From positions 1-34,053 of the IMG/VR virus record IMGVR_UViG_3300048115_000622: a DNA stretch of 34,053 nt; one strand, 5' to 3'. The DNA comes from a virus. The position numbers were made by a program, and so were the translations under genes. Below are positions 1 through 34,053 of this stretch, piece after piece (the first letter of the stretch is position 1; every line of letters begins with the position of its first letter). The notes beneath the pieces were generated by a model that had not been told where the DNA came from, made no database searches, and saw only the letters and a list, made by a program, of their open reading frames with translations.

Positions 1-537
1 TTGAAAAGCATCATGTAAAGTTGAATCTAAGTCTAATTTCCAGTTGTAATCTTTAGATTTTAGTTTGATTACTTTTTGTTCTTCATTTAAACCTAAAACA
101 GAGTCCTTTTTTTTATTTATTTTTTTTATTGATGGTTTATTGATGGTTGTATGATGGTTTGGGGATCGTTTTGCTACTAGTTCTGGTATCGTTTTGCTAC
201 TAGATATAGTAGCGTTTTGATACTGGTAGCGTTTTGCTACTAGTTCTGTTTTGCTACTACCATCTATATTTAATTTATAACAATTTTGACTTTTATTATA
301 TTTTTTCCCTGCATATTCTGACAAATCAACTTTAGATATATAGCTCTCTTCAATCAAAAACTTTAATCCTCTTGAAATAGTACTTCTAGCGGAAGAACAT
401 TTTTTCTGTAAAGTTGTAAGACTTGGATATGATACATTATCATCATTAGCATAATCAGCTAATGCCAATAAAACTAACTTGTAACCTGATTCTTTTATGT
501 CTTGCTCGAAAGCCCAATTAATAGCACTAACACTCAT
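1..537 (-). CDS. Replication initiator, lambda O-like (N-terminal part; gene crosses the contig join)
   Basis: This is the first 179 codons of a 265-residue protein. The reading frame runs off base 1 and continues at 33926 down to the stop at 33666, because bases 1-127 duplicate 33927-34053. The start is ATG at 535-537, one base after the Cro-like gene stops. The first ~95 residues look like a winged-helix DNA-binding domain, with SYPSLTTLQKKC then SRGLKFLIEESYI, as in lambda O and related initiators. The middle is a low-complexity linker with repeated LVAKR and SSSKT words, and it is exactly there that the DNA carries iterons. Lambda O has the same plan: an N-terminal origin-binding domain, a linker coded by the origin, and a C-terminal part that recruits the helicase loader. 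The family call is from visible layout, not from a search. Confidence 0.8.
   Translation of the reverse strand, partial: MSVSAINWAFEQDIKESGYKLVLLALADYANDDNVSYPSLTTLQKKCSSARSTISRGLKFLIEESYISKVDLSEYAGKKYNKSQNCYKLNIDGSSKTELVAKRYQYQNATISSSKTIPELVAKRSPNHHTTINKPSIKKINKKKDSVLGLNEEQKVIKLKSKDYNWKLDLDSTLHDAFQ
130..260. other. Probable replication origin (iterons plus T-rich tract) inside the initiator gene
   Basis: Five copies of a 14-bp word close to CGTTTTGCTACTAG lie head to tail, starting at 167, 190, 213, 230 and 247. Copies 1, 2 and 4 are identical, copy 3 reads CGTTTTGATACTGG, and copy 5 differs at both ends. On the T-rich side, TGATGGTT occurs three times at 130, 141 and 152, an 11-bp period, and beyond that lies an almost pure A/T tract (about 110-130). 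Iterons beside an AT-rich unwinding region within an O-type gene is the lambda origin arrangement. The function is inferred. Confidence 0.75.
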
Positions 538-538
538 A

Positions 539-763
539 TCAAAGTTCCTTCAATTCGTTAAATTCTGGTCTAATATCTGAAACTTTTACTCTACCGTAGG
601 TTAAATTTTCTATACGTATAGCATTTTTTAAAGATGGTACTTTATCCCCATTTTTCCAATAACTTATAGTTGCCTGCGTAACATTTAACTCTTTAGATAA
701 TATTTTCCGAGATGCACTACCGAGCATGTCTATAACTTCATTATACCACATTATAAATTCCAT
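539..763 (-). CDS. Cro-like HTH repressor
   Basis: A small DNA-binding protein of 74 codons from ATG 763, or 70 from ATG 751. The second start has a GGAA six bases upstream and may be the true one. The helix-turn-helix is visible as LSKELNVTQATISYWKNG, and the tail KVSDIRPEF matches the usual C-terminus of YdaS/Cro-type phage repressors. It is the first gene of the minus-strand lytic transcript and faces the CI-type repressor across the switch region, so by position it should repress the CI promoter and commit the phage to lysis. Its stop lies one base before the initiator ATG, so the two are co-transcribed. A promoter fits just upstream (784-812). Confidence 0.8.
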   Translation of the reverse strand: MEFIMWYNEVIDMLGSASRKILSKELNVTQATISYWKNGDKVPSLKNAIRIENLTYGRVKVSDIRPEFNELKEL

Positions 764-783
764 TTATTTATCTTTAGGTTTAT

Positions 784-812
784 ATTTTACTATCTCGTTA
801 ATTAAATATCAA
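784..812 (-). promoter_or_regulatory. Probable early lytic promoter for the Cro-like gene
   Basis: Read on the minus strand, TTGATA (807-812) and TAAAAT (784-789) are separated by exactly 17 bp. Each hexamer matches the sigma-70 consensus at five of six positions. Transcription would begin near 777, a short distance before the Cro-like start, and run through the replication genes. Confidence 0.6.
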
Positions 813-886
813 TAAAAAATTAATCAATAGTTGTATAAATTAAAAATAATAATATGATTAAATTCTAGTAATTTATTAACCACAGG

Positions 887-915
887 TTGCATATTTGTGT
901 GTGTGTATGTATTCT
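887..915 (+). promoter_or_regulatory. Possible promoter toward the repressor gene
   Basis: TTGCAT (887-892) and TATTCT (910-915) are spaced by 17 bp on the plus strand, with a GT-rich spacer. Each hexamer is four of six to consensus, so this is only a candidate. It would give a leader of about 160 bases before the repressor start, containing both palindromes and the octamer repeat. Confidence 0.3.
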
Positions 916-935
916 ATATACAAACATAGCAGGGA

Positions 936-953
936 GGGGGATATATACCCCCC
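936..953. promoter_or_regulatory. GC-capped palindrome in the switch region
   Basis: GGGGGATATATACCCCC is an inverted repeat around TATATA with one mismatch. It is a conspicuous island of G and C in very AT-rich DNA. No T-run follows on either strand, so it does not look like an intrinsic terminator. It may be an operator for the CI or Cro-like protein, or an RNA hairpin in the repressor leader. Confidence 0.4.
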
Positions 954-981
954 TACCAACATAAAATATACAATCATAAAA

Positions 982-1003
982 AAAATATTTGATGAAATAT
1001 TTT
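982..1003. promoter_or_regulatory. Perfect 9-bp inverted repeat, candidate operator
   Basis: AAAATATTT and AAATATTTT flank a GATG spacer, giving a 22-bp perfect dyad between the two divergent regulators. Size and position suit a dimeric repressor. The AT-only half-sites make chance occurrence more likely than usual. Confidence 0.4.
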
Positions 1004-1004
1004 C

Positions 1005-1068
1005 TAGAAAGCTAGCTAGTTAGAAAGCTAGAAAGATAGAAAGATAGAAAGCTAGAAAGATAGAAAGT
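1005..1068. repeat. Eight-unit octamer tandem repeat (TAGAAAGN) before the repressor gene
   Basis: Eight consecutive 8-bp units fill 64 bp. Seven read TAGAAAG followed by C, A, A, C, A or T, and the second unit is the variant TAGCTAGT. The array ends 17 bases before the repressor ATG, so it lies in the leader or promoter zone. Copy-number change would alter spacing there without touching a reading frame. It may also be a set of 8-bp-spaced protein sites. Confidence 0.85.
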
Positions 1069-1085
1069 TGACAAAATGGTGAAAT

Positions 1086-1775
1086 ATGAAAACAAAAAAT
1101 GAAGAAATAGGAAAAAGAATAATAGATGCTTTTCTTGATATAGGATGGAAAAAAGTAGGTATAAAAAAAAGAATAGCAATTGAGCTTAAAGTAGCACCAC
1201 CATCAATAACTAAGTGGATGAATGGCTCTGCTATACCTACAATTGATAAAATATTCTTAATATCAGAAATTACAAAAAAATCCTCCGATTGGATTTTATA
1301 TGGTAAAGATTCTAATTATATAAATAAAGAATCCTTTGTAAAAATAGAAAATAAAAACCAAAGAGAAATAAATATATTGTCATATGTACAGGCTGGGGAA
1401 TTGACTGATTTAAGCACTGATGAAATAGGCGAAAAAATAAATGTTGATTCTCAATGGTTATCAGATGATATCGATTATTTCGGTTTATATGTTAAAGGTG
1501 ATTCTATGTATAATGATGACCATCCAAAATCATTATTAGAGGGATCAGTGGTTGTTATAGACCCAACTAAAAATCCTGAAATTGGAGACGTGGTTGTTGT
1601 TTCTACACCTGAAAACACATCCACAATTAAATTATTATCTGGAGATCATTCTTGTAAGATATTGAAACCGTTAAATAAATCATACAGTAATATATCTGGA
1701 ATGAATTTAGAATTTTCAGAGTGTAATATAATTGGAGTAGCTATTATGTCAGTTCATCCACCTAAAAAATTATAA
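1086..1775 (+). CDS. CI/LexA-type phage repressor (HTH plus S24 autoprotease)
   Basis: The lysogeny repressor, 229 residues. An N-terminal helix-turn-helix (about 10-60) contains IAIELKVAPPSITKWMNG. The C-terminal half is a LexA/CI-type S24 peptidase: a likely self-cleavage site at Ala103-Gly104 (SYVQAGELTDL), the catalytic serine in VKGDSM (Ser140) and the general-base lysine in STIKLL (Lys182). All elements needed for RecA-stimulated self-cleavage are present, so the prophage is probably induced by DNA damage. A GGTGA ribosome site precedes ATG 1086. It faces the Cro-like gene, the standard immunity layout. About 250 bp of AT-rich DNA separates it from the next operon. Confidence 0.9.
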   Translation: MKTKNEEIGKRIIDAFLDIGWKKVGIKKRIAIELKVAPPSITKWMNGSAIPTIDKIFLISEITKKSSDWILYGKDSNYINKESFVKIENKNQREINILSYVQAGELTDLSTDEIGEKINVDSQWLSDDIDYFGLYVKGDSMYNDDHPKSLLEGSVVVIDPTKNPEIGDVVVVSTPENTSTIKLLSGDHSCKILKPLNKSYSNISGMNLEFSECNIIGVAIMSVHPPKKL

Positions 1776-1910
1776 TTATATAAAAACATTAAAAAATCTA
1801 TCAATTTTCATATATTTCATATAAAAATTATTTTAAAAAATAAATATCTCAACCAAAATAAACGCATTTAGTTAAATTTTAATAATATAAACCCAATAAA
1901 TTATAAATTA

Positions 1911-2027
1911 TAAGTTAATTTAAAATTAAATTACACTTTAGGCTAAAATAATATTGACTCATATCTGTATGGCGTGTATATTAAACCATAAGTTAAATAA
2001 ATACATGATATACTTTAGGATAAAATA
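1911..2027. repeat. Degenerate direct duplication (about 45 bp, 77-bp offset) around the recET promoter
   Basis: TAAGTTAA occurs at 1911 and 1989, and ACTTTAGGNTAAAATA at 1935 and 2012, in the same order and with nearly equal offset. The second copy ends on the A of the first ATG of the operon and supplies its AGGA ribosome site. The promoter lies between the two copies, so they may be repressor or activator sites. Confidence 0.5.
1954..1982 (+). promoter_or_regulatory. Promoter of the recE-recT early operon
   Basis: TTGACT (1954-1959) and TATATT (1977-1982) are separated by 17 bp, both five of six to the sigma-70 consensus. This is the best-looking promoter on the plus strand. Transcription should start near 1989, giving a leader of about 38 bases before the ATG at 2027. 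Confidence 0.7.
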
Positions 2028-2335
2028 TGAAAAAGCAAGGTTTAAAAATTGACAATTTCGATGGATTCAAAGAAGTACATCTTGTGGACGGATTTACAAT
2101 AATGCAGAGTATACATTACGAACTTGATTTAACATTATTTTCTGAATTGTTTACTGATGATTTATCGGATGGATTTATAGATCATTTCCCTTATGTTATT
2201 TATCAATATTTTGAGTGTAAAGGTCTCAACGACAATATCGCACAAAATGCTACTCATCATTTATACGAATCAATCAGAGAAGAGGATTACTTAGACTTTA
2301 TGCTAACTCTTGATTGTGATTATAACGCTGCTTAA
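2027..2335 (+). CDS. Hypothetical acidic protein, first gene of the recET operon
   Basis: A 102-residue soluble protein with many Asp, Glu, Tyr and Phe residues, clearly acidic and without membrane segments. I do not recognise the family. It is led by AGGA and begins 45 bases after the operon promoter. Genes in this place, ahead of recombination enzymes in temperate phages, are often nuclease or host-defence inhibitors, and an acidic DNA-mimic role is conceivable, but nothing in the sequence proves that. It was kept as real because of its promoter, ribosome site and tight spacing to the next gene. Confidence 0.65.
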   Translation: MKKQGLKIDNFDGFKEVHLVDGFTIMQSIHYELDLTLFSELFTDDLSDGFIDHFPYVIYQYFECKGLNDNIAQNATHHLYESIREEDYLDFMLTLDCDYNAA

Positions 2336-2359
2336 TTATTAAAAACAGGATATATAAAA

Positions 2360-2557
2360 ATGAAAAAAATATTAACAAAAAAAGAAGCTATGAAATTAGA
2401 TTCATATATTGAGGGCAAAGATGGCGAATATAAATATAAAGATAAAGACGTATTGTGGCACATAAGTAGAGACGGTAAAGACGTAATAGAGCTTAGATTA
2501 TTAAAACCAATTGATCCATATTGGGACGAAAAATTAAAAAGACATATAAAAAGGTGA
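2360..2557 (+). CDS. Small hypothetical protein
   Basis: A 65-residue, lysine-rich protein with alternating charged residues and a WHISRDG segment. An AGGA ribosome site in an ACAGGA...ATATAA leader precedes it, and a very similar leader (ACAGGAGACATATAA) precedes the next small gene. No family recognised. It is probably co-transcribed with the exonuclease gene downstream. Confidence 0.6.
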   Translation: MKKILTKKEAMKLDSYIEGKDGEYKYKDKDVLWHISRDGKDVIELRLLKPIDPYWDEKLKRHIKR

Positions 2558-2579
2558 TAAAAAAACAGGAGACATATAA

Positions 2580-2720
2580 ATGAAAATAGTAGAAAAATTA
2601 GAATGGATTTTACTTACTGATCGACAAATACACCGACCAAGATATACCGAATCAATCAATAAAAATAAAAATCATTCTAATATTATAGACATCGCAAAAT
2701 ATATTAAAAGAAAATGCTAA
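2580..2720 (+). CDS. Very small basic protein (46 aa)
   Basis: ATG at 2580 opens 46 codons ending TAA at 2718-2720. AGGAGA lies seven bases before the start, a strong ribosome site, and the ORF fills the gap between its neighbours without overlap. The product is basic (MKIVEKLEWILLTDRQ at the start, IKRKC at the end). No function can be given. Spacing and ribosome site support a real gene in the recET operon. Confidence 0.55.
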   Translation: MKIVEKLEWILLTDRQIHRPRYTESINKNKNHSNIIDIAKYIKRKC

Positions 2721-2738
2721 AAAAGGAAACACATTATT

Positions 2739-3563
2739 ATGGAAAATTTACAAAATACAATAAATTATTTTGATGCTGATTATATTTCAAGATCAGAATT
2801 AGCAGACATACTAGATATGCCAAAAAAACAATATATTGAAACACATATTAATAAAAATATAATAAATAAAACAACTGATGCTATGAATTTTGGAACTGCT
2901 TGTCATCTGTATCTACTCGAAAATGATCAATTTGATAATGAAGTAGCTGTATATAGTGGTTCAACAAGACGAACAAAGGCTTATAAGGAGTTTTATGAGC
3001 AAAATATAGATAAGATAGTATTGATTCAAGATGAGTTCAATATGCTTAAATCTATGCAAAAAGCAATATCAGAAGATGACATATGCAATGGATTAATTGA
3101 CGGAATACTTGAACAAGCTATATATATCAAGAATTCCAAATACAAACTAAAATGTAAGCCTGATATTTATAATAATAAATTAAATATCGTCTGCGACTTA
3201 AAGACAACAGCAAAAATAGATAACGCATTTTATGGTAAGCTATCAAATAATAAAAGCTATGCAATACAAGCGTACATGTATCAGTTTATGACGAAAATAA
3301 AATATAAACTAACAGTAAAACCAACTTTTAAATTCTTGTTTGTAGACAAGACACCATATTCTAATGTTAAGCTTATAACAGCTAGTGAAGATTATATAAA
3401 TTGGGGAAAAATGTTATTTCAAAAAGCTATGCAATTAAGAGAAGAATATATAAAAGATATAGATAATAATGTATCTAACAAATCAGAGGAAGAGTTTATT
3501 AGTCCAGCTGCATGGAATATGAAAGAAGTTAATGAGTATTTTGAATTGAAAGGAGTAGCGTAA
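2739..3563 (+). CDS. recE: RecE-type exodeoxyribonuclease VIII (PD-(D/E)XK nuclease)
   Basis: A 274-residue 5'-3' double-strand exonuclease matching the C-terminal nuclease domain of RecE. The family landmarks are in order: ISRSELADIL near the start, GTACH at 52-56, KCKPD (Asp142), CDLKTT (Asp153, Lys155) and YAIQAYMYQ at about 174-182. These supply the metal-binding and catalytic residues of the PD-(D/E)XK fold. E. coli RecE is far longer, but its first ~600 residues are dispensable, and phage versions of this size are usual. Its stop overlaps the recT start by one base (TAATG), so the pair is translationally coupled. It resects DNA ends for single-strand annealing by RecT, useful for genome circularisation and exchange with resident prophages. 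Confidence 0.88.
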   Translation: MENLQNTINYFDADYISRSELADILDMPKKQYIETHINKNIINKTTDAMNFGTACHLYLLENDQFDNEVAVYSGSTRRTKAYKEFYEQNIDKIVLIQDEFNMLKSMQKAISEDDICNGLIDGILEQAIYIKNSKYKLKCKPDIYNNKLNIVCDLKTTAKIDNAFYGKLSNNKSYAIQAYMYQFMTKIKYKLTVKPTFKFLFVDKTPYSNVKLITASEDYINWGKMLFQKAMQLREEYIKDIDNNVSNKSEEEFISPAAWNMKEVNEYFELKGVA

Positions 3564-4303
3564 TGAATATTATAAAGCAACCAGTTGACTTTTTATCATA
3601 TTATAGTCAACTTAAACCAAAGTTTGAGAAATTATTTGGTGAAAACTCATCAAAATTTGAAGAAGAAAAAACCTATTTAATATCAATATTAACAAAAGAT
3701 TTAAATCTATTTAATTGCGCAAAAAATAATCCAATAGATTTGCAAAATGCAATTTCATATATAATAACGTCTAAATTAAGTTTAAATCCAGTTTTGGGGC
3801 ATTGTTATTTAATCACATATAGCGGACAAATAAAACTAGAAATATCTTATAAAGGCATGATAAAGCTAATGACAAATGAATGTAATTTAGTTAGCTGTTA
3901 TAGTGAGCTTGTTTATTCTAATGACAAATATAAGCCTAATGGAATATATGAACTTCCAACACATGATCGTGAGCCATTCGGTGATAGAGGGGAACTACAA
4001 GGTGCTTATTGTGTATTTGAATTTAAAAACGGAAGATATAGAAAAGAAGAGATGACATTAAAAATGTTATTAGAAGCTAAATCAATATCTAAAAGCAAAA
4101 ATTCAACTGCATATAGTAAGTTTTCTGATCAAATGTATAAAAAAATTGTAATACGAAGATTAGCAAAACAAGTTCTAGCGGAATCAGGGGCATCATTAGA
4201 AATAACAAACATATTAAATGAAGATAATAAAAATTTTAATTTAAATTCTAATAGCAAAAATGAATTTGAAGAATTTGAAGAATTTGAGGTTATCGATGCT
4301 TAA
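3563..4303 (+). CDS. recT: RecT family single-strand annealing protein
   Basis: A 246-residue recombinase partner of the RecE-type nuclease. Family features include the central LSLNPVLGHCYLI and EISYKGMIKL segments, then a basic C-terminal half with YSKFSDQMYKKIVIRRLAK, typical of RecT. The protein forms rings or filaments on single-stranded DNA and pairs complementary strands. The C-terminus is a short acidic repeat (EFEEFEEFE) coded by a GAATTTGAA repeat, possibly a flexible tail for contact with SSB. A tiny gene starts inside its last codons (4296), showing continued translational coupling. Confidence 0.88.
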   Translation: MNIIKQPVDFLSYYSQLKPKFEKLFGENSSKFEEEKTYLISILTKDLNLFNCAKNNPIDLQNAISYIITSKLSLNPVLGHCYLITYSGQIKLEISYKGMIKLMTNECNLVSCYSELVYSNDKYKPNGIYELPTHDREPFGDRGELQGAYCVFEFKNGRYRKEEMTLKMLLEAKSISKSKNSTAYSKFSDQMYKKIVIRRLAKQVLAESGASLEITNILNEDNKNFNLNSNSKNEFEEFEEFEVIDA

Positions 4304-4430
4304 TAAAAAAATTGTAAAGATAAATAAAATATATGAAGTACTAATTTACAGAAACAATAAATTAATAAATTTTATGGGTTTTTCAAATATAAAAGACGCA
4401 AAAAATTATATAGAGGAGAATAAAAAATGA
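4296..4430 (+). CDS. Very small basic protein (44 aa) overlapping recT
   Basis: ATG at 4296 overlaps the last eight bases of recT, and the TGA stop overlaps the next ATG (ATGA at 4427). GAGG lies six bases before the start, inside the recT tail. The product is about 44 residues, basic, with a beta-rich first half (KIYEVLIYRNNKL) and a helical end. No family recognised. The two-sided stop/start overlap is strong evidence for translation. Confidence 0.65.
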   Translation: MLNKKIVKINKIYEVLIYRNNKLINFMGFSNIKDAKNYIEENKK

Positions 4431-4783
4431 TTAAATGGGATGACTTAAATCGTCAAGAAAAACGGACATGTGTGAGTTTGTTTCCAGAGCAGGCTAAACA
4501 AGATGATGATGAAGATGTTCGTTTAATGGCGTATGAATTGCTAGGATTTACAGAGCAGGCTGAACTGGATACTAATTGGTTAATTAGGCTTCACGCTTAC
4601 CAAGCGTTTGGTTTTACCAAAGAAGCATTATTATATGATGAAAGTGAAGTGATAAAAAAAGAAGCAGAAATTTATTTTAAAATAAAAAATAAATTAGAAG
4701 GTAAAGATAAATCAGACGATCAAAGTAAATTACAAATAATTAAAGAAACATATGAAAAACTTAAGAAATATTTGGGAGAATAA
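4427..4783 (+). CDS. HEAT-like repeat protein, soluble paralogue
   Basis: A 118-residue soluble protein made of repeats of about 22-24 residues. The pattern is Asp-x-x-(I/V)-R-(L)-x-A-Y-x-x-(L/F)-G-F-T: DVRLMAYELLGFTEQAEL, then WLIRLHAYQAFGFTKEALL, then a capping unit EVIKKEAEIYFKIKNKLE. Repeats of this kind fold as HEAT-like helical hairpins that serve as protein-binding scaffolds. The C-terminal 30 residues are charged helix. A paralogue with the same repeats and the same IKNKLE ending lies on the opposite strand at 31618-32091, but with a membrane anchor. It sits directly after the recombination genes, coupled by ATGA. Partner and role unknown. Confidence 0.75.
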   Translation: MIKWDDLNRQEKRTCVSLFPEQAKQDDDEDVRLMAYELLGFTEQAELDTNWLIRLHAYQAFGFTKEALLYDESEVIKKEAEIYFKIKNKLEGKDKSDDQSKLQIIKETYEKLKKYLGE

Positions 4784-4784
4784 G

Positions 4785-5081
4785 ATGTATATAATAACAA
4801 ACAAAATTATTGAAGAAAGACATAACAAAATAAAATCTATCGTAAAAAAAAATAAAGGTATTATTTTAAGTAAAAATTTACCAATTAAAACAACAGAGAA
4901 AGTTAAGCTAAAATGCAAACATGGGCATGTGTGGGAAGTTTCAGTGCAAAATTTGATTAATAAAAAAACATGGTGTAAAGTCTGCTCTCAAACTAGACAC
5001 TTGAAAGTATATACATTAGATGATGTAATTAATAAATCAGAATTTTCAAGAAAGAATTGGGCATTGCCTAAAATCGCCTGA
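4785..5081 (+). CDS. Small treble-clef / zinc-ribbon protein
   Basis: 98 residues from ATG 4785, chosen over an earlier in-frame ATG at 4752 because GGGAGA sits just upstream and the previous gene stops one base before. Residues 44-67 read CKHGHVW ... WCKVC, a Cys/His set (Cys44, His48, Cys64, Cys67) typical of treble-clef zinc fingers that accompany HNH or Very-Short-Patch-like nucleases. No nuclease domain follows, so it is either a stand-alone DNA-binding finger or the remnant of a longer endonuclease. The N-terminal 40 residues are basic helix. Confidence 0.7.
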   Translation: MYIITNKIIEERHNKIKSIVKKNKGIILSKNLPIKTTEKVKLKCKHGHVWEVSVQNLINKKTWCKVCSQTRHLKVYTLDDVINKSEFSRKNWALPKIA

Positions 5082-5100
5082 TATAAAATGGAGAATATTA

Positions 5101-5526
5101 ATGAATAATAAATTTAATATATATAATATAATACAGTTTTGTTTTAATTATGTGATATCACCCTTATTTTATATGAGTATTGCTTTTGTTTTTAGCTTAT
5201 TTTATGTAAATATGTGCTACAGATTTGGATTAGCATTTGTATATTTATCTTGTATAGTTTTTTTTATATATAGAATCAAATATAAAAGAAATAATTTTGA
5301 TGAATTCAAAAAATCTCAAAGATTTAGAGTACATGTATATGTAAATACAACAGTTATAACAATTATATTAGCTGCACTATTAACATATTTGTATTTTCAA
5401 ATAACTTTATGTTCTCCGATAGTTGGCTATGCTGTTGCAGTCATAGGGATGTTGTATTATTGGTGTGGCTGGATACATCCTGAAGAACAAAAAAGAAGAG
5501 ACCAATTTAAAAAAGGAATATATTAA
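5101..5526 (+). CDS. Multi-spanning membrane protein, last gene of the recET operon
   Basis: 141 residues with about four hydrophobic segments (roughly 15-36, 41-57, 81-101 and 106-124) and charged, lysine-rich ends and loop. GGAGA precedes the ATG. No family recognised. It closes the plus-strand early operon and ends one base before the convergent exported-protein gene, leaving no room for a terminator. A membrane protein expressed next to lysogeny genes could act in superinfection exclusion, but that is only positional inference. Confidence 0.65.
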   Translation: MNNKFNIYNIIQFCFNYVISPLFYMSIAFVFSLFYVNMCYRFGLAFVYLSCIVFFIYRIKYKRNNFDEFKKSQRFRVHVYVNTTVITIILAALLTYLYFQITLCSPIVGYAVAVIGMLYYWCGWIHPEEQKRRDQFKKGIY

Positions 5527-5527
5527 A

Positions 5528-5716
5528 TTAATAATTATTAGAGTATATTTGATTATTATGATAATGCTCGCCTGTATTTTGGGATTCATATGGGTCCATG
5601 CTTTGATGACCCTCAACATATGATCCATTTGATGTTGTATAACTATTAACATAATGGCTTGCAAAAGAAGAAAAAGAAATTAGTGATAATATTAAAGATA
5701 TTGTTATTTTTTTCAT
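5528..5716 (-). CDS. Small exported protein (signal peptide), possible lysogenic conversion gene
   Basis: 62 residues starting with a textbook signal peptide: MKK, a hydrophobic stretch, then SSFASHY with likely cleavage after Ala19. The mature ~43-residue part, with YVNSYTTSNGSYVEGHQ then SMDP, is rich in Tyr, Asn, Ser and His and contains the G-S-Y-V-x-G-H kind of motif found in small secreted proteins of Proteobacteria. It lies downstream of the integrase on the same strand, at the edge of the lysogeny region, where prophage-expressed 'moron' genes often sit. Weak ribosome site. Function unknown. Confidence 0.65.
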   Translation of the reverse strand: MKKITISLILSLISFSSFASHYVNSYTTSNGSYVEGHQSMDPYESQNTGEHYHNNQIYSNNY

Positions 5717-5780
5717 TATTTAACTCATTGTTTATTAAAACAATAAATGTTACATTTATATTAATAAAAATCAATATATT

Positions 5781-6911
5781 TTATAACATATCAATAACTT
5801 TTCTTTTATGAGTTTCGCATAAATGGGCGTATATTAATGTCATTTTAATATCTGAATGACCCAACAATTCCCTAATTGTGTTTAAATCAACGCCTTTCAT
5901 AGCTAGTTTAGAGGCAAATGTATGCCTCAAATCATGGAATCTAAAATCTTTTATATTTGCGGATTCTTTTAATTTTTTAAAGAATTCATGGTGTTTTACA
6001 AATGTAGAATTGGTTTTTTCATTTAAAAATAAATATTCGCTTTTTATTTTTTGGTATTGTTCTTCTATAACGCTGCATGATTTATCATTTAAATACACAA
6101 TTCTACTCTTTTGAGATTTTGTGTTATTTGATCTTAAATTAATATACTTATCTTTTAGATTTATATCATTTCTTTTTAAACTCTTTATTTCCCCAGCTCG
6201 CATACCTGTATTTAAAGCTAAAATCACTATATTTTTATGCTGGAAATAAATATTTCTGCATTCTGATAACAATCTATCTTCTTCTTTTTTACTTAAGTAT
6301 CTTACTATATTATTTTTCTCTTCTTTAAGCAGTTTAAAACCTTTGAGTGGGTTTTCTTTTATATAACTATATTCAACTGCAATATTCAAAGACGACCTTA
6401 TGGCGGTTATTATGCGGTTTATTCTTTTGTTACTGCATTTGCATTTGTTTTGATATTCAATAATAAATTTTTGAATTTTAATATTATCTATTTCATTAAT
6501 TTTATACTGGTGAAATTTTATTAGTGTTTTAGTTAATGCGTTGATTGTTCCCTTGTCACCTTTTCGATTTTGTTTAAACCAACCAATATAAAAATTATTA
6601 ATAAAATATCCAAAAGTTTCGCATTCATTTCTTTTATTAGCTACTTTTATAGCTTGAATATCTTTTCCTTGCGCCAACAAGCCAAACATTTTTTTCGCTT
6701 CTTCTCTAGCTTGCATTAATGTAATTTTTCCATGTTCTCCGATTGTATATCTAACATATTTATTATTTTTATTTCTATATCGTATAGAGTAGAATTTTCT
6801 GCCTGAAACGTTATTCCTTAAAATAAAACCTTTTATTTCGGTGTCAAAATAATCAACTCTACTTTTAATATTTATATTGTTAATAAATGTTTTTGTAAGT
6901 TTTGCTTTCAT
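5781..6911 (-). CDS. int: Tyrosine integrase
   Basis: A 376-residue site-specific recombinase of the P4/lambda integrase class. The N-terminal ~90 residues hold the arm-binding domain (YSIRYRNKNNKYVRYTIGEH, then LMQAREEAKK). Residues 97-185 are the core-binding SAM-like domain. The catalytic domain shows Arg238 (TGMRAGEIKSL), a beta-hairpin lysine near 265-268, His326-x-x-Arg329 (FHDLRHTFA), His352 (LLGHSDI) and the nucleophile Tyr361 (LIYAHL). It appears intact. It begins about 135 bp from the attP core and is transcribed away from it, the usual arrangement. It integrates the phage at the tmRNA gene of the host and, with an unidentified excisionase, removes it. Confidence 0.93.
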   Translation of the reverse strand: MKAKLTKTFINNINIKSRVDYFDTEIKGFILRNNVSGRKFYSIRYRNKNNKYVRYTIGEHGKITLMQAREEAKKMFGLLAQGKDIQAIKVANKRNECETFGYFINNFYIGWFKQNRKGDKGTINALTKTLIKFHQYKINEIDNIKIQKFIIEYQNKCKCSNKRINRIITAIRSSLNIAVEYSYIKENPLKGFKLLKEEKNNIVRYLSKKEEDRLLSECRNIYFQHKNIVILALNTGMRAGEIKSLKRNDINLKDKYINLRSNNTKSQKSRIVYLNDKSCSVIEEQYQKIKSEYLFLNEKTNSTFVKHHEFFKKLKESANIKDFRFHDLRHTFASKLAMKGVDLNTIRELLGHSDIKMTLIYAHLCETHKRKVIDML

Positions 6912-6912
6912 G

Positions 6913-6929
6913 TGGGGTTATTCTGGGGT
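6913..6929 (+). promoter_or_regulatory. Probable integrase arm site, left (TGGGGT-N5-TGGGGT)
   Basis: Two TGGGGT words 11 bp apart, just upstream of the integrase start. The same pair in the same orientation and spacing recurs beyond the other side of the attP core at 7144-7160. Paired direct repeats on both flanks of a core are the signature of arm-type integrase binding sites. Binding here could also repress int. Confidence 0.65.
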
Positions 6930-6958
6930 TCAATATAATTTATTATATACTAACAATT

Positions 6959-7017
6959 TTTATGCTGTACGAACAATCTTGATCACTCAATATTATATAT
7001 TGTAAGCACAGCATAAA
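6959..7017. repeat. Nested inverted repeats beside attP
   Basis: TTTATGCTGT (6959-6968) is repeated exactly inverted as ACAGCATAAA (7008-7017). Inside lies a second perfect dyad, CAATAT-TAT-ATATTG (6988-7002). Candidate excisionase or host-factor sites, or half of the control region of int. Confidence 0.55.
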
Positions 7018-7046
7018 TTTTATAGCATACAATATAAAAAGTAAAT

Positions 7047-7072
7047 GGGTTCGACTCCCCCCGCCTCCACCA
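7047..7072 (+). other. attP core: 3' end of a tmRNA (ssrA) gene
   Basis: Twenty-six bases match the end of a tmRNA: a T-loop (GGGTTCGACTCCC), then CGCCTCC and a coded ACCA. The acceptor strand CGCCTCC pairs with the GGGGGCG 5' end usual for ssrA, including the G3-U pair that distinguishes tmRNA from tRNA-Ala. The bases to the left (AAAGTAAAT) do not continue the T-stem, so homology starts at GGG and this is a fragment that restores the host gene on integration, not a functional RNA gene. It sits beside int. Confidence 0.8.
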
Positions 7073-7143
7073 ACTATAAAATACGAGCAAACCTATATAT
7101 ACCAATGCTTTATGAGAGAATTATAAATAATAAATATATGGCT

Positions 7144-7160
7144 TGGGGTGCAATTGGGGT
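7144..7160 (+). promoter_or_regulatory. Probable integrase arm site, right (TGGGGT-N5-TGGGGT)
   Basis: The second TGGGGT pair, 72 bp to the right of the attP core, has the same orientation and 11-bp period as the pair at 6913-6929. Together they bracket a ~250-bp attP region. Confidence 0.65.
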
Positions 7161-7167
7161 TTTTCGT

Positions 7168-7494
7168 CTAGATTTTTTGGTAAACATTGTCTATTTTAGA
7201 ACATACTTTATTTATTTTTATTTGTTCATCTAAACTTTGGAAATCAATATATATTCTAAATGTTTTTTTATGACAATAAGTATGATATTTAATAATATCC
7301 TGATAAAAAATATTATGCGATTTATATTTTTCATTTTTCATTAAATTATGTGCCTTGATTAAATCTGACTCAATCGCATAGTAAAAGTCAGAAAACACCC
7401 ATACGCTAGATATAATGACACTCATTATTATACAAGAAATACATGCTATTATGCTTCTATAATTTTTTTTAATAAAATCTATAATAATGTTCAT
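7168..7494 (-). CDS. Membrane-anchored small protein, end of the late operon
   Basis: 108 residues: a short basic N-terminus, one hydrophobic helix at about 13-35, then ~70 hydrophilic residues with two cysteines, probably outside the membrane. Its ATG overlaps the stop of the preceding gene (ATGA), so it is translationally coupled. This N-in, single-span topology fits an inner-membrane spanin (Rz-like) or another lysis accessory, but the expected long coiled coil is not obvious and no lipoprotein partner is seen. It is the last gene before attP. Confidence 0.6.
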   Translation of the reverse strand: MNIIIDFIKKNYRSIIACISCIIMSVIISSVWVFSDFYYAIESDLIKAHNLMKNEKYKSHNIFYQDIIKYHTYCHKKTFRIYIDFQSLDEQIKINKVCSKIDNVYQKI

Positions 7495-7973
7495 ATTAAA
7501 AATTGATCTTTATTATATGATATTAATAATAAACTCGAACCAAATATTTTAATTAAATTGGTTGTATCAGATAACATGGAATAACCGTTATAATATATTA
7601 TGTCATAAATTCCCCATACAGCACCCCAATATAGCGATAAAAAACACAACGCCAACGCACTTATTTTATATAAAAATGATTTTTTAAATTTATAAAATAA
7701 TATACATGCTGCTCCTGATATTATGATTGACAAATCATTACAATTCTCGAAAAATATTTCTTTATAAGTCCAATGTTCAATATTATTTAGCATATATATG
7801 TACCAGCCTGAGCATAATATAATCATTAATAAGCTAAATATTGTATAAGAACTTAAATTATTTTTAATTTTTGCCATAAAAACACCTATAATGATTACCA
7901 AGGCATCATGAGATATACCATAATCAGGTATCTCATGGTGAATATAATATTTTTTGCCTTGGTATCTTTTCAT
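7491..7973 (-). CDS. Multi-spanning membrane protein, late operon
   Basis: 160 residues from an ATG with GGAGA eight bases upstream. An internal ATG at 7877 with AGGTG in front is a possible second start. The first 25 residues are hydrophilic (MKRYQGKKYYIHHEIPDYG), followed by about four hydrophobic segments. No family recognised. With its coupled partner downstream it forms a two-gene membrane cassette at the end of the late transcript. A holin-type or lysogenic conversion role is possible but unproven. Confidence 0.6.
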   Translation of the reverse strand: MKRYQGKKYYIHHEIPDYGISHDALVIIIGVFMAKIKNNLSSYTIFSLLMIILCSGWYIYMLNNIEHWTYKEIFFENCNDLSIIISGAACILFYKFKKSFLYKISALALCFLSLYWGAVWGIYDIIYYNGYSMLSDTTNLIKIFGSSLLLISYNKDQFLI

Positions 7974-7975
7974 AA

Positions 7976-8275
7976 TTAATCTCCATTTATGTTTACATTA
8001 CTATTGCTCGTATTATCGATAGGCAATGCCTTATCAAATAATATACGAACTTCTTCTAGCATTGAATTTAATGCTAAAACTTGTGATTTTAATAAATTGC
8101 TTTCATTTTGTATTTCTTGCATTTTAATACGCAATTTTGCGTACTCTGGCTCTTCGTGAATCAATGTTACTTCTTTGTGTATAATAGATTCTTTTGATAT
8201 GCTAAATTGTCTTTATCTATCATCTTGAGTTATTGGAATAACATTTTCTCCATTCGGGCATATGCAACTATTCAT
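7976..8275 (-). pseudogene. Small coiled-coil ORF interrupted by an in-frame ochre codon
   Basis: ATG at 8273-8275 overlaps the upstream stop (ATGAATAG) and has AGG at the right distance. It codes 20 residues (MNSCICPNGENVIPITQDDR), then TAA at 8213-8215. The same frame continues open for 78 more codons to 7976, with a helical, probably coiled-coil body (KLRIKMQEIQNESNLLKSQV) and a polar tail. Without the TAA it would be a 98-99-residue protein fitting the gap exactly. If translated separately, the second part would need a TTG start near 8164 with only a poor ribosome site. A point-mutated gene, stop-codon readthrough or a base-call error would all explain it. Confidence 0.5.
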
Positions 8276-8867
8276 TGTAATTACCTAAATCTGTATATGA
8301 TTGAAGAACTTTGACTATTAAACGCAAAATATGTTTACTTGTTCCATCCTTAAATAAAAAAATTAAATCAGAAAATATTATTTTTTCTTTTATCTTTAGA
8401 TTATTATCTTTATTTATTGTAATTGAAAATCTATTAGAATCTTTTTCTTTAATAGATAAGGTTTCCCCCTCTGGAATATCAGTATTAAATATAATTTTTG
8501 ATGGGTTATCTATTGATGGATTGTCAACTATATGTAATGTATATGATAAATTTTCTATTGGATTTTCACTTTCGACCACAATATTATCTTGTGTTACATT
8601 TTTCCATGCAAAATTTGTATGTTCATTAACTAAATCAATTTCTAAATTACTGTGTGAATGTATACAATTTTTAGTATTACTTACTATTTCTATGCCGTTA
8701 TTTAAATTTAATGAAAAAATAACGTCGCTATGAAAATCATAACGAAACTCCATATATGCACTTGCAACATCTTCCAAGTTAAAATCTTCATTAAAACTAA
8801 AAAATTGCTGCTGTGATTGCCCTTGCAATATTTTAATTTCACTTGATGCTATGTTTAATTCAGACAT
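8268..8867 (-). CDS. Tail-associated beta-rich protein sharing a module with the fibre
   Basis: 199 residues, beta-rich, no membrane segment. Its middle resembles part of the tail fibre at 10364-11977: AWKNVTQDNIVVE here against AWDNVLDNSIEVY there, and DNPSKIIFNTDIPEGE against ENPTKIIFNPAIDIGK, in the same order. The two proteins therefore share a folded module of about 70 residues. It sits in the fibre/tail-tip cluster and is likely a virion or fibre-assembly component. Confidence 0.65.
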   Translation of the reverse strand: MSELNIASSEIKILQGQSQQQFFSFNEDFNLEDVASAYMEFRYDFHSDVIFSLNLNNGIEIVSNTKNCIHSHSNLEIDLVNEHTNFAWKNVTQDNIVVESENPIENLSYTLHIVDNPSIDNPSKIIFNTDIPEGETLSIKEKDSNRFSITINKDNNLKIKEKIIFSDLIFLFKDGTSKHILRLIVKVLQSYTDLGNYNE

Positions 8868-8869
8868 AA

Positions 8870-9217
8870 TTAACTCATTCTTTCAATTTGCACTAATGCT
8901 TTATGATGAGAAGGGTTTAAATCCAAACATTTAATAAAAAATTCTTTTGATTTTGATATATTATTTAATTTTAAATATGAAAGCCCTATATTAAAATATG
9001 CAGAAGCAGTTATTTTTTTCTGCAATGATATTTTGTAATTTTCAATTGATTTATCATAATCACCCATTATATGATAAATATATCCTATATTAATATATGC
9101 TAGATAATTATTTTTTTTATCATTAATAATTTTTTCTAATTTTTCAAGCGCATCATCATATAAACCTGCACTACAAAGACTTTCTGATATTAATATTATT
9201 GATTCTGCATTATACAT
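8870..9217 (-). CDS. TPR repeat protein in the tail cluster
   Basis: 115 residues from ATG 9217, chosen because a perfect GGAGG lies five bases upstream. A longer frame from 9298 would overlap the previous gene by 80 bases. The protein is three tetratricopeptide repeats: AGLYDDALEKLEKIIND, then AYINIGYIYHIMGDYDKSIE, then AYFNIGLSYLKLNNISKSKE, ending in a capping helix. TPRs bind peptides or proteins. In a fibre cluster it may be a chaperone for fibre assembly or may modify the host. The exact role is unknown. Confidence 0.8.
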   Translation of the reverse strand: MYNAESIILISESLCSAGLYDDALEKLEKIINDKKNNYLAYINIGYIYHIMGDYDKSIENYKISLQKKITASAYFNIGLSYLKLNNISKSKEFFIKCLDLNPSHHKALVQIERMS

Positions 9218-9218
9218 A

Positions 9219-9983
9219 TTAACCTCCATATATGTAGGGATATCCAGCAACCACACTTGATTGCTCAATTGAATAAGGTTCACTATCACCTGCTTCATTT
9301 GTATTATTGCTTGTATAATTTAAAGTTCCTATTGCATATACAGTTCCGCTTAACCAGTCTGGGTCATCGGCATTTTGACCACTCCCAGTAGCATAGTCGT
9401 CTCCTGAATGGCTATGTCTCGCCATTTCTGAAATTGTATTTGTATGATAATCATTTCCCCTAAATTCTCCTAAAGTCTTATCGTCACTAGCACACACTAA
9501 AACTCTACCTCTCCAATCTGGAAGGTTAAATGTTTGAGAACCGTTTGCAAATCTATCTGATAAATATATAGAATCATCTCTAGTAATTGATTGACCATTT
9601 AATTGAAAAAATCCATCTTTTTTATTAACATTATCTTCCATCCACACAATTTCTCCATTGTATGCTGTGATTGCGTTTTTTTCTTCTTGACTAGAAGATG
9701 CAATATGAAGCAATGTTTTTTCTGGATTATGTACTGTAACATTTACCCATTTTTCGCCTGTATATTCTATTTTATCTTCTGGATGCACAATGCCTAAATT
9801 ATCCGTTGTTATGTTCGCTTGGCTAATAACAAACATGTAATTGCCTTTTCTTTTATTAATTGAATTTAATAATATTTCATTGGTATCATTTGCCGCATCA
9901 TAAGAACCCAGATTTATTGATACATTAGAAAGATCAATATCAGAAGACACATACTCGAAACCAACTCCGCAAGAAACGCCCAT
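9219..9983 (-). CDS. Tail-tip / collar-domain protein
   Basis: 254 residues from ATG 9983, which has GGTGGA upstream and follows the previous stop by two bases; an alternative in-frame start at 9998 adds five residues. The C-terminal half is a phage tail collar-type domain: WMEDNVNKKDGFFQLNGQSI, then FNLPDWRGRVLVCASDD, then EMARHSHSGDD with the His-x-His motif often found in fibre tips that bind metal ions. The N-terminal part is beta-rich. It probably forms a second receptor-contact protein alongside the long fibre, possibly a trimer. Confidence 0.75.
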   Translation of the reverse strand: MGVSCGVGFEYVSSDIDLSNVSINLGSYDAANDTNEILLNSINKRKGNYMFVISQANITTDNLGIVHPEDKIEYTGEKWVNVTVHNPEKTLLHIASSSQEEKNAITAYNGEIVWMEDNVNKKDGFFQLNGQSITRDDSIYLSDRFANGSQTFNLPDWRGRVLVCASDDKTLGEFRGNDYHTNTISEMARHSHSGDDYATGSGQNADDPDWLSGTVYAIGTLNYTSNNTNEAGDSEPYSIEQSSVVAGYPYIYGG

Positions 9984-9985
9984 AC

Positions 9986-10336
9986 TTATTTCCACCATAT
10001 AATAGTAACAATTGCCTTTACTCCAGCAGGCAAGCCAGAGAATAAAAATTTAAATGATTCTACATTGCTAAGGAATGGATTATATGAATAAGAAACTTTA
10101 TTATCAGTAGTAGAATCTCCTATTATTGTAGGGTTATTACTAAATAATTCATAATTATCAGAACCAACTTTTTTAATCGACCCGACAATAGTCCCACTTG
10201 CTAAATTACTCACAGGTTCACCATTATCATCTACAAATCTAAGCATAATCTCGAACCAATTATGCGTACCTCCCATCACTTGTTTTGATATATTTATAAC
10301 AGTTTCGCTATTTGTAGCTTCGCTTGTTTTTTTCAT
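9986..10336 (-). CDS. Small beta-rich tail protein
   Basis: 116 residues led by GAGGAAAAT before the ATG. No signal peptide or membrane helix. It is predicted mostly beta-strand, with GTIVGSIKKVG, VSYSYNPFL and a tryptophan-rich end (IIWWK). It lies between the fibre and the collar-type protein, whose start it nearly touches, so it is most likely a connector or adhesin-assembly part. I do not recognise a family. Confidence 0.65.
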   Translation of the reverse strand: MKKTSEATNSETVINISKQVMGGTHNWFEIMLRFVDDNGEPVSNLASGTIVGSIKKVGSDNYELFSNNPTIIGDSTTDNKVSYSYNPFLSNVESFKFLFSGLPAGVKAIVTIIWWK

Positions 10337-10363
10337 GATTTTCCTCTTTAAATTTAAAAACTA

Positions 10364-11977
10364 TTACGCTATTCTTCTCCACATTGGAATACCAACAACT
10401 TTAGTTGAAAAACTATGACTATGTGCCTTATTTCCGCCCACTGAAGATGTATTCGCTGTCTCCGATGTTATGTAATTTCCAAGTGGATCTATTGACCCTC
10501 CATAGTTTGCTTCTCGATAAGCACTAAAAGGATGTGAATGGGAAGGCATTTCGGCTTCCGTAATCGCATGACCACCTGTTGTAGAAATAGTGTTTAAAGC
10601 GGGTGAGTTATCGTTATATTTAGTAAACGTATCTAACGTCATTACAGTATAACCATTGGGCACTTTCTCCCAACCCCCAGCAAAACCATCCGCTGCTGGG
10701 TTTATGAGTCTGGGAATAGCACTACCTACAGGAAAAGCTTTATCCATAGTGCCGGTAAATAGCAGGTCTACTAACGTCAAAATTGCGGCAGAAGATAACT
10801 CAATATCGCCAGAAACAGAAAGATCACCATTAATTTTAGTATCTGAAGGCAATGTTATTAAATCACTAACAGCTATATTGCTTAAATCTCTAGCAGCAAC
10901 TAAAGTAGATTCATCATTTACAAAATTAGAGCCATTTTTAAGCATTGCGCCACCGTCTGGTGCAGTCGCTCCACGTCTAACAACTATTTTTTTACCTATA
11001 TCTATAGCAGGATTAAAAATAATTTTTGTAGGATTTTCCATAGTAGGAGATATTTGTATAGATAATGAATATAAACAAGGTATTAAATTTCCATCTGAAT
11101 TATATGTAACTGGATTAGTTAAAAATTTATCATCCAAATATACTTCAATTGAATTATCCAAAACATTATCCCATGCTTTATTATCCGTTTTGTTTACTAA
11201 AGATAACTCTGTAGTAGATTCTGTAGTTATGTGCTGTAATGTATCTAATCTGCTTGATGATGTTGATGCTGCTGTTTGAGATTTAATTGAATAATATTTA
11301 GCAGAATATACTTGATCACCACCCTCAATCGGGGTGAATTTATTATCAGAATTAGCATATTTGTTAGCTTCTGAACTCCATTTTTTAGCTGAATAACCTG
11401 TATTCCCCTGTTTATCAGCAACTAAAGAATCAGAATTACCCCATAAATAACTATAATGTTGATAATGTAATGATGAATAACCAGTAATAGTAGTTTCAAT
11501 AATATTGCCATCATCTCCTAGTGAATATAATACATCATTATATTCACTATCTATAGTGTAATTAGATATATCTCTTCCAGCATCAATATTTTGTTTTGAA
11601 GCGTTTAGATATTGAGTTGCTTCTGATTTTATATTATTCAATTCGCTATTTATTTGTAGAGATATTAATGCCTCTCTGTCTAAAGCATTCTCTAATTCAT
11701 CTGGGTTATACCTTTGCTGATTTCTTAACTCTAAAGTTTGATCAATGCTGATATTATATTTAATTAATATAGAAACATTTGAATCTGGAGCAACATTGAA
11801 TACTACATTAGAACTTGAATAATTTAAATTAGTTATTGTATATCCTGTTGTTTGCAATTCATTATTTAAATAAACAGACAAATCTACTTCTTTTTGGACT
11901 ATATTATTAAATGGAAATGTTTTAGTTGTTCCATCCCCTACATAAGATTCTTGAGTAGTTTTACTAGAAATAGTCAT
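10364..11977 (-). CDS. Tail fibre (T7-type N-terminus, collar-type tip)
   Basis: 537 residues. The first ~125 form the T7 gp17-like virion-attachment domain seen in many podoviruses: SYVGDGTTKTFPFNNIVQ, DLSVYLNNELQ, a hydrophobic beta region, then NPDELENALDREALISLQ. A helical linker follows (about 130-240), then beta modules, one shared with the 199-residue protein at 8268. The C-terminus is a collar-like tip with EMPSHSHPF and NKAHSHSF His-x-His motifs. It binds the host receptor. No Shine-Dalgarno site precedes its ATG; the leader is almost pure A/T from a duplicated promoter (12011-12052), so it heads its own late transcript. Confidence 0.85.
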   Translation of the reverse strand: MTISSKTTQESYVGDGTTKTFPFNNIVQKEVDLSVYLNNELQTTGYTITNLNYSSSNVVFNVAPDSNVSILIKYNISIDQTLELRNQQRYNPDELENALDREALISLQINSELNNIKSEATQYLNASKQNIDAGRDISNYTIDSEYNDVLYSLGDDGNIIETTITGYSSLHYQHYSYLWGNSDSLVADKQGNTGYSAKKWSSEANKYANSDNKFTPIEGGDQVYSAKYYSIKSQTAASTSSSRLDTLQHITTESTTELSLVNKTDNKAWDNVLDNSIEVYLDDKFLTNPVTYNSDGNLIPCLYSLSIQISPTMENPTKIIFNPAIDIGKKIVVRRGATAPDGGAMLKNGSNFVNDESTLVAARDLSNIAVSDLITLPSDTKINGDLSVSGDIELSSAAILTLVDLLFTGTMDKAFPVGSAIPRLINPAADGFAGGWEKVPNGYTVMTLDTFTKYNDNSPALNTISTTGGHAITEAEMPSHSHPFSAYREANYGGSIDPLGNYITSETANTSSVGGNKAHSHSFSTKVVGIPMWRRIA

Positions 11978-12010
11978 TTAAATAACTAAAAAAATATATA
12001 ATAATATATA

Positions 12011-12052
12011 ATTATAACAATTGATATTTTAAAAACTAAAAATTGCAATTAA
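12011..12052 (-). promoter_or_regulatory. Duplicated late-promoter element, copy 2 (fibre block)
   Basis: On the minus strand, TTAATTGCAATTTTTAGTTT is followed by 14 bases and then GTTATAATT. The identical 20-mer, the same 14-base gap and the same box occur at 27968-28009. The 20-mer contains the perfect palindrome AATTGCAATT and overlaps the stop of the upstream gene. TATAAT (12011-12016) is a perfect -10 box, with a poor -35, as in activator-dependent promoters. Confidence 0.7.
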
Positions 12053-14991
12053 CTATTTGCATATTCTCCCCATTTCAAACTTGACTTAGCTAAAGAACCA
12101 AACGGCATTAATTGAGCTGCAAATTTAGCCCAATCATCTAAACCTTTATAATCTTTATTTGAACCCTCCATTTGCGACAAAGCATATGATACATTATCAA
12201 AAATAAGAGCTTTGGCAAATGTTTTAGTATTATTAAGAATAGGGTTACTTAATCCATTCATAAAACTATTACCATCATACCTATAAAAATTGAATCCAAT
12301 CATCCCTAATCTGCTCATTGACCCCAGCATAGAACTTAAAATAGTCTCCGTTGTATCTTTGGTCGAGCCGAATGGGTTTTGCCCGTACATCAATGACATC
12401 ATTGAATTTATTGCTAAGTTTGCTGGCATTGTTTTTGCTATAAAATAACTAGCCCTGTTCATGTTTTCTAAAATGCTATTATTTTGGAAAATCGCACCCC
12501 ACATCATTCTTGTAGTTTTTAAATGGTATCCCCAGAACATGTTAATAGTTTGTGCTAATAACTTATTTTGTCCTACAATATGGGTAATTGGAGAGCTGTT
12601 TAAAGCTACCGCACTTAAATCAGTATTATATCTTAATGAATATAATTTATCCCTTAAACTTTTTTGTTTAACATCTTGAATATCTAACAAATCTTTACCA
12701 ACATCGATATTTTGTATATGACTTTTTATATCTTTAATATCATTCTCATTTATACCATATTTAGATAATCTGTCTTTTAAAGAAAGATTAGGGTTTTCAA
12801 AATCATATTTTTTAATTAATTTTGCCATTTGCATCCAAACAGCTGCCCTTGTTCTTTCATCTTGACCATGCAATGGGTTCATTATAAATCTATTGTTTAC
12901 AGCATCAACCCCTTTAAAAAATTTCTGTTTAAATATATTACCCTGTATTCTAGATGGGTCTAATTCTTGAACAGTTGATATTTGATCATATATATTTTTA
13001 TTTTCAATTGTTGCAATAATCGAGTTATTTATTTCTTTATTTGATTTCTTAATAAAGTCAGAAGTTACTCCTTTTAAATTTTTTGCTAAATCGGATGTTG
13101 TTGTATTAATATTGTCCATTAAAGATTTAATATGCAATGTATTCCTGTTAAATAAACCACCATTTTTTAAATATTCTGCAACTCTAGCTCCTGCTGTATC
13201 TACAGTAGAAAAATATGGCAATAATATAGCTTTTGAAGAAACTAAAAATTTTTTCCATGTTCCTAAATGTTTTAAATATTTCAATTGTTTTTCGCTGGAT
13301 AATGAAAGTGAATTTCTTTTTAATGCAAGCGCAGCAGAAGCAACTTCTGGAGTAAAACCTTTTTTGAACGAGTGAGATGGAATTGCATTTATATTTATAT
13401 TTCCACCAAATATCATATTCATACTATGAGTAAATGAATAACTGTTATTTGCATAATCATAATAATTATCTAGAGGATTATGCCTACTATATTTTTTAAT
13501 AAATTGAGAAGCTTTATCATAATCTTTAAATGGCAATATGCTTAATGACATGCTTTGTTTAGTACCAGATTTAAAATTCTCTTTCCATTTTGTTAAATCT
13601 TCATCTATAGTTGTTTTATTGTAATTTACTACTTTATCGATTAAACTCTCTTCATTTAAATGTTTATCTGTAGATAATTCTGAAATATCTATTTTCCTCT
13701 TTTCATCTATCATAGATTTAAATTTGTCTAAATCACAATTATCTTTTATATCTTGAATAAAATTGTCTAATGAATCAGAATTACTAATTAATGTATTTTT
13801 ATCTATGTTAACTATATGTGTTAAATCATCATCTGAGATAAAAGGTTTTCCAACAGATTTTTTATTTAAATCATTTAATCTATCTTTATATACTTTTATT
13901 GCTTCTTTGTTAACTGCATGTGCCATATTATATTTTTCATCATCTGATAATTTTCTATATCTCTTACCTAAATCAGTGTCTTCTCCAAATTTTGTTTTAG
14001 AAAATGCTAAATTCTCATTTTTATATCTAAATTCTTGATTTCCTAAATTATGAAAATGTGCCTCTGTTGGTGACATTATCGCATTTTTAAAATAATCTGG
14101 GTCATTAATCATTTTAGCTTTAGCAAAATAACGTCTAACAGTTGAAATATTACCTGTAGATAGATTTTTGGCTATTTTAGAGTGTTCATCTTGTATATCA
14201 TTAATTATTTTATTTTGTTCTGCTCTCAAAGATTTTAATGTGTTATTTTTTTCAGATATATTTTTATAATCTTTTCTTAATTTTATTAAATTATTTTTAT
14301 CTTCTGTTATTCCAGATTGCTTTTCAAGAGTTATGTGATCATTTAATGCTTTTTCATAATTATTTTGCTTATGATCAAGATCACTATTGTTTTTTAATGT
14401 ATGTTTAACATATTTATTATGCTCAATTTGTGGAGCTAATCTTTTATTTTCTTCATTAATTTGTTTTCTTATTTCTATTAGCTCAGGGTCTTTACGGATC
14501 GATCTTGCTACTTTCATTTCATGGTCATAACGATATTGATTAAATTCTTCTGTAGTATTATTATTATCGAATAATTTCATTTTATCTCTAATATATATTT
14601 CTTGTTTTAATGATTCTTCATGTAGTTTTTTTGTATCTTTGAGTAATTGCAAAACAGAATCTTCTTTATTGTCTACATGTTTATCAATTTCATTAAAAGC
14701 AGACTGTAGCTTTTCTTTAGATTCATCTCTTGCTTTTTTTGCTTCTAATAATCTCTTTTCAGACTCTTTATATTCTTTGTTTTTGATTTTTTTATTTAAA
14801 GAATCTTTTAAATTATTTATCTTTTCTCTTTTAGATGGCAAACCATGTTTATCTTCTTCTACTTTTATTTGATTATCTAAATCTTTAATTGAATCAACTG
14901 CGCCTTTTTTATTTCTCACAATCTCTTCCATAGTGTTAGCTTCATCATCTGTAAGCCCAAGTTTTTGACCTTCTAAACTGCAATAATCCAT
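12049..14991 (-). CDS. Large internal virion (ejection) protein
   Basis: 980 residues. The first ~300 are highly charged coiled coil, and the remainder mixes helical and hydrophobic stretches (MMWGAIFQNN, then MPANLAINSMMSLMYG near 850-870). It lies last in the internal-protein block after a 578-residue partner, with AGGAG nine bases before its ATG. In T7-like and BPP-1-like podoviruses the largest proteins here are ejected with the genome and build a channel across the envelope. Size and place match T7 gp16 or gp15, but no lytic transglycosylase motif is visible. Assignment is from position and composition. Confidence 0.7.
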   Translation of the reverse strand: MDYCSLEGQKLGLTDDEANTMEEIVRNKKGAVDSIKDLDNQIKVEEDKHGLPSKREKINNLKDSLNKKIKNKEYKESEKRLLEAKKARDESKEKLQSAFNEIDKHVDNKEDSVLQLLKDTKKLHEESLKQEIYIRDKMKLFDNNNTTEEFNQYRYDHEMKVARSIRKDPELIEIRKQINEENKRLAPQIEHNKYVKHTLKNNSDLDHKQNNYEKALNDHITLEKQSGITEDKNNLIKLRKDYKNISEKNNTLKSLRAEQNKIINDIQDEHSKIAKNLSTGNISTVRRYFAKAKMINDPDYFKNAIMSPTEAHFHNLGNQEFRYKNENLAFSKTKFGEDTDLGKRYRKLSDDEKYNMAHAVNKEAIKVYKDRLNDLNKKSVGKPFISDDDLTHIVNIDKNTLISNSDSLDNFIQDIKDNCDLDKFKSMIDEKRKIDISELSTDKHLNEESLIDKVVNYNKTTIDEDLTKWKENFKSGTKQSMSLSILPFKDYDKASQFIKKYSRHNPLDNYYDYANNSYSFTHSMNMIFGGNININAIPSHSFKKGFTPEVASAALALKRNSLSLSSEKQLKYLKHLGTWKKFLVSSKAILLPYFSTVDTAGARVAEYLKNGGLFNRNTLHIKSLMDNINTTTSDLAKNLKGVTSDFIKKSNKEINNSIIATIENKNIYDQISTVQELDPSRIQGNIFKQKFFKGVDAVNNRFIMNPLHGQDERTRAAVWMQMAKLIKKYDFENPNLSLKDRLSKYGINENDIKDIKSHIQNIDVGKDLLDIQDVKQKSLRDKLYSLRYNTDLSAVALNSSPITHIVGQNKLLAQTINMFWGYHLKTTRMMWGAIFQNNSILENMNRASYFIAKTMPANLAINSMMSLMYGQNPFGSTKDTTETILSSMLGSMSRLGMIGFNFYRYDGNSFMNGLSNPILNNTKTFAKALIFDNVSYALSQMEGSNKDYKGLDDWAKFAAQLMPFGSLAKSSLKWGEYANS

Positions 14992-14993
14992 AC

Positions 14994-16730
14994 CTAAATG
15001 CTCCTAATTAAACAATTAATGTAACTTTTATACTCATCTGGTCTAGCAAGTGCTTTAACATAGCTAGAAGATAACGGATTCTTAAAAATATCAGACTTAT
15101 CAGCTAATGTTTTTTTAATATATTTCTCTACTGTTTCAGCATCTGCTCTACTAAAATCAATATTATCAAACCCATTTTTAATCATATGAAATCTTGTATT
15201 TTTATCTTTTAAACCTTTTAAATCAGATTCAACTTTCTGATATCTAGATAAATTATACAATGATGCAATAGATAAGGCAGTTTCATTATTATCCTTTGCT
15301 TTATTAACTCTGTTTAAATCATCTTCATTAAAAGTTGAAGCAATCGGGTAATGATAATAAAACTCTTTATCTTTTCCCAACTCGTCAAATCTATCATGTG
15401 CTATTCTTTTTTGTTTATTTAATTCTAATTTATGTTTTACGTCATCTTCTAATAATGATAAATCTTTACCACTATTATTATGCTTAATGCTATCTAATGA
15501 GTCCTCTAAATATTTTTTTTCTGACATTATTTCTGCAACTTCTGAATTTCCTTTGCTTCGGTATGGCATATATTTAGCTTTTGCTAAAATATCAGAAAAT
15601 GATGTATCAAATTTACCTTGATCTTTTAATTCTTGTATTTTTTTGGTTACACTAACACGTTTTGCTCCAACTTCTTTTAATTCATTTTGGAGAGTATCGA
15701 TACTATTGATCGTATCTTCATGTATATTATTAAAATCTCGAGTTAAATTTCCTTGTTCATCTCTTATGTCTACAATATCCCCATTATTATTATATTTGTT
15801 CTTCATTCCCTTAATTGATTGAATATAAGAATATATATTATTTGATATTTTATCTGTATTATCATCTACTGTATTCTTTATATAATTTAAAGATTCATTG
15901 TTTTCCACATCAGATATATAACTTCTATTAATTATCGGTGACTGATCTTTATTTAAACCATCGTTATATATGTTTTTTTTATTAAGTATTTCGTGCATAT
16001 CTTCATTGCTAGCAACTTTAATTTTTGTATCTGCACTTTTTTTTATTGCGTTTGGTATTATGCTCTCTCCAGAATGTTCGTACCCATGCTTGAAACCAGA
16101 ACCTGACATAAGTATAGGAATACCAATAGAAAGACCAGTGCCTAAAGCTAATGCAAATGGATCAACTTTTAATTTACCTTTGTCATCTAATTCTAATGAA
16201 TCATTATATGCTAAATATTCATTAGCCCCCATTCCAGCAAAAGCCTTGGTCATCATGGCATAAGGATTAATAGTGTTAGCTACCTTTGATGATGCTGTAA
16301 TGCTTGATTGTTCAGCTTTAATGCGTGTCGCAGTTCCCCAATCTAATAAACCATCTGTAGCTTTACCAATTTTTGATCCAATTTTACCAGCTGTTAATAA
16401 TGCTCCATCTACAGCAGCACCTGCACCCATAGAAGCAAGTGTAAATAAACCTATAGAGCCTATATCTTCACCTAAATCTAATAATGGGTGATTCCCTTTA
16501 TAGAATTCTTCATTTTGATCAGCTATTACTTTTTTCTTTTGTTCTTCTCTAGCTTTATCGGGTTGGAAAGTTATATAGTCACCTGCTTCTTTTGCTTCAT
16601 GATATAAAGACGAAGTGCCATAATATAGGGTTGATTTTAACCAATCCATTTTTGTTGGTGCAGATTGAGTATTTACTGTACTTTGTAAGCCTGTGTTTTC
16701 AAGATTATCATCGCTAAATATATCAGTCAT
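14994..16730 (-). CDS. Internal virion protein
   Basis: 578 residues from ATG 16730, which overlaps the previous stop (ATGA) and follows GGGGTGG; a frame from 16742 is less likely. Residues about 75-115 and 190-215 are Gly/Ala-rich and hydrophobic (LFTLASMGAGAAVDGALL, ALALGTGLSIGIPILMSG), like membrane-inserting segments of ejection proteins. The rest is polar helix. It belongs to the block of three large proteins between the gp14-like gene and the fibre, so it is likely packaged in the head and injected. No enzyme motif seen. Confidence 0.7.
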   Translation of the reverse strand: MTDIFSDDNLENTGLQSTVNTQSAPTKMDWLKSTLYYGTSSLYHEAKEAGDYITFQPDKAREEQKKKVIADQNEEFYKGNHPLLDLGEDIGSIGLFTLASMGAGAAVDGALLTAGKIGSKIGKATDGLLDWGTATRIKAEQSSITASSKVANTINPYAMMTKAFAGMGANEYLAYNDSLELDDKGKLKVDPFALALGTGLSIGIPILMSGSGFKHGYEHSGESIIPNAIKKSADTKIKVASNEDMHEILNKKNIYNDGLNKDQSPIINRSYISDVENNESLNYIKNTVDDNTDKISNNIYSYIQSIKGMKNKYNNNGDIVDIRDEQGNLTRDFNNIHEDTINSIDTLQNELKEVGAKRVSVTKKIQELKDQGKFDTSFSDILAKAKYMPYRSKGNSEVAEIMSEKKYLEDSLDSIKHNNSGKDLSLLEDDVKHKLELNKQKRIAHDRFDELGKDKEFYYHYPIASTFNEDDLNRVNKAKDNNETALSIASLYNLSRYQKVESDLKGLKDKNTRFHMIKNGFDNIDFSRADAETVEKYIKKTLADKSDIFKNPLSSSYVKALARPDEYKSYINCLIRSI

Positions 16731-18697
16731 AAACCACCCCATCCCATGCCTGAACTATAAATAGGACTGTTTACTACATTTTTAATATTATTTTTTTTGC
16801 TTAAATCTGTTCTAAATTTCTCACTTTTTTTAACTTCGTCAAGTATTTTATTTAGATTTTCTTTATTATTTCCCACATTAAATGTAAAAGGTTTTAAATT
16901 ATGAATATTAATAATTTTAATTGAACCATTAGAATCTATCATAGTGTAATCTGAATCATTACCAAATTTTGACCTAGTCATTTCTTTTTGAGCTTTCAAA
17001 ATATCACTATCACTATCGCTATTTTTTCCAATTGCTTTATCTACATGTTGATTAATAGTTGAATCAATTATTTTTTGTGCAAAATCAGCTTTTGTTTGTG
17101 GGTCATTAATATTTTTATTTGAGTAAAATTGATTATTTACCATATATTGCACTCCAGAGTCAGCCCATCCCGAAGAATCCTCATTCGCAGGTTTAAAAAA
17201 ACCATTAATAAGGTTATCCATGTTCCCATTATCATTATCACTTTGATAATTTTTCACATAAACATTTTGAAATGCGTTTAATAATTTATTGTAAGATATT
17301 TGGTGAATAGCGGCAATTGCTTGTATTTGGTTTAATTTTTCTTTACTAAAATATTTATTTTCTGACTTTCTAATTTCATCATCTATTTTAATTGGTTTAT
17401 TTTCCTTTGCATAATTTTTACTCATATATGATGTTAATTGACTTAAATAATCAAAATTACTATCTTGATTTGTAGCTCCTGCCCTAAATACACGAGCTTG
17501 TTGATCTTCATCAGTATTACCACCTATAGGGTCATTACCTATTTTATTAAATAAATCATTTAATACAGCAGTTGTTTTTGTGGTGTATTGTGGATCATTT
17601 GGCTGTATTTCTTTTAATTTTGTTTTTGTTTCACTAGGAATACCACCTACATTTTGAAAATCTATACCTCTACTAGTAGATTCATTTTTTAATTCATTTT
17701 GATATGATTGATAAGTTTCTGGAGTTTGGTTGTTTTTATAAGCCTGATATGAAGCATTTAATTTTGGTGATACTTCTAACAATAAACCCTCATAATTTGG
17801 ATGTGTCCCCTTCAAATTAAATTTTGAGCTAATTTTATTTGCATATTGTGATACCTCTGAATTACCGCTAGTCTTCATATCTTCCAAAGTACTAGTAATA
17901 TCATGCGTACCATTAAGTTTATCACTCATGCTATTATCGAAATTATATTTATCAATAGTAGAATTTATTTGATGCAAAGCCGTAGGGGTAAACTCACTTT
18001 CATTATTTTTTACATAACTTTGGGCACTACTAGGGTCATTATTATCTAACATAGACTGAACTACATTAAAGTTATATTTAGATAATGCTTCAATAGATTT
18101 TGATTTTATATAATCTTTTGGAGCATTCGGGTATGATTCTGATATACCTAGCATTATATTATGTTTATTTTCATTTTGCATTGGTGTGCTATAAGCAGAA
18201 GAATAACCAGAATTTATATTATTATTAATTAAACCAACGTTAGCTTCTTTATTCGCAATTTCATTTTGTTTATGCTGAAAAACATTCATATTGTTAATTA
18301 ATGCTGTATCATGTGAAAAGCTTAAAGCCTTATAATAAGATAATTGTTGTGGGTTTAAATTTTGCGTATACTTTTTATCTATTTCTTGAATTTTTTTCTG
18401 TAAATCTGATACAGAATTAAGTGATTTTTCGCCTGTATCATTAGACTGTATATCTAATTGTGCTTGATTTTTTTCAATAGATGCAGAATTATGAGCATTT
18501 ATTCCAATAGTTTTATTATTTAAATTTGTATTATATTCTTCTACATTAATTGCTTTAGAAGATGCTTGAGCGACTTTTCCTAATCCTTGAGAAAATTCAT
18601 TAATCCCACTACTAACATCTGCATTTTGCATTGTTGCATATTGCTGTGGCTGTGCATCTACAGAAACATCATTTTTAACTGGTATAACAAATGCCAT
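16727..18697 (-). CDS. Internal virion protein
   Basis: 656 residues, helical, polar and rich in Asn, Gln, Ser and Lys, with no membrane segments. The N-terminus has a pattern common in podovirus core proteins (MAFVIPVKN, then GINEFSQGLGKVAQASSKA). It is led by AAGGGG and couples to the next gene through ATGA. By place it corresponds to the middle ejection protein of T7-type virions (gp15-like). No peptidoglycan-hydrolase motif could be seen, so how the virion crosses the cell wall is not explained by this gene. Confidence 0.7.
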   Translation of the reverse strand: MAFVIPVKNDVSVDAQPQQYATMQNADVSSGINEFSQGLGKVAQASSKAINVEEYNTNLNNKTIGINAHNSASIEKNQAQLDIQSNDTGEKSLNSVSDLQKKIQEIDKKYTQNLNPQQLSYYKALSFSHDTALINNMNVFQHKQNEIANKEANVGLINNNINSGYSSAYSTPMQNENKHNIMLGISESYPNAPKDYIKSKSIEALSKYNFNVVQSMLDNNDPSSAQSYVKNNESEFTPTALHQINSTIDKYNFDNSMSDKLNGTHDITSTLEDMKTSGNSEVSQYANKISSKFNLKGTHPNYEGLLLEVSPKLNASYQAYKNNQTPETYQSYQNELKNESTSRGIDFQNVGGIPSETKTKLKEIQPNDPQYTTKTTAVLNDLFNKIGNDPIGGNTDEDQQARVFRAGATNQDSNFDYLSQLTSYMSKNYAKENKPIKIDDEIRKSENKYFSKEKLNQIQAIAAIHQISYNKLLNAFQNVYVKNYQSDNDNGNMDNLINGFFKPANEDSSGWADSGVQYMVNNQFYSNKNINDPQTKADFAQKIIDSTINQHVDKAIGKNSDSDSDILKAQKEMTRSKFGNDSDYTMIDSNGSIKIINIHNLKPFTFNVGNNKENLNKILDEVKKSEKFRTDLSKKNNIKNVVNSPIYSSGMGWGGL

Positions 18698-18708
18698 TTT
18701 TGCCCCTT

Positions 18709-19236
18709 TTAAATTATTGATTTATTTTTATTAGGTTGAAATGTTTTATTTTTATATAACGCATAATTTGACCAAATGTTAGAAACTTGAGAAGCACCAC
18801 TTAACGCAGAGCCAGCCATAGCCCAAGGCAAATTACTTTGTTGAGCATTATTTTTATAGCCTATCATCTGTGCTTGTTGCCTCATATTATTAGCTTGATT
18901 CTCATCATTATTTAATACATTCATAGATTCTTTTCTCCCTAAAGAAGCCGTTTGAGATAATATATCTAATGCACTACCTTTTGTGCTATCCATTCCACCT
19001 GCTGCCATAATAGCCTCTTGTTTTGCCAATAACTGCCTATTATGTTCTGAGTCTTTCTCAGCATCACTTGCTGCTTTATCATCCATTTCTTTAGCTTCTT
19101 GATTTGCTACTTTTTGGTTATATTGAGCAACTTCATCTTGATAATCTGACTGTTTTTTTTGGGAATACATTTCAGCACCTGCACTAACTGCTGCGATTCC
19201 TGCTGTAATCCATGCTGCCGACACTGCAAATGACAT
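18709..19236 (-). CDS. Internal virion protein, gp14-like
   Basis: 175 residues. It starts with a Gly/Ala hydrophobic helix (AAWITAGIAAVSAGAEMYSQ), then a long alanine/glutamine-rich coiled coil, AAGGMDSTKGSALDILSQ and an amphipathic end. This layout is that of T7 gp14 and its relatives, the ejection protein that enters the outer membrane first. AGGAG precedes its ATG. It opens the internal-protein block. Confidence 0.75.
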   Translation of the reverse strand: MSFAVSAAWITAGIAAVSAGAEMYSQKKQSDYQDEVAQYNQKVANQEAKEMDDKAASDAEKDSEHNRQLLAKQEAIMAAGGMDSTKGSALDILSQTASLGRKESMNVLNNDENQANNMRQQAQMIGYKNNAQQSNLPWAMAGSALSGASQVSNIWSNYALYKNKTFQPNKNKSII

Positions 19237-19237
19237 A

Positions 19238-19702
19238 TTAATTCTCCTTGATTAACTTTTTACAATCTTCAATATTATTGAATGTTAATTCATCAACAAT
19301 ATCATCAATATTTGTTTTGTTGGTACAGTGAAATGTTGTCCACAATGTATCTTCATGTGCAAAAGCTGCCCTTTTTGTGCCTTTTTTAGATGCAAATGTT
19401 ATTGGAGCTTCATATGTTGATAGCCCATCTGGAGTAGCTACTGTTATTTTACCTCTACTAATAACTGATATATGATCAAATTTATGTACGCTTCCAGTAA
19501 CAACATGATTAGCAGGAATAAATATCTCTCTTGCATATTGTCCATCGCATAAATGATGGTCTACAGGTAAATTTTTTGCTTCTTCTTGAGATGTTTTAAC
19601 ATTTTTGATTAAAAAATCCTCTAACATAAATATTTTATCTATCATAGGAGAGTTATTATCTAGCATAAAAGCTTTAAATTGTTCAACTGTTTGTAGTTCC
19701 AT
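19238..19702 (-). CDS. Cupin-like small virion-region protein
   Basis: 154 residues. The C-terminal ~95 form a probable single cupin-type beta barrel: REIFIPANHVVTGSVHKFDH, then ISVISRGKITVATPDG, then the second histidine in TKRAAFAHEDTLWTTFHCTN. The spacing H...D-H...H fits a small metal-binding cupin. The N-terminal 40 residues are helical. Proteins of this kind lie beside gp13-like genes in BPP-1-like podoviruses, but their role is not established. The gene follows the gp13-like gene by two bases. Confidence 0.65.
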   Translation of the reverse strand: MELQTVEQFKAFMLDNNSPMIDKIFMLEDFLIKNVKTSQEEAKNLPVDHHLCDGQYAREIFIPANHVVTGSVHKFDHISVISRGKITVATPDGLSTYEAPITFASKKGTKRAAFAHEDTLWTTFHCTNKTNIDDIVDELTFNNIEDCKKLIKEN

Positions 19703-19704
19703 AT

Positions 19705-20148
19705 TTATAAATTACCTTTTTCCAAATGAAATTCTAAAATATTAGAATTTTCGTAATGATACACAAAATCAAAACCAAGTTTTTTAATAACATTTGTCGC
19801 ATAATTGTTTTTTTTAGATGTTATATTCCACAAAAAATGATATTGATTTACCCAAATATTTATTAATTTTTTGCCAATTATTATTAATTCTTTTTTATAT
19901 TTTTTTATTAATGATGTTGATAGTAAAAATGGTTTCCCATATCCTAAACCGCCACATACACCAAATAAACATATTATTCCATTATCAGAATATGCTATAT
20001 GACATTCATCAGACATGAATAAAGAATAATGAATAGCATTTTTTATGTTTGTAATTCCAAGCTCTTTCAATTCATTTTTATCAGAAATACAAAGATTTTT
20101 ACTAAAAAATTCTACATCTGATTGAATAGGAAGTCTATAATTTAACAT
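19705..20148 (-). CDS. T7 gp13-like acetyltransferase-fold protein
   Basis: 147 residues. Compared with T7 gp13 as I recall it, the shared pattern is R-x-x-x-x-S/T-D near the start, a K-E-L/AG-I segment, CGG or CGD in the middle (GVCGGLGYGKPF), a basic helix, LWN, and I-K-K-L-G-F near the end. These proteins have a GNAT-like fold; T7 gp13 is needed for virion assembly though not kept in the particle. Whether acetyl-CoA is bound is not known. The start overlaps the nozzle gene stop. Confidence 0.7.
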   Translation of the reverse strand: MLNYRLPIQSDVEFFSKNLCISDKNELKELGITNIKNAIHYSLFMSDECHIAYSDNGIICLFGVCGGLGYGKPFLLSTSLIKKYKKELIIIGKKLINIWVNQYHFLWNITSKKNNYATNVIKKLGFDFVYHYENSNILEFHLEKGNL

Positions 20149-22856
20149 TATCTTCCTCCTGTATTTATTGTAGGAGATAATAATTCGATATTTAGTGGCA
20201 ATGGGTCTCTACTTCCAACATAAATAACTGCATTATTTACCCATTTGGGGTTCACAGCTATTCTATAGTCTCCTGTTTTTAAAAAAGGTGGTTGACCATA
20301 ATCTTCTGTACTTCTAGCTTTAAACTGAACTAAATCATTTTCATTAGTACCGACGTATATGCCTCTTGATTTATACAACCGCATTAATACGTCGCCTACA
20401 TTGCATCTTCTGCCCTGCATTTGCATGTTTTGCTCTAATGAAAGAGTTTGTAAATCAGCATCATACGAAAGACCGACAACAGCATAGATTACTGGCTTCG
20501 GTAGTGTTATTGACCCATTAGATACTAGCAAATCTTTATATACTGCACCATCACCGTAACAAATAACTGTTTTACCCTCCAAATGGCTTAAACCTGTAAT
20601 AGTTTTTGTTCCAATTCCTGCAATAGATATAGTCCCTGCTGTTACGGTTTCAGATGGTTTACCAGTTAGCGATGTGCCACTTTTTGTTTTAACGTATATA
20701 TTTAACCCTTTGTCAGAAACTAAATAATCCCCAACATTAACACCTAAATCATTGCTAATTGTTATATTTATATCTTGCCTATAGCTGCCAGATGTTATGT
20801 CTGCTGTATGATTATCTTTAGTTTGATCAAGAACTAATCCACTATCTAAATAAAAAGCTTTATTTGGATCGTCTATTTCAAAATCTGTATAAGATTCTAT
20901 ATATATTTTACTTTCATTATTTATTGTTCTTTCTATTGCCATGTATACTTTACTATTATTGTCTTCCATAACAGAACAAATGCTTTTAATTTTGCCATCC
21001 GTATTATGTCTATGATACGCATATACTTGTTGCGTAGGTAAATACGTTAAACCTATTAATATACCGTCATCTCTTACCATTAATATTAAGTCATTAGGCT
21101 CTCTGGCATAGCACCAATCAATAATTGAATGCCCTCTAAATAAATGATTAGCTTTTATGGTAATGTCTTCACCAATATACTTATCAGATTCAAAATTATA
21201 CCCTATGTTATATATTCTAGACTGTGTACCGTCCATATATAACGCTTTGCTATCAATATTAATGGGTCTTACATTTGAACAGCCAACATTTGACTGTGAG
21301 TAATAACCTGCGGAACTTGGAGTTAAAACTGAATCTCCTTGCGGTTTAATCACCCATTCTGCACCAGTTGACAATGCAATTAAATCCCCCAATTGAAATA
21401 AATGCTCTACTGTTGATAATTTATTAGAATTTAAAAATAATGAAATACTGCCATTATCTTCGACAGGATATTCTACTTTAAATGAATTATAATCATCTGA
21501 CACTGATGACCACACCGCTTCTGGAAATGATTCTGTGCCAGCAAACCACAAACGCCCTTGTTGGAAAGAGATAGCATTAGGATAACCATAACCTTCTCCG
21601 TTACCCCAATAAGATTTAGCAAACATTTTATTTGGTTTTAATGCTTTTTCTGGCAATGTTTGTATTATTTCTGCAGTTGCTGATCTTGCATTAGTAACCG
21701 ATGTAACTTTACAGTATCCTTGATTACTGTGCATGTATTCCCATAAAATAACACCATCGCTAACAACCCCCTCCGTATGTATTGGCGGCCTTACACCAGA
21801 TTCAGCTGTGCCAGAGACGTTTTTATAAACATTTTTTTCATATGCACAAGTAGTATTAACAGCATATGGTTTAGATTGCCCTGTATCGTCAACCCTTTCA
21901 GGTTGCCATTTATCATGTTCACTCTCTAAAACTGATCTAAATCGTATTAATGCACCAACATCATTGCTAGTAAAATAGTCAGCACCGGGGAATCCATTTC
22001 TCAATGTAATTGTTAATGTTACAGTTGGGTCGCCAGTAACAGGTTGAATTACTTCTGCCGAAATTGGTTCACTACCATCAGAAAGAATAACGTTATTACC
22101 ATTTATTAAAGTATAATTTGAAAAAATAAAAGATTTATTATTACTACTAGAACCACTAATAGTAAAACTATCACCATTTTTTAGAGCATTAAAAGCAGTA
22201 AATGAACTGTCTTTGGATTCTATTGTGTTTGTTACTGAATTAAATGTAACTCCGTTTTGCTCTGAATTATTGTTTAAATAAGTAATTGTGCTTATTACTG
22301 CACCAGTTGAATCTGTAGATAATGTAACAGTACCAGTCTGGCTTGATGATTTCATATAAATATTTTTGATGTTTTCAGGTTGAAACGCACCCCATTTATA
22401 ATCAAAATCAGATAATTCAAATGTATAAGCATCTTTTCTTGTTAACTTAAATATTCCTATTTTCTTATGCGTTATAAACATTACATCTTTTGATGTTGTA
22501 TATTTAATATCATATAAATCAGATTCTTCAAATTGTGTCTCAACTTCTACAATATTACCTTCATCATCTTTAAGAATGCCGCCATTTGCATAAAATCTAA
22601 TATATTTTTCCCCAAACTCCAAAATATAGCTGATAGAATGTTCTATTTGCATTGGTATTAGTCTAACTTTTCCTACTCCTTTTGATGAAGAAACAAACTT
22701 AAAACCTTGTCTTTTATAAGCTCCACCAGTTTTTTTTGCATAAAAGTTACTCATTAATGAAACAGAATTATAATATTGTTGTAGGTCAATCCTACCAAAC
22801 ATGGATGGTGAAATTTCCCCGCCCGCAAAAGTTGGCTGTACTATATTTACGCTCAT
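20148..22856 (-). CDS. Tail nozzle / tail tubular protein B
   Basis: 902 residues, beta-rich. The N-terminus has the family signature FAGGEISPSMFGRIDLQQYY, then NFYAKKTGGAYKRQGFKFV, seen in podovirus tail nozzle proteins of the T7 gp12 type. Later stretches such as SFQQGRLWFAGTESFPEAVW and STGAEWVIKPQGD are also characteristic. It forms the distal tail tube through which DNA passes. The central ~200-320 residues look like inserted Ig-like or carbohydrate-binding beta modules. The ATG overlaps the preceding stop (ATGA). About 100 residues longer than T7 gp12. Confidence 0.85.
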   Translation of the reverse strand: MSVNIVQPTFAGGEISPSMFGRIDLQQYYNSVSLMSNFYAKKTGGAYKRQGFKFVSSSKGVGKVRLIPMQIEHSISYILEFGEKYIRFYANGGILKDDEGNIVEVETQFEESDLYDIKYTTSKDVMFITHKKIGIFKLTRKDAYTFELSDFDYKWGAFQPENIKNIYMKSSSQTGTVTLSTDSTGAVISTITYLNNNSEQNGVTFNSVTNTIESKDSSFTAFNALKNGDSFTISGSSSNNKSFIFSNYTLINGNNVILSDGSEPISAEVIQPVTGDPTVTLTITLRNGFPGADYFTSNDVGALIRFRSVLESEHDKWQPERVDDTGQSKPYAVNTTCAYEKNVYKNVSGTAESGVRPPIHTEGVVSDGVILWEYMHSNQGYCKVTSVTNARSATAEIIQTLPEKALKPNKMFAKSYWGNGEGYGYPNAISFQQGRLWFAGTESFPEAVWSSVSDDYNSFKVEYPVEDNGSISLFLNSNKLSTVEHLFQLGDLIALSTGAEWVIKPQGDSVLTPSSAGYYSQSNVGCSNVRPINIDSKALYMDGTQSRIYNIGYNFESDKYIGEDITIKANHLFRGHSIIDWCYAREPNDLILMVRDDGILIGLTYLPTQQVYAYHRHNTDGKIKSICSVMEDNNSKVYMAIERTINNESKIYIESYTDFEIDDPNKAFYLDSGLVLDQTKDNHTADITSGSYRQDINITISNDLGVNVGDYLVSDKGLNIYVKTKSGTSLTGKPSETVTAGTISIAGIGTKTITGLSHLEGKTVICYGDGAVYKDLLVSNGSITLPKPVIYAVVGLSYDADLQTLSLEQNMQMQGRRCNVGDVLMRLYKSRGIYVGTNENDLVQFKARSTEDYGQPPFLKTGDYRIAVNPKWVNNAVIYVGSRDPLPLNIELLSPTINTGGR

Positions 22857-23554
22857 AAATTTCTTACCCTTGAATATACAGAATCGGTAGTTAAAATCGG
22901 ATCATTTTTATATGAATGAGAATTAATTGCTAAAGCATTATTTAAAACATATTGATATTGTTTGCTGATTGCTGCCATTGTTTGTCCATTATCCATTTTT
23001 AAGGGATTTGCTATTCTCATAGCCAATGACAATGAGACTAAATCAACAAAAAGAGGACTCCATAAACTTACATCTTCTTGATAAAAATTATATTCTAATA
23101 TAGGATTTTCTTTATCCGTAAATATAACTTTTTTGTTATTATTACTGTTTGATAAATCATCTACATAATCCGAAACATTAATTATTTTCGTATCAAAAGA
23201 TATAGTATTTAAAGATTGTCTTTTATATTTTAAATAGTGTTCATTTTTATTTAAATCAGTATAATCTTGCAATATATATAATGGTGCTAAACAATCAGCA
23301 GGATAAGCATAAATAAATCTATAATCTTGAGCAATATTATTATCAGAGCTAAAGCCATCATATATTAATGATAATTTACTTCTTTTAACAGAAAAATCCC
23401 ATTTTGATATTGAAAGCTCTGATTTTAAACATGAACTAAAAAATGTTCTACAAATATTTGCCTCAGATGAATTTTCATTAATTGCACTTACTGTTGAAAA
23501 ATGACCACAGTAGCCTAATGCAATATTCCAAACTTCAACAATTGAACCAGCCAT
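22853..23554 (-). CDS. Tail tubular protein A / head-tail adaptor (gp11-like)
   Basis: 233 residues. The pattern N-x-A-L...LG, then CRTFFSSCLKSELSISKWDFSV, then FIYAYPADCLAPLYI, and later DLVSLSLAMRIANPL, is that of T7 gp11-type adaptors. These make a ring below the portal and fix the nozzle. AAGG precedes the ATG. It is coupled to the nozzle gene by ATGA. Confidence 0.82.
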   Translation of the reverse strand: MAGSIVEVWNIALGYCGHFSTVSAINENSSEANICRTFFSSCLKSELSISKWDFSVKRSKLSLIYDGFSSDNNIAQDYRFIYAYPADCLAPLYILQDYTDLNKNEHYLKYKRQSLNTISFDTKIINVSDYVDDLSNSNNNKKVIFTDKENPILEYNFYQEDVSLWSPLFVDLVSLSLAMRIANPLKMDNGQTMAAISKQYQYVLNNALAINSHSYKNDPILTTDSVYSRVRNL

Positions 23555-23598
23555 TACATAACCTTAAATTTGTTGGCAGGTTTTCGCCTGCCTTTATT

Positions 23599-24033
23599 TT
23601 ATTTTCTAAAACCTTGATACCCTGCTACAAATCCAGCAGTTATTTTATAATCAGGTTTAGTACCAGCAACTACATAATTAAGACGCACATATCTATCACA
23701 ATGCAAGGGTAATGTTTTAACTGGTAAGCGAGTTCCTTTAACTTTATCTTCAAATTTAGATTCAGTTAATACTCTAGAATTAGTAAAACTTTCATCGCTA
23801 GCTGTTTCAATTTGAACAGTTAAAGACTCATCGCCCGCTGCTCCTGCGTCAGTGTTTGCATCTTCCATTAACTCACACATGAATACTTTAGGTGTTCCCA
23901 TTCCCATATCTGGTGTAAGTTGGTTTCCGTATACTGGAGTTGAAGGTTCGCCGAAATCTATAATATTAGTAGATGCAGCAGTTGCAGTTACCGCTTGAGC
24001 ATCGCTAAACATTAATTGTGTACTTAATAACAT
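23599..24033 (-). CDS. Capsid cement / decoration protein (Bbp16-like)
   Basis: 144 residues, beta-rich, starting MLLSTQLMFSDAQAVT and containing NIIDFGEPSTPVYG, then LTVQIETASDESF, then RYVRLNYVVAGTKPDYKITAGF. Both place (directly after the major capsid gene) and pattern match the small decoration protein that locks capsomers in BPP-1-like podoviruses. GGAG lies upstream of the ATG. Likely bound on the capsid surface. Confidence 0.75.
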   Translation of the reverse strand: MLLSTQLMFSDAQAVTATAASTNIIDFGEPSTPVYGNQLTPDMGMGTPKVFMCELMEDANTDAGAAGDESLTVQIETASDESFTNSRVLTESKFEDKVKGTRLPVKTLPLHCDRYVRLNYVVAGTKPDYKITAGFVAGYQGFRK

Positions 24034-24047
24034 TTTATTATCTCCTT

Positions 24048-25103
24048 TTATACTACTTTAGATTCTGTGTTCACTAGAGCATCACACACTCTAATCGGAA
24101 TACCACGATAAGAAAGAACTTCTTTCCCTTGAATTTCCATAGGTGTTAATCTGACAAAATTATCAGTTGTACCACCATTTGATGCTAGAGCATCTAAAGA
24201 CTCCATAACATCTCTGTTACAGTAAATTACTGTCCTTGTGCTTGGAGTTCCTTGAACATTGCCATCAGAATATGTTTTATGACTGGGAGAATATAATGTA
24301 GATTTATTTTGATAAAATGCTTTTCTCAAGAAACCATAAAGGTCTACTTTTGAGCCATCTTCTAAATCATTTACATCAATATTTGCTATTCTTGTAACAT
24401 ATCTCCAATCTCTTACAGTAAGACCACAAGCCCAGTTCCATATCTCTTCATATGCTCTAAATAGCTTCCCGTCGGGAGCAATTGCAGAAGGGTTTTCACC
24501 TGCATCTTGTCTTTCTATTCCTCCAACAGTTCCCTCTGGGTATAAGCCATGGCATGAGTTTTCCCCCCATGACACCATCCAAATTGAAGTGTTCGCATTT
24601 GCAGTTGTTCCACCAGCGTCTATTATTTGATCTCCATTCTGTGCTGACTTATCACTAAATCTTGGAGCAAGTCCTAAAAATGACTCTGGATTTCCAGCTG
24701 TATCTCCATAGAATAAAGTATTAGCTACTTCTTGAGATAGCCCCTCTAAAAAACCTTGAGATTCATTTAATCTGAATTGTGCAACATCACCACTAATTTT
24801 AGCTAAAGCTGCGTCAATTTGACTTCTTGCCTCAAGCATTCCTGTAGCATCTGTTATTTGTGTATAAGATGATTTAGCAGGTTGTACGCCTTGATAAAAT
24901 CTTCTCCATGTTGGTTCAGGTATTCCTGTTCTCATTGTTGTTTTATGAGTGTCTTTGCTGTTGCATTGCATCCACGGTATATCTTCTAAGATGCAATTAG
25001 TTTGCATTAACATTTCAATGATTTTTGATTCTATATTACCTTTCCCATCTCTTGTAGCATACATATCTAACAAGTCTGGGAATGTTTGACCTAATATTGC
25101 CAT
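24048..25103 (-). CDS. Major capsid protein
   Basis: 351 residues, the HK97-fold shell subunit of the BPP-1-like/GP7-type family. Typical sequence includes the start MAILGQTFPDLLDMYATRD, the loop TTMRTGIPEPTWRRFYQG, then VANTLFYGDTAGNPESFLGL, and RDVMESLDALASNG, ending in an IRVCDAL strand. The family has no cleaved delta domain; a separate scaffold is encoded just upstream (25118-25771). GAGGAAAC precedes the ATG. Hundreds of copies build the icosahedral head. Confidence 0.9.
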   Translation of the reverse strand: MAILGQTFPDLLDMYATRDGKGNIESKIIEMLMQTNCILEDIPWMQCNSKDTHKTTMRTGIPEPTWRRFYQGVQPAKSSYTQITDATGMLEARSQIDAALAKISGDVAQFRLNESQGFLEGLSQEVANTLFYGDTAGNPESFLGLAPRFSDKSAQNGDQIIDAGGTTANANTSIWMVSWGENSCHGLYPEGTVGGIERQDAGENPSAIAPDGKLFRAYEEIWNWACGLTVRDWRYVTRIANIDVNDLEDGSKVDLYGFLRKAFYQNKSTLYSPSHKTYSDGNVQGTPSTRTVIYCNRDVMESLDALASNGGTTDNFVRLTPMEIQGKEVLSYRGIPIRVCDALVNTESKVV

Positions 25104-25117
25104 TTTTGTTTCCTCTT

Positions 25118-25771
25118 TTATTTACTGTTTGGGTACAAGATTTCTGCTGTCGTTTTTGATGGTGCTGTGTTTCCACTGCCTGCCACAAATCCAGATTCTT
25201 GAACTTGTTTACCAATGCTATAAAATCCCTTTATAAACGCTTGGTTATTACCAAGTCTGGTATTGTTTAAGACTTCTTTGACAAAGCCTGCATCATCACC
25301 GAACGCAAAATCAAGTCCTTTGCTTGCAGTCGATAAAACATTATTAAACTTATTGCCAAAAGTATTTTTTGATTCTGTAAGCCACTTTTCGCTTGTATCA
25401 TTTAGCTGATCACTATATTTTTGATTAATCTTTACTTGTAAATCTACTAATTTTTGAGCCTGATATTGGCTTAATTTCAAGTCTTTAGCTATTTCTGAAA
25501 ATTCTTGAGCTTGATCTTCTAAATATTCTTGACCCTCAGGAATTTTAAATTTTTCGTACTCTTCTGGTATATCATCTTCTTTTTTATGATCTTTATTATC
25601 TTCTTTTTGATCATCTTCTTTTTGATCATCTTCTTTTTGATCATTTTCTTCTTTAATATCATTATCGCTACCTAACGCAGTGCTTTCTGCGACTGAATTA
25701 GAATCTTGACCTAACGCAGTATTTTCTGATTCACTATTGTTTAATTCTGTATTTGTTTCTATATTTTCCAT
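25118..25771 (-). CDS. Capsid scaffolding protein
   Basis: 217 residues, acidic and helical. The first 75 are disordered, with two TALG(Q/S)D words and a (DQKED)n array. The core (about 80-160) is helical, with QAQEFSEIAKDLKLSQYQAQ and LVDLQVKINQKYSDQL, then FGNKFNNVLSTASKGLDFAF. This pattern is shared by scaffolds of podovirus capsids placed just ahead of the shell gene. It assembles inside the procapsid and leaves before packaging. AAGGAG precedes the start, which touches the previous stop. Confidence 0.8.
   Translation of the reverse strand: MENIETNTELNNSESENTALGQDSNSVAESTALGSDNDIKEENDQKEDDQKEDDQKEDNKDHKKEDDIPEEYEKFKIPEGQEYLEDQAQEFSEIAKDLKLSQYQAQKLVDLQVKINQKYSDQLNDTSEKWLTESKNTFGNKFNNVLSTASKGLDFAFGDDAGFVKEVLNNTRLGNNQAFIKGFYSIGKQVQESGFVAGSGNTAPSKTTAEILYPNSK
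25599..25643. repeat. Three perfect 15-bp tandem repeats inside the scaffold gene
   Basis: The unit TCTTCTTTTTGATCA occurs three times in a row without mismatch and codes three DQKED pentapeptides on the minus strand. Because the unit is a multiple of three, copy-number change would lengthen or shorten the acidic linker without breaking the frame. Confidence 0.85.
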
Positions 25772-26055
25772 TATTGCTCCTTAATTTCTTCAAATAAGTC
25801 AAATTCTTTCTCTGATATTTCTATAATTTCATCTGTAATATATTTTCCTACTGATTGCCTACCACAATTAAAATACATATAGTTAGAATCGCTATTAAAT
25901 TGAGATGAATATATCTGAGAAAAGTCTAAAATTTTATTTATAAATTTTTTAAACGACTCATTACCTAATAATTTTTTCATTTCAAGCTTATAAAAATTTT
26001 CTTCATGCTCTTTTTTTTGAATTTCTGCTTCATAATCTGAAATATCTGCATTCAT
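25771..26055 (-). CDS. Small head-region protein (Bbp19-like)
   Basis: 94 residues, helical, with KKFINKILDFSQIY, then YMYFNCGRQSVGKYITDEI. The F-x-x-G-R-x-x-V-G-x-x-I pattern is characteristic of the small Bbp19-type proteins found between portal and scaffold in BPP-1-like phages. Their function is unknown. A probable role is head assembly. The ribosome site is weak (GTGGG), consistent with coupling to the portal gene three bases upstream. Confidence 0.65.
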   Translation of the reverse strand: MNADISDYEAEIQKKEHEENFYKLEMKKLLGNESFKKFINKILDFSQIYSSQFNSDSNYMYFNCGRQSVGKYITDEIIEISEKEFDLFEEIKEQ

Positions 26056-26058
26056 AAT

Positions 26059-27723
26059 TTACCCACTATTTCCTATTTGTTGCGACAATTGACCTAAAAC
26101 ATTGTTATTATCTAGATTGGTTTGACTTAATGTTTTCGCACCATTTGCATATGCTTCCATTTGTTGCATTTGCTCTTGTTGTTGTTGCGCTTGTGCTTGT
26201 GCTTGTTCCATTTCTTGAATTTGTTGATCTGTTTTTAATATTGTCGGAGGAACGCCAATTCTCTCTGCAAGTTCTTTAACAACGCTATCATAATTCAACA
26301 TATTTATAACGTCTGGGTTAACACTTGCCATTGCTTCTAAAGTTGAGACAAATTGCGTAATACTGTTAACTTCACTTGCTTTTTGTGCCTGATTTAACAT
26401 TGAAATATAATCAACTTTAATGGGTTGGTTTTGCAAAATTGGTGGCGGCTCTGGAAGCAAACCAACACGCAAGCACATAGGTAATATTCTATTAAACACT
26501 AAGTCTAATGAGCCATTTATACGTTCAACAACACTACCCAATTGTTGTAGCTTTTCTGCAACTTTTTCATTTACTTCTGTTGCAGTCATATTACTTTGTC
26601 CATAATTCAACAGCATTCTAAACAAGTCAGTGTAATATGTTTCGTTAATTCTTTGCTCTATTTCTGATATCTTTTGCGATGTAGATTGCAGAGCATTCAG
26701 TGGATTAAAAATAGGAGCTATTCCTGATTCCATTGAATTTGGATTTTTAATATTAATAGTTGATGGTTGAATCGTAACTCTTTTATTATTAAAATCAGAA
26801 GATGCAACTAGAGGCGGTCTATTAACTAGTTCTAAATTGTATAATGATTCCTTTTCAAATAGCATAAGTTGTTTAGCGTCTGGTACAGCATCAAACCCTA
26901 CTCCCCAACCGTATACTTCATCTGGTCTAACATCCCACCTAAAAACTATAAAAGGTAACTCATCATAACCAGACAATTCTAAAACTAATGAATCATTGGA
27001 GCTTTTTTCATAGTAAATACTTCTATAAACAAACTTTTTTAAATCGCTAATTTTAATTCTTTCATCATTCGGTTCAATAACGTGTACTATTATTCTTTCT
27101 GAATCAATATTATTATTTTCAAAACTATTTTTAACACTTTCTGATACGTTTTCTATGCCGAATCTTTCTATAATCTGACCAACGGTCATTGTTATTTCTC
27201 TGTACAATGTAGTTGGTTCTAATGTTGAATCATTAGCTAAACAATATTCACCAATATTCATATTATAACATCTGATTACATTGTCGTAATCTTCGGAAAT
27301 AAATGTAACAGATGTACCAAAGTCCGCACAATCACCGAGTACATTATACATTGACTCATAGAAATTTGATTTAGATAATACTTGCTCTATAATTTTCTCA
27401 ACTTCATAGAACCAAGCTTTAACATCATCATTTTCTAGCAACTCTGTTCTTGAAGTAGATAACCTAAACCATTTTGAACTCTTTGAAAGCAAACCAGAAT
27501 ATAAGCCACTTCTTAGTACACGAGAAGCTATTCGGGTGCAATTGTTTTGTATATAATGATTCCTCGCCAACGGATTTTGTTTTGACTCTGTATATTTCCC
27601 GCTGTAAGGGACGATAAAATCAGTAACAGACCTCCAAAGAGTTTCCCAGCCATTTTTTTTCTTGTTGACCAAAGAACTATATCTTTTTCGTATTGTCTTA
27701 ATTACAGAATCATCAACATACAT
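26059..27723 (-). CDS. Portal protein (T7-type head-tail connector)
   Basis: 554 residues from ATG 27723, one base after the previous stop; a GTG frame from 27753 would overlap. The family is the T7 gp8-type connector. Landmarks are KNGWETLWRSVTDFIVP near the start, ASRVLRSGLYSGLLSKSSKWF, then CADFGTSVTFISEDYDN, then VYGWGVGFDAVPDAKQL, and the C-terminal NYGQSNMTATEVNEK. Twelve copies form the ring at one capsid vertex through which DNA is packaged and released. The last 60 residues are glutamine-rich (a QAQAQAQQQQEQ stretch) and may be flexible. Confidence 0.88.
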   Translation of the reverse strand: MYVDDSVIKTIRKRYSSLVNKKKNGWETLWRSVTDFIVPYSGKYTESKQNPLARNHYIQNNCTRIASRVLRSGLYSGLLSKSSKWFRLSTSRTELLENDDVKAWFYEVEKIIEQVLSKSNFYESMYNVLGDCADFGTSVTFISEDYDNVIRCYNMNIGEYCLANDSTLEPTTLYREITMTVGQIIERFGIENVSESVKNSFENNNIDSERIIVHVIEPNDERIKISDLKKFVYRSIYYEKSSNDSLVLELSGYDELPFIVFRWDVRPDEVYGWGVGFDAVPDAKQLMLFEKESLYNLELVNRPPLVASSDFNNKRVTIQPSTINIKNPNSMESGIAPIFNPLNALQSTSQKISEIEQRINETYYTDLFRMLLNYGQSNMTATEVNEKVAEKLQQLGSVVERINGSLDLVFNRILPMCLRVGLLPEPPPILQNQPIKVDYISMLNQAQKASEVNSITQFVSTLEAMASVNPDVINMLNYDSVVKELAERIGVPPTILKTDQQIQEMEQAQAQAQQQQEQMQQMEAYANGAKTLSQTNLDNNNVLGQLSQQIGNSG

Positions 27724-27724
27724 A

Positions 27725-27937
27725 TTATTGACCCAGTGAAGTTTTATTACCACCTAAAGCGGTAGCTTGTTGAGTTATAGGCGCAGCATATCCAGCAACA
27801 TTAGTAGAAGAACTCGACATAGCTCTACGTCTATTTTTCTTTACTTGATCGCTATCTTCTTGAGCCTCTTTATCGATATCTGGCTGTATGATTCTTCTTT
27901 GAGGTGTAGGTGGAGGAGATGAACTTCCAGTGCACAT
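27725..27937 (-). CDS. Small Pro/Ser-rich protein upstream of the portal
   Basis: 70 residues, starting MCTGSSSPPPTPQRR, then acidic and basic clusters and a glycine-rich end. Similar MC-S-x-P-rich small ORFs are common directly ahead of podovirus portal genes. Function unknown. It is the first gene after the late-promoter element, and its ATG has no Shine-Dalgarno sequence, only an A/T-rich leader of roughly 25 bases. The Met-Cys start is not a lipoprotein signal, since there is no hydrophobic region before it. Confidence 0.65.
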   Translation of the reverse strand: MCTGSSSPPPTPQRRIIQPDIDKEAQEDSDQVKKNRRRAMSSSSTNVAGYAAPITQQATALGGNKTSLGQ

Positions 27938-27967
27938 AACATATAAAAAATTAAAATAATAATATAA

Positions 27968-28009
27968 ATTATAACATTACATAAATATTAAACTAAAAAT
28001 TGCAATTAA
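27968..28009 (-). promoter_or_regulatory. Duplicated late-promoter element, copy 1 (head block)
   Basis: TTAATTGCAATTTTTAGTTT begins at the terL stop, followed by 14 bases and then GTTATAATT. It matches the copy at 12011-12052 base for base in both conserved blocks, and the downstream A/T leader is also alike. TATAAT (27968-27973) is a perfect -10 hexamer. It should start the portal-to-internal-protein transcript. Confidence 0.75.
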
Positions 28010-29481
28010 TAACTGGTATAGTCAAAATGTGCTTTTTGTACTTCGTTGTTATTATAACTTTGCTTATTATTTGAGGGGAATGAATAAGCAAAACTTAAAG
28101 CTAAAGCATCTGCGTTATCTGGTGACATCCCTAAATCTTTTTTAATTTTATCTTTTGATACTAAAATCAATTGATCTCTTGCATTATGATAATACTCAAT
28201 TACCTCTAACTCCATTTTAAGCAGTGTATCATTTTCGATACTTCCCCCCTCTTTCATCCATTCATTTAACTTTGAATACATGTAAGCACGCATATTTGCA
28301 TACTTTGAATCAGGTGATTTACTAGCAAAATTAACATTAATAACATTATAATATCCAAGCTGTCTTAATCTGTCACCATATGGAGCACCGACCCCTGTTG
28401 CGTCAATTAAGACATGTTCTACTCTATGTTCATCAATTTTTCTAGATAAATGAGCACAAAATTGCATAGCGTCTCTTGTTTTAGAGCCTGGTATTTTTTC
28501 TGGAGTTATTATGTGCGCATGATTACCTTTGCGATATCTTATTACGCAATAATCCGAACCGCCTCTCGCAATATCAACACTCATAATTAAGGGATCATCA
28601 GGAAAATGAAAGGGTTGATTTTTAACCGCTTTATCTATTGTTTGTGTTGATATAAATTGCATATCACTAGATGAAGGGAATTCCCCATAAACTCTAACTT
28701 TCATAAAATCAGAGTTTTCGCCGTATTGCTCTTTCCACTCCTGAATTTGATCTTGATTAATGCCTTCTACAAATTCACTGTTTATATTTCTAGTTTTCCA
28801 ATATTTCCTATTTTTTGTGAAACAGTCTTTAAAATCACCTGCTCTTGTTGGGTTTCCCAACGCAAACCATATCATCTCTGTATTGGAATCGGTTAAAGCT
28901 CCTTGTGCTGTATCCCATATTTTACTGATTGAGCTAGCTTCATCAAATAGTAGCAATAACCTTTTGCCTTCATTATGAAGACCAGCAAAAGCATCTGGGT
29001 TATTTTCGGAATATGGGATAAAGTCTGCTCGCCATGTTTTTTCACGGTCAGGGGATACGCTATATATGCTTGTAGCTGTCATCTTAAACCAATGATTGTG
29101 TAGCATTAACCTAAACCATTTTGCAACTTCTGGAGCTGTTTTTTTAAGTAATTGATTTTCTGTGTTTGAAGTAATTACTGCTTTAGTATCTACTTTAGTT
29201 GATAAACAAAACAATATTAACCATGCAGTTAAACAACTTTTTCCGATACCATGACCGCTTGCTACCGCTTTACGTATTGCTTTATAATTGTTATTTGGTA
29301 ATTCTTTCAGATCATTACCTAACTCCACTAATATTTCTTTTTGCCAAGTCCTGACACTATGTTGCTCTAATTCTGTTCCAGCCTTACCCCACGGAAACGC
29401 CCATAACACAAAATTATAAGGGTCGTGCTGATATTCTTTTAATTTCTTAGCAATTGCCCTGTCGAAATCTTTTTGTTGCAT
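28006..29481 (-). CDS. terL: Terminase large subunit
   Basis: 491 residues, the packaging motor. The ATPase domain has Walker A SGHGIGKS (75-82), Walker B LLLLFDEAS (Asp180, Glu181) and the coupling motif FALGNPT (207-212). The RNase-H-like nuclease shows Asp303 (SVDIARGGSD), Asp360 (LIDATGVG) and Asp458 (DNADALAL). All are intact. It pumps DNA into the procapsid and cuts concatemers. GAGG precedes the ATG. Its stop is the first base of the late-promoter element. Circular permutation of the genome is compatible with headful packaging, but the packaging mode cannot be read here. Confidence 0.93.
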   Translation of the reverse strand: MQQKDFDRAIAKKLKEYQHDPYNFVLWAFPWGKAGTELEQHSVRTWQKEILVELGNDLKELPNNNYKAIRKAVASGHGIGKSCLTAWLILFCLSTKVDTKAVITSNTENQLLKKTAPEVAKWFRLMLHNHWFKMTATSIYSVSPDREKTWRADFIPYSENNPDAFAGLHNEGKRLLLLFDEASSISKIWDTAQGALTDSNTEMIWFALGNPTRAGDFKDCFTKNRKYWKTRNINSEFVEGINQDQIQEWKEQYGENSDFMKVRVYGEFPSSSDMQFISTQTIDKAVKNQPFHFPDDPLIMSVDIARGGSDYCVIRYRKGNHAHIITPEKIPGSKTRDAMQFCAHLSRKIDEHRVEHVLIDATGVGAPYGDRLRQLGYYNVINVNFASKSPDSKYANMRAYMYSKLNEWMKEGGSIENDTLLKMELEVIEYYHNARDQLILVSKDKIKKDLGMSPDNADALALSFAYSFPSNNKQSYNNNEVQKAHFDYTSY

Positions 29482-29520
29482 TTTTTTACCTCTTTAACAA
29501 TCTCATGCCACACTATATTA

Positions 29521-29901
29521 TCAATCACTATCACTTGTTCTTACCTCTGCTTCACTTAGTAAATCAGCGTATGTGTTGTCCGTTATTTCAACTTCATGTT
29601 TATCTTTTTGACCACACACATTTTTTCCTAGCCAAACTAACATAGTTGCATTACCATCAACCCCAGTTCCTGATTTTCCTAAAGCACATTGAATTTGTGC
29701 CATTTTAATATTTGCCTCTTGATAGCTATTTCTTACCGATCTAAATTTTCGGGGTTTTCCGTCTTTATCCTTATAATTTTCTGCAACCCATTTATATAAT
29801 TTTTCAGTTGCAATATCCAATTTTTTTGTTATCGAGGCTACGTTGTAACCCAATCTACAACACTGTTCAAATAAATCTTTATCTACTAATTTCTTTTTCA
29901 T
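29521..29901 (-). CDS. terS: Terminase small subunit (putative)
   Basis: 126 residues with an N-terminal helix-turn-helix (LFEQCCRLGYNVASITKKL, then IATEKLYKWV) and a helical oligomerisation region, then KMAQIQCALGKSG and ATMLVWLGKNVCGQKDKHEV, the end pattern common in small terminases (WLGKN...GWK/QKD). It recognises the pac or cos site for TerL, 40 bp downstream. AAGGG precedes the ATG. Confidence 0.8.
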   Translation of the reverse strand: MKKKLVDKDLFEQCCRLGYNVASITKKLDIATEKLYKWVAENYKDKDGKPRKFRSVRNSYQEANIKMAQIQCALGKSGTGVDGNATMLVWLGKNVCGQKDKHEVEITDNTYADLLSEAEVRTSDSD

Positions 29902-29903
29902 AA

Positions 29904-30317
29904 TTAAACCCTTTTAGTTGGTGCTGAAAAGTAAAAACCCATAATATACATAGTGCATGGTATCAAAATTGGCGGCATTACTAGCCCATTAACTTCCTTA
30001 AATACAATATCTGCATCACCTGTAAATATACTCATAATAAACCCGTGCGATTCAATGTATGGCACATAAAAAGGAATATTTGTATATGCAGCAATTACGG
30101 GATATAAAACTACAGAAAATACTAGTGTTAAAGCTATTATTCTCCGTGTCCATTGATAGAATTTATTATTTGATGCTCTGTTTTGTATCTTGTCTTTAGC
30201 TAATAACTCTTGCTGTTGTTTTTTAATCTCTGCTTGATTTTCTATGTGTGTTTTTATTAAACCAACACCCGAACCAATTATTAATGATGTCATATCTAAA
30301 CCTAAATTAAAGCTCAT
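29904..30317 (-). CDS. Membrane protein, holin-like
   Basis: 137 residues from ATG 30317, which has GAGGTGG seven bases upstream inside the previous gene; a frame from 30335 is less likely. A weak hydrophobic N-terminal segment, then a Lys/Gln coiled coil (ENQAEIKKQQQELLAKDKIQ), then two clear membrane spans (about 61-83 and 111-131). The topology, and the place just before the terminases, suit a holin of the three-span type, but I cannot confirm the family. No endolysin gene was recognised nearby. Confidence 0.6.
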   Translation of the reverse strand: MSFNLGLDMTSLIIGSGVGLIKTHIENQAEIKKQQQELLAKDKIQNRASNNKFYQWTRRIIALTLVFSVVLYPVIAAYTNIPFYVPYIESHGFIMSIFTGDADIVFKEVNGLVMPPILIPCTMYIMGFYFSAPTKRV

Positions 30318-30744
30318 GTATAAACCACCTCTCATATAAATTTGTATTTAAATTTGTATTTACCCATGGCTTATACAGATATTTATGTGAATCTAGATTG
30401 TTTTTTCTAATTAGGTCATCTTTTGTTTTTTTATCTTCTATTATAATATCTATAGCTTGTAAGGTGCTTACATTATCAACAGTTTTAATAAAATAAATAT
30501 CATTTCTTGATAAATTATAATCAGATATAATACTCTCTAATGATTTATAATATGCACCTCTGTAAAAAAACTTTGAATTTATATATATATCTTTTATTTT
30601 TTTTCTTTCTTTCCCTCTTAGACGATCAAGGACTTTATTCCTGATTATTTTATTAACATCTAAACTTAAAAAATTATGAATCATCTGTTGTAAATTACCC
30701 GATCTGGGTTGTAAGTATTCATTAATTATATCTTGTTTAGTCAT
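30307..30744 (-). CDS. Hypothetical basic protein, HTH-like segment
   Basis: 145 residues, basic and helical. Residues 60-85 read FFYRGAYYKSLESIISDYNL, then SRNDIYFI, which resembles the short DNA-binding helix pairs (NUMOD-like) attached to homing endonucleases, but no nuclease domain is present. GGGAGG precedes the ATG. It lies between ssb and the holin-like gene. A regulator or packaging/replication accessory is possible; unproven. Confidence 0.55.
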   Translation of the reverse strand: MTKQDIINEYLQPRSGNLQQMIHNFLSLDVNKIIRNKVLDRLRGKERKKIKDIYINSKFFYRGAYYKSLESIISDYNLSRNDIYFIKTVDNVSTLQAIDIIIEDKKTKDDLIRKNNLDSHKYLYKPWVNTNLNTNLYERWFIHEL

Positions 30745-30758
30745 TGTAACCTCCCATT

Positions 30759-31154
30759 TTAAAAAGGTATTTCCCCACCAAAGTTATTAAAATTCATTTC
30801 TTTATTTTCAGTTTTTACACTGCTTTTTTTATCTCCTCCTATAAATTGAAATTCTTTCAAATTTATTGATGTTTTGCTTTTTTTATTCCCTTGGTTATCT
30901 TCCCATAAATTAGTTTTAAGTTTTCCCTCTATATAAAGCTGTGTTCCCTTATCACAATATTGTTGTATTAATTCTGCTTGCTTGCCGAACGCTACAATAT
31001 TATGCCATTCTGTACTCTTGACATAATTTCCTGTTCTATCTTTGTATTTTTCATTTGTTGCGATGCTAAAATTACAAACTTTAAAACTTCCATCTTTAAG
31101 CTCTGGTTTTCTGCCAACTGTTCCCAAAATAGTTACTTTATTTATTCCCACCAT
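30759..31154 (-). CDS. ssb: Single-stranded DNA-binding protein
   Basis: 131 residues with a full OB fold: INKVTILGTVGRKPELK, then FSIATNEKYKDRTGNYVKSTEWHNIVAFGKQAELI, then YCDKGTQLYIEGKL. A short linker leads to the C-terminal tip GGEIPF, close to the DDDIPF tip that host SSB uses to recruit repair and replication proteins, though with one acid only. AGAGG precedes the ATG, which overlaps the upstream stop. It should serve replication and work with RecT. Confidence 0.93.
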   Translation of the reverse strand: MVGINKVTILGTVGRKPELKDGSFKVCNFSIATNEKYKDRTGNYVKSTEWHNIVAFGKQAELIQQYCDKGTQLYIEGKLKTNLWEDNQGNKKSKTSINLKEFQFIGGDKKSSVKTENKEMNFNNFGGEIPF

Positions 31155-31468
31155 TTATTAAATCCTCTTTTTAATTCCCTGCATTTATTGATGATTCGAA
31201 TTAATTCAAATATTCCAAGTGAAACAATGAATCCCCAAACTGGAGTATTAAGTAATAAACAACTTAATATCGATAATAATAAAGTACCCACAAATATATC
31301 TGTAATGCTATAATTTTTACTTAGCAAGTAACGCCACAAGAAACCTATTCCAGCAATAATTATCCCTACCCACAAAGGAGCTTTTAAAAGCAAAAGTGTT
31401 AAAACTGCTATAATTCCAACACTAATCAAGCTTTCTTTTATAATTTTTTTATTAAATTTAATATTCAT
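31142..31468 (-). CDS. Small membrane protein with four hydrophobic segments
   Basis: 108 residues from ATG 31468, chosen because GAGGAG lies just upstream; a frame from 31549 would overlap the 49-residue gene. Hydrophobic segments at about 14-30, 32-50, 57-75 and 78-96 are joined by short loops, two of them carrying a similar L-L-x-(K/N)-(A/T)-P-(L/V)-W word, suggesting an internal duplication. Basic ends (KKIIK, KCRELKRG). No family recognised. It couples into ssb by overlap. Confidence 0.65.
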   Translation of the reverse strand: MNIKFNKKIIKESLISVGIIAVLTLLLLKAPLWVGIIIAGIGFLWRYLLSKNYSITDIFVGTLLLSILSCLLLNTPVWGFIVSLGIFELIRIINKCRELKRGFNKWWE

Positions 31469-31478
31469 ATTATTCTCC

Positions 31479-31628
31479 TCACCAAATATTTTTTTTGATT
31501 GCATTTTTAATAAGCTTTTCCAGTATCGAATTGGGGATACAAAGAACATCTTTTAAAGATAATTTGCCATTATCTCTAAACGCATATAATAGCTCTCGTG
31601 ACAATTTCCATTCTGTTTTATTTTCCAT
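31479..31628 (-). CDS. Small protein (49 aa) between HEAT-like and membrane genes
   Basis: ATG at 31626-31628 overlaps the last eleven bases of the HEAT-like membrane gene, and AGGA lies eight bases upstream. TGA at 31479-31481 is followed ten bases later by the next start. The product is one helical domain with ELLYAFRDNGKLSLKDVLCI, then SILEKLIKNA, possibly a small DNA- or protein-binding fold. It closes an otherwise empty ~150-bp gap in a tightly packed operon. Confidence 0.65.
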   Translation of the reverse strand: MENKTEWKLSRELLYAFRDNGKLSLKDVLCIPNSILEKLIKNAIKKNIW

Positions 31629-32091
31629 ATTTTAAATCCTCACTTGTTAAACTTTCTAATTTATTTTTAATATTAAAATATTTTCTTGATTCGTTTTTTA
31701 TATCTTCGTTTTCATCTTCTAAGGATACTTGTGTAAAACCAAGACATTGATAAGCCTCTAATCTAATTTGCCAATGATCATCTTGTGTAGCTTGTTTGTA
31801 GTTTTTATAGCCCAACGCTCTATAAGCGTTCCTTCTAATTTGCCAAGATTTATCATTCAAGTACTGTTCTGTAAACCCAGAAGATTGATACATGTACAGA
31901 CGTATCAAATTATAATTATCGATATCATCGTCAATAATATGAGTGTTTATTATTCGATGAGGTGGAGAGTAAAGAGTGGAATATGAGGGGGTAGTAAAAG
32001 ATTGCCATGTAACATACAACAATAAACCAATAATTATTAAAATGGCTGGAATAGCAATAAGCAATAAACCATAAAGTTCATTCGTCTTCAT
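31618..32091 (-). CDS. HEAT-like repeat protein, membrane-anchored paralogue
   Basis: 157 residues. One N-terminal membrane helix (about 8-28) is followed by a polar linker (TTPSYSTLYSPPHR), then four repeats of the same type as in the protein at 4427: LIRLYMYQSSGFTEQYL, WQIRRNAYRALGYKNYKQA, WQIRLEAYQCLGFTQVSLE, and the cap DIKNESRKYFNIKNKLE. The cap is nearly identical in both proteins. Positive charge is at the N-terminus, so the repeats may face the periplasm, although this rule is weak here. Translationally coupled to its upstream gene through ATGA. Confidence 0.78.
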   Translation of the reverse strand: MKTNELYGLLLIAIPAILIIIGLLLYVTWQSFTTPSYSTLYSPPHRIINTHIIDDDIDNYNLIRLYMYQSSGFTEQYLNDKSWQIRRNAYRALGYKNYKQATQDDHWQIRLEAYQCLGFTQVSLEDENEDIKNESRKYFNIKNKLESLTSEDLKYGK

Positions 32092-32240
32092 TTTAATTCA
32101 TCTCCTGCAAGCCCCTTGTAATACTCTTCGAGAGCATCTATTTCTATATCCTCATTATTTTCATTCCCTATAATAAATAGCAAAATCAATATAAAAACAA
32201 ACAACATAAAAAACATAAAAACATTTAAAAATATAATCAT
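32088..32240 (-). CDS. Single-span small membrane protein
   Basis: 50 residues from ATG 32240, chosen for its excellent GGAGGAATT ribosome site; a longer frame from 32324 lacks one. A hydrophobic helix at about 3-27 is followed by an acidic tail (ENNEDIEIDALEEYY). It shares the ATGA overlap with the HEAT-like membrane protein, so they may act together at the membrane. No family recognised. Confidence 0.65.
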   Translation of the reverse strand: MIIFLNVFMFFMLFVFILILLFIIGNENNEDIEIDALEEYYKGLAGDELK

Positions 32241-32324
32241 TTTTAATTCCTCCATATAAAGATTTTTTTTATTAAATTTGACATGAATAATTTTTGTTTT
32301 TCTAAAAAAATAATTTGAAAACAT

Positions 32325-32343
32325 ACTAAAATTGCATAAATTT
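32325..32343 (-). promoter_or_regulatory. Degenerate third copy of the late-promoter palindrome (tentative)
   Basis: On the minus strand TTTATGCAATTTTAGTATG resembles the conserved block of the two late elements with two single-base deletions. It lies in a 127-bp gene-free stretch before the 50-residue membrane gene. No TATAAT stands at the matching distance, so the assignment is weak. Confidence 0.25.
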
Positions 32344-32367
32344 CAATGACGGATAAAATAAAATCAA

Positions 32368-32760
32368 TCATAATAATTCACCCATATAATGATAATTTGC
32401 GTAATTCTTTTTGCCTTTTTCTCTTATTTCGATATATCCATTTTCCGACCATACTTTATTTACAGTTAACGCATGTATGTGCGAGTCTTCTTTGTAAACG
32501 CTATCTAATAATGCTTTTAGCAAATTGTCGCAGTCTGGTCGTTTTTGATGCGGTTTACCCACCATTTCTTTTTGTTTTTTCTTAGAAAATGAACTGGGTA
32601 TTTGTATGCCAAAAGTTATGTGATCATAGTTATCAACTTTGATATTTAAACGCCTGCATTCGTCTTTAAATTCGAGATATTTAAGAACGCAAGGGCGTTT
32701 TTTCCATCTATCAGAGCGGGTCATTCTAGGTGCAGGGCATGGGTCAATAGCGTAAATCAT
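32368..32760 (-). CDS. rusA: RusA-type Holliday junction resolvase
   Basis: 130 residues. N-terminal PCPAPRMTRSDRWKKRPCV is the RusA start pattern. The catalytic region reads KRPDCDNLLKALLD, then EDSHI, giving Asp76, Asp78, Lys82 and Asp92 as counterparts of the three acids and lysine of E. coli RusA. It cuts four-way junctions that form during replication and RecE/RecT recombination, so the DNA can be packaged. The ATG overlaps the previous stop (ATGA). Confidence 0.9.
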   Translation of the reverse strand: MIYAIDPCPAPRMTRSDRWKKRPCVLKYLEFKDECRRLNIKVDNYDHITFGIQIPSSFSKKKQKEMVGKPHQKRPDCDNLLKALLDSVYKEDSHIHALTVNKVWSENGYIEIREKGKKNYANYHYMGELL

Positions 32761-33050
32761 CTCTTATCCCTCTTTTTGTTTATTTTCCGTTCATTGATAT
32801 ATCTAATAACCTCAGACTTATTCGCTCTAAATGGATTATCTGGACATGTAGCAATTTGACCCCTATTCATTAGATTACTAACAGTACTTCCACATCGATC
32901 TATCATAATAGCTATCTGATCTCTAGTAAGTTGAATATCATCATCTCTGTTGACACTTTCATTTAATAGCTGAATCTCTTGCTTTAATCCCTCAATCGCT
33001 CCACTCAATAGTTGAATATCGTTCTTAGTTGCTATCTGTGCTAGTTCCAT
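32757..33050 (-). CDS. Small helix-turn-helix protein
   Basis: 97 residues. The first 35 are coiled coil (LKQEIQLLNESV), then LTRDQIAIMIDRCGSTVSNL and the wing PFRANKSEVIRYINE, which is the layout of excisionase- or MerR-like winged helix proteins. It may be a regulator of the replication/late genes, or the missing excisionase, though it lies far from int. AAAGG precedes the ATG. Confidence 0.65.
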   Translation of the reverse strand: MELAQIATKNDIQLLSGAIEGLKQEIQLLNESVNRDDDIQLTRDQIAIMIDRCGSTVSNLMNRGQIATCPDNPFRANKSEVIRYINERKINKKRDKR

Positions 33051-33082
33051 TTGTTAACCTTTTGTTTCTTTTTCTTTCGTGT

Positions 33083-33649
33083 TTATACTGCTATCTTTAA
33101 ACTACTATCGTCTTTTAAATTCTTGTTATTTGTTGTGATGTAATCGCAATAAATTTTATTTAATCTTGTTTTTACTGGTGAATCGGGGTAAGGATCACCA
33201 GTTGGGACATTATCAAGACCATCTGGTAAGTTCTGATACTCTGCGATAAACTTTTTCTCCATTGATCTGTGTTGTTCTGTTGTCATTGTGCAAATTCTAT
33301 AATATCCACCAAGTAATTTTACAACATGATAAATCCTTTCATCTTGCCATTGAACTTGTGATGTTTTGCCATAGCGAGTGACAGTATTCATCAAAACTTG
33401 ATACGCTTTAGCTCCATTACTACTTGAATTAACTTCATCATTAGCACCGCAGTATTTACGAATCTCTGCAACAGTAGGCATATTTGAGTAGACTCTATTT
33501 TTTAATATTTTTACTACGCCCTCTAAAAAAGTCTCATCTTCGATATCATCTAACGCCATGTAGTACATACGAATATCTAGATCAGATAATTCATGCCTGA
33601 AATTGTTAGCTAAAAAAGTTATTCCGTGTTTCAGTGTTTTCTTTTCCAT
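33083..33649 (-). CDS. Replication-associated protein in the helicase-loader position
   Basis: 188 residues, helical. The N-terminal half (FLANNFRHELSDLDIRMYYM, then MPTVAEIRKYCG) and the C-terminal WQDERIYHVVKLLGGYYRIC are typical of the phage replication proteins that follow an O-like initiator, in the place where lambda P loads DnaB. I cannot show a DnaB-binding motif, so the loader role is inferred from gene order. It follows the initiator stop by 16 bases, with GGAG before the ATG. Confidence 0.6.
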   Translation of the reverse strand: MEKKTLKHGITFLANNFRHELSDLDIRMYYMALDDIEDETFLEGVVKILKNRVYSNMPTVAEIRKYCGANDEVNSSSNGAKAYQVLMNTVTRYGKTSQVQWQDERIYHVVKLLGGYYRICTMTTEQHRSMEKKFIAEYQNLPDGLDNVPTGDPYPDSPVKTRLNKIYCDYITTNNKNLKDDSSLKIAV

Positions 33650-33665
33650 TATTTTCTCCTTTATT

Positions 33666-34053
33666 TTAAAGATTGTCCCAAATTCTCAAATTATGGTCTG
33701 TTAAAGCATTACCCATTAATTTTTTGCTAGAGTTAGTAGCTAACTTCGTAGTATTAGCAGTAAAGTTATTTTGATTTGAATAAAACGACCTCCAGTTGCT
33801 CACTGTGGCGTTTTCTATAATTTCCAACCTAAGACTAAGGTCAAACGAATTAATCTTCTTCACGAGCAATTGTATAGCCCTAGAAGTCAATTTATGTTTA
33901 TTCTCTTTTCTCATTTCTAAATAATCTTGAAAAGCATCATGTAAAGTTGAATCTAAGTCTAATTTCCAGTTGTAATCTTTAGATTTTAGTTTGATTACTT
34001 TTTGTTCTTCATTTAAACCTAAAACAGAGTCCTTTTTTTTATTTATTTTTTTT
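33666..34053 (-). CDS. Replication initiator, O-like (C-terminal part; gene crosses the contig join)
   Basis: This is the end of the gene that starts at 537. Unique coding sequence is 33666-33926 (86 codons and stop), because 33927-34053 repeats 1-127. The join is in frame: 537 + 261 = 798 bases, 265 residues. The C-terminal ~110 residues are helical, with WKLDLDSTLHDAFQDYLEMR, then LTSRAIQLLVKKI, then SNWRSFY, and the final LMGNALTDHNLRIWDNL. In O-type proteins this end contacts the helicase loader, and the presumed loader follows directly. Confidence 0.8.
   Translation of the reverse strand, partial: KKINKKKDSVLGLNEEQKVIKLKSKDYNWKLDLDSTLHDAFQDYLEMRKENKHKLTSRAIQLLVKKINSFDLSLRLEIIENATVSNWRSFYSNQNNFTANTTKLATNSSKKLMGNALTDHNLRIWDNL
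33927..34053. repeat. Terminal direct repeat (127 bp, identical to 1-127)
   Basis: The last 127 bases equal the first 127 exactly, and the match stops at the window end. The repeat falls inside the initiator gene, which is whole only if the ends are joined. An overlap of exactly 127 is a common assembler k-mer length, so this most likely marks a circular assembly, not a physical terminal repeat. Confidence 0.92.

Follow-up and report, generated by a model that had tools for sequence, protein, structure and literature searches.

The phage genome analyzed here encodes two small repeat proteins, P0001 and P0002, which by their sequences are true homologs and which belong to an apparently undescribed family that is absent from the libraries searched. 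P0001, predicted to be soluble, is encoded within a recombination module together with an exonuclease VIII-like nuclease and RecT, and P0002, predicted to be membrane-anchored, is encoded between the genes for a RusA-like resolvase and a single-strand binding protein (SSB). We tentatively propose, at somewhat less than even likelihood, that the two proteins are recombination or replication accessory adaptors in cytosolic and membrane-tethered forms. The homology, the repeat architecture, the gene overlaps and the proximity to annealing genes in unrelated phages were observed, and the fold and transmembrane (TM) helix were predicted.

Two homologous repeat proteins in a temperate phage

The window, the whole stretch of DNA that was analyzed, is the virus record IMGVR_UViG_3300048115_000622 from position 1 to 34,053 (34,053 bases, 29% GC). 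It carries an exact direct terminal repeat of 127 bases (1-127 and 33927-34053), and the assembly is therefore probably circular, with a length of ~33.9 kb. Divergent regulators, a tyrosine integrase and a sequence resembling a tmRNA 3′ end, as we read them, indicate a temperate phage (Table 1). The terminase is ~47% identical to those of the Pseudomonas phages UFJF_PfDIW6 and AF. A closer relative by its terminase (97%), the contig at locus L004, is too short to cover P0001 or P0002, and a RecT-based search for close relatives of the window found none.

Table 1. Features of the window that bear on P0001 and P0002
Feature	Position	Strand	Basis or remark
Regulator of a divergent pair (presumed)	539..763	-	
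Regulator of a divergent pair (presumed)	1086..1775	+	
RecE/exonuclease VIII-like nuclease	2739..3563	+	phrog_412, E 2.7e-39
RecT single-strand annealing protein	3563..4303	+	phrog_148, E 8.7e-40; PF03837
44-aa ORF	4297..4430	+	sequence; 4260-4430 in the ORF list
P0001, soluble mini-HEAT protein, 118 aa	4427..4783	+	AlphaFold pLDDT 92.8
Endonuclease-related small protein, 3′ of P0001	4752..5081	+	phrog_681, E 4.4e-10; start probably 4785
Tyrosine integrase (presumed)	5781..6911	-	
Probable attP, GGGTTCGACTCCCCCCGCCTCCACCAA	7045..7073	+	adjoins integrase; matches a tmRNA 3′ end, taken to be that of ssrA
Terminase large subunit	28006..29481	-	sequence search; later in the predicted P0002 transcript
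SSB with C-terminal IPF tail	30759..31154	-	phrog_44, E 6.5e-41
Multi-TM protein, between P0002 and SSB	31142..31549	-	hydropathy; family searches without match
P0002, membrane-anchored mini-HEAT protein, 157 aa	31618..32091	-	AlphaFold pLDDT 85.4
Small single-TM protein	32088..32324	-	hydropathy; stop overlaps P0002 start (ATGA)
RusA-like Holliday junction resolvase	32368..32760	-	phrog_140, E 5.9e-21

Both ORFs lie where the preliminary description of this DNA had placed them, on opposite strands. In a BLASTP alignment the proteins are identical at 38 of 78 residues (49% over 78 aa, E 8e-18), and their Smith-Waterman score of 157 compares with a mean of 30 and a maximum of 65 in 2000 shuffles (z = 23); by the same comparison no further ORF of the window resembles either one. 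P0001 consists of an N-cap, two 22-aa units, a C-cap and a C-terminal helix, and P0002 of a TM helix, a linker, repeat units and a C-cap. The common repeat motif that had been described is real, occurring as VRLMAYELLGFT and WLIRLHAYQAFGFT in P0001 and as WQIRRNAYRALGYK and WQIRLEAYQCLGFT in P0002, but it is looser than claimed, with Trp in only one of the two P0001 units. Likewise, IKNKLE ends both C-caps, as had been noted, but several other members finish in a related YF/YL..K cap too, and the common IKNKLE represents a local trait of the C-cap in this family.

The suggestion that the window retains a special, co-acting duplicate was not borne out. The closest relative of either protein is not the other window copy: P0001 scores 200 against G011a and 194 against G005a, versus 157 against P0002, which in turn scores 181 against G005a (G numbers denote viral contigs or their proteins). 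A recent duplication of the pair is unlikely, because the copies are not mutual closest relatives and each scores at least as well against proteins from unrelated phages as against the other. Contigs with at least two copies are common (G005, G008, G010 and G011), so that the two window copies need not act together.

A family of 22-residue repeats

Neither P0001 nor P0002, used as a single query against viral contigs, retrieved anything, and tblastn searches of GenBank phages (50,697 records) and plasmids gave nothing at useful E-values; degenerate DNA motif scans were therefore needed, and relatives were collected by scanning viral contigs in this way and reading the ORFs. Loci L005, L013, L031, L042 and L045, where the ORFs contain no repeat protein, were dropped as chance motif matches. 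The family as collected appears to span about 12 viral lineages, counted after merging G007 with G010 (12 shared gene hits) and G394 with the contig of L044. Among 84,980 species genomes, an alignment-based scan was empty and the motif scan found one contig, on which an ORF presumably encodes a terminase; a profile search across 380 genomes from the matching contig's phylum yielded the source genome and one weak match. This near-absence from genomes, with the profile search covering that one phylum, makes the family look viral.

Pfam recognizes the family as generic HEAT only. With PF02985, P0002 scores 29.2 bits and P0001 16.7 against a gathering cut-off of 23.5, and P0001 lies under the cut-offs of both PF02985 and PF13646, the latter of which most relatives exceed. 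PHROGs gave weak partial matches to the family at best, NCBIfam gave no match of weight, and no paper on the family was found in the open-licence literature. The lack of a specific entry in the libraries searched agrees with the earlier suggestion that these proteins might be undescribed.

The motifs are spaced by exactly 22 residues in 78 of 89 cases. The consensus of 91 units is KDEDWxIRLEAYRALGFTEEAK, with Asp at position 2 in 84 units and Arg at position 8 in all 91, the Arg being required by the search motif, and an Asp-Arg ladder with a spacing of six, as in HEAT repeats, is present. Proteins contain from one motif (L029, 71 aa) to ~17 (L028, 512 aa). Several members, P0001 included, have in common the N-cap K.W/Y..L...EK.A..SLFP.EAK and the C-cap IR.EA..YF..K. 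Variability within the unit is highest at positions 3-6 and 14, and the remaining positions seem structural, as in protein-binding solenoids. The repeats of G004 have a mean identity of 95% at the DNA level, so that their number must have changed recently. In the phage contig G010, at least four repeat genes are consecutive (L028:1-4011), among them that of the 512-aa protein. At L029:7890-8646, adjacent genes for an HNH-like protein and the 71-aa repeat protein carry ~31 identical bases spanning their start codons, which is a duplicated gene start.

Predicted fold and membrane helix

In AlphaFold models built with alignments of relatives, P0001 and P0002 are both short alpha-solenoids of the same architecture, with a unit made of an 11-residue helix and a 4-6-residue helix, and with a longer C-cap helix last. 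The preliminary description had named differing folds as evidence against a common module; the predicted folds agree, and their class is a compact HEAT/LRV-like solenoid. The repeat part of the P0002 model has a pLDDT of ~90 or above, and its linker is of low confidence. As had been proposed, a membrane helix is predicted in P0002 and not in P0001, both by hydropathy (3.06 at residues 9-27) and by an N-terminal AlphaFold helix at residues 3-33. Few charged residues lie beside this helix, and the topology of P0002 by charge is ambiguous. Most members of the family have no membrane helix, and a second membrane-anchored member is L024 in G003.

Gene neighborhoods of P0001 and P0002

P0001 closes a series of four genes in which every start after the first overlaps the preceding stop. 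The recT start overlaps the exonuclease stop (TAATG), and the 44-aa ORF overlaps both the recT stop (ATGCTTAA) and the P0001 start (ATGA). If lambda is taken as the guide, as we assume here, P0001 belongs to a pL-like arm together with exo and recT, and P0002 to the nin-like part of a pR-like arm. The preliminary description had placed P0002 in a lytic operon on the opposite strand. The strand is correct, but the label is misleading, because P0002 sits in a DNA-metabolism part, with RusA on one side and SSB on the other, and precedes the terminase and structural genes, so that "lytic" fits only the far end of the predicted transcript. A 49-aa ORF that is not in the ORF list (31479-31628, minus strand, MENKTEWKLSRELL...) begins inside the P0002 stop region and is likely a small gene of the P0002 transcript. 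Small membrane-protein genes are clustered around P0002 (31142-32324) within this DNA-metabolism transcript.

The TM helix of P0002, the neighboring membrane-protein genes and the anchored L024 would fit a membrane-linked pair, with P0002 in the membrane and P0001 in the cytosol, that acts on one envelope or host target in host control or superinfection exclusion. We regard such a pair as very unlikely, since P0001 is encoded in the exo-recT operon, a membrane helix is lacking in most of the family, and P0001 and P0002 are not each other's closest relatives.

Association with annealing genes in other phages

The repeat gene of G008 directly precedes that for RecT (PF03837, 1.6e-22) with a 1-nt gap; that of G002, split by the contig ends, lies between genes for Sak4 (phrog_124) and an SSB-like DUF669 protein; and that of G010 adjoins an SSB-like gene and a Sak4-type AAA_24 ATPase gene, while in the related G007 the repeat gene is one gene away from the AAA_24 ATPase. 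In G004, the repeat gene overlaps a phrog_10048 gene by 11 nt, with a PD-(D/E)XK gene near. Because phrog_10048 genes neighbor an exonuclease and SSB in Cr-LKS3 and an endonuclease in UFJF_PfDIW6, and have an SSB a few genes off in PMBT5, we counted this gene as part of a recombination module by position only, and its product may be an unrecognized annealing protein. A gene of this phrog, annotated as of unknown function, lies at L018:7086-8186. Elsewhere, the repeat gene precedes DNA polymerase A (G006), is near a gene that we take to encode DnaE (G003), is 5.7 kb from an ERF gene (G392), or lies near what we read as tail genes on a T4-like contig (G394); no recombination link was seen near the repeat genes of G393 and G005.

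An annealing gene is at most two genes from the repeat gene in five of the six lineages in which one was recognized or inferred, G004 being counted through the position-based role of phrog_10048, and the expected number is ~0.5. With a model of four positions per genome and one gene per 0.75 kb, P is ~4e-5 uncorrected, or 0.003 when all 12 lineages are counted, although these values give only moderate support because the annealing-gene category was chosen post hoc. Against the adaptor proposal, the association was noticed afterwards in six lineages, one of them (G004) inferred, and G392, G394, G393 and G005 do not fit. Early regions of temperate phages also gather unrelated accessory genes, which counts against it as well. 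The repeat proteins might accordingly be moron-like accessory products, whose position reflects a tolerant early region and nearby RecT-mediated recombination; the missing link in G005, G393 and G394, the distance in G392 and the patchy, often multi-copy nature of the family agree with this, but we consider it rather unlikely given the tight placement in unrelated phages (the four-gene overlap of P0001, RecT in G008, Sak4-DUF669 in G002) and an association in five of six lineages that far exceeds expectation.

Proposed role

Exclusion and anti-defense, the functions first suggested for these proteins, are both conceivable, but the neighborhoods favor DNA recombination or replication, as the exo-RecT, RusA/SSB, Sak4 and RecT settings make a helper in these processes likelier than a lysis or exclusion pair. 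As adaptors, P0001 and P0002 would be small protein-binding alpha-solenoids made of compact HEAT-like units of 22 residues, with a cap at either end. P0001 would be the cytosolic form, produced from the exo-recT transcript and in contact with RecT, with the exonuclease or with DNA coated by SSB, and P0002, from the RusA-SSB transcript, would offer a like binding surface on the inner membrane. Proteins are the usual ligands of such alpha-solenoids, and the products of an exonuclease/RecT/SSB transcript, or host factors acting at the same DNA ends, are thus the likeliest partners; we infer a recombination protein or SSB. The TM helix of P0002 would anchor this same interaction, the repeats facing the cytoplasm; periplasmic repeats would contradict the model.

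The main functional rival is an antagonist comparable to lambda Gam or P22 Abc2, in which the solenoid would bind a host nuclease, for example RecBCD, or a defense protein able to sense phage recombination. Lambda exo, bet and gam form a single operon, and RecBCD inhibitors were found solely in phages having a recombinase (PMC3784561). A scan of window proteins showed neither Gam nor Abc2, and the variable repeat number and near-identical G004 repeats fit fast evolution. We nevertheless think an antagonist unlikely: P0001 and P0002 match neither the Pfam models for Gam (PF06064) and Abc2 (PF11043) at E up to 5 nor any PADLOC entry, a membrane anchor is unexpected for a RecBCD inhibitor, and the recurrence of the P0001 caps in several unrelated phages points to a partner that is conserved.

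Extending the adaptor proposal, a phage-restricted mini-HEAT family could be a general and hitherto unrecognized partner of RecT and Sak4 annealing proteins, its tethered form bringing phage recombination or replication to the inner membrane, an idea to which we give a low probability. Recombineering and phage mosaicism both depend on phage annealing proteins, which are themselves targeted or sensed by several defense systems. A recurrent small solenoid next to RecT-type as well as Sak4-type recombinases would be a candidate for a shared helper or shield, and having a membrane-anchored copy close to SSB raises the question of where phage recombination takes place.

Comparison with known systems

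Gam and Abc2 are RecBCD inhibitors encoded in phage modules (PMC3784561; PMC9836394) and, like the proteins described here, are small and accompany a phage annealing protein (PMC3784561), but they differ from them in sequence and are not repeat proteins. Lambda Orf and YbcN are recombination mediators, small SSB-binding helpers of phage origin, and in DLP12 the ybcN gene is found upstream of rusA (PMC4118853), a setting comparable to that of P0002. Neither helper matches P0001 or P0002 in sequence. Orf, moreover, is not known to be a solenoid of repeats.

Leucine-rich repeat variant (LRV, PF01816) units have 24 residues with one alpha helix and one short helix, and the family resembles them in its short alpha-plus-short-helix unit, with one weak BFVD match bearing the LRV name; in contrast, the LRV model was matched neither by P0001 and P0002 (E up to 5) nor by eight relatives (E up to 0.1). 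The artificial alphaRep proteins, with repeats of 31 residues, are the only PDB matches to the family by sequence (1.4e-5 for one relative) and, with PBS-type HEAT-like repeats, the best by fold, although their geometry differs, as Foldseek gave no confident match (best E 0.28, TM-score ~0.3-0.4). HEAT repeats (PF02985, PF13646) have a unit of ~31-47 residues with two full antiparallel helices, unlike the 22-residue unit found here, with its 11-residue and ~5-residue helices. The family nonetheless has the helical solenoid, the D(x5)R spacing and the IR..A...LG helix of HEAT proteins, and P0002 and many relatives score to the HEAT models; its unit would represent a compact natural repeat scaffold.
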